Source of the DNA: Cytophagales bacterium
Lineage (GTDB): Bacteria > Bacteroidota > Bacteroidia > Cytophagales > Thermoflexibacteraceae
Reading direction: 5' to 3'
DNA length: 53,756 nucleotides
Assembly (NCBI GenBank): GCA_947457925.1
Contig: CANGYA010000005.1
Coordinates: 1-53,756, forward strand
A model generated the notes under the pieces. The model did not search any database, was not told the DNA's origin, and worked only from the letters and a program-made list of their open reading frames with translations. This document shows positions 1 through 53,756 of this stretch, piece by piece. Position 1 is the stretch's first letter; each line of letters opens with the position of its first letter. Made by a program: the position numbers and the translations under genes.

Positions 1-14
1 AAATAAGTTTGATT

Positions 15-83
15 GTCTTCAAGAAGCTCTATAAAGATGACATCTTTTAGAAAGATGTCATCTTTATAGAGCTTCTTGAAGAC
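15..83. repeat. Perfect 33-bp inverted repeat with 3-nt loop
   Basis: Positions 15-47 (starting GTCTTCAAGAAGCTC) are the exact reverse complement of 51-83, separated only by TAG at 48-50. The RNA of either strand would form a very stable hairpin. There is no long U run after either arm, so it is not a textbook intrinsic terminator. A palindromic mobile-repeat remnant or a transcription-stopping hairpin at the operon end are both possible. Confidence 0.9.
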
Positions 84-182
84 TACGTATAACAATTCAT
101 AGCACGACACTATAAAAGATTACATCTTTGTAAGACATTTTTATTACGTATTAAGTAAGAGTAACTAATTAATTGATAATAT

Positions 183-249
183 TGTACCATAGACTTTACT
201 CTGTGAGTCTTTGATTATCAAGAGATTACAGACTAAAGTCTGTGGTACA
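183..249. repeat. Dispersed inverted-repeat element, copy A
   Basis: The core is bounded by TGTACCATAGACTTTA at the left and TAAAGTCTGTGGTACA at the right, which are imperfect inverted repeats. Nearly the same sequence, with about 30 nt of extra flank on the left, occurs in the opposite orientation at 20418-20498. Related, more diverged copies lie at 35265-35342 and 41691-41763. All four are intergenic. This is a MITE- or REP-like family with no coding capacity. Confidence 0.8.
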
Positions 250-315
250 TTTATTTTTTCCAATTACTTATTACTTATTTACTTAGGATAAACTGCATAT
301 TGTATAAAACTAAAA

Positions 316-1590
316 TCAATTTTGTAGTAGTTGAGCCACTATAGTAGCTATACGTTTTTTATTTATATCTGCTGATAGTTCATAGGCAGACTGATGTACT
401 TGTTGCTTGTAATACATGATTTGCTCTTGTGTAAGAGCATTGAGTTTAGCTGCTAAATTTTGTGGTGTGTAGTCATCTGCCACTATTCCTAAGTCATATT
501 TGTGTACATACTTGGTCATTTCTGGCGAGGGAGCTATGGCAAGAGCTAATCTGGCTTGCACAAATTCAAAAAGTTTATTAGGTAGTGCATAGTGATAGTT
601 TAAGTTGATAGGGGCTAGTATAAATACACCAATATCATATTGATTAGTATGATTAGGTATTTCTCGTGTAGCTACAGGTGGCTTAAATTGGATTCTATTA
701 TTATGAATAGCACTTTCTACTAATTTATCATAGTAGGGTTTTGTGTAAATATCATGTACTAAAATTAAATCTAACGTGAATCTTTCATCTAAATAGTTTA
801 TCATTTCAATCATTAATTCTATTTTACGGCTTGGGCTACAAATACCATGATGTATCAATTTAATGTGTTTAGCATCAGTTATAGTAGGTGTTAAATCATA
901 AAAAGATGTTGCATTGGTAATCACTTCAGGGGCAACGCCAAAGTTTTTGGCATACTCCTGTGCTATGCCATCGCAGACTGTAGTCATGTAGTCTGCCTGT
1001 GGGATATATTCTTTGCACAACCACGTTTTGTAGGGTTGCTCTCTCTGTACCCATTCAGGGTTGTCTTCTATTTCTCTTGGGTGGTACTCATGGGCATCAA
1101 ATAAAACCTTTGCCTTGCTTTTTTTAGCTATACCTAAGGCTATTGGCAAAGTATCTATGTCATTGGCTATAATTACATCAATTTTTTCTTGACCAAAAAC
1201 ATCAACTATTTTATTAGGATTACCAGCTTGTACACTTCCGCCCCAATACCTCTGATAGTGCTTAGTGGTATGGTAGTTCTCCATTTCTCTTTTTTTGTTC
1301 AATGCCCTTACAGTCGGAAATACCCATTTGTAATAGGGCTTGCCAACTAACAAAGAAACCGCCTTGCGAAAAAAAGCTGGGTACTGCAAATGAAACGTAA
1401 GTTCCTCTGGCAGATTATATTTGAGGTGTGAGTAAGAGTTGATTTTCACAAACCTCGACGGATAGCGTAAATTAGGGGCTATTCCGCACTGAATAAGCTC
1501 ATAATTGTCTTTCAAAGCCTCTATTTGTCTAATAATGCGAGGGTCTTTGTCAAAATCACTGTAGGATAAAATTAGTATGTTTTGGCTCAT
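316..1590 (-). CDS. Glycosyltransferase, GT4-like (GT-B fold)
   Basis: This 424-aa protein probably transfers a sugar from a nucleotide-sugar donor onto a growing surface glycan at the cytoplasmic side of the inner membrane. The N-terminus (ILILSYSDFDKDPRI) and the HEYHPRE motif near residue 166 are typical of Bacteroidota capsule glycosyltransferases. The segment around 336-358 (LPNKLFEFVQARLALAIA) matches the C-terminal nucleotide-binding region of GT4 enzymes, with the Glu in KLFEF. No signal peptide or membrane helix is seen. It is the last gene of the 13-gene minus-strand operon and starts 6 nt after the previous gene. Sugar and linkage specificity cannot be read from the sequence. Confidence 0.85.
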   Translation of the reverse strand: MSQNILILSYSDFDKDPRIIRQIEALKDNYELIQCGIAPNLRYPSRFVKINSYSHLKYNLPEELTFHLQYPAFFRKAVSLLVGKPYYKWVFPTVRALNKKREMENYHTTKHYQRYWGGSVQAGNPNKIVDVFGQEKIDVIIANDIDTLPIALGIAKKSKAKVLFDAHEYHPREIEDNPEWVQREQPYKTWLCKEYIPQADYMTTVCDGIAQEYAKNFGVAPEVITNATSFYDLTPTITDAKHIKLIHHGICSPSRKIELMIEMINYLDERFTLDLILVHDIYTKPYYDKLVESAIHNNRIQFKPPVATREIPNHTNQYDIGVFILAPINLNYHYALPNKLFEFVQARLALAIAPSPEMTKYVHKYDLGIVADDYTPQNLAAKLNALTQEQIMYYKQQVHQSAYELSADINKKRIATIVAQLLQN

Positions 1591-1596
1591 ATATCT

Positions 1597-2847
1597 CTAA
1601 AAAATTAAACCATCTCTTTCGCCTGTGGGTACATGGGCTTTGTACCAATCACAGTCTTTTACATAGGCAGTCCATTGGTTATACAAGGATACATACTCTT
1701 TTTCAGGCAAAAAATCATTTCTAAAAAATGTTGGATAAAAATCATACTGCCTTTGTTCTTTGGGTGTATTTAAGGCATATAATACTCTTTTTACTACGGC
1801 TTTAGGGCTATGATACTTCTCTACATAAGCACGACCTTGAGCTGCTAATTTACAACGCAAATCATAGTTTTCAATAATAGCCTTCAATTCATCATACAAG
1901 TTATGTGGATTTACATCTACAAAGGGGCAATCTTCGGGAACTTTTGCGTACTTTCTGCCTATACTTGTCAATACTACTTTGCCACAAGCCAATCCTTCTC
2001 TATCTTGTGTACCTGCATAGGGGGTAAATAATTGCCCAATTAATATATCTGCTTTGGCGTATTCTTCAAGGGCTTGCTGGTAAGGCATATTTTGTATGAG
2101 CTTAAATTCAAATTCATACCCTTCATTTTTAAGTCTTTCTATAGCTGGTAGTATAAATCTTGTACCTTTGAAATGTGCTGATGAAGGGGCATGTACAATC
2201 ATAGGGTTTTTAGCTCTTTGAGTTGGTTGATGCAAAAAATTATTAGGATTTACAATCGTAAAAACCTGATGATAAGGTCTTAATGCTAATTGAGATTGGT
2301 TAGGGTGGCTAAGAATTATATCAGAATACTTTTCTGCTGTTCTCAAAAAAGATAATTTTTGAGTTAAGTATTTTTCATCAAAGCCATTCATTGAGTCTTT
2401 GCTATACTCTATAGGCAGTAAACCAGCTTGTGAAAAATCTTGCTGCATACTTGTAATCCAACGAATATCGTCTCCAACAAAAAAGGTAATAATCTTTTTG
2501 CCTAATTGCTTTAACCTCGCATAATCTTCATAGTTAGGCTGAAAACTAAACCAAATAAATACAAAAGTATCGCATTGTTTAATGGCTTCGCCCCATACAT
2601 AATCAAATGGGTTGGTACTCTTACCTCGCAAATAATTTAAAGGGTAGAAGGGAAATTGTTTAAAAAAACTTACCTTACTTTTGCCCAGTTCATATAATTT
2701 ATAGTCTATGTTATTGTTATCTACTATACTTCCATTAGGTAGATGCACAGCTGTTATCGTTTCATAGCCATTCTCCTCTAAGCCTAATTTCCAACCTTGC
2801 ATTAGAGAAGCTATGTTGTGCATACCTACAAATACTTTGTTTTTCAT
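1597..2847 (-). CDS. Glycosyltransferase, GT4-like family
   Basis: This 416-aa protein begins KVFVGMHNIASLMQGWKLGL. Its C-terminal half contains an EGLACGKVVLTS-type segment near residues 284-295, preceded by KADILIGQL, as in GT-B glycosyltransferases, where the Glu contacts the donor nucleotide. No membrane helix is seen. It sits second from last in the polysaccharide operon, with 3 nt between its upstream neighbour and its start codon and 6 nt to the next gene, so translation is probably coupled. It likely adds one residue of the repeating unit. The family call is moderate, because the N-terminal half is not one I recognise closely. Confidence 0.75.
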   Translation of the reverse strand: MKNKVFVGMHNIASLMQGWKLGLEENGYETITAVHLPNGSIVDNNNIDYKLYELGKSKVSFFKQFPFYPLNYLRGKSTNPFDYVWGEAIKQCDTFVFIWFSFQPNYEDYARLKQLGKKIITFFVGDDIRWITSMQQDFSQAGLLPIEYSKDSMNGFDEKYLTQKLSFLRTAEKYSDIILSHPNQSQLALRPYHQVFTIVNPNNFLHQPTQRAKNPMIVHAPSSAHFKGTRFILPAIERLKNEGYEFEFKLIQNMPYQQALEEYAKADILIGQLFTPYAGTQDREGLACGKVVLTSIGRKYAKVPEDCPFVDVNPHNLYDELKAIIENYDLRCKLAAQGRAYVEKYHSPKAVVKRVLYALNTPKEQRQYDFYPTFFRNDFLPEKEYVSLYNQWTAYVKDCDWYKAHVPTGERDGLIF

Positions 2848-2850
2848 AAA

Positions 2851-3771
2851 TTAGCTTAATAAATTATTTTTTGAAGGTGTAAAACTTGATGCTGTAACCA
2901 ACAGTAATCCTGAATTACAATTTACTATAAAATCACCATTGGCAAATACCTCTACTATCTGACCAATCTCTGCATAAGGGTAAGTAATTTTAGTATCAAA
3001 AGGCTGAGCTTGCCAAATCATAAGTTTTTCGTTTTCTACAAAAGTAAAAGCCCCTGGATAGGGTTTTGTCAATGCTCTTATAAAGTTGTAAATTTCAAAT
3101 ACTGTTTTCTCCCAATCAATTCTACCGTCTTCTGGCGTACGTTTTGGGTAATAAGTAGGCTCTCCTAATTGTGGATAGGTGATCAATTCACCTTTTAAGA
3201 GTTTAGGAATAAACCGTAGCATTATTTGTTGTGTTATTATAGCATTTTTGTAATAAATGGTTTTACAAGTATCCCACTCATTAATATCAAAAATTTCATA
3301 ATGAAAAACATCACCATCATCTACACCTTCTTTGATAATAAAATAGTGCATAATAAACCGTTTTTTGCCTTCTATCAAAGACCAATTAATAGGAGACCTC
3401 CCTCGCCCTTTAGGTAAAAATTCAGAACTTCCATGCACGCCTATTGCTCCAATAGAAAGAGTTTGTAGAATCTCGTCAGGAAATAGCCTCTGCCAACCAC
3501 CTTGCACCAATAAATCGAATTGATGTTCTTGAAAAAAAGCTATATCTCTTGGGCTTTTCATTGAGTATTTTTCAACATAATAAATAGGAATATTATATTG
3601 ATTTGCCAAATCTGCAAAATCTTTATACCCTGCTACTTGTTGTTCTTGTGCTTTTTCTTTGGTAATTAATACAAAATAAGCAAAGGAGATTCCATTTTCT
3701 AATAAGCCTTTAACGGATTCCCAACCAGCTTCTAAGCACCCACACATGACGATTTTTTTATCATTTACCAT
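2851..3771 (-). CDS. Formyltransferase-family protein (sugar N-formyltransferase-like)
   Basis: This 306-aa protein has a formyl_trans_N-like fold followed by a C-terminal domain with IYNFIRALTKPYPGAF, as in Fmt and ArnA-type enzymes. Enzymes of this family move a formyl group from 10-formyl-tetrahydrofolate to an amino group. The active-site loop reads GVHGSSEFLPKGRGRSP (111-127). His113 and Asp151 match the usual His and Asp, but the conserved Asn two residues before the His is Gly111. A related motif, HGS followed by LPxGRGRSPxNW, seems to define a subfamily found in O-antigen loci, so it may still be active on sugars. It directly follows a deacetylase gene (1-nt gap). It is unlikely to be the housekeeping Fmt, given its place in the operon. 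Confidence 0.75.
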   Translation of the reverse strand: MVNDKKIVMCGCLEAGWESVKGLLENGISFAYFVLITKEKAQEQQVAGYKDFADLANQYNIPIYYVEKYSMKSPRDIAFFQEHQFDLLVQGGWQRLFPDEILQTLSIGAIGVHGSSEFLPKGRGRSPINWSLIEGKKRFIMHYFIIKEGVDDGDVFHYEIFDINEWDTCKTIYYKNAIITQQIMLRFIPKLLKGELITYPQLGEPTYYPKRTPEDGRIDWEKTVFEIYNFIRALTKPYPGAFTFVENEKLMIWQAQPFDTKITYPYAEIGQIVEVFANGDFIVNCNSGLLLVTASSFTPSKNNLLS

Positions 3772-3772
3772 A

Positions 3773-4519
3773 TTACCAATCTATATTTTCACGGTTAGCT
3801 TTAATAAGAGAATTGTTATAGTAGTTTTTGGTTTTTTCAGCCCGTCCATCTATCCATCTATATACTCTTTGTTTAGGCGACATGACTTCGGCTTGCCACC
3901 ACTCATGAGTAAGTATCTGTATGCGTGGGTTGTTTTCTTCTATCACATCTATAATGCGTTTAAAACGCCAATAACCATTCGAGTCTGAACAGTAAGTAAC
4001 ATTTTCTTGAAAGTAATTTGCATACGTATTGACTAAACCGCCATACGTTGCTGCCTTACAGTTCATAGTAAAAGGGGTTGTATTGTGAAAAGAAAAAGCT
4101 TTAATTTCTGTATCAAAAAATTTTTCCAAGATAAATTTCTCAAAAATAATTTTTTCATCTAAACTTTCTTCGTCTTGAATGTTGTAAAAATGTGTATCGA
4201 AGTGCAGCCCCACCTGATGCCCCATGCCAATAATGTCTTTTACTAACTTCGCAACTTCTGCCTCTAACAAGTTGTAAAACTCACTATGTAAGTGTAAAAA
4301 ATAGGTACTTCTTACGCCTTCTTCTGCTTCTATTTCTGCCATTTTTTTGGCAGAATGCACAGAAAAGTCCAAATCATGTCGCCAAAGAGCAAATTTTTCA
4401 TCTTTATCAAAATCAGTAAAAAACCTGAATTGATAACCCATTGCTTTGGCTTTTTGTAAAATTTTGCGGTATTCTTCACGAGTAAAGTCTGCAAAACGAT
4501 ATTTTTCTGCGTTTGTCAT
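3773..4519 (-). CDS. Polysaccharide deacetylase-like protein (NodB/CE4-like)
   Basis: This 248-aa protein has the layout of a NodB-like metal-dependent deacetylase. RHDLDFS at 47-53 provides the Asp residues, STYFLHLHSEFYN follows at 71-83, and GLHFDTHFY at 104-112 could supply a His pair (H106, H110). The family removes N- or O-acetyl groups from sugars. There is no signal peptide, so it would act on a cytoplasmic nucleotide sugar or lipid-linked intermediate. The next gene, 1 nt downstream, encodes a formyltransferase, and a second deacetylase/formyltransferase pair lies just upstream in the operon. The natural inference is that an acetyl group is swapped for a formyl group. Confidence 0.7.
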   Translation of the reverse strand: MTNAEKYRFADFTREEYRKILQKAKAMGYQFRFFTDFDKDEKFALWRHDLDFSVHSAKKMAEIEAEEGVRSTYFLHLHSEFYNLLEAEVAKLVKDIIGMGHQVGLHFDTHFYNIQDEESLDEKIIFEKFILEKFFDTEIKAFSFHNTTPFTMNCKAATYGGLVNTYANYFQENVTYCSDSNGYWRFKRIIDVIEENNPRIQILTHEWWQAEVMSPKQRVYRWIDGRAEKTKNYYNNSLIKANRENIDW

Positions 4520-4525
4520 ACGGTT

Positions 4526-5461
4526 TTATTTTAGTCGTTTTCTAATACTTTTTATAAAAGCAGCAGGTAAATTTCTGTTATTTTGGTACTCTACTTCTTT
4601 CAATATCACTTTGCCTTTCCCTGTAATAACAACTACTTCGCCTGTGTCATTATAAATATGTGCAACTTGTCCTGCAACTGCCAAATAGTTTTCGTCATCT
4701 TCATAAATAGCTGCCCGCCAAATAATCAATTTTTCCCCTTCATACTCACAAAAAGCTCCACTATATGGTTCAGAAGAAGCATTGATAAGTCTTACAACTT
4801 CTTCATTAGATTGTTGCCAATTTATTTTACCATCTTCAGGCAGGCGTGGGTAAGTACGTAGAGCATCTTTAGGGTCTTTGGATTGTACCTCCAGATAATA
4901 CGCTGGATTTTGACTCAACTTCATTACGCTGTTGAGCATCATAGGCGGAATTTCTTTGTTAAGCCATTCCCAAATCTCTCCTATTCGTGTATGAATAGTA
5001 ATATCCAAATATTTTCTGTCAATAATATTACCAGAGTCTAATTCTCCGCCTATCATTTTATGAATACATAAACCCACCTTTTGTTCCTTATTAAGAATTG
5101 CCCAAGCTGCACAAGCATTGCCACGATAGCGAGGTAAATCGCCAAGATGAGCATTGAGAATACCAATCGGAAACAAATCTATCACTTCTTGAGCTATTAC
5201 ACCCGAATAATTAATACTTACAGCAAGAGGAATACTACCTAATGATTTTATTTTCTGTATATTTTCTGTGCTATTTATCTTTGCAGAATGAATAAATACT
5301 GCTCCAATTTTATGGGCTAATGCCTCAAAATCTTGTGCAGTCTTTTTGTATTCAGGAGCCTCTTTAGCCGTAACGATAAGAGGAATCTCATATCCTTGTG
5401 CAAGTAGTAGTTCTGTAACTTCAAATAGAATTTCTGTTCTGCCAATAATGCCTATTTTCAT
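4526..5461 (-). CDS. Formyltransferase-family protein with intact catalytic triad
   Basis: This 311-aa protein contains the loop ILNAHLGDLPRYRG (101-114) and LDSGNI (141-146), so the family's catalytic Asn-His-Asp set is present as N103, H105 and D142. The C-terminal part (ASSEPYSGAFCEYEGEKL) matches the Fmt/ArnA C-terminal domain. It would use 10-formyl-tetrahydrofolate to N-formylate an amino sugar. It overlaps the upstream deacetylase-like gene by 4 nt and is followed 6 nt later by a second deacetylase-like gene. Compared with the paralogue at 2851-3771, it keeps the Asn that the other lacks. A role as initiator-tRNA formyltransferase is unlikely in this context. Confidence 0.8.
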   Translation of the reverse strand: MKIGIIGRTEILFEVTELLLAQGYEIPLIVTAKEAPEYKKTAQDFEALAHKIGAVFIHSAKINSTENIQKIKSLGSIPLAVSINYSGVIAQEVIDLFPIGILNAHLGDLPRYRGNACAAWAILNKEQKVGLCIHKMIGGELDSGNIIDRKYLDITIHTRIGEIWEWLNKEIPPMMLNSVMKLSQNPAYYLEVQSKDPKDALRTYPRLPEDGKINWQQSNEEVVRLINASSEPYSGAFCEYEGEKLIIWRAAIYEDDENYLAVAGQVAHIYNDTGEVVVITGKGKVILKEVEYQNNRNLPAAFIKSIRKRLK

Positions 5462-6168
5462 GCTTTTGTACTAAATTGATAATAAAATTCACTTAATGTA
5501 GTAGTTCTTGTTTGATTTTCTTTTAGGTATTCCAGAATAGTGATTAAGGCATCTCTTACGCCCTTTTTTTGGGTGTTACGATATTCTTTCAAATGCTTAT
5601 AATCATGATAATAAGGTTTAGCTTGCAAGTAAGTAGCCTCACAGTCTGTATTTAAAAAAATATGTATCGGGTGAAAATCAAATATCAATAAGTCATCACT
5701 CAATAAATTTACCCCTAAAGCCCCAAAATCTTTTTCATGCAAATAATGAATATCATCTTCCCAATTATAGGGTATCCGCAAGAGTCCATTCCATAGTGCA
5801 TAGGGTTCAATTTTTTGATAAGGGCAAAAATGGTCGCATTCATATAAAATTGATTTTTGCTTATATAAACTAAGTAGTCTGCTACTTTGTACCAATCCAT
5901 GTGACCGAACCCCTTTAGCTGTTGGATAAATCTCTAATAGCTTATCAATCACTTCATTCGCAGAAACAGTCGACTTTCCTTCTAATAAAGGATTGAAATT
6001 AGGGTGAATTGCAACCTCAAAGATATTTTTATTACAATTTTTGACAACTTCAGAGTCATGTGTGGCAAATAATGTGCATTTTACATTGTATTGCTCAAAA
6101 ATAGCAAAAGTATCTGCTAAAACTTCTTCGGAAGCCCAATCTATATCACAAGTTATGAATATTGGCAT
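5458..6168 (-). CDS. Polysaccharide deacetylase-like protein (WbmS-type)
   Basis: This 236-aa protein begins IFITCDIDWAS, with D8 and D10 in the place of the metal-binding Asp of NodB-like deacetylases. It continues with AIHPNFNPLLEG (53-64) and GVRSHGL, a pattern I associate with the WbmS family of O-antigen deacetylases; that assignment is from memory. No signal peptide or membrane helix is present, so it likely acts on a cytoplasmic sugar intermediate. Its stop overlaps the start of the formyltransferase gene by 4 nt, which points to coupled translation and a joint reaction. The substrate is unknown. Confidence 0.65.
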   Translation of the reverse strand: MPIFITCDIDWASEEVLADTFAIFEQYNVKCTLFATHDSEVVKNCNKNIFEVAIHPNFNPLLEGKSTVSANEVIDKLLEIYPTAKGVRSHGLVQSSRLLSLYKQKSILYECDHFCPYQKIEPYALWNGLLRIPYNWEDDIHYLHEKDFGALGVNLLSDDLLIFDFHPIHIFLNTDCEATYLQAKPYYHDYKHLKEYRNTQKKGVRDALITILEYLKENQTRTTTLSEFYYQFSTKA

Positions 6169-6169
6169 T

Positions 6170-7333
6170 TTAAAAAATTTCGTTAATAGTCAGAAGTTGA
6201 ATGTTAGGTTGATTTAAGGTGCTATTTATCAATTTCTCTTTAATTTGTTTACCAAAAGAATAAGAAAAGATAATTGTTAAGTCAGGAGGATTGCTGATAA
6301 AATCTTCCAAGTTCTCCACGCTTATATCAAAGCAAGGTAGATATTTAGTATATAAGTATTCAGATTCATCAAAAAATCGTAGTTGAATACCTAATCTTTC
6401 TATATCGTCTTTTAAGAGATACAGTAAATTCAAGGCTCTAATTGGCACATAAATACCTATACTTTTTTGTTGGTTTAGCTCAAAGAGTTTTTTGAGTTGT
6501 AATGTTTTCGTTTCAAAAAGTATCTTGAAGTTATTATACAAACTTTCATCAATACTATTTATTGGTTTGCTGGTCGTATTTTGTAATGCTTGAGCTGCAA
6601 TATGTATATTTCCACCAAAAGAAGATTTTTTTGCTTCAACAACAGTATAGCCATTCGTCAGCAGTAAATTGGTCAGGTTTTCTACCGTAAAGTAAGAGTA
6701 ATGCTCGTGAAAAAGCATAGATATATCTCCATTTTTGATATATGTTTCACAGTCGGGAACAGACAGAATAAGCAAACCTTTCTCTGCCACCAACTTAGAT
6801 TTAATGACCGCCAATATACTATTAAGGTCATCGATATGTTCGAGTAGATTATAGGCTATGATTATATCAAACTTTTTATCTTTAACTTCTTCGCTAGGGA
6901 AAAAACCATTGATACAACGAATAGGATATTTGCCTATACGGGCATAACCCGGCTCATAGCCAAGTACCTCTGCACCTTTTTTCTGAAATTCATGTAACAA
7001 ATAGCCTGTTCCACAACCTATTTCTAATACTTTTTTATCTTGAAGTTCGTGTAGGTTTACAAGTATTTCAATAAAACGTATAAAGTCATCTGCATATTTT
7101 TTTCCTATTCCATCGGCATCCATTAAGCCTATTACTTCAGAGCCAATGCTGTATGCTTTTTCTAAACTTTCTACTACTTGTGGGGTAGCTATTTGGCTAA
7201 GTAATCCAAGTTCTTTGTTGTAGTAGAGTTGAAAAGTCAATGCTTTGGGTAGTATGCTTTCATTATATATCTTCTCTGGATACCAATAAAATGGTATATC
7301 ATGTGAAAAAATCAAGTTATCTAAGTTTTCCAT
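6170..7333 (-). CDS. Class I SAM-dependent methyltransferase
   Basis: This 387-aa protein has the SAM-binding motif VLEIGCGTGYLLHEF around residue 100, then IIAYNLLEHIDD and HEHYSYFTVENLTNLL. This order is typical of sugar C- or O-methyltransferases of the Methyltransf_12/23 type. A C-terminal domain of about 130 residues (IGIYVPIRALNLLYLL onward) resembles the C-methyltransferase C-terminal domain. It would methylate a nucleotide sugar or a glycan residue in the cytoplasm. It ends 1 nt before the first deacetylase gene and follows the ATP-grasp gene by 19 nt. The N-terminal zinc motif of the 3-C-methyltransferases is not seen, so the exact reaction is uncertain. Confidence 0.8.
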   Translation of the reverse strand: MENLDNLIFSHDIPFYWYPEKIYNESILPKALTFQLYYNKELGLLSQIATPQVVESLEKAYSIGSEVIGLMDADGIGKKYADDFIRFIEILVNLHELQDKKVLEIGCGTGYLLHEFQKKGAEVLGYEPGYARIGKYPIRCINGFFPSEEVKDKKFDIIIAYNLLEHIDDLNSILAVIKSKLVAEKGLLILSVPDCETYIKNGDISMLFHEHYSYFTVENLTNLLLTNGYTVVEAKKSSFGGNIHIAAQALQNTTSKPINSIDESLYNNFKILFETKTLQLKKLFELNQQKSIGIYVPIRALNLLYLLKDDIERLGIQLRFFDESEYLYTKYLPCFDISVENLEDFISNPPDLTIIFSYSFGKQIKEKLINSTLNQPNIQLLTINEIF

Positions 7334-7352
7334 TTGTTAGTAATTAATCTTT

Positions 7353-8402
7353 TTAGGTAGTAAAAAATACTTCTTCTTTCAGTCCACGTACTATATGGGC
7401 ATAATTGTAGGGGAAGTTTGGTGTTATTTTTTCGCCCAATACTTCTTTTCTTATAAGCACATCAGGTTCGTTATAGCCAACCATTGCCCTTAGTGAAGTT
7501 GTGCCAGAAAATCTTGGATTGATTTCAAATATATACACTTTGTCATCTACTAATCTGCACTGCAAATTAATAGAATAGTTGGCTTTTAGAGTTTTAGCTA
7601 TCTCACTACATTGTGCAGTTACAGCAGGAAAATGTCCAAATTCGCCTTGTGAAATTCCACTACTAATGACCAAACTATTGCCAAGAGATTGATTAGAAGA
7701 ATAGTTAGGGACTCTTAATCTACAGCTTAGTCCACTACTAATTTGTCTTTTGAGAGCTATTGCATTAATATAGTTGCTATCCTTATCAAAAAGCACACCC
7801 ACCGTATATTCATGTTCAGGTGTTCCCACATATTCTTGAACAATAAACTGTGGGTAAATTTTTAATAAAAAAGAAGCAAATAATTCTAACTCACCTTTGT
7901 TTTGTGCTATCATTACATTCATTGAACCACCACCACCTATAGACGGCTTTAAAACATTAGGGAAATAGTCTATGTTTGCAATGTCCTCTATTTTACTAAT
8001 TGCATGGGATTTTGGAAAATAGAAATTGTTTTTTGCTAAGAAATGAATTGTTTTTGTCTTATCTAAGCAGATATTTAATACATCTTTAGGATTGACAAAA
8101 AGATGTATGCCTTCTTTTCTAAAAACGTCAGCATTATCCGCCAATAGTTGGAGTTCAGCTTCATAACCAGAAAATATAACTTTTATATTATGTTTTCTTG
8201 ATATTTCTAAGATAGTTTCTATATAATTGGGTTGTGTGGCTTTAGGAACAACATAAGCAAAATCTACCTCTTTGAAGCCTTTGCTAATATTGGTAATGTC
8301 TGTACCAATAATAGTATAATTGTAGGCTGATAGGCGTAGGGCTTTGATAAGTTGTTCGCCAACGCCACCACCACCAATGCCAGTTACTAAAACATTTATC
8401 AT
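7353..8402 (-). CDS. ATP-grasp ligase, CarB/PylC-like
   Basis: This 349-aa protein shows an N-terminal Rossmann-like region (VLVTGIGGGGVGEQLIKAL), the glycine-rich ATP loop KPSIGGGGSMNV near residues 150-161, VQEYVGTPEHEYTVGV, and the metal-binding EINPRFSG near residue 293. ATP-grasp enzymes of this type form an acyl-phosphate from a carboxylate and couple it to an amine. In a polysaccharide operon the likely job is to attach an amino acid or other amine to a uronic acid, or to build such a precursor. Start 8402 is a plain ATG, 17 nt after the phosphoesterase gene. The substrate cannot be inferred from sequence alone. Confidence 0.8.
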   Translation of the reverse strand: MINVLVTGIGGGGVGEQLIKALRLSAYNYTIIGTDITNISKGFKEVDFAYVVPKATQPNYIETILEISRKHNIKVIFSGYEAELQLLADNADVFRKEGIHLFVNPKDVLNICLDKTKTIHFLAKNNFYFPKSHAISKIEDIANIDYFPNVLKPSIGGGGSMNVMIAQNKGELELFASFLLKIYPQFIVQEYVGTPEHEYTVGVLFDKDSNYINAIALKRQISSGLSCRLRVPNYSSNQSLGNSLVISSGISQGEFGHFPAVTAQCSEIAKTLKANYSINLQCRLVDDKVYIFEINPRFSGTTSLRAMVGYNEPDVLIRKEVLGEKITPNFPYNYAHIVRGLKEEVFFTT

Positions 8403-8419
8403 ATTTTTAAGTGATTTAC

Positions 8420-9118
8420 TTAGGAGGTTATACTGATTAATTCGCCTACAAAATGTTCCTGTGTTCTATGCAAGCACTCTACAACTTTAACGTGCAAATG
8501 AGTATTATGGATTAGTTGATGGGGTTCAAAAAAGAATCTAAATATATCAAACTTGCAAGTTTCTACATCAAGCACTGCAAAAGCAGCCAAATTACCTATA
8601 TCTCTGGGTAGCCCTAAAGAACCTGTATTCAAAAAAAGTTTATTGTACTCCTTCCTAATGAATGGACGATGCGTATGCCCCATTATAATTACGTCATATT
8701 CTAAATTGGCAAATTCTTCAAGATTTGTGTCAGGGTATAAGTATTGGTTATTATTATTAGGGCTTCCATGTACCAATAAGTATTTTTTGTTATTAGCCTC
8801 AAAAGTAATTTGACTCTCCCAACTTTTTACAAAAGCTAATAACTCTTTAGGTATGCTGTTCTTTATCTGTTCTATTTGATAAACGTCCTCGTTGTCAGCC
8901 ACTTGATTTTGTAACAAGAGGTCTTCATGATTTCCTTTTATACATCTTATTTTTCTTTCTTTCAACAATGCTACCACCTCTATTCCGTAGGGTAAATAAC
9001 CAACAGCATCGCCTATAAAATATATATCTCGAATATTTTGTTGTTCAAAATACTGCAATACTTGTTTAAACGTATCTATATTGCCGTGTATATCACTAAT
9101 GATACCTATTTTACTCAT
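8420..9118 (-). CDS. Metallophosphoesterase, YfcE/MJ0936-like
   Basis: This 232-aa protein has all the blocks of calcineurin-like phosphoesterases: GIISDIHGN near the N-terminus, YFIGDAVGY, CIKGNHEDL, LLVHGSP, IMGHTHRPF and LNTGSLGLPR. These provide the Asp, Asn and His ligands for two metal ions. The YfcE/MJ0936 group hydrolyses phosphodiesters or phosphomonoesters. It is embedded in the polysaccharide operon, overlapping the upstream epimerase gene by 8 nt, so it may dephosphorylate a sugar-phosphate intermediate. A general phosphodiesterase co-transcribed by accident is the alternative. Confidence 0.85.
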   Translation of the reverse strand: MSKIGIISDIHGNIDTFKQVLQYFEQQNIRDIYFIGDAVGYLPYGIEVVALLKERKIRCIKGNHEDLLLQNQVADNEDVYQIEQIKNSIPKELLAFVKSWESQITFEANNKKYLLVHGSPNNNNQYLYPDTNLEEFANLEYDVIIMGHTHRPFIRKEYNKLFLNTGSLGLPRDIGNLAAFAVLDVETCKFDIFRFFFEPHQLIHNTHLHVKVVECLHRTQEHFVGELISITS

Positions 9119-9992
9119 ATTTAGTCATTAAAAATGAAATCCATTCTTTAATACCATTTTCCAAAGTAACAGAAGGTTGCCAATCAAAATCTTTCTTGAG
9201 TTTACTTATGTCAAAATTGGCTTTGTTATTTTCTTGGCTATCTGCTTGACTCGATGATTGTAAACTGCTTTTACAGCTTGGTGTCAGTTCAATGATTTTT
9301 GTCCCCAATTCTTTCATAGTTATTGGCTTTCCATGAGCAACATTATAAATGCCTGTGTAATTAGACAATAAAACTTTGACAATAATTGTAGCTAAGTCAT
9401 TGACATGAATAAAGTCTTGTCTTCTTTCCCCTGAACCATGATACACCAAGTCGATGTTTTTACACGCATTTTCAATAAAAATCTTTAAAACAGTATTGTA
9501 TTTCGTACTAAAGTGATAAGGAGCATTTACCCGTAAGCAAATCACTTCTGTATTGTTCAGTGTAAAAAACATTTTTTCAGCATTAATTTTTTCTTGAGCA
9601 TACAAGTTTGTGATACACAATGGCGAACCCTCGTCTATGACTTGTGTAGTCATGTCATAAACATTGGTAGAAGATATAAAAATTAGTTTTTTGATAGAGT
9701 TTGTTTGGGCAAATTCATAAATATTTTTATTTATTTTAGTGTTTATCTCAAAACACCTTTCAAAACTATTTTCAATGCTGGGTATTAAAGCTGCACAATG
9801 AATAATAATGTCTATCTCATGAATGTTCCTTAATTTTGTTGTGGCTAAATCCAATACAATGTATGCCCAAAGAACCTTTTGTTCAGGTTCTTTGTGATAC
9901 ACAGCCATAAAATTAAATCCATTGTTATAAAGAAATAGACAGACTGCTTTTCCAATGAGTCCACCCGCACCAGTTACCAATATCGTATTCAT
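9111..9992 (-). CDS. NAD(P)-dependent sugar epimerase/dehydratase (extended SDR)
   Basis: This 293-aa protein starts ILVTGAGGLIGKAVCLFL, the NAD(P)-binding GxxGxxG motif. It carries the SDR catalytic elements as SSTNVYDM (Ser/Thr) and LYAQEKINAE (YxxxK). It also has the RQDFIHVNDLA motif common to nucleotide-sugar epimerases and dehydratases. It probably converts a nucleotide sugar in the cytoplasm. It is somewhat shorter than the usual 310-340 residues. It overlaps the phosphoesterase gene by 8 nt and sits 9 nt after a second SDR gene. Whether it epimerises, reduces or dehydrates cannot be decided here. Confidence 0.8.
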   Translation of the reverse strand: MNTILVTGAGGLIGKAVCLFLYNNGFNFMAVYHKEPEQKVLWAYIVLDLATTKLRNIHEIDIIIHCAALIPSIENSFERCFEINTKINKNIYEFAQTNSIKKLIFISSTNVYDMTTQVIDEGSPLCITNLYAQEKINAEKMFFTLNNTEVICLRVNAPYHFSTKYNTVLKIFIENACKNIDLVYHGSGERRQDFIHVNDLATIIVKVLLSNYTGIYNVAHGKPITMKELGTKIIELTPSCKSSLQSSSQADSQENNKANFDISKLKKDFDWQPSVTLENGIKEWISFLMTKYE

Positions 9993-10001
9993 CTTGCTTG
10001 T

Positions 10002-10955
10002 TTAGATATTTGCAGCCATCCACTTTGTTGTCTTCAAGATACCTTCCTCCAAATCTACTTTCGCCTTAAAGCCCAATAGATTTTTGGCTTTTTCTACACT
10101 CGGAATCCGAAGTTCTACATCAGCCGATAGTGCATCTTTGAAAATTATCTTGGCATCAGATTTCAAAACTCTTAATACAGTTTCGGCAAGTCCCAAAATA
10201 GTGGTTACTGCTCTCGCATTGCCTATATTGAAGCTTTCGCCAATGGCTTTTGGGTCTGTAAGGGCAAGCATGATACAATCTACAAAGTCATCTACATAGC
10301 ACCAAGCTCGTATTTGGTTGCCATCTCCATTGATGAAAATATCCTCATTTTTTAAGGCTTTTTTGATAAAAATCTGAATAGCTCCTTCGCCTGTTTGCCC
10401 CGGTCCATAGACGTTGAAAGGTCTTACCGTAACCGTAGGCAAATTGTACTTTTTGAAGTAGGCGTGAGCCAAATGCTCCCCTGCCAATTTACTTACAGCA
10501 TACGTCCAACGGGCTTCGCCTGCACTTCCTGATACGGTATTATCTGTTTCTGTAGATTTGAAGGCATACGAACCAAAAATTTCAGAAGTAGAAAAATCAA
10601 TAAATCTATCTTTTACACCATTTACTAAGGCAGCTTCTAAGGCATTGGCAGTACCTATCATATTTACTCGCATCGTTTTTACAGGGTCTTTAATTACTGT
10701 ATCTATGCCTGCGATGCCTGCTGCATGAATCACGATGTCTGCTCCCTGCATAGCTTTTTCCAATGTCGGGTAGTCTAACACATCACCTTTTACTACACTA
10801 ATGTTAGGGTGATTGGCATAGGGCGAATTGCTTAATGTATCTCTATGAAAATTGTCATAGACCACAATTTTGTTGTGAGCCACCACCCTTGAAATAATTG
10901 TGTTGGCTATGAAACCAGCCCCACCTGTGATAAAAATAGTTTTATTGGTAATCAT
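10002..10955 (-). CDS. NAD-dependent epimerase/dehydratase (extended SDR)
   Basis: This 317-aa protein has the dinucleotide-binding motif [13 protein letters not shown] and the catalytic set [11 protein letters not shown] plus [12 protein letters not shown] (YxxxK). It also has [12 protein letters not shown] and [12 protein letters not shown], as in UDP-glucose 4-epimerase and UDP-glucuronate decarboxylase relatives. It would act on a nucleotide sugar. The gene overlaps the aminotransferase gene by 4 nt, so the two likely act in sequence: a keto-sugar produced or handled here can be aminated by the next enzyme. No clear 4,6-dehydratase signature (STDEVYG with DxE) is visible. Confidence 0.82.
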
Positions 10956-12124
10956 AGTTTTGCGTATTGTGTAGTAAGCATATCAATTACATAGTCTTGC
11001 TCCGTTTGTGTCATTGTAGGGTACAAAGGCAGTGCAATCGTCAGTCTATCAGCTATATATGCTTGTGGGAAATCTAAATTTTTGATAGCGTATTTTTGTT
11101 GGTAATACTGTTGCGAAGTTACTGCGTGTGTGCCTTGTCTGGTTATCACACCGTTTTCTTCTAAAGCAAACATCAAATCATTGCGTTTTTTGTGCAATTC
11201 TTCTATGTTAGCTTGTTGTAACTTTTCAGGCTCAAATAGACACACATACGCCTGATACGCATGATTACTATAGGCTGGCGTGTAAGGCAACTTTAGCCAA
11301 TTCAAATCTTTTAATTTTTCGTTATAGTAATCGGCTTTTTCTTTTCGTTTGGTCAGAATAAAATCTGTTTTTTGCATTTGTGTAACCCCTAATGCCCCTT
11401 GTATGTCTGTCATGCGGTAGTTATAGCCCAAATGCTTGTATTCTGCCAACAAAAAAGTATATTTTTGGTCTAATTTCTCAAAGTCCGACATACCGCCACC
11501 ATGATTACGCAAAATACGAATAATCTTATGGTATTCTTCATGCTTAGTCGTTAGCATACCACCTTCGCCTGTGGTAATGGCTTTGCGAGGGTGAAACGAA
11601 AAGCAACCTATATCACCAATGCTACCTACGGGCTGGTTTTTATATTTTGTACCAAAACCACAAGCTGCATCTTCTACTATTCGCAGTTGGTATTTTTGGG
11701 CTAATGCCTTTATCTCGTCCATTTGTGCAGCCAAACCAAACAAATGCACAGGAATAATAGCTTTGGTTTTAGGCGTAACTTTACTTTCTATCTGTGCTAC
11801 ATCAATATTGAATGTTTGTAAGTCAATATCACAAAATATAGGAGTAGCACCACAGTATTCAATAGCATTTGCCGTAGAAATCCATGTAAAAGCTGGTACA
11901 ATGACCTCATCTCCTTCTTGAATACCCAATGCCAACAAAGCCAAATGTAGGGCTGTAGTACACGAAGAAACCGCCGAAGCATAATGACTATCGGAAAAAA
12001 CAGCAAATTGTTTTTCAAATTCTTCTACGTACTTCCCCTGCACCACCCAACCACTTTTAAGAGGTTCTTGGACTATAGAGAAATCGGCTTCGTCAAAAAA
12101 TATTTTAGAGATAGGTATTTTCAT
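10952..12124 (-). CDS. DegT/DnrJ/EryC1/StrS sugar aminotransferase
   Basis: This 390-aa PLP enzyme starts [16 protein letters not shown]. It contains [10 protein letters not shown] and [13 protein letters not shown], which form the PLP pocket, then [11 protein letters not shown], and [15 protein letters not shown] with the PLP lysine at K181. The family transfers an amino group from glutamate to a keto nucleotide sugar, producing 3- or 4-amino sugars. Such amino sugars are what the downstream formyltransferases would modify. The reading frame is open to an ATG at 12175, but that start would extend deep into the ABC-transporter gene. The ATG at 12124 fits the family's N-terminus and gives only a 20-nt overlap. 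Confidence 0.88.
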
Positions 12125-13424
12125 GAAGGTTGAGTTGTTTAGAAGTCCACTTGGATTGGTTGATAATAAAACCATGTGTTGCTGGTATTACATAATCCAT
12201 ACTACCTTTAGAGATATTTGAAACTGTTATATTACCAATCTGTTGCACATAGTCAATGCTTAGTCCTGTTGTGTGATGTATGCCAATAACAAATGAATAG
12301 CTGCCCGGCACTAATCTGTTTTCTAATGTAATATCAAAAGTATATTCTCCTTTTTCTAATGAAAGTTCCTTTATGCCTTCAAAATTAGTAGTAGCATAAG
12401 TAATATAAGTGCCTTCCATAGAAGTCATTTTTACATCAAGTAATGCTGATTTTATAGGCTTAAATATTTCTACGGTTAATCGAAGTTTAATATCTTCTAA
12501 ATAATATACCTCATCAATAGGTTCGTCATTTTGATTAAGGATAGCAAAAGTTTTAAATTTACCTTCTCCTGTGTTATATAAACTCCAATTTTCAGGAATT
12601 TTTTGCTCTTGTAATCTATCTTTTTTCAAATAAGCATCTATTACATTTTGTATATTATCATGCAATTCTAATTGCCCATTTTTTAACAATACACCTTTGT
12701 TACAAAGTTGTTTGATAGAAAGAATATTATGACTCACAAACAACACCGTTCTGCCTTCCCCTTGAGATACATCTTTCATCTTACCGATACACTTCTTTTG
12801 AAAGTCGGCATCACCAACAGCCAAAACTTCATCTACAATCAAAATATCTGGTTCGAGATGGGCAGCTACCGCAAACGCCAAACGGACATACATACCCGAA
12901 CTGTATCGTTTTACAGGGGTGTCCATGAATGCCTCTATACCCGCAAAAGCCACAATCTCGTCTAATTTTGCGGTTATTTCACGGCGGTTCATGCCCAAAA
13001 TAGCTCCGTTCATGTAGATATTCTCTCGTCCCGTCAAATCTGGGTGAAAACCTGTACCTACCTCTAATAAACTGGCTATTCTGCCCTTTATTTTTACTTT
13101 TCCTTTGGTGGGGGTAGTCGTTTTAGACAATATTTTGAGCAAAGTAGATTTGCCTGCACCATTTTTTCCAATGATACCCACTACTTCTCCTCTCTTCACT
13201 TCAAAATTCACGTCTTGTAGTGACCAAACATAACGGCTTTTTACTTCTTCGGCACTTTTTGCAGCAGCCAACTCGTTAGAAGTAGTATAGGTTTCGTAAG
13301 GGTCTGGTAAACCTCGCATTTTGTGCCAAAAACTAACAACGTCTTCTTTAAATGCTTGTCTATCTACATTCCCCAAACGGTAACGTTTATATAAATGTTC
13401 TACTTTTAAAACTACGTCTGACAT
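12105..13424 (-). CDS. Polysaccharide ABC exporter ATPase, Wzt-like
   Basis: This 439-aa ATPase would drive export of a finished glycan across the inner membrane. The Walker A motif GKNGAGKST is at about 86-94, the ABC signature is RYSSGMYVRLAFAVA, and Walker B is DILIVDEVLAVGD. A C-terminal beta-rich domain of about 170 residues (from roughly 270) resembles the Wzt C-terminal domain, which binds the modified glycan end. The TTG 42 nt upstream lies in the promoter region and is rejected as start, because MSDVVLKVEHLYKRY at 13424 is the normal family start. It is the first gene of the operon. Its permease partner (Wzm) is not in this window. Confidence 0.9.
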   Translation of the reverse strand: MSDVVLKVEHLYKRYRLGNVDRQAFKEDVVSFWHKMRGLPDPYETYTTSNELAAAKSAEEVKSRYVWSLQDVNFEVKRGEVVGIIGKNGAGKSTLLKILSKTTTPTKGKVKIKGRIASLLEVGTGFHPDLTGRENIYMNGAILGMNRREITAKLDEIVAFAGIEAFMDTPVKRYSSGMYVRLAFAVAAHLEPDILIVDEVLAVGDADFQKKCIGKMKDVSQGEGRTVLFVSHNILSIKQLCNKGVLLKNGQLELHDNIQNVIDAYLKKDRLQEQKIPENWSLYNTGEGKFKTFAILNQNDEPIDEVYYLEDIKLRLTVEIFKPIKSALLDVKMTSMEGTYITYATTNFEGIKELSLEKGEYTFDITLENRLVPGSYSFVIGIHHTTGLSIDYVQQIGNITVSNISKGSMDYVIPATHGFIINQSKWTSKQLNLHENTYL

Positions 13425-13445
13425 TGTAATACTGTTGAATAAACA

Positions 13446-13476
13446 CAAAGCTATAAACTTTTGCAAAAGTCTTCAA
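13446..13476 (-). promoter_or_regulatory. Promoter of the polysaccharide operon
   Basis: On the minus strand, TTG (13476-13474), a 20-nt spacer and TAGCTTTG (13453-13446) match the Bacteroidota -33/-7 pattern. Transcription would start near 13439, about 15 nt before the ATG at 13424. A 14-bp palindrome fills most of the spacer. Confidence 0.7.
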
Positions 13477-13490
13477 CTTTTGCAAAAGTT
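13456..13490. promoter_or_regulatory. Two tandem 14-bp palindromes overlapping the operon promoter
   Basis: ACTTTTGCAAAAGT occurs at 13457-13470 and again at 13476-13489, 19 bp apart centre to centre (roughly two helical turns). Each is a perfect palindrome. The first lies between the -7 and -33 boxes and the second overlaps and extends upstream of the -33 box, as expected for operators of a dimeric regulator. The two copies could also pair with each other in RNA as a 15-bp stem (13456-13470 with 13476-13490), so a role in ending the upstream DUF4178 transcript is the alternative. Confidence 0.6.
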
Positions 13491-13497
13491 TTTTGAC

Positions 13498-14058
13498 TTA
13501 GCTAGCAGGTAAGATGTTAGAAATAGCTGTTTCAGGAATAATGTCGCCAACCAACGCCTCAAATTCCTCTACGTCCCATTGGTCTATTATCAGCACCTTT
13601 TTTTCTGAATCGTCTATGTATTCCCAAGAAAGTAATTCAGCAGAATCTTCGGGAGCATCCTCGGTATTACGGAAATAGCCTGCGGTTTCTTTTTCTCTGT
13701 AATACTTCACTCCGTTGTATGTGATTTCTCTTGGTGGTTTTTCATTTTGCAAAATTTGTTGTTCTACATACTCACCCAATTTGGCAAAACGGAGTTTTTC
13801 TGTCAAATAGCACAGTGTTTTTTGCCCTTGTTCTATCCGCAGATAACGGCTGTCTTCGCCACAAACGACTTTGAACTCATAACTAAAACGGTTATTACCC
13901 CAGTCATATTCGTACTCGTCTGTAACTTCCCATGTACGGAAGTCATAATCAAACAAAAAGCCCTTGCGAATATCTATGACCGTAATTTGTGTAGGGTCAT
14001 AGTGTAGTTGCAAAGGTGTGTTTTCTTGTTTTTTCTTGAAAAAATCAAATAGTCCCAT
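13498..14058 (-). CDS. DUF4178 domain protein
   Basis: This 186-aa protein begins MGLFDFFKKKQEN and contains TWEVTDEYEYDWGNNRFSYE, LRIEQG and REITYNGVKYYREKETAGYF, which match my recollection of the DUF4178 family. That family often occurs near polyamine and membrane-protein genes in bacteria and has no firmly known function. It is cytoplasmic by sequence, with no signal peptide or membrane helix. It lies upstream of the polysaccharide operon on the same strand, but the 73-nt gap carries a separate promoter, so it is probably an independent unit. Confidence 0.7.
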   Translation of the reverse strand: MGLFDFFKKKQENTPLQLHYDPTQITVIDIRKGFLFDYDFRTWEVTDEYEYDWGNNRFSYEFKVVCGEDSRYLRIEQGQKTLCYLTEKLRFAKLGEYVEQQILQNEKPPREITYNGVKYYREKETAGYFRNTEDAPEDSAELLSWEYIDDSEKKVLIIDQWDVEEFEALVGDIIPETAISNILPAS

Positions 14059-14142
14059 AGTTATTTTCGTTTATCAAAGCATACGCTAAGATAGATAAAA
14101 AAGTTTGTTAGTACATAACAAGTAATGCTATGGGAGTAAAAA

Positions 14143-14175
14143 AAAGCTGTAATCTTTTTGAAAGATTACAGCTTT
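14143..14175 (-). terminator. Intrinsic terminator after the TonB-domain gene
   Basis: A perfect 15-bp stem (14143-14157 with 14161-14175, loop TTG) is followed on the minus strand by a run of T residues (complement of 14137-14145). It lies about 30 nt downstream of the TonB-domain gene's stop codon. Confidence 0.85.
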
Positions 14176-14204
14176 AACAAAACTCTATTTAATTTATGGG
14201 ACAA

Positions 14205-14891
14205 TTACTTTTGTTGAATCTTGAAAATAATAGGTATCATAGACTTTGTATTTACTGCCTTGCCTTTATGAATGGCAGGCTGCCATTTCGGAGAGTTTTT
14301 CAAGACACGCACAGCTTCTTCATCACAACCCGCCCCGATGCCTTGCATGACCTTGATATTAGAAATAGAACCATCTGCCAATACAATAAATTGCAAACGT
14401 ACTGCCCCTTGTATCTGTTCTTTTAGGGCTTGTTCTGGGTACTGTAAGTTTTCTCGTACATATTTGTAGAAACCGGGGTAGTCGCCTACGGGTTTTGCTT
14501 CTTGTTCGGGCTTTTCTACAATTTCAGGAGCTTTTTCTTTTGGTGGTTTTTTCTCTTTTGGTTTTTCACTAACTACCTTTGTGCCACCATTCGTAGCTGT
14601 ATTATCCGTTGGTTTCGTTTCGCCTGTTTTACCACCTTTGGGGTCTGCGGGTGGCGTTGTGTTTACAGGCACTGTTTTTACAGTATCTACGTTGGGGGTA
14701 GTTTTTGCAGTATCTACCGCACCTACACTACTACCTGTACCTGTGTTGGCATTGCCATTCTCTACTTTTACAGTGTCTTGTGTGGTATTTTCTGTTTCTT
14801 TGGGCTTATCGCAAGCCGCTAAACCTGCCACCAGCAAAAAAGCACAGCATAAAGAATTGAGGTTATTTTTATTGAAAAAATATGTATTCAT
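14205..14891 (-). CDS. Lipoprotein with TonB C-terminal domain
   Basis: This 228-aa protein has a lipoprotein signal peptide ending LLVAGLAAC, with the lipidated Cys at 27. A low-complexity Thr/Lys/Pro-rich linker (about 30-130) includes KPKEKKPPKEKAPE. The TonB C-terminal domain spans about 140-228, with YPEQALKEQIQGAVRLQF and AVRVLKNSPKWQPA. Classical TonB is anchored in the inner membrane by a helix and energises outer-membrane transporters. Here the anchor is a lipid, so coupling to ExbB/ExbD through a transmembrane helix is not possible as in normal TonB. It may be a periplasmic adaptor. It is transcribed alone, with its own terminator. Confidence 0.8.
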   Translation of the reverse strand: MNTYFFNKNNLNSLCCAFLLVAGLAACDKPKETENTTQDTVKVENGNANTGTGSSVGAVDTAKTTPNVDTVKTVPVNTTPPADPKGGKTGETKPTDNTATNGGTKVVSEKPKEKKPPKEKAPEIVEKPEQEAKPVGDYPGFYKYVRENLQYPEQALKEQIQGAVRLQFIVLADGSISNIKVMQGIGAGCDEEAVRVLKNSPKWQPAIHKGKAVNTKSMIPIIFKIQQK

Positions 14892-15086
14892 AAAACATAA
14901 AGTTTAAGCTATTATAGTCTTTGTTTCAAATAGCAAGCCAAAACGCATTTATTTGTCGGATTTTTAAGAATTGGAATGATTTTTTCATAAAGATTGCTAA
15001 AGGTTATTGTAATTTCTACACTTTTCACGTTCAAACATCATAAAAGGTGGCATAGCACTACATTAACTCCTTAAAATCTCAAAAAT

Positions 15087-15602
15087 ATGAAAACAAGTAT
15101 TTATTTTATCTTCCTTTATTTTGTTGTATTGATAGGCGTACACGCACAAGGAAAGCCATTAGACTCCGCAGCTTTAGAAAATGAGCCGTTGTTTCTAACC
15201 ATAGAAGATGCCATGAAAAACCCTAAAAAAGTTTATAAACTGAACCTAAGCCGCAGACAACTCACAAAAATTCCGCCTGAGTTGTTCCAACTTCGCAATT
15301 TACAAGAACTCAACATTAGTTACAATCAAATAGCCGAACTACCCAAAGAAATAGGTTTATTGACCAATTTACAAAGATTGGATATTTCTGTGAACCAAAT
15401 TGGTGAGTTGCCAGCTACTATTAGTTTGCTCAAAAACTTGAATGAATTATTGTTGGATAAAAATAAACTAACAGCCTTACCCGAAAGTATAAAGGATTTG
15501 AAAAAACTAACATGGTTGGAGTTGGCAGAAAACTCTATCCCTAAAAAAGATTGGAAAAAATACCAACGTATGCTGCCTCTTTGTGATGTGGTTTTTGAGT
15601 AA
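15087..15602 (+). CDS. Small secreted leucine-rich-repeat protein
   Basis: This 171-aa protein has an N-terminal signal peptide (KTSIYFIFLYFVVLIGVHAQ). It then carries four to five leucine-rich repeats with a period of about 23 residues, such as LRNLQELNISYNQIAELP and LTNLQRLDISVNQIGELP, ending near residue 155 with a short cap. LRR proteins form curved protein-binding surfaces. Without a membrane helix or lipobox it should be periplasmic or exported. It is divergently transcribed from the TonB-domain lipoprotein gene and has its own terminator. The binding partner is unknown. Confidence 0.85.
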   Translation: MKTSIYFIFLYFVVLIGVHAQGKPLDSAALENEPLFLTIEDAMKNPKKVYKLNLSRRQLTKIPPELFQLRNLQELNISYNQIAELPKEIGLLTNLQRLDISVNQIGELPATISLLKNLNELLLDKNKLTALPESIKDLKKLTWLELAENSIPKKDWKKYQRMLPLCDVVFE

Positions 15603-15619
15603 AAATTTGTTATTCTCTT

Positions 15620-15651
15620 AACCCTTCTCTGCTTAGCAAGAAGGGTTTTTT
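15620..15651 (+). terminator. Intrinsic terminator of the LRR gene
   Basis: AACCCTTCT (15620-15628) pairs with AGAAGGGTT (15639-15647), and the stem is followed by a T run to 15651. It lies 18 nt after the stop codon. Confidence 0.9.
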
Positions 15652-15714
15652 GTTACCTAAAAAATAGCATGATTACATCAAAATTATGTACAACTCTTAT
15701 TCAGTAAGGTACAT

Positions 15715-18018
15715 TTATAGTTGTAAACCCACCAAAGAAATATCATCTCGTTGTGCTTCTGCTCCTTGATGTTGGTCTAAGGCTGTTTCTAATGCTTGTT
15801 GCTGTGTAGCTAAGGGTAAATGACTGATAGCCAATAGTTTTTCTTGCAATGTTTTCACGCCAAAACGGACTCTTGCTGTATTATTTTGGTCTGCAAAACC
15901 GTCAGTAGCAAAATAAAACACACTGTTAGGGCTTACTTCTGCTTCTTTGTTCTGAAATTCTGTTGAAGGACTTTTACCACTCAAATAAATTCTATCTCCC
16001 CGAATAACGACCAAATTACCATTTTCTACATAATACAATGCCGTTTTTGCACCTGCAAAAACTATTTTGGTGTTAGTGGCTTGTTTTTCAAAATAACAGA
16101 TGCCAATGTCCATTCCGTCTGTATTACGGTCTTCGGCTTGTTTCAAAATTTTTCGCAAAGCCCCTCGCAGATTTCGCAAAATTCTTGCGGGGTCGTCTGT
16201 TACACCTTTTATATTTACTGTTTCGTGTAGTAATGTACTACCCAACATACTCATAAAAGCTCCCGATACACCATGTCCCGTACAGTCTGCTACAGCAAAA
16301 ACGGCTGTCTGCTCTGTAGTTTGAGAAAACCAATAGAAATCCCCAGAAACTACATCTTTGGGACGGTAGATAATAAACAAATCTGCAAAAAAAGCCCTAA
16401 CTTTGATAGTATCTGCCAGCATAATCTCTTGAATATGAGAGGCATAATTGATACTCTGTTTAAGCACGTCAGAGGTAAATTTTAGCTGTTGGTACGTAAA
16501 TTCTACTTCTTGCTTTTGAGATTCAAGATTTGTATTTAAAATAAGGAGTTTTTCTTGTTGTTGGTGCAATTCCTCATTGGCTTGGCTCAGTTCATTGTTT
16601 TTATCTGCAATTTCAAGTTGCTGGCGTTTAATTTCATCATTTTGGCGAGCTAATAAATTATTTGCTTTTTGCTTTTGATAATACCCAATAATGATAAAAA
16701 CTATGATAATGAGAAAGGTTGTCGTAACTCCCAAAAATGTATTGCGGATTTGCGTTTGCTCAACCACTTGTTTTTCTTGCTCCAATTTTAATTTCTCCTC
16801 TTTTGCCCGCAAAAAATCTGCCTCTAATTGTGCTTTTTGGGCTGCTGCATACAAACTATCTGCTTTACGTCTATTTTTTTCGGCTTGTGCTAAGGCTATA
16901 AGGTGTTCGGCTTCGGCTTGTTTTTTCATAATTTCCAACTCTCTCTCTTTCTTCTCGGTGGCTATTTTTGCCAATTCATTGTCTTTAGCTAACAAAGCTA
17001 TTTCTTTTTGATTTCTTTCTAATTCTATGTTTGCGGTGAGTTGAGCTATGGACTTTGATTTTTCAATATTAAACAAACTATCATTGATATTTTTGTACAA
17101 TTCAAAGTAATTCAGGGCATTAGCTGTATTGCCTTGTTGCTTGTTGAGTTCGTAGAGTAGCCACATTGCTTCTTTAGTTTCTATGGGTGTTTTAATACTT
17201 TGGGCTATTTCCAAAGATTTTTCTGCATATTTTATGGCATTTTCGTAGTTATTTTGTTGCTGATAGACTTTTGCCAAGCCTATTAACGAGTAAGTTGCTC
17301 CCCATTTGTCTTTGAGTTCTTCTTTTATATGCAAAGATTTTTGGTAGTAGTTCAGAGCTGTTAGGTAGTCTTTTTTTAATAAATAAATATCACCAATGTT
17401 GTTGTAACAATAGGAAACATTAAGTCTATTTTTGGTTTCTTCATTCACCACTAAGGCATTTTGAAAATACACTAAGGCTTGGTCATAGTTTGCATTAATT
17501 TTGTAAAGTCCACCAATATTTAATAAACTATAACCAATACCTGTTCTGTCTTTAATACTTTCTTTGATTTCCAAAGACTGTTGGTTGTAACGCATCGCCA
17601 AATCATATCTTTTTTGAGTAAGATAGACATTTGCCAAATTGTTGAGGCTGGCAGCCAACGCCATTTTTTCATTTGTTTCCTCCCTCAATTTAATAGCCTG
17701 TTGGTAATAAGATATAGCTTTATCATAATTACCTGCATTGGCATTGAACAAGCCTAAGAAGTGTAAAGATAAACTTTGTGTTTTTTTATTATTAGCTTTT
17801 TCACTGATAGTCAATGCTTTATGTACTAAAGGTAGTAAAGTGTCGGGCTTAGTATTTCTATACTGCTGGGCAATGTTAATCAATAATGTAACTTTTAAAG
17901 AGTCATTGTTCGTTTTATGAAAAGTCATGCACAAGCTATCCAAAATTCGTTTATTTTGGGCTATGGTCATTTGTATAGTACAAATGAAAAAGAGTACGAA
18001 CCATAATTTAGTTTGCAT
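15715..18018 (-). CDS. TPR sensor with SpoIIE-type PP2C phosphatase output
   Basis: This 767-aa protein has a signal peptide (WFVLFFICTIQMTIAQ), about six TPR units (roughly 60-310), a long Glu/Lys/Ala-rich coiled coil (330-425), a single membrane helix (427-448), a second coiled coil, and a C-terminal SpoIIE/RsbU phosphatase domain (550-767). Metal-binding Asp residues are visible in SGDFYW (D560), DCTGHG (D578), ATDGF (D706) and RDDIS (D759). The TPR part should be periplasmic and the phosphatase cytoplasmic, where it would dephosphorylate an STAS-type anti-anti-sigma protein. It lies 7 nt after its paralogue at 18026-20347 and is probably co-transcribed with it. Confidence 0.9.
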   Translation of the reverse strand: MQTKLWFVLFFICTIQMTIAQNKRILDSLCMTFHKTNNDSLKVTLLINIAQQYRNTKPDTLLPLVHKALTISEKANNKKTQSLSLHFLGLFNANAGNYDKAISYYQQAIKLREETNEKMALAASLNNLANVYLTQKRYDLAMRYNQQSLEIKESIKDRTGIGYSLLNIGGLYKINANYDQALVYFQNALVVNEETKNRLNVSYCYNNIGDIYLLKKDYLTALNYYQKSLHIKEELKDKWGATYSLIGLAKVYQQQNNYENAIKYAEKSLEIAQSIKTPIETKEAMWLLYELNKQQGNTANALNYFELYKNINDSLFNIEKSKSIAQLTANIELERNQKEIALLAKDNELAKIATEKKERELEIMKKQAEAEHLIALAQAEKNRRKADSLYAAAQKAQLEADFLRAKEEKLKLEQEKQVVEQTQIRNTFLGVTTTFLIIIVFIIIGYYQKQKANNLLARQNDEIKRQQLEIADKNNELSQANEELHQQQEKLLILNTNLESQKQEVEFTYQQLKFTSDVLKQSINYASHIQEIMLADTIKVRAFFADLFIIYRPKDVVSGDFYWFSQTTEQTAVFAVADCTGHGVSGAFMSMLGSTLLHETVNIKGVTDDPARILRNLRGALRKILKQAEDRNTDGMDIGICYFEKQATNTKIVFAGAKTALYYVENGNLVVIRGDRIYLSGKSPSTEFQNKEAEVSPNSVFYFATDGFADQNNTARVRFGVKTLQEKLLAISHLPLATQQQALETALDQHQGAEAQRDDISLVGLQL

Positions 18019-18025
18019 GAGAATC

Positions 18026-20347
18026 TTAGATAAATAGCCCTACTACTGAAATATCATCACGTTGTGCTTCTGCTCCTTGGTGTGCTTGTAGTCTGCTTTC
18101 CAAAATGCTTTTTTGTTCTGCTAATGGCAAATGGTGGATAGTAAACAGCAAATCTTGTAAAATTTTTGAGCCAAATTTTTGCCTTGCAGCATTGTTTTGG
18201 TCACCAAAACCGTCTGAAGTAAAATAGAAGACACTATTAGGGCTTACAAATGCCTCTTTGTTCTGAAACTCTACCGAAGGGTTTTTACCTCCCAAATAAA
18301 TTCTATCTCCTTGAATAGTCATAAATTGCTGATTCTCTACATAATACATGGCTGTTTTTGCCCCTGCAAAGCTAATTTTAGTGCCTGTTGCTTGCTTTTG
18401 AAAGTAGCAAAGGCTAATGTCCATGCCGTCTGTGTTTCGAGATTCATCTTGTTTTAAGATTTTCCGAAGTGCCGAGTGGAGATTTTTAAGGATACGCGCA
18501 GGTTCATTGCTAATACCCTTTACGTTGATGGTTTCATGCAACAAGGTGCTGCCCAACATACTCATAAAAGCCCCCGGTACGCCATGCCCTGTGCAGTCTG
18601 CCAAAACAAAAATAGCTTCTTGGTCATTGATTTGTGAAAACCAATAGAAATCACCCGAAACCACATCTTTGGGACGGTAGATAATAAACAAGTCGTTAAA
18701 AAATGCTTGCAGCCTTTTAGTATCTGCCAATATAATTCCTTGAATATGAGAGGCATAGGCAATACTTTTGCCCAAAGTGTCAGATGTTTCTTTGAGTTTG
18801 GCGTAAGTTTCCTCAACTTCTCTTTTCTGTGCCTCCAAGTTTTCATTCAGCATGACCAACTCTTCTTGTTGTTGGAATAGCTCCTCATTCACTTGGCTCA
18901 GTTCATTGTTTTTGTGTGCAATTTCGTTTTGTTGTTGTAGAATCTCATCATTCTGTTTTGCCAATAGTTCTTTGGATTTCTTTTCTTTTTGTCTGCTGCG
19001 ATAAATCACAGTTGCAATGACCAACATAAATGCCAAAGCCCCCAAAATTGTGTATGAAAAATAACGTTGCTGTTTTAGTTGTTGTTCATGTTCCAGTTCT
19101 TTCTTTTCTTGTTCTATTTTGCTTTTTTCTTCTTTGTAGGCAAACTCTTTGGAAAGTGCATTTTTGAGATTTTTTTCATTTTCTATGCTGTCTTTCCAAA
19201 AAATATACCTTCTATGACTTTGATAGGCAGCATCATATTTGCCCAATTTTTCGGCAGCAATACTTTTTTCATAGTGAGCTTGCATGGCGTTTTCTGTATT
19301 GCCTATTTTCTCTGAAAGAGCCTGTCCTTTGTCTGCCCACTCGTAGGCTTGCTGAAACTCACCTTTGGCATTGTAATAATGAGCAAACAAGCCCTGAAAT
19401 TGACTAATTTTATCATTTGATTTTGTTTCTTCAATAGCCTTCATGCCTCTTTCTAAATAGGCTAAACTTTTCACAAAATCTTTTTTCTCGTCAATATACA
19501 TCTCGGCTAAAATGGCAGAGGCTACAGCAATATTGTTTTGAAACTTGTTTTTCTCGGCTATTGCTAAACCTTTTTCTGCCTTTTCTATAGCCAAAGCCGT
19601 TTGTTTGAGTTCATACAGACACGAAGCTAAATTGGCTAAGGTAAGGCTTAACCCCTTCAAATCTTTTGCTTTTTCTTTGAGTGTAATAGACTTTTCGTAG
19701 TAGCTTTTTGCTTTTTGGTATTCTCCTTGATTATAGTAAATATTTCCTATGTTGTTGTAATTGATGGACATACCTTTCAGGTCGCCTGCTTTTTCGTCCA
19801 TTTGTAGCCCCAAATAGTAGTTTTCTATGGCTTTTTGGTAATTACCTTGTGTTCTGTAAATTACGCCTTTGTTGGTATAGCAACGGGCTAAGTTCTTTGT
19901 ATCTTTATATTTGAGGGCTAAGTCCAATGCTTTTTGGTGGTAAAACAGTGCCGAATCATAGTTGCCTTTGAGCCGATAGTAAATACCAATACCATTGAAT
20001 ATTTCAGTGAGATTAGACCAGTCAAAACTTTTTTGAGAATATGGCACAGCCTTTCTGAGTCCGTTCAATGTTTCTTCGCCCTCTTTGCCTGTGTTTATAC
20101 GGAAATAACAACGTCCCAGACCTTTTGCATAGTTAGTTTGTAGGGCAATAGCCAATGCTTTTTCTTTGTAGTAGTTGATAGAGTCTTTGGGACAAACGTC
20201 TGCAATTTCTAACAACAACAGTACCTTTGTGGTGTCTGCTTGTGGTTTTTGCAGGTGGCGGTAGAGGCTATCTTTTACATTGCTTTGAGCCAAAGCAATG
20301 TGATGGACTCCACAAAAAAGTGAAAGTAAGAGTAGGACTTTTTTCAT
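18026..20347 (-). CDS. TPR sensor with SpoIIE-type PP2C phosphatase output (tandem paralogue)
   Basis: This 773-aa protein has the same layout as its downstream neighbour: signal peptide (KKVLLLLSLFCGVHHIALAQ), TPR array, membrane helix (YFSYTILGALAFMLVIATVI), coiled coil and SpoIIE domain with SGDFYW, LADCTGHGVPGAF, SDGFGDQ and RDDISVVG. The phosphatase domains of the two proteins are far more alike than their TPR regions, so the sensor parts have diverged after duplication. The frame is open to 20470, but that extension runs through a dispersed repeat and has no signal-peptide character, so the ATG at 20347 is chosen. It is the first gene of the two-gene unit. Confidence 0.9.
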   Translation of the reverse strand: MKKVLLLLSLFCGVHHIALAQSNVKDSLYRHLQKPQADTTKVLLLLEIADVCPKDSINYYKEKALAIALQTNYAKGLGRCYFRINTGKEGEETLNGLRKAVPYSQKSFDWSNLTEIFNGIGIYYRLKGNYDSALFYHQKALDLALKYKDTKNLARCYTNKGVIYRTQGNYQKAIENYYLGLQMDEKAGDLKGMSINYNNIGNIYYNQGEYQKAKSYYEKSITLKEKAKDLKGLSLTLANLASCLYELKQTALAIEKAEKGLAIAEKNKFQNNIAVASAILAEMYIDEKKDFVKSLAYLERGMKAIEETKSNDKISQFQGLFAHYYNAKGEFQQAYEWADKGQALSEKIGNTENAMQAHYEKSIAAEKLGKYDAAYQSHRRYIFWKDSIENEKNLKNALSKEFAYKEEKSKIEQEKKELEHEQQLKQQRYFSYTILGALAFMLVIATVIYRSRQKEKKSKELLAKQNDEILQQQNEIAHKNNELSQVNEELFQQQEELVMLNENLEAQKREVEETYAKLKETSDTLGKSIAYASHIQGIILADTKRLQAFFNDLFIIYRPKDVVSGDFYWFSQINDQEAIFVLADCTGHGVPGAFMSMLGSTLLHETINVKGISNEPARILKNLHSALRKILKQDESRNTDGMDISLCYFQKQATGTKISFAGAKTAMYYVENQQFMTIQGDRIYLGGKNPSVEFQNKEAFVSPNSVFYFTSDGFGDQNNAARQKFGSKILQDLLFTIHHLPLAEQKSILESRLQAHQGAEAQRDDISVVGLFI

Positions 20348-20417
20348 GAGGTATGGTAGGATATAGGTTGTATAAAAATAAGGACTTAAATTCTTATAAG
20401 TAATGGGAAAAAATAAA

Positions 20418-20498
20418 TGTACCACAGACTTTAGTCGGGGACGCCTAGTCTGTAATCTCTTGACAATCAAAGACTCACAGACTAAAGTCTGTGGTACA
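20418..20498. repeat. Dispersed inverted-repeat element, copy B
   Basis: This is the reverse-orientation counterpart of 183-249, sharing at least 100 nt including the flank that reads TTATCAATTAATTAGTTACT. It differs by a 14-nt insertion (20437-20450) flanked by TAGTC direct repeats. Confidence 0.85.
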
Positions 20499-20651
20499 AT
20501 ATTATCAATTAATTAGTTACTCTTACTTAGAATGAATAACCAATAAGGCTATATAATTTTGCACTAAATATAGTAAATAGTATATATAGCTATAAGCTAA
20601 TATAGATTCTTTTTTGGTAATATACGCTACACTTAAAAATGTATCAAGCAG

Positions 20652-20689
20652 ATAGGTTTTAGTTTATTTTTTAGTAAACTAAAACCTAT
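20652..20689 (-). terminator. Hairpin downstream of the T9SS protein gene
   Basis: ATAGGTTTTAGTTTA (20652-20666) pairs perfectly with 20675-20689, with an 8-nt loop. It lies 17 nt after the stop of the minus-strand gene. No strong U-tract follows on that strand, so it is a probable but not classic terminator. Confidence 0.6.
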
Positions 20690-20705
20690 TTTGATATTTA
20701 TTACA

Positions 20706-23700
20706 TTATTCCACTACTAATCTTTGCGTAGTGCTTTGTTTGCCATCTTGTACTCGTATTAGATAGACACCAGCAGCTAATTGGTTCACATTCAAATTAA
20801 TGCGTAAACTTGAAGTCTGTGATATTTCTTTGTAAACCTCTCTACCCAAATCATCTACGACTACTAGTTCAAGCAACTCTGTACCATTCGTAGATGATTG
20901 GTAGCTAATGACTGTTGTCTGTTTGGCTGGGTTTGGATAGATTTGTAAGCCATTAGTAGCCTCATTGTTTATTGCCAATGTTTCTGTAGTTATAGCCTTA
21001 TCAGCCATTGGTGTTAGCAACTGGAAGTTAGCACCATTAAAGTAATTTTGGAGAGTACCATTGCACAAATACCACACTCGACAACCATATTGTTGCCCTG
21101 AAGTCAAACCTTGATGTGTACCTACTAACAACTGTATTTTACTACTGTCTTTGGCTACTGTATAAATTGTGTTTGGGTCTGTTACATTCCAATATTGTAC
21201 CCAATAACTACGTCCATTTGTTTCGGGGTTGTTTGTGCCTGAGTTATTAGGCAACCAATCTAACTTTGCTCCCCAAGACCTTATGTTACTCACATTTATA
21301 GCCGTAATAGCTGTACCACAGTTGCCATATATTGCTGGTACGGTAAATGCTTGCCAAGCACTGAAAGTAGAAGCATTGCCATTGGCACAGAAAGTTTGTA
21401 CTTTGTATTGGTAGGTTTGGTTGCCATTTAGCCCTGCCCAAGTCATAGAAGTTGCATTGGTACTACGTGCATGAATTATCCCGTCTGGCAACATCAAGTG
21501 TACCATGTATTGTGGTGAACCCGAAGCACCTGATGCACCACTCCAAGACACCGTAGCATCTGCTAAATTAGCTGCTCCTGCTGTGTAGGTTACCGCAGGG
21601 AAGGTGTTAGGTGCTAAACAAGCTGTAGCTGCTCCTGTGGTAATATAAAAATTATCACCATATTCTCCTAAACTGTTTGCTCCACAATTACCTCTCACCA
21701 AAATTCTATATTTAGTTGTTGGTTTAGGGAAATTAACAGTTGCAGAAGTGCTTGTTACCGTAATCACTTGTGCAGTGCCAGCTACAGGAATTGGCGGAGT
21801 AGCTGCATCTACCTCTACCGTAAATATTTGATAGTTAGTGGCATTTGGTACGGCATTCCATTGAATAGTTGCTTGTAGGGCAGTTACATTAGAAGAAGTG
21901 ATGTTAGGTCTGATACAATCTGCACCTGCATTCCCACTATTTACATTGCTATTGGCTAATACCCAGTTAGACCAAGTAACACCATTGCAACGGGCTTGCA
22001 CATAAATTTCATAGTTTTGGTCATTGTCCAAGCCGATTAATTGGTAAGTTTTTGCCCCTGTTGTCAATAAACTTGTGGTGTTACTCAAATTGACACGAGT
22101 AAATTCTGCTCCCGAACCCACCAATCTATAAAGTACATCTACTCTGTTGTAACTAACAGGGTTTGTCCAATTTACATTGATAGAGCTTTGTCCATTAAAG
22201 GCTGTTCCTGTAGAGGCAGAGGCAGTTGTTGGGCTGCTACAAGCTGTCAATGTATATGTACCTGCATTTAAGGTACAACCGTTGTTATTAATGACTAAAT
22301 TGCCTGTAGTGGTATTATCACCTACTTGTAAAATAACTCTTGAAGTGCTATAATACCACATTCTACGAATAACCACGCCATTAATAGTGTAAGCATTAGC
22401 TACAAGTGGTAAGTTACTACCTTGTATTTCGATACGAGTATCAATACCACCACTCAAAGGCAATACACTTGTTACAGAGGGCGTAACAGTGCCTACTGTA
22501 CCTGTTACAGCTACGTTTTGGGTGGTATAACCCGTAGAAGCATTGCCAATATTACCAGTAGGAGAACCCGTAGCTCCACTTGTTAGGCGTACAAAAATAG
22601 GGGTGCTTGCTACAGCACCTGCCGTAGGTGTTAAGGACAAAGAATTGGTATAACCACTACCTGCCGATAACGAAACTTCATAACCTGTAGGTGGAGTAAC
22701 AATTAGATTAGCTGTAAGTCCTGTACCACTTACATTGTAACTTTGTGCTGCTGATGGTGTACCTGCACAAGTTTGGAAGGTATTTAATGTGCCTGTAGTT
22801 GTAATACCTCCCGATACAATGATGAGTGTAAAAGACACTACGGCAGATTGACAAGTGCTTGTTCTTACGACCAAATCAAAGTTATATGTACCAGCCACTA
22901 AACCACTTGGTAAAGGAATACCCGAAATTGTACCTGCACCTGCATTGAACGTATTGGTGGTATTTCTTTCCACAAAATTTGGAAGTGGAGTAGGGGAGCT
23001 TGTTGTTAAAGTATATCTTGTTGGAGAGCCTGTAGTAGCTGTGTAAGGAATACTAAATGTAGTGGCAGAGGTACTAACACTTGGGACTGTACCCAATGTA
23101 ATAGTAGGATTTGTGCCACTACTTGCCCCAGACGAGGAAACTGCCATAGATTTTGTATCTGTACTTGTGCTTGTATGCGTAATTTCTGAACCAGCCGTTA
23201 CAGTCCCTGTGGCACGTACATAAATTACTGTAGTGTTTACTGTACCAGCCGTAGGGGTAAGGGTTAGCGTATTGGTATAACCTGTTAGCGGAGATACAGA
23301 AATTTGAGTATTAGTTGGTGCAGTAATCACAATATTACCCGTTAAGTTTCCACCATTTACTTTATAGCTTCTTTCACAAACACTTGACAATGAACCTAAT
23401 TGATTTTGAGAATCAGGAGAACCACTTGGCATCAAGGCTGTAAGCACTATATAAGGTCTTGTGGCTACATTCCAACTATACGTTAAACCACTTGCTGGTT
23501 TTACCGCAGTAGAAATAGTACATCTGTCTGTACTTACAGAGGTTGAAGGAAATAACTCACCAGCCGTAGTTGCAGACCAATCTGTAGTAGTGGTGCGAAT
23601 GTTTAAGTTACTAAGAGAATTGCCACGTAAACCAACTACAGGGTGTGTGGCAGGGGTCGTTGTACCTGTCAAAGTAAAGTTGCCATAAATTACTCTAATT

Positions 23701-24497
23701 TGGTTGCTTGTTTCATAGAGTTTAATCTGAAAATTGATTTCTTCATGTTTAACATCGCTGATGAGTCCATCTCTACGCACATTTTTCCATTGTACCGTTA
23801 AAACTCTGTTGGGGGCAGTACCTGTGGTTACATAGCTAATTTCATCGCCATGTACTGCCTCTACATAATCGGCTGTCGTAACAGCTACAGTAGTAGCTGC
23901 TGATAAAGTAATTGTTTTGGCTACAGTGTTAATACTTGTTACAGTACCAAAATCATAGTTAGTAGTTGTGCTTGTTTGTGTAAAGAAAATTCTATCACCT
24001 ACCTCAATGCCATTTACGTTTTCCAACGTAAGAGTCGTACTACCAACACTTGCACTGGCTGTAGGCACTGTAAGCCAAGCTGTACCAATTAAACGACCAA
24101 AAGCCGAAATAATGTTGTTGGTCATAATAGATGTACCCGAAGAAACTGTACTTGCGGTCATGCCACTACCTAAGGTAATGAAACCATTTGACGAGATAGC
24201 AAAATTTGTATAGACTGTTCCATCATAAGTAAAATTAAAACCAATCGGAAAACCTTGACTGCCTCCCGTAGTCGTAATAGGCGGTGTGCCAGCCCCGTCT
24301 GTGCTTACAAATACTCTGTCCTTAAACGGTGTAGTTGCTCCTGCCGGTAAGCTCATGTTTGTACCACCCGAAATAGCCGTATAGGTTGTAGTAGATTGAG
24401 AGAAATTGTAATTCTCTACTTGTGCCAAAGCACCTTGTGTAAATAATGTACTTGCTGCAAGGCAGAAAAGTAACTGAATTAAGGTTGAAATTTTCAT
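20706..24497 (-). CDS. Large secreted protein with T9SS C-terminal sorting domain
   Basis: This 1263-aa protein is rich in Thr, Ser, Gly and Asn. The signal peptide is KISTLIQLLFCLAASTLFTQ with cleavage near ALAQ. Downstream are two beta-sandwich repeats of about 90 residues (each with a LTPTAG segment), an IPT/TIG-like domain (VTSVLPLSGGIDTRIEI), several fibronectin type III-like domains (about 755-1170) and a type A T9SS sorting domain in the last 75 residues (LQIYPNPAKQTTVISY to YLIRVQDG). It should cross the outer membrane by T9SS and be attached at the cell surface as an adhesin-like protein. An upstream ATG at 24542 is in frame, but the ATG at 24497 fits the signal peptide. Confidence 0.88.
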   Translation of the reverse strand: MKISTLIQLLFCLAASTLFTQGALAQVENYNFSQSTTTYTAISGGTNMSLPAGATTPFKDRVFVSTDGAGTPPITTTGGSQGFPIGFNFTYDGTVYTNFAISSNGFITLGSGMTASTVSSGTSIMTNNIISAFGRLIGTAWLTVPTASASVGSTTLTLENVNGIEVGDRIFFTQTSTTTNYDFGTVTSINTVAKTITLSAATTVAVTTADYVEAVHGDEISYVTTGTAPNRVLTVQWKNVRRDGLISDVKHEEINFQIKLYETSNQIRVIYGNFTLTGTTTPATHPVVGLRGNSLSNLNIRTTTTDWSATTAGELFPSTSVSTDRCTISTAVKPASGLTYSWNVATRPYIVLTALMPSGSPDSQNQLGSLSSVCERSYKVNGGNLTGNIVITAPTNTQISVSPLTGYTNTLTLTPTAGTVNTTVIYVRATGTVTAGSEITHTSTSTDTKSMAVSSSGASSGTNPTITLGTVPSVSTSATTFSIPYTATTGSPTRYTLTTSSPTPLPNFVERNTTNTFNAGAGTISGIPLPSGLVAGTYNFDLVVRTSTCQSAVVSFTLIIVSGGITTTGTLNTFQTCAGTPSAAQSYNVSGTGLTANLIVTPPTGYEVSLSAGSGYTNSLSLTPTAGAVASTPIFVRLTSGATGSPTGNIGNASTGYTTQNVAVTGTVGTVTPSVTSVLPLSGGIDTRIEIQGSNLPLVANAYTINGVVIRRMWYYSTSRVILQVGDNTTTGNLVINNNGCTLNAGTYTLTACSSPTTASASTGTAFNGQSSINVNWTNPVSYNRVDVLYRLVGSGAEFTRVNLSNTTSLLTTGAKTYQLIGLDNDQNYEIYVQARCNGVTWSNWVLANSNVNSGNAGADCIRPNITSSNVTALQATIQWNAVPNATNYQIFTVEVDAATPPIPVAGTAQVITVTSTSATVNFPKPTTKYRILVRGNCGANSLGEYGDNFYITTGAATACLAPNTFPAVTYTAGAANLADATVSWSGASGASGSPQYMVHLMLPDGIIHARSTNATSMTWAGLNGNQTYQYKVQTFCANGNASTFSAWQAFTVPAIYGNCGTAITAINVSNIRSWGAKLDWLPNNSGTNNPETNGRSYWVQYWNVTDPNTIYTVAKDSSKIQLLVGTHQGLTSGQQYGCRVWYLCNGTLQNYFNGANFQLLTPMADKAITTETLAINNEATNGLQIYPNPAKQTTVISYQSSTNGTELLELVVVDDLGREVYKEISQTSSLRINLNVNQLAAGVYLIRVQDGKQSTTQRLVVE

Positions 24498-24669
24498 TGT
24501 GGTAAGGTTTGTCATGAAATAGGTAATAAACAAGAGGTGCATTGTGCTTATTTGAATTGTGTTACAGCACTGTACTATTTGTGTGAAATTTGTGTAACAA
24601 AAGTGGAGGAAACTTTACAGACGACAAAAAAGGCGTGGTATAGAAAAATACTACACTACTATAGTTTTT

Positions 24670-24695
24670 TTGTAGGGTAAAATGTAGTATATTTG
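24670..24695 (+). promoter_or_regulatory. Possible promoter of the TPR-LuxR gene
   Basis: TATATTTG (24688-24695) fits the Bacteroidota -7 box and TTG lies at 24670-24672, but the 15-nt spacer is shorter than usual. The ATG is 25 nt downstream of the box. Confidence 0.45.
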
Positions 24696-24720
24696 GTTAG
24701 ATTTTATTTTTTCTACAGCT

Positions 24721-26760
24721 ATGAAACACCTTTATTTTTACTGCTTATTTTTACTCTTTTTATTTTGTAGGGTGCTTGTAGGGTATGCTCAAGCTCTTAA
24801 TATACAACAACATATACAAAAAGAGTTGGCTAAGTTGTCTGCTGTCCAAAAATACCGTTCACAAGATTCTTTGTTTAATCAACTTTTCGAAGACCTTAAA
24901 AGCCTGACACCAGAAAAAGACCTTCCTTTGGCAGCTACTTACTGCTTATCTGTAGTCCAAAAAAATTATTCCAACCAACCCAACGCTGTAGCCAATGCTT
25001 ACCAACTACTTGCCAAAGCCCAACATTTTGTAGATGCCACCCACCACATCACACAAATAGAGGCTGCTATCTATGAAGCCTACAGGTATAAATTGCAAAT
25101 AGACCCTTGTGGGGCTGTCAATACGATAGGTTGGTTAGGACTTGTTTATACTCACGCCACCCAAAAAAGGTATGACGAGGCATTAGCCCTTTATGAAAAA
25201 TATTACCAATCTGCATTGACTAAGAAGTGTTATGACGAAGCCGTTCATCTATTACTCGGAATTAGCAATAATATTTATCTAAGACAATTCAAATATCCTA
25301 ATGCCTTAGAATACAAGCTATTAGCCCTTAAAATTGCGGATTCTCTACCTGTGTCTTTAGATACCAGAGTTGTTGTGCAAGAAGAAATAGCTTTGTTGCA
25401 TTTTAAAGTACGCAATTATGAATCTGCTGCTCGTTTTTGGCATCAAACACTATCTTACAATCAAAAAAATGCTACAAGGGATTTACTACACAACTACAAT
25501 AATTTGGGGCTTACCTACAGAGTAAGAAAACAATATGACTCGGCTATTTACTACTTCAATGCTACAGTTGATGCAGCTATCCTCCAAAAAGATACAATTT
25601 GGGTAGCCATAGCAAAAGGTAACATAGGAGATGTTTTTGTTTCCCAAAAAAAATATGCTCAGGCATTACCTTATATGGTGCAAGACTACAAAATAAGTTT
25701 GCAATACCAAGACTGGACAAATGCCTGTGCAGCAGGTTTAGAATTAGCTACCATTTATGCACATACACAAAGGTTAGACGAGGCTTTGGCGTTAATGGAC
25801 AGTGTAGAAACCTTATTCAAAGCTCACCAAGCCACAATTCGTGAAATAGACGAGCATAAGTTTTGGGTTTTACAGGCAGGCATTTATAGTGATAAGGCAA
25901 CAATTTTTAAGCAAATGCAAAGATGGGAAGATGCCTTTATGCACAAAGAAATGGCTTTTAAGTTACAAGATAGTATGCGGAAGTTCCAGCAAGGCAATCG
26001 GCTACAAGAAATACAAAACGACTATCAGCTCAAGCAAAAGGAATGGGAAAAAATATTGTTACAACAAGAAACGGATTTTCATAAGTATATAAATATTGCA
26101 GTAATTGTGTTGGCATTATTGGCTTTGGTAGCTCTATTAGCTATTTTAAGACTTTATCGGCTTAGACACCAACGCATACTTTTAGAAAAAGACAAGGCAC
26201 AACAAGCAGAGCTAATGGCAGAGGAAAAACGCCGTAATGTGGAACTACAGTACCAATTAGAAAATGAAAAAAGTGAGGCTTTACAACTAAAATTAGCTGT
26301 GCAAGAGGAGGCAGCTTCTTTAAAAGAACAGCAACTTTTGCAACAAGAAAGGGAAATGACCCTAATAGCCATGAATGCAGCCCAAAAAAATGCGGTATTA
26401 GAAGAAGTCGTACAAAAATTACAGGAAGCAGGGCTACCCGAAAAATATACTTCTTTGGTCAAAGATTTGCAGAAAAGTTTGCAACAAAACATCAAACAAG
26501 AAGAAGATTGGCAGACTTTCCGTATTCATTTCGATAATGTTCACCCTACTTTTACCCAAAAACTTAAAAACAACGTCAAAAGTTTGACAGAGTTAGACCT
26601 TAGACACGCAGCCTATGTAAGAATGGGATTGACCACTAAAGAAGTAAGTAATATGCTGGGGCAGTCTATTCGCACTGTAGAAATGGCTAAATATAGACTC
26701 AAAAAGAAACTTAATTTGGGAGAAGAAGATGCTTTACAAGACTTTTTAAAAGCTATTTAA
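24721..26760 (+). CDS. Membrane-tethered TPR regulator with LuxR-type HTH
   Basis: This 679-aa protein has a signal peptide (YFYCLFLLFLFCRVLVGYAQ), a TPR-rich region (about 90-400), one membrane helix (YINIAVIVLALLALVALLAI, about 457-476), a long coiled coil (480-580), and a C-terminal helix-turn-helix. The HTH region (622-670) has LDLRHAAYVRMGLTTKEVSN, then MLGQSIRTVEMAKYRLKKKL, the LuxR/GerE pattern. TPRs would be periplasmic and the DNA-binding domain cytoplasmic, so it would act on DNA while still in the membrane. It is divergent from the T9SS protein gene, 223 nt apart, and that gene is a possible target. Confidence 0.85.
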   Translation: MKHLYFYCLFLLFLFCRVLVGYAQALNIQQHIQKELAKLSAVQKYRSQDSLFNQLFEDLKSLTPEKDLPLAATYCLSVVQKNYSNQPNAVANAYQLLAKAQHFVDATHHITQIEAAIYEAYRYKLQIDPCGAVNTIGWLGLVYTHATQKRYDEALALYEKYYQSALTKKCYDEAVHLLLGISNNIYLRQFKYPNALEYKLLALKIADSLPVSLDTRVVVQEEIALLHFKVRNYESAARFWHQTLSYNQKNATRDLLHNYNNLGLTYRVRKQYDSAIYYFNATVDAAILQKDTIWVAIAKGNIGDVFVSQKKYAQALPYMVQDYKISLQYQDWTNACAAGLELATIYAHTQRLDEALALMDSVETLFKAHQATIREIDEHKFWVLQAGIYSDKATIFKQMQRWEDAFMHKEMAFKLQDSMRKFQQGNRLQEIQNDYQLKQKEWEKILLQQETDFHKYINIAVIVLALLALVALLAILRLYRLRHQRILLEKDKAQQAELMAEEKRRNVELQYQLENEKSEALQLKLAVQEEAASLKEQQLLQQEREMTLIAMNAAQKNAVLEEVVQKLQEAGLPEKYTSLVKDLQKSLQQNIKQEEDWQTFRIHFDNVHPTFTQKLKNNVKSLTELDLRHAAYVRMGLTTKEVSNMLGQSIRTVEMAKYRLKKKLNLGEEDALQDFLKAI

Positions 26761-26788
26761 TACTCAACTTTTTTTCCAAGAATGTAGA

Positions 26789-26831
26789 TGACATATATCA
26801 CCTATCAAGGTGTTATATGTCAATTTTTTTG
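26789..26831 (+). terminator. Intrinsic terminator of the TPR-LuxR gene
   Basis: TGACATATATCACCT (26789-26803) pairs with 26808-26822 with a single mismatch and is followed by a run of eight T residues. Confidence 0.85.
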
Positions 26832-26925
26832 TCCTATGAAATAAATAGTTTTGCCATTATATACCTTTTCAAGTACGAAAGTTGTTTAATAACTCTTTTT
26901 AACACTTACTTTAAACACCATAATT

Positions 26926-28464
26926 ATGGACAAAACTATCATCATCATCGGAGCTGGTATGGCAGGTTTAGCAGCAGGTTGTTATGCCCGCATGAATGGC
27001 TTTCGTACTATCATTTACGAAATGGGTAACAGAACAGGTGGATTATGTACTTCGTGGAAAATGGGTAATTATACCGTCAATGGTTCTCTACACTGGTTAG
27101 TAGGCTCTGGCGAGGGCATTGGTTTACATCAAATATGGCAGGAATTGGGGGCATTAGAGGGCAAAGAAATTATTAACCATGATATTTTTTACCAATACGA
27201 AACGCATGACGGTAGGCGTGTGAGCCTTTATACAGATGTAAATAAATTAGAGGATTATCTCTTAGAAATAGCCCCGTATGACCATGAAGTCATTAGAGAA
27301 TTGACCGCAGCCATAAGAACCATGATAAAATACGATTTGCCTACAGACAAACCCGAAGAACTAATGGGAATCGTAGATGGCATTAAAATGTTTTTTACAA
27401 AGTTTCCTTTGATGAGAAATATTCTTAAATGGGGAAATATTAGTATCAAAGAATTTGCAAATAGATTTTCAGAACCCTTAATAAAAGAAACTTTACTGAA
27501 TTATTGGCATCCTGAAATGTCTATGTTGGCAGTTGTCTTTACGTTGGCGTGGATGCACAAACGCACTGCGGGCTACCCTGTAGGTGGTTCTTCTGCCTTT
27601 ATAGAAAATATAGAAAAACAATATTTGGCTTTAGGCGGTAAAATTCATTACAATTCCAAAGTAAAAACAGTATTGACCATAGAAGATTGGGTGTATGGTA
27701 TAGAATTAGAAAATGGCGAAAAGCACGTTGGCGACTATGTAATTTCGGCAGCAGACGGCTATTCTACTATTTACAAAATGCTGGATAAGCATCTTATCCC
27801 AACAGATTTAAAAGAAAAATATAATAAACTCAAACTATTTCCGCCTGTAGTCATGGTGTCTTTGGGCATAGATTATGATTTCTACCACATTGCACATTCG
27901 GCAAATGGGCTGAATTTTCCTTTGGAATACCCATTTAAAGTAGATGATAAACACGAAGTTCGCCGTCTTACCTGCCAAATTTATAACTACGACAAGACAT
28001 TAGCACCCACAGGCAAAACTTTGGTAACTACCTTAATAGATTCCGATTTTGATTATTGGAAAGGCTTATATGCAGACAAAGAACTTTACAATGCTGCCAA
28101 AGATACCATAGTGTCTGCGGTGATTCATAATTTGGAGCATCGTTTCCCGATGATTCGGCGAAAAGTAGAAGCCTATAACGTGGCTACACCCATTACGTAT
28201 CACAATTACACAGGCAATCATCGGGGAAGCTACGAAGGTTGGCTACCAACTCCCGCCTCATTTCGGTTACAAGTACCCAAAGTATTGCCAAAACTACATG
28301 GCTTCTACATGATTGGGCAATGGGTAGAAATAGGAGGAGGCTTGCCTTCGGCAGCTCTTTCTGGTAAAAATGTAGTGCAGCTTATTTGTGATGCAGAAAA
28401 ACAAACATTTCAGTCTTATCCTGCCAAAATGCTCTACAAATTAGCTAAATTGGCTGATGAATAG
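26926..28464 (+). CDS. FAD-dependent oxidoreductase, CrtI/carotenoid-isomerase-like
   Basis: This 512-aa protein begins with the FAD-binding motif IIIIGAGMAGLAAG (GxGxxG at 9-14), followed by YEMGNRTGGLCTSW. Its C-terminal segment MIGQWVEIGGGLPSAALSGK is typical of phytoene desaturase, carotenoid isomerase and retinol-saturase relatives. It would desaturate, isomerise or saturate a hydrophobic polyene, probably at the membrane. No carotenoid genes such as crtB flank it, so the substrate is open. It is a single gene between a terminator and the ribosomal-protein unit. A more distant amine-oxidase-like role cannot be excluded. Confidence 0.75.
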   Translation: MDKTIIIIGAGMAGLAAGCYARMNGFRTIIYEMGNRTGGLCTSWKMGNYTVNGSLHWLVGSGEGIGLHQIWQELGALEGKEIINHDIFYQYETHDGRRVSLYTDVNKLEDYLLEIAPYDHEVIRELTAAIRTMIKYDLPTDKPEELMGIVDGIKMFFTKFPLMRNILKWGNISIKEFANRFSEPLIKETLLNYWHPEMSMLAVVFTLAWMHKRTAGYPVGGSSAFIENIEKQYLALGGKIHYNSKVKTVLTIEDWVYGIELENGEKHVGDYVISAADGYSTIYKMLDKHLIPTDLKEKYNKLKLFPPVVMVSLGIDYDFYHIAHSANGLNFPLEYPFKVDDKHEVRRLTCQIYNYDKTLAPTGKTLVTTLIDSDFDYWKGLYADKELYNAAKDTIVSAVIHNLEHRFPMIRRKVEAYNVATPITYHNYTGNHRGSYEGWLPTPASFRLQVPKVLPKLHGFYMIGQWVEIGGGLPSAALSGKNVVQLICDAEKQTFQSYPAKMLYKLAKLADE

Positions 28465-28502
28465 GCGTAGCTGATAATTATTAATTTTAATTGCCAATAT
28501 CT

Positions 28503-28532
28503 TTGGAAAGCCCAAAGTAAAGTATATCTTTG
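28503..28532 (+). promoter_or_regulatory. Promoter of the rplM-rpsI unit
   Basis: TTG (28503-28505), a 19-nt spacer and TATCTTTG (28525-28532) match the Bacteroidota -33/-7 consensus very well. The start site should be near 28539, about 30 nt before the rplM ATG. The following sequence TGCACCCTATTTCAAAAAT recurs in similar form before rpsB. Confidence 0.8.
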
Positions 28533-28568
28533 CACCCTATTTCAAAAATCATTTAATTATTTTTATTA

Positions 28569-29015
28569 ATGGATACTTTAAGTTACAAGACAATCTCGTT
28601 GGCTAAAGAAAAGGTCAACAAAGAGTGGGTGGTTGTAGATGCCCAGTCTGCAGTCTTGGGGCGAATTTCGACGCAAATAGCCCGACTTTTGAGAGGTAAG
28701 CACAAACCAAGCTATACACCTCATACAGACTGTGGAGATTTTGTAATTGTCATCAATGCCGACAAAGTTCGTTTGACAGGCAACAAGATGACAGACAAAG
28801 AAATCATCTCCTATACAGGTAATCCGGGTGGTCAGCGTGTTACTACTCCCAAACAGTTGTTGGCAAAACACCCAACTCGTTTGTTAGAACGTGCTGTACG
28901 TTTAATGTTACCAAAAAATCGTTTGGGTCGTCGTATGTTCACGCACTTGTACGTATATGCAGGTTCTGAACATCCTCATGCAGCACAAAACCCTAAAACT
29001 ATTAAATTGTCGTAA
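28569..29015 (+). CDS. rplM: 50S ribosomal protein L13
   Basis: This 148-aa protein is of normal length for L13. Recognisable blocks are [52 protein letters not shown] and [18 protein letters not shown]. It binds 23S rRNA early in large-subunit assembly. The gene is first in a unit with rpsI, which starts 2 nt after its stop. This rplM-rpsI order is nearly universal in bacteria. A strong Bacteroidota-type promoter lies 37 nt upstream. Confidence 0.98.
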
Positions 29016-29017
29016 TC

Positions 29018-29410
29018 ATGCAAACACACGGATATTATCACACTATAGGCAGACGTAAGACATCTGTAGCAAGAGTATATTTGAAGCCAGGTACAGGCAA
29101 AATTACTGTAAATGATAAAGAGTTAGCAGTGTATTTTCCTTCTGAAATCTCTCGTATCAAAGTAAACCAACCATTTGCTACTATCAAAGACAGTGCGTAT
29201 GACGTAAAAGTAAACGTAGCTGGCGGTGGTATCACTGGTCAGGCAGAGGCAATCCGTTTAGGTATTGCTCGTGCTTTGTGCGAAATGAACCCAGAAAACC
29301 GTAAATTATTAAAGCCAGAAGGTTTCTTAACCAGAGACCCACGTATGGTGGAAAGAAAGAAATACGGCAGAAGAAAAGCCCGCAGACGTTTCCAGTTCAG
29401 CAAACGTTAA
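29018..29410 (+). CDS. rpsI: 30S ribosomal protein S9
   Basis: This 130-aa protein carries the S9 hallmarks: [19 protein letters not shown] near the N-terminus, [20 protein letters not shown] in the middle, and the C-terminal tail [17 protein letters not shown]. The final Lys-Arg of that tail reaches the decoding P site in known ribosomes. Full length, co-transcribed with rplM. No terminator is evident after it, so some readthrough into rpsB is possible. Confidence 0.98.
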
Positions 29411-29429
29411 TCGTTGGGGTGCAACGGCT

Positions 29430-29454
29430 TTGGAATTTATTTCATCTATTATTG
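29430..29454 (+). promoter_or_regulatory. Weak promoter or leader element before rpsB
   Basis: TTG (29430-29432) and TATTATTG (29447-29454) resemble the rplM promoter, but the spacer is only 14 nt and the -7 box has one mismatch. The TGCACCCTTTCAAAAAT that follows nearly repeats the rplM leader. GGGTGCAA (29417-29424) is the inverse of TTGCACCC (29452-29459), so a hairpin could form. Confidence 0.4.
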
Positions 29455-29514
29455 CACCCTTTCAAAAATTTATCTTATCATCATTTTACAGAACAGTAAT
29501 TTTGACTCGAAACT

Positions 29515-30309
29515 ATGCCTGTAGTTGAATATAAACAATTATTAGATGCGGGGGTACACTTTGGACACCTTACCCGCAAGTGGAATCCAAAAATGGCTCC
29601 ATACATTTTCATGGAGAAAAATGGTATCCACATTATTGACCTTAACAAAACACAAGCCTCTTTGGACGTAGCTACTGAAGCTATCAAGAAAATTGTACGT
29701 TCTGGTCGTAAAGTAATGTTCGTAGCTACGAAAAAACAAGCCAAAGAAGTAGTAGCCGAAGAAGCAAAAAGATTGAAGATGCCTTATGTAACGGAAAGAT
29801 GGTTGGGCGGTATGCTCACTAACTTTGCGACCATTCGTAAATCTTTGAAAAAATTGCAGTCTATCGAGAAAATGACCAAAGACGAGGCTATTTTCAAGAC
29901 ATTGGCAAAGAAAGAAAGATTAATGCGTGAAAGAGAAAAAGAGAAATTAGATAAAGTATTGGGTGGTATTGCTGACCAAGCTAAATTACCTGCTGCTTTG
30001 TTTGTAGTAGATATTAAACGTGAACATATTGCGATTAAAGAAGCTCAACGCCTCAATATCCCTGTGTTTGCTTTGGTAGATACAAACTCTGACCCTACAC
30101 AAGTAGATTTCCCTATTCCTGCAAACGATGATGCTTTCAAATCTATTTCTTTAATCACGCAAATTATTGGTAAGGCTATCGAAGATGCTTTGCAAGAAAG
30201 AAAACGTGAAAAAGACGAAAGCAAATTGAAAGAGGAAGAAAACGAAAAAAGAGAAGTAGTTGCGGAAGTAGTAGCTTCTAAAAAAGACGAAGAAGACGAA
30301 GAAAAATAG
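29515..30309 (+). CDS. rpsB: 30S ribosomal protein S2
   Basis: This 264-aa protein matches S2: [81 protein letters not shown] and [20 protein letters not shown]. It sits on the small subunit near the head-body junction and binds S1 where that is present. The C-terminus carries a highly charged Glu/Lys-rich tail from about residue 225. It is followed at once by a terminator rather than by tsf, the usual neighbour in most bacteria. Confidence 0.98.
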
Positions 30310-30319
30310 TCTTCCTCTT

Positions 30320-30368
30320 AATAAAACAAAAAAATGTACTCTCAAAAGGAGTACATTTTTGTTTTATT
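30320..30368. terminator. Bidirectional terminator between rpsB and a membrane-protein gene
   Basis: AATAAAACA plus ATGTACTC (left arm, 30320-30341) pairs with GAGTACATTTTTGTTTTATT (right arm, 30349-30368), with A-rich and T-rich halves giving a U-tract in either direction. The right arm overlaps the stop codon of the convergent minus-strand gene. Confidence 0.85.
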
Positions 30369-30741
30369 GATTTCTTTCTTTTTCCTTACCTTTTCTATGT
30401 AATTGAGAACCTTTGATGAATAGCATTGTTGCTGCTAAAATACTGACACAACTATATGCCACATAAGCATAATTGAAACTGCCGAAAAAAGCTGTCCCTA
30501 AAAAATTTGCCCACCAAAAAACACCCACAACTGACAAGAAAATCCCTATAAGAATCAATATATTTGCCCAAACAAGCCATTTATTAGGCTTTTTCTTAAT
30601 GAATTGAATAGTTTTTTTGACTAAAAAAAATATTCCAACTGTTGCATACACAATTACTTGAAGAAAGAGAACTGTATCATCTTGCGTATTTGCAGCAGAT
30701 TGTTGTGGTGGTGGAGCAGCTTGTGTCGAGAAATAGTGCAT
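30364..30741 (-). CDS. Small membrane protein of unknown function
   Basis: I do not recognise this 125-aa protein. It has a Pro/Gln-rich N-terminal stretch (AAPPPQQSAA), then three likely membrane helices (LFLQVIVYATVGIFFLV, LVWANILILIGIFLSVVGVF and YVAYSCVSILAATMLFI). It ends in a strongly basic tail. The frame is open upstream to a TTG at 30789, but the first ATG at 30741 is preferred. It is convergent with rpsB, sharing its terminator, and divergent from parC. Confidence 0.65.
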   Translation of the reverse strand: MHYFSTQAAPPPQQSAANTQDDTVLFLQVIVYATVGIFFLVKKTIQFIKKKPNKWLVWANILILIGIFLSVVGVFWWANFLGTAFFGSFNYAYVAYSCVSILAATMLFIKGSQLHRKGKEKERNQ

Positions 30742-30855
30742 AAGTAATTGTATTTCAACCAATACGAAACCATAGAGAAAATGTAACAATGGTTGATGCT
30801 GTTTTTTAGACTAAAATTCAATTATTAAATATTTTAATTTCCCCCGAAAAACTTT

Positions 30856-30863
30856 TACCTTTG
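30856..30863 (+). promoter_or_regulatory. -7 box of the parC promoter
   Basis: TACCTTTG fits TAnnTTTG. No clear TTG lies at the usual distance upstream. The position decides the parC start: a GTG at 30863 overlaps this box, so translation must begin at the ATG at 30884. Confidence 0.55.
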
Positions 30864-30883
30864 TGCCAAAGACACAAAACACC

Positions 30884-33352
30884 ATGAAAGACACTACTAC
30901 GTTTGATATAGCCCCTGTATCGGACAAATACGAAAACTGGTTTTTGGACTACGCCTCGTATGTTATCTTGGAAAGAGCCGTACCCGATATTTATGACGGA
31001 TTGAAGCCCGTACAACGCCGTATCATGCACGCCATGTATGAAATGGAAGATGGACGTTACAACAAAGTGGCGAATATTATAGGGCAGACGATGCAGTACC
31101 ACCCACACGGAGATGCGTCTATTTCGGAGGCTATTGTGAATTTGGGGCAAAAAGATTTGCTCATAGACACACAAGGCAACTGGGGAGATGTACGCACAGG
31201 GGACGGGGCAGCAGCAGCCCGTTATATAGAGGCGAGGCTGTCGAAATTTGCCCAAGAAATTTTGTTTAATCCACAAACTACAGACTGGCAACTGTCTTAT
31301 GATGGGCGTAAACGTGAGCCTATAGCCTTGCCCGTAAAGTTTCCTTTACTGTTGGCACAAGGCGTAGAGGGTATTGCGGTAGGTTTATCTACCAAAGTAT
31401 TGCCCCATAATTTTTGTGAATTGATAAAGGCAGCCATAGAAATTTTGAAAGGGAAAACAGTGGAAATTTTCCCTGACTTCCTCACTGGGGGTATGATTGA
31501 TGTAAGTGATTACAAGCAAGGCAGCAAAGGCAGCAAAGTGAGAGTACGTGCCAAAATTGAAGAATTTGATAACAAAACATTGATTATCAAGGAAATACCT
31601 TTTACAACAACGACAAGTTCTTTGATGGAAAGTATTGTCAAAGCCAATGATGCTGGGAAAATTAAAATCAAAAAAGTAATAGACAACACCGCCAAAGACG
31701 TAGAAATTCAGGTGCAGTTGGCAGCAGGCACTTCGCCAGATGTTACGATTGCAGCCTTGTACGCCTTTACGGACTGCGAAGTGTCCATTTCGCCCAATGC
31801 TTGTGTGATTGTGAATGACAAGCCCCATTTTTTGGCTGTGAGTGAAATTTTGCGGGTAAATACTTTGCAAACACAAGACTTGTTGCGTCAAGAATTGGAA
31901 ATTCGTTTACACGAATTGAAGGAAAAAATCTTGTTTTCTTCTCTGGAAAAAATCTTTATTGAAAACAGAATTTATCGTGATATAGAGGAGGCTACGACTT
32001 GGGAAGAGGTTTTGCAACGTATAGACAAGGGGTTAACTCCGTACAAACCGCAGTTTTACAGAGAAATTATACAGGAAGATTTGCTAAAATTGACGGAAAT
32101 AAAGATTAAACGAATTTCTAAATACGACACTTTCCAAGCAGACGAACAGCTAAAAGGCTACGAAAAAGAAAAAGCCGAAGTAGAACACAACTTGGCAAAT
32201 TTGACGGACTACACCATTAACTACTACAAAAATTTATTGACCAAGTACGGCAAGGGAAGAGAACGGAAAACGGAAATCCGCACTTTTGATACGATTGTGG
32301 CAACTAAAGTAGTGGCAAATAACCAAAAACTGTATGTGGACAAGAAAAACGGTTTTGTGGGTTATGCCTTGAAAAAAGATGAAGGTGTGGAAATGGTAGC
32401 GGAGTGTTCGGACATAGATGATGTGATTGTGTTTTTCCAAGATGGTAAATGCAAGGTGGTGAAGATAGCCGATAAAATTTTTGTGGGAAAAGACCTTATT
32501 CATGCCGAAATTTTCTACAAAGATGACGAGAGAAAAGTCTATAATTTGGCGTATTTAGATGGCGAAACAGGCATATCTTACGTCAAGAGATTTCAGATGG
32601 GTGGCGTAACTCGTGAAAGAGATTATGACTTGACCAAAGGCACAAAAGGCTCAAAATTATTGTACTTTACGGCGAACACCAATGGCGAAGCAGAGATTAT
32701 TACGGTGCAACTAACCGCAGGTAGCTCTGCCAAAAATAAGATTTTTGACTTCAATTTTGCCGAATTAGATATCAAAGGACGCAGTTCGCAAGGCAATATT
32801 TTGACAAAATACCCTATTAAACAAATCAAACTGAAAGTAACAGGAGTGTCGACCTTGGGCGGACAGGAATTGTACTATGATGATACGATTGGTAAACTGA
32901 ACAAAGATAAAAAGGGTAAATTATTGGGTACATTTGCTGGTGATGATAAACTATTAGTGATTAAGAAAGACGGTAGTTATGAACTTACCTCTTACGAATT
33001 GACTAATCGTTATCAAACTGATGAGGTGCTATGGATTACAAAATTTAATCCAGATGACATCATTTCGGCAGTGCATTATATAGGCGACCAACAGTTGTAC
33101 TTTGTCAAGAGATTTAAAATTGAAACAACGACTGCGGGCAAAAAATTTAACTTTATTTCCGATTCGCCCAACTCTAAATTATTGTTGGCTACAACCAATA
33201 AAAACCCACAAGTAGAAGTACAATTTACCGTAGGCAAAGCTACTTCGGTAGCTACTTATGACCTCGATATGTTGGTAGAAGTGAAGGGTTGGAAGGCATT
33301 GGGTAATAAATTGACCAGCTATAACTTGAAGAAAATCAGGTTGTTAGGATAA
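30884..33352 (+). CDS. parC: DNA topoisomerase IV subunit A
   Basis: This 822-aa protein is the DNA-cleaving subunit of a type IIA topoisomerase, which with ParE separates replicated chromosomes. Typical blocks are YASYVILERAVPDIYDGLKP, QRRIMHAMYEMEDGRYNKVA, QYHPHGDASISEAI and AAARYIEARLS with the DNA-linking Tyr at 114. The C-terminal region (about 480-822) is a beta-propeller-like domain without the GyrA box QRRGGKG, which favours ParC over GyrA. An in-frame GTG 21 nt upstream overlaps the promoter box and is rejected as start. No parE gene is adjacent in this window. Confidence 0.92.
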   Translation: MKDTTTFDIAPVSDKYENWFLDYASYVILERAVPDIYDGLKPVQRRIMHAMYEMEDGRYNKVANIIGQTMQYHPHGDASISEAIVNLGQKDLLIDTQGNWGDVRTGDGAAAARYIEARLSKFAQEILFNPQTTDWQLSYDGRKREPIALPVKFPLLLAQGVEGIAVGLSTKVLPHNFCELIKAAIEILKGKTVEIFPDFLTGGMIDVSDYKQGSKGSKVRVRAKIEEFDNKTLIIKEIPFTTTTSSLMESIVKANDAGKIKIKKVIDNTAKDVEIQVQLAAGTSPDVTIAALYAFTDCEVSISPNACVIVNDKPHFLAVSEILRVNTLQTQDLLRQELEIRLHELKEKILFSSLEKIFIENRIYRDIEEATTWEEVLQRIDKGLTPYKPQFYREIIQEDLLKLTEIKIKRISKYDTFQADEQLKGYEKEKAEVEHNLANLTDYTINYYKNLLTKYGKGRERKTEIRTFDTIVATKVVANNQKLYVDKKNGFVGYALKKDEGVEMVAECSDIDDVIVFFQDGKCKVVKIADKIFVGKDLIHAEIFYKDDERKVYNLAYLDGETGISYVKRFQMGGVTRERDYDLTKGTKGSKLLYFTANTNGEAEIITVQLTAGSSAKNKIFDFNFAELDIKGRSSQGNILTKYPIKQIKLKVTGVSTLGGQELYYDDTIGKLNKDKKGKLLGTFAGDDKLLVIKKDGSYELTSYELTNRYQTDEVLWITKFNPDDIISAVHYIGDQQLYFVKRFKIETTTAGKKFNFISDSPNSKLLLATTNKNPQVEVQFTVGKATSVATYDLDMLVEVKGWKALGNKLTSYNLKKIRLLG

Positions 33353-33365
33353 TTATTAATTTTCA

Positions 33366-33397
33366 CAAGCTAAGGGTTTTGAGAAACCCTTAGCTTG
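33366..33397. terminator. Bidirectional terminator between parC and the radical SAM gene
   Basis: CAAGCTAAGGGTTT (33366-33379) pairs perfectly with 33384-33397 around a TGAG loop. It lies between two convergent genes, 13 nt after the parC stop. Flanking T/A stretches are moderate. Confidence 0.8.
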
Positions 33398-33408
33398 ATT
33401 ATTATAAT

Positions 33409-34401
33409 TTACTTTTCAAGTACCTGCATACCTTCGGTACAGTTTTTACACATTTCTATTTGCGACCTCGACACTAAGAGTTGTTGCCTAAATTCCTGAT
33501 ACGCAGCCCCTTGCCAAATTTCTTTGAAAGTTTGCTGTTGCAAATCCCCCAAAACATAGTGGGCATCTTTGTCGAAACAACAAGGCACTACTTTTCCGTC
33601 CCAAGTAATGACACAAGACTGCCACATTCGCCAACAACTATTGTCTAAGGCATTTTTGATTTTGTACGTTCCATCACTTTGCTGGGCATACCTCGAATAT
33701 TTGTCTATGGTCGGTATCAACGGCGAACCCTGCTCGTAATCATAGATTTGTGCAGTTTTTAGTTGCACGCCATCTACGCCCAAAGATTGGGCTAAGGCAT
33801 AGACTTCGGGAATTTGGTGTTCGTTGGGTTTTACTACCAAAAACTGAAAAACGACTTTGGGCGTTGTGGCTTTGAGTTTTTTTCGCCAATGCAATATATT
33901 TTTTGTGCCTTCTATCACTTTTTCCAACTTTCCGCCTATTCTGTACTGTTGGTAGGTGTCTTGGCTCGTGCCGTCTAAGGAAATAATCAACTTGTCTAAA
34001 CCCGACTCTATGGTTTTTTGTGCGTTGTTGGGTGTCAAAAAATGGGCATTGGTAGAAGTGGCGGTGTAAACCCTTTTTTGATGAGCATATTTTACTAAGT
34101 CGGTAAACTTTGGGTGCAAGTAGGGTTCACCCTGAAAATAAAACGTGAGGTAGCTCAAAGTTGGGTGCAACTCGTCTATGACTTTGTAAAACAATTCTTC
34201 GGGCAGCATACCCGTAGGGCGTGTAAAAGACCGCAAACCACTTGGGCATTCGGGGCAACGCAGGTTACAAGCTGTAGTAGGTTCTATCGAGAGAGCTATT
34301 GGCAAACCCCAATGCGTTGCTTTTTTGGTTTGGCGGGCATAGTAGTAGCTACTTAGCACTTTGGCTGCATTGAGTAGTTTTTGAGGTGATAAATGGTACA
34401 T
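33409..34401 (-). CDS. Radical SAM/SPASM-domain protein
   Basis: This 330-aa protein has the radical SAM cluster motif CNLRCPEC (C45, C49, C52), which holds a 4Fe-4S cluster that cleaves S-adenosylmethionine. A C-terminal SPASM-like region contains CWRMWQSCVITWDGKVVPCC and MCKNC, able to hold one or two auxiliary clusters. Such proteins mature peptides or enzymes or carry out radical chemistry on small substrates. The longest frame begins at a TTG (34446) inside an inverted repeat. The ATG at 34401 is chosen instead because the protein then starts normally. No peptide-precursor gene or partner was recognised nearby. Confidence 0.82.
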   Translation of the reverse strand: MYHLSPQKLLNAAKVLSSYYYARQTKKATHWGLPIALSIEPTTACNLRCPECPSGLRSFTRPTGMLPEELFYKVIDELHPTLSYLTFYFQGEPYLHPKFTDLVKYAHQKRVYTATSTNAHFLTPNNAQKTIESGLDKLIISLDGTSQDTYQQYRIGGKLEKVIEGTKNILHWRKKLKATTPKVVFQFLVVKPNEHQIPEVYALAQSLGVDGVQLKTAQIYDYEQGSPLIPTIDKYSRYAQQSDGTYKIKNALDNSCWRMWQSCVITWDGKVVPCCFDKDAHYVLGDLQQQTFKEIWQGAAYQEFRQQLLVSRSQIEMCKNCTEGMQVLEK

Positions 34402-34408
34402 AAACAAG

Positions 34409-34474
34409 GTGTATATTCGTCTTTTTGAGAATGATTTGATTCCCAACTCTTTCGCATAAAGACGAAATATACAC
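34409..34474. repeat. Inverted repeat just upstream of the radical SAM gene
   Basis: GTGTATATTCGTCTTT (34409-34424) and its near-complement 34458-34474 (one extra base) are separated by 33 nt and end 8 nt before the ATG. This could be an operator pair or a 5' leader stem. Confidence 0.6.
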
Positions 34475-34510
34475 TATTTTGGTTGTATGCTGATGTGTGT
34501 CAAGCAAAAA

Positions 34511-35119
34511 CTATTGAAACTTAATTAATATAGGCGGATTCTCCACTCTTTTCCAGATAAAATAGCCCATGATTATTACTGCTATGCCACCTACAGCAAG
34601 TATGCCTTTTTCGCCTAAAAATTCTATTAAGGCTTTAAATGCCCTTACTTTGGCTCTGCCTCCTTCACTTACCTCGCCATTTGCCATTTCCAGAGCCATA
34701 TAGTAGGCAAAAGCTGTTGCACCTACGATAAAAGCCAGCCAAAATAGATGAGAAGTGATAGCCTTGAAGGGAGATAGTTTTTCTTCCGTCTTGTTGAGTC
34801 GTAAATGTGTGGTTAGAAAGTCAAAAAAAACTATTGTATCTGCTTCATTATCAAATGAAAAGTTACAACTAACGGGTAAGCCCAAAGAGTTTTTGTAGTT
34901 GATACAAATTTCGTTGTCATTGTCTTCTTTGGTAATGTTGGTGATTTTGTCAAATTTTACCTCTGTTTTGGTATTTAAGGTCAAAGTTTTTTGCCATGCT
35001 TCCTCAAAAGCTGCTGTGTCTTTGAAAGAAGCACTTGAAAACTGAAAAGAAGTGTCTGTAATGTATAAAGAGGCTATTTTTTCGCCAGATACATTGAAAA
35101 TAATTGATGGTAAGCTCAT
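34511..35119 (-). CDS. Membrane protein of unknown function
   Basis: I do not recognise this 202-aa protein. The first 115 residues look like a soluble beta-rich domain (SLPSIIFNVSGEKIASLYIT). Two membrane helices follow, around HLFWLAFIVGATAFAYYMAL and GILAVGGIAVIIMGYFIW, with a short charged loop between them, and a short C-terminal tail. No signal peptide is seen, so the N-terminal domain is probably cytoplasmic. It lies upstream of the radical SAM gene on the same strand, with a gap of about 110 nt that carries an inverted repeat, so joint transcription is uncertain. Confidence 0.65.
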   Translation of the reverse strand: MSLPSIIFNVSGEKIASLYITDTSFQFSSASFKDTAAFEEAWQKTLTLNTKTEVKFDKITNITKEDNDNEICINYKNSLGLPVSCNFSFDNEADTIVFFDFLTTHLRLNKTEEKLSPFKAITSHLFWLAFIVGATAFAYYMALEMANGEVSEGGRAKVRAFKALIEFLGEKGILAVGGIAVIIMGYFIWKRVENPPILIKFQ

Positions 35120-35159
35120 TAGGTATTTTTGTAAAGTAGTAAAATGATTTTATGCAAAC

Positions 35160-35202
35160 AAAAAGATACAGTACGTACACTATGTACGTACTGTATCTTT
35201 TT
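35160..35202. terminator. 20-bp perfect hairpin, probable bidirectional terminator
   Basis: Positions 35160-35179 (containing GATACAGTACGTACA) pair perfectly with 35183-35202, leaving a 3-nt loop. It lies between the start of one minus-strand gene and the end of the restriction-modification pair. T/A runs at the stem ends could act as U-tracts, but the distance of about 150 nt from the upstream stop is long. Confidence 0.5.
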
Positions 35203-35264
35203 TGAGAAAGTTTTACTATTTTTCAAAAATAGTGTTATTTCATTCTTAGAGATTATTAATAGCT

Positions 35265-35342
35265 TGTAGCATAGACTTTAGTCTGTGTTTGTAACATATT
35301 CATAGTCAATCAATTAATTCACAGGCTAAAGCCTATGTTACA
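35265..35342. repeat. Dispersed inverted-repeat element, copy C
   Basis: TGTAGCATAGACTTTAGTCTGTG at the left and a matching inverse ending GCCTATGTTACA at the right enclose a divergent centre. The ends match copies A, B and D. It ends 8 nt before the stop codon of the methyltransferase gene. Confidence 0.75.
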
Positions 35343-35350
35343 AAATTGGT

Positions 35351-37234
35351 TTATTGGATAGACTCATTAGTAATTTGGGCTATTTCTGTTGCACTTAAAT
35401 TATATAGCTTGTAAACCAAATTGTCTATTTCTTGGTCGAGTGTAGTCATTATTTCTGACATATCAACTGCTTTGCTTTGTTGCTCCTTAAATATAGGAAT
35501 GTAGTCAAATCTTTGCTTTGATGTAATTTTTCCTCCACACTTTGTAATTTCTTCCGTAAAATCTTTGAATGATAGTAAGTGCCAATCGTACAATTTATTA
35601 GATATTCTTTTAATCGTAAAATCAGCTTTAAATACTTCTAAAACATTTTCTTGAAATCCTACAAATTTTGCTTTATGATTGAGTAGTTGGCTTACTTTTT
35701 CTATAATAGGTGCTTGGGCTGCTGTAGTTGTTTGAATAATAGGTAGTTTTTTAGCATCATTTGGATAAAAATGTAGTCCTTCGCTTAAAAAATTATTAAA
35801 ATACCATGTAATTAAAGAAGAATTTAATATGCCCAACAAAAAATAATAATGGTATTTTTGACTTTCTTCCATTATTATATCTTTTAATGCACTTTTGGCG
35901 GTAATATGTTCTGCTTTTTGTAGTTTATCATAACGGACACAGTTGATAACTGTATGACTATTGTAAAATCCTTTGTTGTCATACGCAAATCGTAACTTGT
36001 CTTTTACTACATTAATAAACATAATTTTCTCATTTTCAAATAGTTCTGCAAACATAGAATTATAATGACTATCTGGTTGATAATCTAACCAACCAAATTG
36101 TGAGAAATAATAACGGTCAATATTTTTACCTTCTAAAAAAGGCTTAAAGCCTATTTTTTTCTCTAAATGAATAAATTTGTCTTTGCCTTCATTGGTGTTT
36201 TTGTCATTAAGTCTTGCTCCATAAGCTACTAAACAAATCTTTTCTAATGGAATAGAAATATGATTTATTTTATCTCTTAAATCTAAAAAGCTATAAATAT
36301 TTTTTGTTTCAAATCTATTTTCTTTTAGCTTTAAAAAAGAAGATTGAGGAACTTGAAAATAAGTAAATTCATTATCTCTTATAGCTTGTTCTCCGTTGGC
36401 TTTACTAATAATGGTTGGCTTGTGAGTAGGCAAGGAATTTTGAAAACGCAATACAATATTTTTTACAACAGCATCTTTGAAAATGTAAAAACTACTAAAA
36501 TCTGTAATCTCACGAATAGCCGTTTGTTCTACCAATTCTTTTCGTGCTATTTCTCCATAATTTTGGTTGGTAAAGGCATACGGAATGATGAATGAAACCA
36601 TACCACCTTGTTTAGTAATTTCCCTTGCTTTTTCTATAAAAGCCACATAAAGGTCTGTTCTGCCTTGACAAGTTCTATAATTTTCTAATAAAAACCTGCG
36701 AAATTTCTCTGGTATTAGTTCTATATTCACATACGGAGGGTTTCCCACCACAATATCAAATCCTTGATTTTCAAATACTTGTGGAAACTCCGCAGCCCAG
36801 TCAAACGCCAAAGGGGTAATATTTTTGTCATCAATCAAAGAGTTGCCTTGTTTGATATTAGGACAGAGGCACGCACTTTTTTCATACAATAATTTTTGAC
36901 TAAGGGCTACAGCTTGCGGGTCTGTATCTACTCCAAATAAATTATGTGTTACAATATGCTTTTTCAGGTCGTCAGGCGTACTATAATTTGGAAATTTTGT
37001 AGAGTAACAATGCAACAATTCATCAAAACTTGTTAGTAGAAAAGCTCCCGCCCCACAGGAAGGGTCAAGTATCTTTATATGCTGTAAAGCCTCCAAAGGA
37101 TTAGGACAATCTTCTAAATACGCACCTATAGTTTGCCTAAGCATATAATAAGCAATCGTATTAGGACTATAAAAAATGCCCTCTTGTTTCCTAAAATCCT
37201 TTTCCAAAGAACTTTCATAGCTTTGTATTTCCAT
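35351..37234 (-). CDS. Eco57I-type N6-adenine DNA methyltransferase
   Basis: This 627-aa protein has SAM-binding motif I (ILDPSCGAGAFLL, about 52-64) and catalytic motif IV (GNPPYV, N165). The C-terminal half (about 300-610) is probably the target-recognition domain. Such enzymes methylate adenine N6 in a specific DNA site. No nuclease motif is visible, unlike the neighbour at 37215-40478. The gene overlaps that neighbour by 20 nt and lies downstream of it, so the two form one unit. Two stretches are almost identical in DNA to the neighbour: 36729-36859, and the C-terminal 35374-35437, suggesting duplication or conversion. Confidence 0.82.
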   Translation of the reverse strand: MEIQSYESSLEKDFRKQEGIFYSPNTIAYYMLRQTIGAYLEDCPNPLEALQHIKILDPSCGAGAFLLTSFDELLHCYSTKFPNYSTPDDLKKHIVTHNLFGVDTDPQAVALSQKLLYEKSACLCPNIKQGNSLIDDKNITPLAFDWAAEFPQVFENQGFDIVVGNPPYVNIELIPEKFRRFLLENYRTCQGRTDLYVAFIEKAREITKQGGMVSFIIPYAFTNQNYGEIARKELVEQTAIREITDFSSFYIFKDAVVKNIVLRFQNSLPTHKPTIISKANGEQAIRDNEFTYFQVPQSSFLKLKENRFETKNIYSFLDLRDKINHISIPLEKICLVAYGARLNDKNTNEGKDKFIHLEKKIGFKPFLEGKNIDRYYFSQFGWLDYQPDSHYNSMFAELFENEKIMFINVVKDKLRFAYDNKGFYNSHTVINCVRYDKLQKAEHITAKSALKDIIMEESQKYHYYFLLGILNSSLITWYFNNFLSEGLHFYPNDAKKLPIIQTTTAAQAPIIEKVSQLLNHKAKFVGFQENVLEVFKADFTIKRISNKLYDWHLLSFKDFTEEITKCGGKITSKQRFDYIPIFKEQQSKAVDMSEIMTTLDQEIDNLVYKLYNLSATEIAQITNESIQ

Positions 37235-40200
37235 CTTCTATTTGGGCTATTTCTTTTGCACTTAAATTATATAGCTTGTAAACCAAATTGTCTATTTCTT
37301 GGTCTGTTTGTACCAAAATATCATATACAGCTTTGGCTTCGGGTTGAGCAAACTCAAAATCTTCTTGTAGTTGTCGGCGTTGTTTGTAATAAGACTTGCC
37401 GAGTTGTATGCCAACTTTTTGCATTTCTGCCAAAAAACTATTAAAATCTAACAAGTACCAACTTTCTAATTTTTTAGTTAATGCACGTTTAGGTCGAATT
37501 TTGGCAGGCATCAGTGTAAACCAAGCCTGTTGAAGTTTTTGCAATTTTTTGCCTTCTGCTAATAATATGCTTACTTTTTCTATAAAAGGTTTTTGGGCTG
37601 CTAAAGGAATATCAGGTACAGGGAAATTACGAAAATCATCGGGATAAAAGTAATTTTCTAATCTATGTCGACGATAATTATTCAAATACCAATACGCATA
37701 TTTTGAATTAATTAAAGCCAAAATATATTTTAAATCAAAATTATTAGATATACCTTCTAATTCTTGCCGTTTTTGAGCTATATCCGCAGCACTTTTATTG
37801 TTTTCTTCTGCCAAATGATTTTTAGAAATAGAAATTGTAATACTTCTTTCATTTACATTTTTTAAATCTATAAATCTTTTGAAAACAATGACACCATGAT
37901 TACAAGTAATGCCTGTATTGTCATATACGCCACCTGTTACCATACCTCGCAAAATCTTTTCGCCTGTGTATAAGTCTGGGAAGGTAGGACGACTTAGCTT
38001 ACTGGGTACTCTGTCCGTTCCCCATTCCAAATATTTTACTCTTTCTATTTCATATCTTTTCAAATCTTTACCTTCTACTATTGGTAAGGTATGTAGGTTA
38101 GTTTTTTTGAGAGATAAAATATCGTCCTTACCAAAAGCTCTTTTGTCTGCTACCTCGTCTGCATTAATTACCATACCTTTACTGATATAGCAAATGTTAT
38201 TCAACAAAACCGTAGTTGTTTTTAGTTGAATATCCTCATAGACTTGGCGGAAAATCTTAGCTTTTCTATTTACAATTCCTTCTAAATCAATAATTTCAGA
38301 AGTAATAGCCTCAAAATCATCTTTATGGTAAATCTTTTTTACTTTGTTGGTAGGTGGTGCTTTTTTCACAGAAATAATGGTAGGAATAACACCAACACCT
38401 TTAAAAACCTCTATATTTTCGAAATAATCTATGCTGCGAATATCAAAGTTTTCACACATCCATTTTTGTAATTTTTCTGCATATTTAGATGTATTAATAG
38501 CATTAGAAGAAATAAAAGCAAAACTACCGCCTTGTTTCAACAGTTTTTTGAGGGCTTGTTCATAAAAAGCTGTCATCAAATCCCATTTTTCATACAAAAA
38601 CTCATAATGGGCAGTAATCCATTTTCTTTCTTTTTGGTATTGTCTATCTTCTAAGTCAGCTCGTACATACGGCGGATTTCCCACCACAATATCAAACCCC
38701 TGATTTTCAAATACTTGTGGAAACTCCGCAGCCCAGTCAAACGCCAAAGGGGTAATGTTTTTGTCGTCAATCAAAGAGTTGCCTTGTTTGATATTGTTCG
38801 TAAGGTCAGACAAAGGCTCAACGGCATTGGCAGTTTGTAACCACAAAGACAGTTTAGAAATCTCTACACTTTCTCTGTTCAAATCTACCCCGAAAATATT
38901 GTTGAGAACAATGTCCTTTTTCAGTCGCCATTCCTCTTTTCTGTAAAGTTCTTTTCGTAGTCCCAACGCCACCATTGCCCGCACCACAATTTTCCATTCC
39001 GCCCATACATACTCAAAAACAGCCGTCAAGAAAGCCCCACTACCACAGGCAGGGTCTAAGACCGTCATTTTTCGCAGCACCTGTTCGTAGGCACGCCAAT
39101 ACGCTGCGTTTTCTTCGCCATGTTCCAGCAATAAGGCTTGTTTTTTCTCCTCCAGCCATTCGCCAATCGTTTTGTTCAAAATGTATTGTGTAATGTAGTT
39201 GGGCGTATAAAAAATGCCATCTTTTTTGCGTTTCGAGAGGTTGTCAAACACCGTAGAAAGTTGCGTGTCCGTAGCTCCGCCTTGTGCGTTAAGTTCCAAC
39301 TTGGCTATTTCGGTGCGTAGTTCCTCCAAATCCGTAATAGATTGTTCAAAAATATGCCCCAAAATGCTCACATTCAACTCACTCAAAAAGTCGTGTTGCA
39401 ACAAAAACTCTACAAAAGGTACGATATGACTGTCCCGCACCACCAATCTGTCTATCAAGTCATCTGCTTTGAACAGCCCACCGTTAAAATCTGGCACGTG
39501 AGAAGGCGAATACCCTTTGTCAAACGACACAAAAAGTTCTTGCAAAATCTCCCACAGTTTCGTGTCCTTGTGCGAATGTCTGAAAGTCAAACTCTGTAAA
39601 CTATCTCGCAAAACGTCTATCATTGGTACGGTATCACGCACAAAGCACATGAACACTAATCTGTCCATGATTTTTTGCGTAGCCGACAAGACCTCAAAAG
39701 CATTTTCTTGTGGATTTTGTACCTGAATATGCCTAAACAGATTTTCGCGGTGCTGCCTATAATTGTTGTAAAACTCTTGTGTAATAGAAATTTCGGCAGC
39801 TCGTCTATCCGCAAATAAAATGTCTGTTGGGCTGTCTGAATTTTGTAAAAAAAGCCTATCTTTTTGCAGCAAAAAAAGTAATTTTTTGAAGTTACTAATC
39901 TTGTGAATAGGATTTTCCTCAAAAAGTTCTGTTATCAAAAACTCCTCGTACCGAATACTATCCGAAGCATGGTACAACCGAATTTCCACAAAGTTAGACA
40001 CAATTACCCATTGGCAACTTCCGCCAAACTTAGGTACATACGCAAAGGCTTGTTCTACGGGTGAGCCTTTAAAGTCCTTACGGCGTTGTGGTTTGTCCAA
40101 ATCTGTATGAGCATCTTTCAGTTCTATCACTGCCTTTACTTCACTTTGTATGCTTTGTGTGTTGGCATCATAGACAAAAAAGCCCAATGCTCCGTCTGCT

Positions 40201-40478
40201 TTGGTTTGGTCTTGTTCGGTTTTTACTTCCACTCTTATCTGCGTAGTGGGCAGGTGTTCTTGGTAAGGATAACCCAAAATTTCGCCAAAAAAAGTATGTA
40301 AAAATGGCGTTTGTAGTTCTTCTTCCTTCTTGGCATAAATCTGCTTAGACGCAATGAGTTGTTGCCATTCCCTGACCAATTTTACTTTGTGTTGGCGGTT
40401 TTCTACACCTATATAGAAAGGTTCTACAACATCTGTTTTAAAATCATTGGCAGAGAAAATGGGTTTGTCGTGCAGCAT
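37215..40478 (-). CDS. Type IIG-like restriction-modification enzyme (nuclease plus methyltransferase)
   Basis: This 1087-aa protein joins an N-terminal nuclease-like domain to an Eco57I-type methyltransferase. KADGALGFF (D95) and VIELKDA (E119, K121) fit a PD-(D/E)xK active site. A helical linker (about 200-400) follows, then FYTPNYITQYIL, motif I VLDPACGSGAF (about 475), motif IV GNPPYV (about 600) and a C-terminal recognition region. In type IIG enzymes one chain cuts and methylates. It is first in a two-gene unit with a separate methyltransferase gene that overlaps its end by 20 nt. Only a -7-like box (TATATTTG, minus strand, 40515-40508) is seen upstream. Confidence 0.82.
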   Translation of the reverse strand: MLHDKPIFSANDFKTDVVEPFYIGVENRQHKVKLVREWQQLIASKQIYAKKEEELQTPFLHTFFGEILGYPYQEHLPTTQIRVEVKTEQDQTKADGALGFFVYDANTQSIQSEVKAVIELKDAHTDLDKPQRRKDFKGSPVEQAFAYVPKFGGSCQWVIVSNFVEIRLYHASDSIRYEEFLITELFEENPIHKISNFKKLLFLLQKDRLFLQNSDSPTDILFADRRAAEISITQEFYNNYRQHRENLFRHIQVQNPQENAFEVLSATQKIMDRLVFMCFVRDTVPMIDVLRDSLQSLTFRHSHKDTKLWEILQELFVSFDKGYSPSHVPDFNGGLFKADDLIDRLVVRDSHIVPFVEFLLQHDFLSELNVSILGHIFEQSITDLEELRTEIAKLELNAQGGATDTQLSTVFDNLSKRKKDGIFYTPNYITQYILNKTIGEWLEEKKQALLLEHGEENAAYWRAYEQVLRKMTVLDPACGSGAFLTAVFEYVWAEWKIVVRAMVALGLRKELYRKEEWRLKKDIVLNNIFGVDLNRESVEISKLSLWLQTANAVEPLSDLTNNIKQGNSLIDDKNITPLAFDWAAEFPQVFENQGFDIVVGNPPYVRADLEDRQYQKERKWITAHYEFLYEKWDLMTAFYEQALKKLLKQGGSFAFISSNAINTSKYAEKLQKWMCENFDIRSIDYFENIEVFKGVGVIPTIISVKKAPPTNKVKKIYHKDDFEAITSEIIDLEGIVNRKAKIFRQVYEDIQLKTTTVLLNNICYISKGMVINADEVADKRAFGKDDILSLKKTNLHTLPIVEGKDLKRYEIERVKYLEWGTDRVPSKLSRPTFPDLYTGEKILRGMVTGGVYDNTGITCNHGVIVFKRFIDLKNVNERSITISISKNHLAEENNKSAADIAQKRQELEGISNNFDLKYILALINSKYAYWYLNNYRRHRLENYFYPDDFRNFPVPDIPLAAQKPFIEKVSILLAEGKKLQKLQQAWFTLMPAKIRPKRALTKKLESWYLLDFNSFLAEMQKVGIQLGKSYYKQRRQLQEDFEFAQPEAKAVYDILVQTDQEIDNLVYKLYNLSAKEIAQIEDGNTKL

Positions 40479-40507
40479 ACCTAATGGCGTTATTAATTAT
40501 TGATTGA

Positions 40508-40515
40508 CAAATATA
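40508..40515 (-). promoter_or_regulatory. Possible -7 box of the restriction-modification unit
   Basis: On the minus strand this reads TATATTTG, 29 nt before the ATG at 40478. No TTG occurs at the usual distance upstream. Confidence 0.35.
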
Positions 40516-40628
40516 AAGAAAGTCTTGTAATTTGTATAGTAATCTTTACAAAGGTTTTTGTAATCATTTTTACTTACAAATGCCTCTAAACTCTTAGGAC
40601 TTTCTTTAGGCGTAGCCTTTTAAAAACA

Positions 40629-40671
40629 ATTTTCCCACTACAAAAATTATAAATTTTTATAGTGGGAAAAT
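40629..40671 (-). terminator. Terminator of efp
   Basis: A stem of 20 pairs with one mismatch (40629-40648 with 40652-40671, containing TTTCCCACTA and TAGTGGGAAA) lies 25 nt after the efp stop and is followed on the minus strand by a T-rich stretch. Confidence 0.75.
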
Positions 40672-40696
40672 AATACCAATGGAATAAAAGCAAAGA

Positions 40697-41260
40697 CTAT
40701 TTTTCTTTCACTCTTTCCATGTATTCGCCAGTTTTTGTATCCACTTTGATTAGCTCGTCAATATTGCAGAACAAAGGTACACTTACTTGCGCCCCTGTTT
40801 CTAATGTAGCAGCTTTGAGAGTACGAGTAGCCGTATCACCTTTGATACCGGGTTCTGTGTAAGTAATTCTCAAGACCATAGTACGTGGAGGTTCTGCAAA
40901 CACAGGTACGTCTCCGTCAAAAGCTACTTCTACATTGATGTTTTCTTTCAAGAAGCCTGCACTGTCGCCAAACAATATTTCATCTACGTAGATTTGCTCA
41001 TACGTTTCGTTGTCCATTAGCACCATGCTGCTGCCGTCTTTGTAGAGGTACTGTAGAGTTTTTTGTTCTACTCTTACTACCTCTACTTCTTCGCCAGAAC
41101 GGAAACGGTATTCAGCTAATTTGCCTGTTTTTACGTTACGCATTTTAGCTTGGTAAAATGCACGCAAGTTGCCCGGTGTGCGGTGTTGGTATTCAAGAAT
41201 TTGTACTAACTCGCCATTGTGTCTAATGAATGAACCTACGTTAATGTCCCCAGTATTCAT
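40697..41260 (-). CDS. efp: Elongation factor P
   Basis: This 187-aa protein has the normal length and three-domain layout of EF-P, with the C-terminal block GDTATRTLKAATLETGAQVS and VPLFCNIDELIKVDT. EF-P enters the ribosomal E site and helps form proline-proline bonds. The tip of domain I reads HRTPGNLRAFYQ, so Asn31 sits where E. coli has the modified Lys34 and Pseudomonas the rhamnosylated Arg32. Neither the EpmA/EpmB nor the EarP type of modification fits at that exact residue. It is a single gene with its own terminator and a possible promoter. Confidence 0.96.
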   Translation of the reverse strand: MNTGDINVGSFIRHNGELVQILEYQHRTPGNLRAFYQAKMRNVKTGKLAEYRFRSGEEVEVVRVEQKTLQYLYKDGSSMVLMDNETYEQIYVDEILFGDSAGFLKENINVEVAFDGDVPVFAEPPRTMVLRITYTEPGIKGDTATRTLKAATLETGAQVSVPLFCNIDELIKVDTKTGEYMERVKEK

Positions 41261-41350
41261 AAAATATAATTGAGATAAAATGAATAAAATTTTAGGTATA
41301 TTCTTTTGCTAAGAATGTATCACCTGATAGAAAAGAATAAAGTTTGGCTG

Positions 41351-41377
41351 CAAAAGTAGAAATTATTTTTTTAACAA
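41351..41377 (-). promoter_or_regulatory. Possible efp promoter
   Basis: On the minus strand, TTG (41377-41375), 16 nt and TACTTTTG (41358-41351) fit the Bacteroidota pattern with a somewhat short spacer. The leader would be about 85 nt. Confidence 0.45.
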
Positions 41378-41530
41378 GGTTGTTTTCAGGTAATAAAAGT
41401 TAGAGAATAGAGTTTGTAATGTATTCTTTCCTTTTAGCAAGGGTAGGGTAGGGGGGAGGCGTTGCTGTAGCATTCTAAAAAACAAACCTATAGATAATAT
41501 GAGTGATATTTTTGATGAGTACAATAAAAT

Positions 41531-41656
41531 GTGCCATTAGGCACTACATATATTGGTAGAAAAACAAGCCCCATTTCTATCCTTTTGCTCCTGAAGTATC
41601 AAAAAAGGGTGGTGGTGGAAGGTATTTTCTACCAATATGTAGTAGCCTAACAGCAC
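41531..41656. repeat. Inverted-repeat element beside efp
   Basis: GTGCCATTAGGCACTACATA with its continuation to 41563 is the imperfect inverse of 41625-41656, with arms of about 32 nt and a centre of about 61 nt. No coding capacity; MITE-like or a remnant. Confidence 0.7.
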
Positions 41657-41673
41657 AAAATAAAGATGTCAAT

Positions 41674-41782
41674 AGAGTTTATGAATAATTTGTATAACAG
41701 ACTTTATTCTGTTTTTAAGTATTTGAAAATCAATAGCTTGCACAGACTAAAGTCTATGCTACAACAATTATTCATAAACTCT
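41674..41782. repeat. Dispersed inverted-repeat element, copy D, with outer inverted repeat
   Basis: The core 41691-41763 carries TAACAGACTTTATTCTG at the left and CAGACTAAAGTCTATGCTAC at the right, like copies A-C. Outside it, AGAGTTTATGAATAATT (41674-41690) is the exact inverse of 41766-41782, so this copy is symmetric over 109 bp. Confidence 0.75.
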
Positions 41783-41802
41783 TAATACTTTTACTTTAGC
41801 AC

Positions 41803-42417
41803 TTATGCCTCCTTTGTGGGTGTAGTCAAAGTAGGATTTTCTATTACCAAAAATGTCTTTTGTTTCACTAAAATCGTAGCTACACCCAAGAAAATAGCCG
41901 AATCAGCCACATTGAAAATAGGCCAGAAAGCATAATAATCTCCACCAATCAAAGGGATATTTTCGGGCAAATGTCCTTTCCAAATATCCAAATAAAACAT
42001 ATCAACCACTTGACCATAAAAAAGAGGGTAGAAAAATGGCGGATTTTCCATGTATTGGGCATTGTCTAACCAAATACCATAAAACGTACTGTCCACCACA
42101 TTACCAATAGCTCCGCCCAAAATAGCAGCCATGCACCAAACAAAACCAATGGGTGCTTTAGTGTTTATCAAGTGGGCAATGTACCAAGTAATAGCTATGG
42201 TAGAAATCAAACGGAATACGGTTAAAAAGACTTTGCTACCAATCTGTAAGCCGAAAGCCATACCGGGGTTAAGGGTGTAGTGCAGTTTGAACCAGTCGCC
42301 AAAAACCAAAATTTCTCCTGAAGTCCCCATCACCATGTTGTCATGTACCCACAACTTTACGGCTTGGTCTATAAGAATAATTGCCAATGCAAAGGCATAG
42401 AATTTTGCATATTTCAT
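41803..42417 (-). CDS. lspA: Lipoprotein signal peptidase (signal peptidase II)
   Basis: This 204-aa inner-membrane protease removes signal peptides from lipid-modified prolipoproteins. Four membrane helices are visible (starting at residues 5, 64, 90 and 166). The family motifs are NPGMAFGL, GAIGNVVDSTFYG, GQVVDM with catalytic Asp139, and FNVADSAIFLG with catalytic Asp172. It is longer than the E. coli enzyme (164 aa) because of a loop of about 35 residues before the last helix, which is usual in Bacteroidota. Lipoproteins in this window (C27 of the TonB-domain protein, C24 of the CAP protein) are plausible substrates. Confidence 0.95.
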   Translation of the reverse strand: MKYAKFYAFALAIILIDQAVKLWVHDNMVMGTSGEILVFGDWFKLHYTLNPGMAFGLQIGSKVFLTVFRLISTIAITWYIAHLINTKAPIGFVWCMAAILGGAIGNVVDSTFYGIWLDNAQYMENPPFFYPLFYGQVVDMFYLDIWKGHLPENIPLIGGDYYAFWPIFNVADSAIFLGVATILVKQKTFLVIENPTLTTPTKEA

Positions 42418-42526
42418 TGTTGAGCTGTGTTATTTTATGTTGAATTTCACAAATTTTGCTGATAAACTGCCCTATTCTCGGCTTCTGTAGTGGGCTGATG
42501 TTTTATATAGGTGTCAATTTAATTAG

Positions 42527-42534
42527 CAAAGTTA
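42527..42534 (-). promoter_or_regulatory. Possible -7 box of the lspA promoter
   Basis: On the minus strand this reads TAACTTTG, matching TAnnTTTG. No TTG is found at the usual distance. The leader would be about 100 nt. Confidence 0.4.
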
Positions 42535-42585
42535 CGTAGATTTTGAGAAAATAAAATAGGAACGGCTGTTAAAAACTGTTGCTTG

Positions 42586-45075
42586 CTATATGTAACAAGT
42601 AATATTCTTAGTGCCAAGAAACAGAGGCAACGTAAACCAAAAAGTTGTGCCTTTGCCTTGCAGACTTTCTACACCTATATCACCACCATTTTTTTCTATC
42701 ATTTCTTTACAAAGCAACAGCCCCAAACCTGTACCTTTTTCGCCAGCAGTACCATAAGTCGTAAAAGTTTGCCCCTTGCCAAAGAGCTTGCTTGCATTTT
42801 CAGCACTCATTCCTACGCCTGTATCTGTAATGCTTACTTTCAGCATTGGCGTTGTGCTTTGCAATACGTCTTGGCTACTTACCGTAATGCTACCTCCTTC
42901 TGGTGTAAATTTGAGGGCATTGCCAATCAGATTGCGTAGCACCAGCCGAATGTGGTTTTCGTCTGCGTAGGGTTGTTGGCTGTGTTGGAAACTTGCAAGG
43001 AGTTGAATGGTTTTATTGTTGGCTATTACCTCAAATAAGGCAAAATGTTCTTGCACAAGTTCTTGTATCACAAGTTCTTGAGGGTTTGCATCTATACGGT
43101 TCATCTGTGTTTTTGACCATTGCAACAAGTTTTCTAAGGTGTTGTGCATATTTTTCACGTTGCGTTGCAGGTCTGGAGCAAGTGCTTTGAATTCCTCCTG
43201 ACTGATGTCGTCATCTGCCACTAAATCCAACAGTCCCATTAAAGATGCAACAGGGCTACGGAGGTCATGCCCTATGATAGAAAATAATTTGTCTTTAGTC
43301 TTATTAGCAATACTTAATTGCTCGGCTTGGGTTTGTATCTCCTCTTTTTGTTGGTTGATGGCGGTGCTTTTCACTCTAATATCCTGATTAGCAAGAGATA
43401 GTTGGGTATTCATTTTTTTTAGTTGTTGGCGGTTGCGAATAATCCAAAACAAAGATGCCAAAGCCCCTAAAAGAGATACAGCAACCAGCCAAATAATGGT
43501 AGTTAAAAACCGTTGATGTTCGACTGCTTGTTGAGCCTCCAAATCTTTCGTTTGATTCTCTATGCTTAGTTTTTCTGCCTCAAACTGCGTTTTTTGGGCT
43601 ATCAACAATAGACTGTCTTGCTTGTGTTTATCTTTTTCTTGGCGTGCCAAAGCAAAAAATCTATCTGCTTCGGCTTGTTTGCTAATAGCAAGTTTTGCAT
43701 TTTTTTCTTTTTCTATGACTATCTGTTGGAGTTCGTTGTTTTTTGCCAACAACAAATTACTTTGCTCCAAAAGACTTTTGTCCTTTGCCAATAGTTCTTG
43801 ACTTTTGTTTAATAACTCTATTTCTTTTGCTTTACGTTCTAATTCTGCCTTTGATTCCAAATTGGCAATAGCTTTAGCTTTTTCAGTATTAATAAGGCTG
43901 TCATTAATGGTTTTATACAATTCATAATATTCTAATGCTTTTGCATATTCGCCTTTAAGTTTGTAGGTTTGGTAAAGGGTTTCACTCAGAAAACTCGTTT
44001 CTACAGGAGCTTTTATTACTTTTGCTATCTCTATACCTTTTTGTGCATAAGCTATGCTTTTGTCATATTCTCCATTTTGTTGGTAGATTTTAGCTAAGCC
44101 ATTCTGAGTATAAGGAATAGCCCATTTATAATCAATTTCTTCTTTTATCTTCAGACTTTTTTCATAAAATGCTATAGCTTTTTCTAACTCTCCTTCTTGG
44201 CTATAAATGTCGGCTATATTATTTAATGTTTGGGATTCATTTTTTTTATCACCTATTACTTCACTTATTTTCAAGCTTTTTTGATAATATTCCAACGCCA
44301 AAATATATTTTTTTTGTTCAAAATAGATACCTCCCATACTATTCAAATTTGTAGCAACCCCTTTTTGATTATCTACTTCTTCGTTTATTTTTAAACATTT
44401 TTGTTGGTATTCTAATGCCAATTCGTAGTTCTTTTGAAGTTTATAGATGTTGGCTATATTTTGTAAAGGCACAACTACACTTCGTTTAGCCCCTATTTCT
44501 TCGCGTATTTTTAGACTTTTATGGAAATATTCCAATGCCAGAGGGTAATTACCTTGTTTATAGTACACATTTCCCACACTGTTACTACTGATGGCTATAG
44601 CTGCCTTATCTTTCATGTCTTCACGTATTTTCAGGCTTTTTAGATGGTATTCTAATGCTGAAGCATAATTAGCTTGGTAATCATACACAAGCCCTATGTT
44701 ATACAGACAGGTGCCAATATTTTGTTTACTTTTGTTTTTTTCAAAACAAACAAGTGCTTTTTCATAGGCAATGAGTGCATCTGGGTACTTATATTTGACA
44801 AGATTAGCAGTTCCTATTCCCATATAAGCATATCCACGTCCCTCTGCAAAGTTGATGGCTTCACTAATTTGTAACACTTTTTGGGATAAGGTCATACAAG
44901 TATCAGGTTTGTTATTGCTGTATGCCTGAGCAATAGAGCCAAGTGCTAAAATACGTATAGTATCATCTTTACTATTGTTATAGACGTATTGCAAACTATC
45001 CACAAATTTTTTGTCTTGTGCATAGCTACAAAATATAATGCCCAACCATAAGCCAAGTAGCAGTATTTTTTTCAT
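42586..45075 (-). CDS. TPR sensor histidine kinase
   Basis: This 829-aa protein has a signal peptide (KKILLLGLWLGIIFCSYAQ), eight or so TPR units (about 60-390), a Glu/Lys-rich coiled coil, one membrane helix (523-546) and a cytoplasmic kinase. The HisKA part has SIIGHDLRSPVASL with phospho-acceptor His603. The ATPase domain has LRNLIGNALKF (N715, N719), DTGVGM (D751) and GTGLGL (781-786). It would sense a periplasmic condition through the TPRs and phosphorylate a response regulator that is not adjacent here. The chassis matches the three TPR-SpoIIE proteins and the TPR-LuxR protein in the window. Confidence 0.92.
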   Translation of the reverse strand: MKKILLLGLWLGIIFCSYAQDKKFVDSLQYVYNNSKDDTIRILALGSIAQAYSNNKPDTCMTLSQKVLQISEAINFAEGRGYAYMGIGTANLVKYKYPDALIAYEKALVCFEKNKSKQNIGTCLYNIGLVYDYQANYASALEYHLKSLKIREDMKDKAAIAISSNSVGNVYYKQGNYPLALEYFHKSLKIREEIGAKRSVVVPLQNIANIYKLQKNYELALEYQQKCLKINEEVDNQKGVATNLNSMGGIYFEQKKYILALEYYQKSLKISEVIGDKKNESQTLNNIADIYSQEGELEKAIAFYEKSLKIKEEIDYKWAIPYTQNGLAKIYQQNGEYDKSIAYAQKGIEIAKVIKAPVETSFLSETLYQTYKLKGEYAKALEYYELYKTINDSLINTEKAKAIANLESKAELERKAKEIELLNKSQELLAKDKSLLEQSNLLLAKNNELQQIVIEKEKNAKLAISKQAEADRFFALARQEKDKHKQDSLLLIAQKTQFEAEKLSIENQTKDLEAQQAVEHQRFLTTIIWLVAVSLLGALASLFWIIRNRQQLKKMNTQLSLANQDIRVKSTAINQQKEEIQTQAEQLSIANKTKDKLFSIIGHDLRSPVASLMGLLDLVADDDISQEEFKALAPDLQRNVKNMHNTLENLLQWSKTQMNRIDANPQELVIQELVQEHFALFEVIANNKTIQLLASFQHSQQPYADENHIRLVLRNLIGNALKFTPEGGSITVSSQDVLQSTTPMLKVSITDTGVGMSAENASKLFGKGQTFTTYGTAGEKGTGLGLLLCKEMIEKNGGDIGVESLQGKGTTFWFTLPLFLGTKNITCYI

Positions 45076-45119
45076 AGAAAATGATTAAACATCTTAAATT
45101 AGAAAATTAACTGAACCCC

Positions 45120-45149
45120 CAAAAATATTTTGAAATAAATAGGTAGCAA
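45120..45149 (-). promoter_or_regulatory. Promoter of the TPR histidine kinase
   Basis: On the minus strand, TTG (45149-45147), a 19-nt spacer and TATTTTTG (45127-45120) fit the Bacteroidota consensus. The start would be near 45113, about 38 nt before the ATG. Confidence 0.65.
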
Positions 45150-45227
45150 AGGGCATTTTTCCTACTTTTGATTACCATTACGAATATTGGTAGCCATCAA
45201 AAAAGTGTTGCTACATACTACTAAAAA

Positions 45228-45260
45228 ATACTTTCCAAGTCTAAAAGACTTGGAAAGTAT
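45228..45260. terminator. Perfect 15-bp hairpin in a divergent intergenic region
   Basis: ATACTTTCCAAGTCT (45228-45242) pairs with 45246-45260 around AAA. On the minus strand it is followed by TTTTTTAG, as in an intrinsic terminator, yet no minus-strand gene ends here. It may insulate two divergent promoters. Confidence 0.55.
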
Positions 45261-45337
45261 AAAGTGTCATTAAAGGTTTTTTAAGAACTATCTAAATATT
45301 TTGTAGAAAATATTTTGCAACTAATCTATGTAAACTT

Positions 45338-45640
45338 ATGACAAGTGTCTTAATTATGTCTATCATTTTTAGTGTGCCAATAGTGGCTATTTTGTCTGGC
45401 ACTTATATTAAAAGCCGAAAAATGGCTTTGGATAAGGGCGGAGTGGACAAAGCCGAATTAGAAACTCTCTTAAGGGCATTGACCAAACTAAATGATGAGA
45501 ACCGCCAACTCAAGCAAAGAGTAGAGAACTTAGAAACTATTGTGGCTACACCCGAATACTTAGAGAAAGTAGCAGAAAGAGAATTAAGTGCTGCCGCAGA
45601 AATAGAAAAATTAGCGAAGTTATTGAAGAAAAGTTCTTAA
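45338..45640 (+). CDS. Small membrane protein, PspB-like
   Basis: This 100-aa protein has one N-terminal membrane helix (VLIMSIIFSVPIVAILSGTY) and a Lys/Arg stop. A coiled coil then carries the heptad-like LNDENRQLKQRVENLETIV. This layout resembles the phage-shock protein PspB, a membrane partner of a stress response, although the similarity is structural and PspA or PspC is not adjacent. The ATG at 45356 is an alternative start. It is followed 5 nt later by the CAP-domain lipoprotein gene, so the two are likely co-transcribed. Confidence 0.65.
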   Translation: MTSVLIMSIIFSVPIVAILSGTYIKSRKMALDKGGVDKAELETLLRALTKLNDENRQLKQRVENLETIVATPEYLEKVAERELSAAAEIEKLAKLLKKSS

Positions 45641-45645
45641 TAAAT

Positions 45646-46149
45646 ATGAAAAAAATAGCTAATTTCGGTAAAAAAATAGGACTCTGTATTGCAATATTAT
45701 TTTTATTCAATGCTTGTCTTAATGATACACCTTCGCCTACTATCAATGCAACAGGGGTAGATGAAACCAAGTTGCTGCAATTAGTCAATGCCTTACGCCA
45801 AGAAGGTTGCACTTGTGGCAATACGGTCATGTCCGCAGTGCCACCAATCACATGGAATAATCTGTTGGCAAAGGCAGCCTACGACCACAGCAAAGACATG
45901 AACCAAAACAACTACTTTTCGCACACCTCAAAAGATGGACGCAACCCCGCCCAACGTATCTCTGCCGTAGGCTACAGTTGGACAAGTTATGGAGAAAATA
46001 TAGCGAAGGGCTACCCCAGTGAAGAAGCCGTAATAGACGGTTGGAAAAAAAGTGAAGGACACTGCAAAAACATAATGGGCAGTAGTTTTACTGAAATGGG
46101 CGTAGGACGTAGTGGAGAGTATTGGACGCAGGTTTTCGGGGGAAGATAG
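45646..46149 (+). CDS. CAP/SCP-domain lipoprotein
   Basis: This 167-aa protein has a lipoprotein signal peptide (IGLCIAILFLFNAC, lipidated Cys at 24) and one CAP domain. Typical residues are ITWNNLLAKAAYDHSKDM, NYFSHTSKDG, SYGENIAKGY and SEGHCKNIM. The His and Glu residues form the metal-binding cavity of CAP proteins. Bacterial CAP lipoproteins are linked to the envelope, but their reaction is unclear. It ends 1 nt before the stop codon of the convergent triple-TIR gene. Confidence 0.88.
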   Translation: MKKIANFGKKIGLCIAILFLFNACLNDTPSPTINATGVDETKLLQLVNALRQEGCTCGNTVMSAVPPITWNNLLAKAAYDHSKDMNQNNYFSHTSKDGRNPAQRISAVGYSWTSYGENIAKGYPSEEAVIDGWKKSEGHCKNIMGSSFTEMGVGRSGEYWTQVFGGR

Positions 46150-46150
46150 G

Positions 46151-48520
46151 CTATTTAATCGCATCTTCTAATTTCTTTTCCGCCTTTTCATAATCCTTTA
46201 CAATATCTTGCAAACGAGTTCTTTCGGCAGTATTCAGGCGTGTCGTAAACGTGGCAAACCTTGTGAGGGCTGCATTGGCAGCATCAAAGTCACGTTTAAT
46301 TTCGTGAATACTTTTCATACGACCCTCCAAAGGTAAAAATCTTTTTTCTACTATCCTTTGCAAACTATCTGCCCTTTTGCGTTGCACCGTAAATTGTGTT
46401 TCTATCAAACCAATGTCTTGTTTTACGCTGTTGATTTGGGCAATGGCAGTGGTCGAAATGTCTGAAATACCTTGTTCTTTTTCGCCAATTACACCTTTCA
46501 GACTGTCGCCCATACGTTCTAATCGTATTCTTTCATCTTCTAATAACTTTGCTTTTTCGTCCAATTTATCATGTTCTGTTTTAAGCAAAGCATAGTTCAC
46601 TTTTTCATTAAATAAATAAGAACCTACAGCCACAGCTACCAACAACACCGCCACAATGGACATATTGACAAATTTTTTCCTATTCTTTTCTCGCTGTTCC
46701 GTTTCTTCTTTGGCTTTTTCGCTATTGGCTATAAACTGTCTTTGCAGGGCAGTGGGCAGTGGTGTTTTACTTTTCTCGTCGGTTTCTTTGAGCCAAAAAA
46801 TAGCTCTGCTCAACTCACTTCCTCGTAACAGCAAAGCTACATCTTGGTTTTTTTGTTGCCATTCGGCTGCTCGGTTTGCCCATTTGGTGTGTTGTTGCAC
46901 GTAGTCTTTGTCGGTGTCTATACCCCTAATCAACTCACTGAAAACGTGCTGAAAGTCTGTATTTACTGCATCTATCCACTGAATAGCCCGCAGAGGTTTT
47001 GGCAAAGCATTAACATCTGTGGGACGTACTAAAATAGTAATGAACCTTTTGTTCAGTTCTTGGGCAAAATTGACTTCCTCTATGCAATATTTAGAATCAA
47101 CCGAATCTGGTGAGATAATAAATACAATGTTGTCGGCTTCGGCAATGCCATTGTAAATTTCTTGCTGGAAATTCACACCTGCCGAAATGTTTTCCTGGTC
47201 AAACCAAGTCGTTTTGCCGTAAATTTGCAATTCATTGTTGAGCAAACGAGCAAAGTCGCCATCAGTACGAGAGTAAGAAATGAAAACTTCTGTGGACAGC
47301 AAGCCTTTTTTATTCAAACCCTCCTCAATAAATTGGTTGTGCAAGGGTAGGGGAGCTTGATTACTACGGTTGCGGTTGATACGCAACCAAGTTGCAGCAT
47401 TTTCCAAATGATAGCCTCTCAACAAAATGCTTTGATTGTAGTTTTGCTGTTCCCACCGCAAAGCCTGTACTAACAAAATTTTATGCTCACGATAATACAA
47501 CATATCATCATCTAAAACCCTAAACAGAGCATCTGCTACGGCTTCTTTGTCATCAAGAATGGTCGTAAGAGACGTTATCAACAAATCCTTGACTGTTGGG
47601 TGTAGTTGGTAACGAGGCACATCTTCTACCAACACAGGCACAATTCTTTTGTTCAATTTGGCTGCATATTCCAACTGTTTGAGGCAGTCATCTTGCAGAC
47701 TAAGGTTGTTAGAAATTACCAAGAGAAAATTGTCTGATTTCTCGATGCCTTCTCTTACGGCTACCTCATAGTTTGTACCAATATGAAAATCTGTGGCATA
47801 CGTCCATGTCGTACAACAATACCTTTGGAGGGCATTGTTGATTTTATTCACTGCCTCTGCGTCTTCTTTGGTAGCTGCAATGAATACGTCATGTAGCAAA
47901 TTTTCGGCATTTTCCCTCGAATCACAAATATATTGGCACACCAAATCAGACGGAGAGCAAGGTGCTTGTGTCGTTTCAAACTCTTGCAATAGCCATTGTT
48001 CTGCCTCTGTCCGAGATTTATCTACTAATAAATATTTTGTATTTTTTCTTCTTTCTTCCCAATCTAAGGCTTTGTTTAGTAATATAGTGTGTTGTTGTAC
48101 GTAGTCTTTGCAGTGGTTAATGATAGAAAGAAGGTCTATGATTTTGTTATCAAACAAGTCCTCATTGTTCATATACACCCAATTCAATTTCTGAATGACA
48201 GGGTGCATGTAGTCGTTTACTTCGCTGTTGCTGGGCATTTCGTAGAGTATCGGAATGATACGTTTGCCACACGCCACTGCCATTTTTATTTCTTTTTCGC
48301 AATACGGAGATTTAATAGCATCAGGCGAAATGATGTAAATAAAGTTGTCTGCCTTTCGAATGCCCTCGTCTATTTGAAACTGAAAATCTACCGCCAAAGG
48401 AATATCGTTTTGGTCAAACCATACGTCTAAACTGTGTGAAGACAAGGCATCATGCAGTTTTCGGGCAAACGCAAGGTTTCGGCGAGAATAAGAAATAAAG
48501 GCATCTTTGAAGTACAACAT
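46151..48520 (-). CDS. Triple-TIR membrane protein
   Basis: This 789-aa protein has three TIR domains at about 5-135, 209-335 and 410-530. Each is followed by a linker with HxxxxxxAxxW and, in the second and third, LLRG (about 140-200, 342-402, 540-602). A membrane helix (618-637) and a coiled coil (640-780) follow. TIR1 and TIR3 keep FISYSR and the Glu expected to cleave NAD+ (E77, E482). TIR2 has FIAATK and Gln at that position (Q282). Bacterial TIR proteins often work as NADases in defence or bind nucleotide signals. The layout suggests a membrane-anchored, self-associating sensor or effector. No STAND ATPase or WD40 part is present. The gene is single and convergent with the CAP lipoprotein gene. 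Confidence 0.85.
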   Translation of the reverse strand: MLYFKDAFISYSRRNLAFARKLHDALSSHSLDVWFDQNDIPLAVDFQFQIDEGIRKADNFIYIISPDAIKSPYCEKEIKMAVACGKRIIPILYEMPSNSEVNDYMHPVIQKLNWVYMNNEDLFDNKIIDLLSIINHCKDYVQQHTILLNKALDWEERRKNTKYLLVDKSRTEAEQWLLQEFETTQAPCSPSDLVCQYICDSRENAENLLHDVFIAATKEDAEAVNKINNALQRYCCTTWTYATDFHIGTNYEVAVREGIEKSDNFLLVISNNLSLQDDCLKQLEYAAKLNKRIVPVLVEDVPRYQLHPTVKDLLITSLTTILDDKEAVADALFRVLDDDMLYYREHKILLVQALRWEQQNYNQSILLRGYHLENAATWLRINRNRSNQAPLPLHNQFIEEGLNKKGLLSTEVFISYSRTDGDFARLLNNELQIYGKTTWFDQENISAGVNFQQEIYNGIAEADNIVFIISPDSVDSKYCIEEVNFAQELNKRFITILVRPTDVNALPKPLRAIQWIDAVNTDFQHVFSELIRGIDTDKDYVQQHTKWANRAAEWQQKNQDVALLLRGSELSRAIFWLKETDEKSKTPLPTALQRQFIANSEKAKEETEQREKNRKKFVNMSIVAVLLVAVAVGSYLFNEKVNYALLKTEHDKLDEKAKLLEDERIRLERMGDSLKGVIGEKEQGISDISTTAIAQINSVKQDIGLIETQFTVQRKRADSLQRIVEKRFLPLEGRMKSIHEIKRDFDAANAALTRFATFTTRLNTAERTRLQDIVKDYEKAEKKLEDAIK

Positions 48521-48660
48521 AGTGGGTTACTCGTAACAAATGAGGAGAGAAAGTTGTAAAGTTTTTGCTGAAAAACAAATAAATTGACAAACAATTTAAC
48601 TGTATTAGGCAAGAACAATTTTTACACCAAAGTTTGAGGGTAGGATAAAGACAAAAAAAG

Positions 48661-48685
48661 CCCCTTTTGTTAGCTACAAAAGGGG
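48661..48685 (-). terminator. Terminator of the STAS/RsbW unit
   Basis: CCCCTTTTGT (48661-48670) pairs with ACAAAAGGGG (48676-48685). On the minus strand the stem is followed by GCTTTTTTT. It lies 33 nt after the stop of the RsbW-like gene. Confidence 0.9.
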
Positions 48686-48717
48686 AAATTATGACTATCT
48701 TGAAGTTATTTTGTTAG

Positions 48718-49134
48718 TCAAATATTCTTATAGAATTTGTACACATTGTAACAACCTCTTTTTTCGGTAGAAATTGCGTCCATGACAGACTGCACAATGA
48801 TTAAGCCCATGCCTCCATTGCGTTTTTCATGCACAATTTGTTGGATATTTGGGCATTTGTAGTTGGCAGGGTCAAAGAAACAATCTGGAGCATAATCTTG
48901 TACCTCAAACACTAATCTTCCGTTCTCTACCCATATACTCAATTCCAAGTTAGCATTCGGATTCCACGCTTGTTCATGTTCCATGACATTTGCACAAACC
49001 TCGTCTATGGCAAGCACAAGCATATCGGCATCAGCAGGTTTTACCGCAAAATCTTGCAGCCTTTCTGCTACAAAGCTCCGTATTTGGCGGAGATTATTTT
49101 TTTCACAAGGAACTTGTATGGTTCTATTCATCAT
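48718..49134 (-). CDS. RsbW-like anti-sigma factor / serine kinase
   Basis: This 138-aa protein has the GHKL ATPase signature of RsbW and SpoIIAB: LAIDEVCANVMEHEQ (E45, N49), EVQDYAPD (D80) and NGGMGLIIVQSVMD (G107-G110). Such proteins bind a sigma factor or another target and phosphorylate an STAS partner on serine. The STAS gene overlaps its start by 4 nt, giving a classic pair. A SpoIIE-type phosphatase that could reverse the phosphorylation lies at 50373-52475, with two more at 15.7-20.3 kb. No sigma factor is recognised in the window, so the target is unknown. Confidence 0.88.
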   Translation of the reverse strand: MMNRTIQVPCEKNNLRQIRSFVAERLQDFAVKPADADMLVLAIDEVCANVMEHEQAWNPNANLELSIWVENGRLVFEVQDYAPDCFFDPANYKCPNIQQIVHEKRNGGMGLIIVQSVMDAISTEKRGCYNVYKFYKNI

Positions 49135-49466
49135 GCTGCCAAATTTTTAGCTTCTTCTTTAGTTTTAACAATTTGAATGAGCTGGTCTAAGCCCAACAAC
49201 CTGAATACATTATAGACTTTATCACTCACGCCAAACAGCACCAATTTTGTGCCGACCTTTTCACAATCCTCTATACGTGATGTAAATACGCCTATGCCCG
49301 GTGAAGAAATATAACTAAGCCGAGAACAGTCTATCAATAAATGTTTTGTAGGGGTAGTCAGTGCTTTTTCCAACGCATTATCCAAAATAATAGATGAACT
49401 TGCATCTACTTCTCCGTCTATGGAGATAATATGAAAAACACCTTCTTTGTCATGTTGGACTTGCAT
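49131..49466 (-). CDS. STAS-domain anti-anti-sigma factor
   Basis: This 111-aa protein is a single STAS domain (IIDGEVDASSS-like start, LLIDCSRLSYISSPGIGVFT, then a C-terminal helix with LGLDQLIQIV). The phosphorylated Ser of RsbV and SpoIIAA falls in the ISSPG stretch, most likely Ser55. In the unphosphorylated state such proteins bind the RsbW-type kinase and free its target. It is first in a two-gene unit with the RsbW-like gene (4-nt overlap). No TAnnTTTG box was found directly upstream. Confidence 0.9.
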   Translation of the reverse strand: MQVQHDKEGVFHIISIDGEVDASSSIILDNALEKALTTPTKHLLIDCSRLSYISSPGIGVFTSRIEDCEKVGTKLVLFGVSDKVYNVFRLLGLDQLIQIVKTKEEAKNLAA

Positions 49467-49583
49467 AGCTATTTACGATTTTAATGAAAGAATGTTGGGC
49501 TGCAAGTAAAAAAAAAATCATGGCATTAGCAATCTACCAAACTTTTTAATATGTTTAGTTTCGTTTTTAAACACAAATAGCGT

Positions 49584-50288
49584 ATGAAAGGTTTATCTCT
49601 ATTCATTTTTTTTATGGCTAATTGTTTGTGTTGCTTACCGTTACAAGGTTTTGCACAAACACAAACCCCCAAAGAGTATTTTTTTGCTATGCACAAAGAT
49701 ACAAGCTATCTCTATCATTCATTAGGCAAAAGTGCCTTGTTATATCGGTTGCAATATGTTGGCAGCATTACTAATGACATCGAGAAGTTGAAGCAAGTAC
49801 GAGCTACTTTTGTGCTGACCAACTTGGCGGGCAGCTACCACCAACACCATGTAGCCGAAGGAGATTTTAAGGCTACTTGGATATTTGATGTGAGTGATTT
49901 TAAGATAGAAATGAAGGAGGAACATATTGTCAATAAATTAGACAAAAATAAAATAAAAGAAGTAACGGAAACACAAGTAGAGCCTTATCTGTTTGTAAGC
50001 AGCCGCAAGTACACCACAGGTAACGCAACGGCAGACGGCAAAACAGTTAGGCATACTTTTGAGGTGTTTTCTACCGTAAAATTCGAAAATCATACCTATA
50101 AAGATGTAGTTGTTCATGTTTACACTACAGTAGAAACCAAAACAGATAAACTTGTTTCAAGGGAAAAATACTATTTTGGAAAAGGTAGTGGCTTAATTCG
50201 TTATGAAAAGTACGACAAAGACGGGCATTTAGTAACTGATGAGTCTTTTCAATTAAAAAAAGTAGAAATACATAAAACAGCTCCTTAA
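49584..50288 (+). CDS. Secreted protein of unknown function
   Basis: I do not recognise this 234-aa protein. It has a clear signal peptide (MKGLSLFIFFMANCLCCLPL, cleavage near GFAQ). The mature part is rich in beta strands, for example KATWIFDVSDFKIEMKEEHI and VVVHVYTTVETKTDKLVS, and ends EKYYFGKGSGLIRYEKYD, a motif seen in DUF3108-like periplasmic proteins. No lipobox is evident, although two Cys lie in the signal peptide. It is divergent from the STAS/RsbW unit and convergent with the third TPR-SpoIIE gene. Confidence 0.7.
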   Translation: MKGLSLFIFFMANCLCCLPLQGFAQTQTPKEYFFAMHKDTSYLYHSLGKSALLYRLQYVGSITNDIEKLKQVRATFVLTNLAGSYHQHHVAEGDFKATWIFDVSDFKIEMKEEHIVNKLDKNKIKEVTETQVEPYLFVSSRKYTTGNATADGKTVRHTFEVFSTVKFENHTYKDVVVHVYTTVETKTDKLVSREKYYFGKGSGLIRYEKYDKDGHLVTDESFQLKKVEIHKTAP

Positions 50289-50372
50289 TACAGTGAAATA
50301 ATTGAGATAAAACATCAATTACGCTGCTAAATGCCTCCCCTACTTTACTTGCTTAAATTTTGATTGACATAG

Positions 50373-52475
50373 CTAACCAATCGTAACTTTTAAGCCTACC
50401 ACCATAATATCATCTATTTGTTTGTGTTCTCCCTTCCAATTATTCAGTGTATTTTTTAGTTCAATTTTTTGTTTTGCCATACTATTCGTACTGTTTTTTT
50501 CCAGCATAGTTCTTAGATTCTTTACCATAAATTTTTTATTGTCTGTTCCGCCAAATTGGTCTTGATAACCGTCTGAACACAAGTAAAAGGTTGTTGTGGC
50601 ATTGACTAAAATCGTATGATTTTCAAAAATCCTCTCTGCATCATCAGCTATATGATAGCCTCCAATTCCTGTTTTTGTTGCCTTTATTTCGGTTAATTGC
50701 TCATTCTGCACATAATACAGAGGGTTCATTGCTCCCGCATACACCGCATAGGTAGGCTGTTGAGGTGTTTGGTGCAAAGCCAATAGCACCATGTCCATAC
50801 CATCTCGGTTGCTTGTTTCGTCTTGTTTCAATAGTCGGCGGACACCTTTATTAAGGTGTAGTAGAATTTCGGCAGGCGAAACAATGGCTTTGGCATTCAC
50901 AATTTCATCTAACAAATTGTTGCCAATCAAGGACATAAAAGCACCCGGTACGCCATGCCCCGTACAATCTACCGCAGCCACTACAGTTACGGTTTCGTTG
51001 GGCAGTTGCACTTGTGATAACCAATAAAAATCTCCTGAAACAATATCTTTGGGTTGGTACAAAATAAAAAAGTTGTCTTTGCCAAAATACTGCTCAAAAA
51101 CACTGTCAAACGGCAAAATAGCCCCTTGAATCCGTTTAGCATAGTTGATACTTGCCAAAATGTCTTCGTTTTTCTTTTCTATTTCTATTTTACTTGAAGA
51201 CAAAGCCGTATTTGCCAATTGTAAATTGTTGGCAATAGCCGAAATTTCTTCTTTTTGCTGGTGAATCTCTTGATTTTTGGCAGTGAGCAAATCATTAGAT
51301 TTTTTCTTTGCCATATTGTTTTTATACAAAACTACAGCTAAGATGCCCAACATTCCACCTACTAAAACCGCCAATATAGCCAACCATTTATTTTTGGTAG
51401 CTTCCTCATCTTTTATAGCCAACTCTTTGATTTTCAATTTATTTTCTTTTTGCAATAAATCATTTGCTTTTTTTTGTTGCTTTATTTCAAAATTATTTTC
51501 CATGTTAGCTATTTCTTTCAAATGCTTTTCGTTATAAACAGAATCTTGTAGCTGTTTATTTAACAATAAAAATTGGTAGGCATTTTTATAGTCTTTCTGC
51601 AAATTGTAACATTCGTGCAGAACTCGTGTAGCTGCCACTGCATTCAACTTGTCTTGCAGCTGTGTTGCCATTTTTAGGGCTGTAGTAGCTAAAGTTTGTG
51701 CTTCGGTATTATTTCCAGACAGCCTACACGCCTCCGCCAAACTTACATGAAAAGCAACTTTATAGATATTCAAGGGCATATTTTCTACTGTCTTTAATGC
51801 CTTACGAAAATAATCGGCTGCTTCTTTGTATTTCTGTTGCTGCAAATACATAACTGCTACATCATGTAAGGTGAAAGCCAAGCCAATCGTATCTTTGAGT
51901 TCTTCTTTTGTTTTTTGTTCTAAATTTCTGTATTCCAAAGACTTATCATAATTTCCTTTCAATGCCTCTATATTTGCCAAATTCGCATAGTCTAAGGCTA
52001 AATAATTTTTGTTATCAGCTTTTAGATTACGTTGAAAAGCCTTTTGATAGTATTCTTCGGCTTTGGTAATATTATTTTGCCTTTCGTGAATTTTTCCAAT
52101 CAGTTGTAGAGATGCAGCAAAGAAGTTTTTATCTTTTAGTACTACATTTTCGCCCATTTCTACCACTTTGTAGAGATGCTCCATAGCTTCTGCAAAGTTG
52201 CTTTGTGCATAATGCAACAAACCCAAACGCCTATGTGCATACGCAATACCCACATCAAAACGCAGTTGCGTAGCCATTGCCAATGCTTTTTCTGTATAGT
52301 CCATGCGTTGGAGATAGAGGCTGTCGGGCATTTTCGCCACTGTTTTGAGGATTTTCATGACAGTAGCCGTATCTGGTTGCTTGGTTTCTATGTCTATTTG
52401 CCAAGTCTGTGTGGACTGTCCCCACAGGCAAAAATAGCCCAAGTGGAGAAAGAAAAGTAGTAGTAAAGATTTCAT
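50373..52475 (-). CDS. TPR sensor with SpoIIE-type PP2C phosphatase output (third copy)
   Basis: This 700-aa protein has a signal peptide (KSLLLLFFLHLGYFCLWGQ), TPR units (about 50-320), a short coiled coil, a membrane helix (KWLAILAVLVGGMLGILAVV) and a SpoIIE domain (about 470-700) with SGDFYWLS, AVDCTGHGVPGAF, CSDGYQDQ and DDIMVVGL. It is more distant from the tandem pair at 15.7-20.3 kb than those two are from each other. It lies about 0.9 kb from the STAS/RsbW pair, so its likely substrate is the phosphorylated STAS protein. Its N-terminal TPRs should face the periplasm. Confidence 0.9.
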   Translation of the reverse strand: MKSLLLLFFLHLGYFCLWGQSTQTWQIDIETKQPDTATVMKILKTVAKMPDSLYLQRMDYTEKALAMATQLRFDVGIAYAHRRLGLLHYAQSNFAEAMEHLYKVVEMGENVVLKDKNFFAASLQLIGKIHERQNNITKAEEYYQKAFQRNLKADNKNYLALDYANLANIEALKGNYDKSLEYRNLEQKTKEELKDTIGLAFTLHDVAVMYLQQQKYKEAADYFRKALKTVENMPLNIYKVAFHVSLAEACRLSGNNTEAQTLATTALKMATQLQDKLNAVAATRVLHECYNLQKDYKNAYQFLLLNKQLQDSVYNEKHLKEIANMENNFEIKQQKKANDLLQKENKLKIKELAIKDEEATKNKWLAILAVLVGGMLGILAVVLYKNNMAKKKSNDLLTAKNQEIHQQKEEISAIANNLQLANTALSSSKIEIEKKNEDILASINYAKRIQGAILPFDSVFEQYFGKDNFFILYQPKDIVSGDFYWLSQVQLPNETVTVVAAVDCTGHGVPGAFMSLIGNNLLDEIVNAKAIVSPAEILLHLNKGVRRLLKQDETSNRDGMDMVLLALHQTPQQPTYAVYAGAMNPLYYVQNEQLTEIKATKTGIGGYHIADDAERIFENHTILVNATTTFYLCSDGYQDQFGGTDNKKFMVKNLRTMLEKNSTNSMAKQKIELKNTLNNWKGEHKQIDDIMVVGLKVTIG

Positions 52476-52495
52476 AGTGAAGTAGTAATCAAATA

Positions 52496-52531
52496 AAAAT
52501 GCTTGTTTTTAGGCATAAAAACAAGCATTTT
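52496..52531 (-). terminator. Terminator of the DUF58 gene
   Basis: AAAATGCTTGTTTTT (52496-52510) pairs perfectly with 52517-52531 around a 6-nt loop, and the stem runs into TTTTTATTTG on the minus strand. It lies 28 nt after the stop codon. Confidence 0.85.
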
Positions 52532-52558
52532 ACAAAAATTAACCAATCATTAACCACC

Positions 52559-53476
52559 TTATTTCATACTTGCCCTTTTAATCAGATAAGGCAATAATAC
52601 TTGGTCTATACCTTTGGCAATGTCCACCTCTACAAAATCAATCTTAAACTGCCCAGATTTTAGTTTGAGTTGGTATATACGTTGGGTTTCTTGGTTTTGG
52701 TATTCTGTACGAATGGTGGATGGATTCAATATAATTTTCTCGTTAGTTTCTACATCTACAAATTCATACAATCTATTTTCATACAAAAAGTCATATTCCT
52801 TTTTTTTGTCTTGCACGTTAAAAATCAATACTTCGTGGTGCTTGTGTTTCAGGTGTTTCAGTGCCGAAAAAATAGCATCTAAGTCTTGTTTCCGTTCCAA
52901 CATATCACTGAAAATCACTACTAAAGACCTCCGATGAATTTTGTCTGCCATCAAGTGTATAACATGGGCAATAGCAGAATGTTTTTGTGGTGGGGTCTGT
53001 TCCAGCATTTTGTGTAGCTGTAAGAACAAATTATGAATATGTTTGGGGGTAGATTTAATAGGGCTTTGCCATTCTATATCATCTCCAAAAGTCGTAATGC
53101 CAATGGCATCTCTTTGGCGTTGGAGCATATAAGACAAACAAGCAGCAGCCAAAATACTGAACCGTATTTTTCCATTTTCTAAATTATTGTCATTTTTTGG
53201 AAAATACATAGTAGGGGAATTATCTAATAAAATTTGGCATCTCAAATTCGTTTCTTCTTCGTACCTTTTAGTATAAAGTCTATCTGTTTTAGCAAAGACT
53301 TTCCAATCTATGTGTCGGGTGCTTTCGCCTTCGTTATAGAGGCGGTGTTCGGCAAATTCTACCGAAAAACCATGATACGGAGATTTGTGCAAACCCGTAA
53401 TAAACCCTTCTACCATTTGGCGGGCTAATAGTTCTATGTTTGCGTATTCCCTTGCTTTACTCAATAAATCTACCAT
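52559..53476 (-). CDS. DUF58 domain protein
   Basis: This 305-aa protein matches DUF58: HGFSVEFAEHRLYNEGESTR, HIDWKVFAKTDRLYTKRYEE and ETNLRCQILLDNSPTM, followed by a VWA-like fold with VVIFSDML. DUF58 proteins usually sit beside a MoxR-type AAA+ ATPase and VWA-domain Bat proteins in envelope-stress or enzyme-maturation systems. No MoxR gene adjoins it on this side. It has no signal peptide and should be cytoplasmic. Its own terminator follows, and the next feature upstream is a possible divergent gene at the window edge. Confidence 0.88.
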   Translation of the reverse strand: MVDLLSKAREYANIELLARQMVEGFITGLHKSPYHGFSVEFAEHRLYNEGESTRHIDWKVFAKTDRLYTKRYEEETNLRCQILLDNSPTMYFPKNDNNLENGKIRFSILAAACLSYMLQRQRDAIGITTFGDDIEWQSPIKSTPKHIHNLFLQLHKMLEQTPPQKHSAIAHVIHLMADKIHRRSLVVIFSDMLERKQDLDAIFSALKHLKHKHHEVLIFNVQDKKKEYDFLYENRLYEFVDVETNEKIILNPSTIRTEYQNQETQRIYQLKLKSGQFKIDFVEVDIAKGIDQVLLPYLIKRASMK

Positions 53477-53661
53477 TGCTTTGTCCCAAAGTTTGACCTA
53501 CAACAAAAATAAGTAAAAGAGGGTAATTTTGTAGGAAATCACAATCTTTAACATAACTGATTTTAGAACCCTGCAAGGGCTTTTAGTATCATGCTATAAA
53601 TTTTTATACATTGTGTTCAAGCAACCCTATAAAGATGTTAGTGTCGTGCCTTAAAATGTTA

Positions 53662-53669
53662 TATCTTTG
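53662..53669 (+). promoter_or_regulatory. Possible -7 box near the window end
   Basis: TATCTTTG fits TAnnTTTG, 23 nt before an ATG at 53693. No TTG lies at the usual distance. It is preceded by a short sequence also found near the other end of the window. Confidence 0.4.
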
Positions 53670-53692
53670 TTCTTTGAAATTTTGGATACCTT

Positions 53693-53756
53693 ATGCGATT
53701 AAAAGGAGATGCCGCCACCACCTTCCGTTATGATATGATACTAAGATTATCAGCAG
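53693..53756 (+). CDS. Possible 5' end of a gene, cut by the window edge
   Basis: An ATG opens a frame with no stop before the window ends, giving about 21 residues (MRLKGDAATTFRYDMILRLS). The sequence is moderately charged and has no signal-peptide character. I do not recognise the protein. A -7-like box 23 nt upstream supports a real gene. It would be divergent from the DUF58 gene. Confidence 0.35.
   Translation, partial: MRLKGDAATTFRYDMILRLSA

Follow-up and report, generated by a model that had tools for sequence, protein, structure and literature searches.

Tandem deacetylase and formyltransferase genes in an O-antigen-type operon of a Cytophagales bacterium suggest replacement of sugar N-acetyl by N-formyl groups

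The window analysed here was a whole contig of 53,756 nt (CANGYA010000005.1, assembly GCA_947457925.1) from a bacterium of the order Cytophagales, family Thermoflexibacteraceae. Its minus strand carried four intact open reading frames (ORFs), all with ATG starts, that are referred to in transcription order as W, FT1, D and FT2. The junctions between them measured −4 nt (W/FT1), +6 nt (FT1/D) and +1 nt (D/FT2). An initial annotation had reported these genes with their coordinates, order and gaps, all of which were confirmed in the ORFs. The operon around them was co-directional: a Wzt-type ATPase gene came first, followed in turn by genes for an aminotransferase, two SDR-type enzymes, a metallophosphoesterase, an ATP-grasp ligase and a methyltransferase; W-FT1-D-FT2 came next, and after them two glycosyltransferases. 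Since the window was the whole contig, the operon may extend past the contig start. The main features, with their predicted identities, were:

12105..13466, minus strand: Wzt-type ABC exporter ATPase with a Wzt_C domain, O-antigen export (PF00005 + PF14524)
10952..12175, minus strand: DegT/PseC-like nucleotide-sugar aminotransferase, amino-sugar source (PF01041, E = 2e-115)
10002..10955, minus strand: NAD-dependent SDR nucleotide-sugar dehydratase/epimerase, upstream pathway (PF01370 + PF16363; PDB 8vr2, E = 9e-139)
6170..7333, minus strand: SAM methyltransferase, directly upstream of W (PF13489, E = 1e-22)
5458..6168, minus strand: W (gene 1), WbmS-like polysaccharide deacetylase, 236 aa (PF22537)
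4526..5461, minus strand: FT1 (gene 2), ArnA-like formyltransferase, 311 aa (PF00551 + PF02911)
3773..4519, minus strand: D (gene 3), divergent NodB/CE4-fold deacetylase, 248 aa (AlphaFold2 model and Foldseek)
2851..3771, minus strand: FT2 (gene 4), ArnA-like formyltransferase of a GxH...D subtype, 306 aa (PF00551 + PF02911)
1597..2847, minus strand: glycosyltransferase, directly downstream of FT2 (PF13524, weak match)
316..1590, minus strand: second operon glycosyltransferase (PF13439, E = 1e-7)

The operon aminotransferase scored 333.8 bits against the PseC model TIGR03588, below its cut-off of 423.5, and 285.8 bits against the ArnB model (cut-off 631). There was no clear compositional sign of recent transfer (GC 0.35 in the operon, 0.37 elsewhere in the window), and searches with FT1 and FT2 profiles did not find the cassette in 12 listed genus and family mates.

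W matched the WbmS-like family PF22537 (E = 7.8e-56, 189.4 bits, family cut-off 27), and a profile of the W family matched the Bordetella WbmS structure (PDB 3hft, E = 5e-63), whose motifs D-x-D-W, HPNFN, RSH and FHPIH were kept in W. By family membership, W is a putative deacetylase. Literature searches, with most subscription papers outside their scope, found no published activity for any WbmS-family member. W shares its family, signature motifs and O-antigen context with WbmS (BB0128) from the O-antigen locus of Bordetella bronchiseptica, and some Bordetella wbm loci carry annotated formyltransferase genes (PMC12243275). In the window, W was coupled to FT1, D and FT2. A plasmid search for W yielded a gene in Lawsonia only, and no formyltransferase was annotated beside it.

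For D, no Pfam family was matched at E 0.1. An AlphaFold2 model built from ten homologs had a pLDDT of 90.4 and a pTM of 0.87, and all 15 Foldseek matches to it at E < 1e-3 were CE4/NodB deacetylases. Re-alignment of the model gave Z scores of 13.0 with the Streptococcus pyogenes deacetylase PplD, 10.7 with WbmS (3hft) and 10.3 with ArnD. The predicted CE4/NodB deacetylase fold is thus assigned with confidence from the model, and, lacking a Pfam match, D is treated as a structural relative of these families rather than a Pfam-defined member. Asp49, Asp51, His106, His145 and His205 were conserved in D homologs. Both the W and D families showed a D-x-D first motif, while the second histidine of CE4 motif 2 was not kept in D (position 110 varied). 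The description of genes 1 and 3 as deacetylase-like was thus borne out by a family match for W and by a structural model for D. CE4-fold proteins comprise N-deacetylases, O-deacetylases, deformylases (ArnD) and pseudoenzymes.

Both formyltransferase-like genes proved to encode the two expected domains, Formyl_trans_N and Formyl_trans_C, with E-values of 1e-13 and 4e-14 for FT1 and 5e-13 and 1e-18 for FT2, and among solved structures both proteins were nearest to ArnA. A role as methionyl-tRNA formyltransferase (Fmt) was rejected, as FT1 and FT2 scored 104 and 117 bits, far under the Fmt cut-off of 201.5, and fell outside the Fmt-like clade in the tree. A phage or viral origin was also rejected: no FT1 relative occurred in the viral contigs scanned, and the single match of the formyltransferase search in a phage collection fell in the Fmt-like clade.

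The distribution of W was studied with a profile built from six sequences, which was searched against species-representative genomes and yielded 79 loci from many phyla. W was recognised in 73 of these loci, and 40 of the 73 contained a formyltransferase. In 28 of the 40 loci this gene was no more than one gene position away from W (9.5 expected), and in 38 no more than two (17.3 expected); when formyltransferase positions were permuted inside each locus, neither count was reached in any of 5000 shuffles. An ATGA-type overlap of 4 nt joined 8 of 21 adjacent pairs of W and an FT1-clade gene. D genes were present in 17 of the 79 loci (each roughly 16 kb), and in the phylum a D-family gene was found in only 20 of 395 genomes. 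The neighbours of D-type genes included hexapeptide, LpxD-like and HisF/HisH amidotransferase-type genes. In 33 of the 73 W loci, no formyltransferase was found in the flanks examined. Where W stood without one, hexapeptide acyltransferases made up 18 of 93 neighbours compared with 7 of 93 distal genes (p = 0.015), a modest enrichment that would be expected if W readies an amine for re-acylation.

In the formyltransferase tree, FT1 belonged to a clade of 27 members (support 99/99) that spanned 12 phyla, including an archaeal one; W directly preceded 22 of these genes and was separated from the five others, which also followed it, by one gene. FT2 fell in a distinct clade of five members (100/99), each directly preceded by a D gene. 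The pairing was therefore conserved in other genomes, a check that the initial annotation had itself put forward. Because the loci in the tree had mostly been recovered via W, reverse profile searches were carried out with both formyltransferases in 370 genomes of the order. FT2 had four matches, all with D directly before them, and for each of the three FT1 matches W was the first or second gene upstream. One exception was a formyltransferase of the FT1 clade on a Paracoccus plasmid, with aminotransferases present and no W nearby.

The Paracoccus gene is compatible with independent action of the two enzyme types. The formyltransferases would then use amines made by the PseC-like aminotransferase, W and D would trim N- or O-acetyl groups elsewhere, and the genes would co-occur via a common terminal sugar. 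A dehydratase-aminotransferase pair in the window operon and in many W loci also fits this explanation. However, it fails to predict that one formyltransferase clade directly follows W across 12 phyla or that D directly precedes every FT2, and we regard it as rather unlikely.

Full and partial sets of the four genes were found in other genomes. Roseivirga echinicomitans (L066) had the order methyltransferase-W-FT1-D-FT2, identical to that of the window, with the same first two junctions (−4 nt overlap, +6 nt gap); its methyltransferase, directly upstream of W, shared 31% identity with the window homolog. Contiguous W-FT1-D occurred in Roseivirga and in representatives of Lentisphaeraceae (L087), Ignavibacteria (L058) and Dorea (L109). 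An uncultured Microscilla (L083) carried D-FT2 and W-x-FT1 inside approximately 9 kb, and an alphaproteobacterial metagenome-assembled genome (L070) carried W-x-FT1 and D-FT2 inside approximately 8 kb. One further genome (G491) had D-FT2 followed by a glycosyltransferase, without W in 20 kb; this glycosyltransferase shared 37% identity over 420 aa with the one at 1597..2847 in the window.

Two clades were resolved in the D tree. One (10 sequences, 98/95) was associated with W-FT1 and included D of the window and of Roseivirga, and the other (three sequences, 99/95) comprised the D genes found ahead of FT2 in Microscilla, in the alphaproteobacterium and in G491. Since the partner of FT2 came from either clade, its coupling to D survives a swap of the D gene. 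Judged from these phylogenies, D of the window is better read as part of a W-FT1-D cassette to which FT2 was attached in addition. Of the proposal of two tandem pairs, the alternating gene order held, also in Roseivirga, whereas the trees gave a W-FT1-D module plus FT2. The claim that the two deacetylases are not simple copies stood as well: no likeness between W and D was detectable at the profile level (hhalign probability 1%), and the two formyltransferases likewise lay in different supported clades. Tandem duplication of one deacetylase-formyltransferase pair was rejected on these grounds, and from the sequence comparisons the four genes are, as predicted modules, assembled rather than a duplicated pair.

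The two formyltransferases differed in their catalytic residues. The triad Asn103-His105-Asp142 was invariant in FT1 and 13 orthologs, while in FT2 the catalytic Asn was replaced by Gly111, which was invariant with His113 and Asp151 in four aligned orthologs. In all but one of the four FT2 sequences in the alignment, the region around the glycine read GSSEFLP or GSVEFLP. The loss of Asn was rejected as a defect unique to FT2, given that 22 of the 59 scorable formyltransferases in WbmS loci were of the GxH subtype. The absence of the catalytic Asn in FT2 orthologs makes a second formylation the weaker claim. It may be that only W-FT1, with or without D, carries out the N-formyl exchange, and that FT2 is a divergent formyltransferase fold with another or a low activity and no second formylation. 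The glycine in all FT2 orthologs examined and the grouping of D of the window with W-FT1-D cassettes that do not contain FT2 are consistent with this alternative. Against it, FT2 keeps His, Asp and an intact C-terminal domain, its subtype is conserved at 50–60% identity, and GxH-type enzymes occur often in loci of this kind. They are thus probably functional, and the alternative appears unlikely.

The polymyxin-resistance aminoarabinose pathway (ArnA/ArnD) resembles the window in having a formyltransferase and a NodB-fold hydrolase in one pathway, with the ArnA formyltransferase domain closest to FT1 and FT2 and the NodB fold common to D and ArnD. Unlike ArnA, both window proteins consisted of formyltransferase domains only, without a fused dehydrogenase; no gene of the operon exceeded the ArnB cut-off, and two distinct deacetylases were tightly coupled to two distinct formyltransferases. 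A transient formylation as in that pathway, in which a formyltransferase would drive transfer by formylating a nucleotide-linked amino sugar and W or D would later deformylate it to leave a free amine, would predict an identical gene pairing and is in line with ArnA as the nearest solved structure and with the match of D to ArnD, but we consider it improbable, as ArnD was one among many CE4 folds matched by D and not top-ranked, the fused dehydrogenase and an ArnB-level aminotransferase score were absent, and deformylation leaves unexplained why W often lacks a formyltransferase and then stands beside other acyltransferases.

Taken together, the gene pairing suggests that a sugar N-acetyl group is replaced by N-formyl. 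We propose, with a probability of roughly 55%, that the operon encodes a translationally coupled N-acyl-exchange module within an ABC-exported O-antigen-type pathway, with one exchange by W/FT1 and a second by D/FT2. W would remove N-acetyl from an acetamido sugar by hydrolysis, and the resulting amine would be formylated by FT1 using N10-formyltetrahydrofolate. In the second exchange, D and FT2 would deacylate and re-acylate either a different amino position or a different sugar of the same glycan. The substrates, the direction (acetyl off, formyl on), the order of action and an activity of FT2 despite the change from Asn to Gly are what we infer from the genes. Counted in favour of N-acyl exchange were the proximity of formyltransferases to W, the FT1 clade that follows W, the reverse searches, the Roseivirga junctions, the FT2-D coupling despite exchange of D, the hexapeptide acyltransferases beside W where a formyltransferase is lacking, the neighbours of D-type genes and the natural occurrence of N-formyl at an N-acetyl-derived position in 5-N-formyl-legionaminic acid. 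Counted against it were the operon aminotransferase, whose amine product already requires no deacetylation, the lack of Asn in FT2, the Paracoccus formyltransferase without W, the W loci without a formyltransferase, the varied activities among CE4-fold proteins and the modest size of the acyltransferase enrichment.

N-formyl sugars are found in glycans of both bacteria and archaea. WlaRD, VioF, QdtF-type and PseJ, sugar N-formyltransferases that have been characterised, have the Formyl_trans_N fold in common with FT1 and FT2, and their Asn-His-Asp triad is kept in FT1. To our knowledge, these enzymes use amines made by aminotransferases and have no paired deacetylase. The components of the window cassette are of known kinds, and N-formyl sugar biosynthesis is their probable setting. 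A parallel for the proposed exchange is 5-N-formyl-legionaminic acid of Halorubrum sp. PV6, in which N-formyl is carried by a nitrogen that starts as the acetamido group of GlcNAc; the locus contains a putative formyltransferase gene, and the study neither proposed nor mentioned a deacetylase step (PMC6137143). The gene content of that pathway is unlike that of the window. Our literature searches, in which most subscription papers lay outside the scope, retrieved no account of a unit formed by either WbmS or D with a formyltransferase.

More tentatively, a widespread and modular N-acyl exchange on surface sugars can be envisaged, in which the NodB-fold deacetylases of the WbmS and D families would each be genetically linked to a formyltransferase clade of their own and each lineage would combine one or two modules to write N-formyl marks at selected amino positions that were initially N-acetylated. 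The deacetylase-formyltransferase cassette, conserved in about 12 phyla, stands as a concrete candidate and offers a testable role for WbmS, and gene 3 marks an unnamed deacetylase family missed by Pfam.

Both Roseivirga and Microscilla carried all four genes, namely those of the WbmS-like deacetylase (W), the NodB/CE4-fold deacetylase (D) and the formyltransferases FT1 and FT2. Beside W, they also had in common FAD-dependent oxidoreductase-like, FemAB/GNAT-like and small methyltransferase genes (loci L066:5409-6821 and L083:8716-10116, respectively), none of which was present in the window operon. Within this operon, a metallophosphoesterase gene adjoined an ATP-grasp ligase gene (window 7353-9118). 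The same two genes were located side by side on an Azospirillum plasmid (L053:5452-7484), close to a D-type deacetylase and an aminotransferase gene. In the window, the aminotransferase and ABC ATPase ORFs overlapped by 71 nt (12105-12175) when counted from their first possible starts; the true aminotransferase start is probably an ATG further downstream. Two neighbouring proteins (window 15715-20470) each had a SpoIIE phosphatase domain in addition to TPR repeats.

In several taxa, among them Ignavibacteria and Arcobacter, WbmS was directly preceded by formyltransferases of the GxH type (Gly in place of the catalytic Asn), which constituted a third formyltransferase group:

L056:7225-8001, third-group GxH-type formyltransferase, upstream of WbmS
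L058:7198-8001, the same
L110:7171-7944, the same
L081:6342-7124, the same

W was therefore sandwiched between this formyltransferase and FT1 at some loci.

A scaffold deposited as 'Bacteriophage sp.' (L175, MT835834.1) encoded a bacterial formyltransferase resembling Fmt (methionyl-tRNA formyltransferase), and may be bacterial DNA despite its label. The W-FT1 pair was observed in a marine thaumarchaeote single-cell genome (L108:8001-9769), and the cassette therefore extends to archaea.
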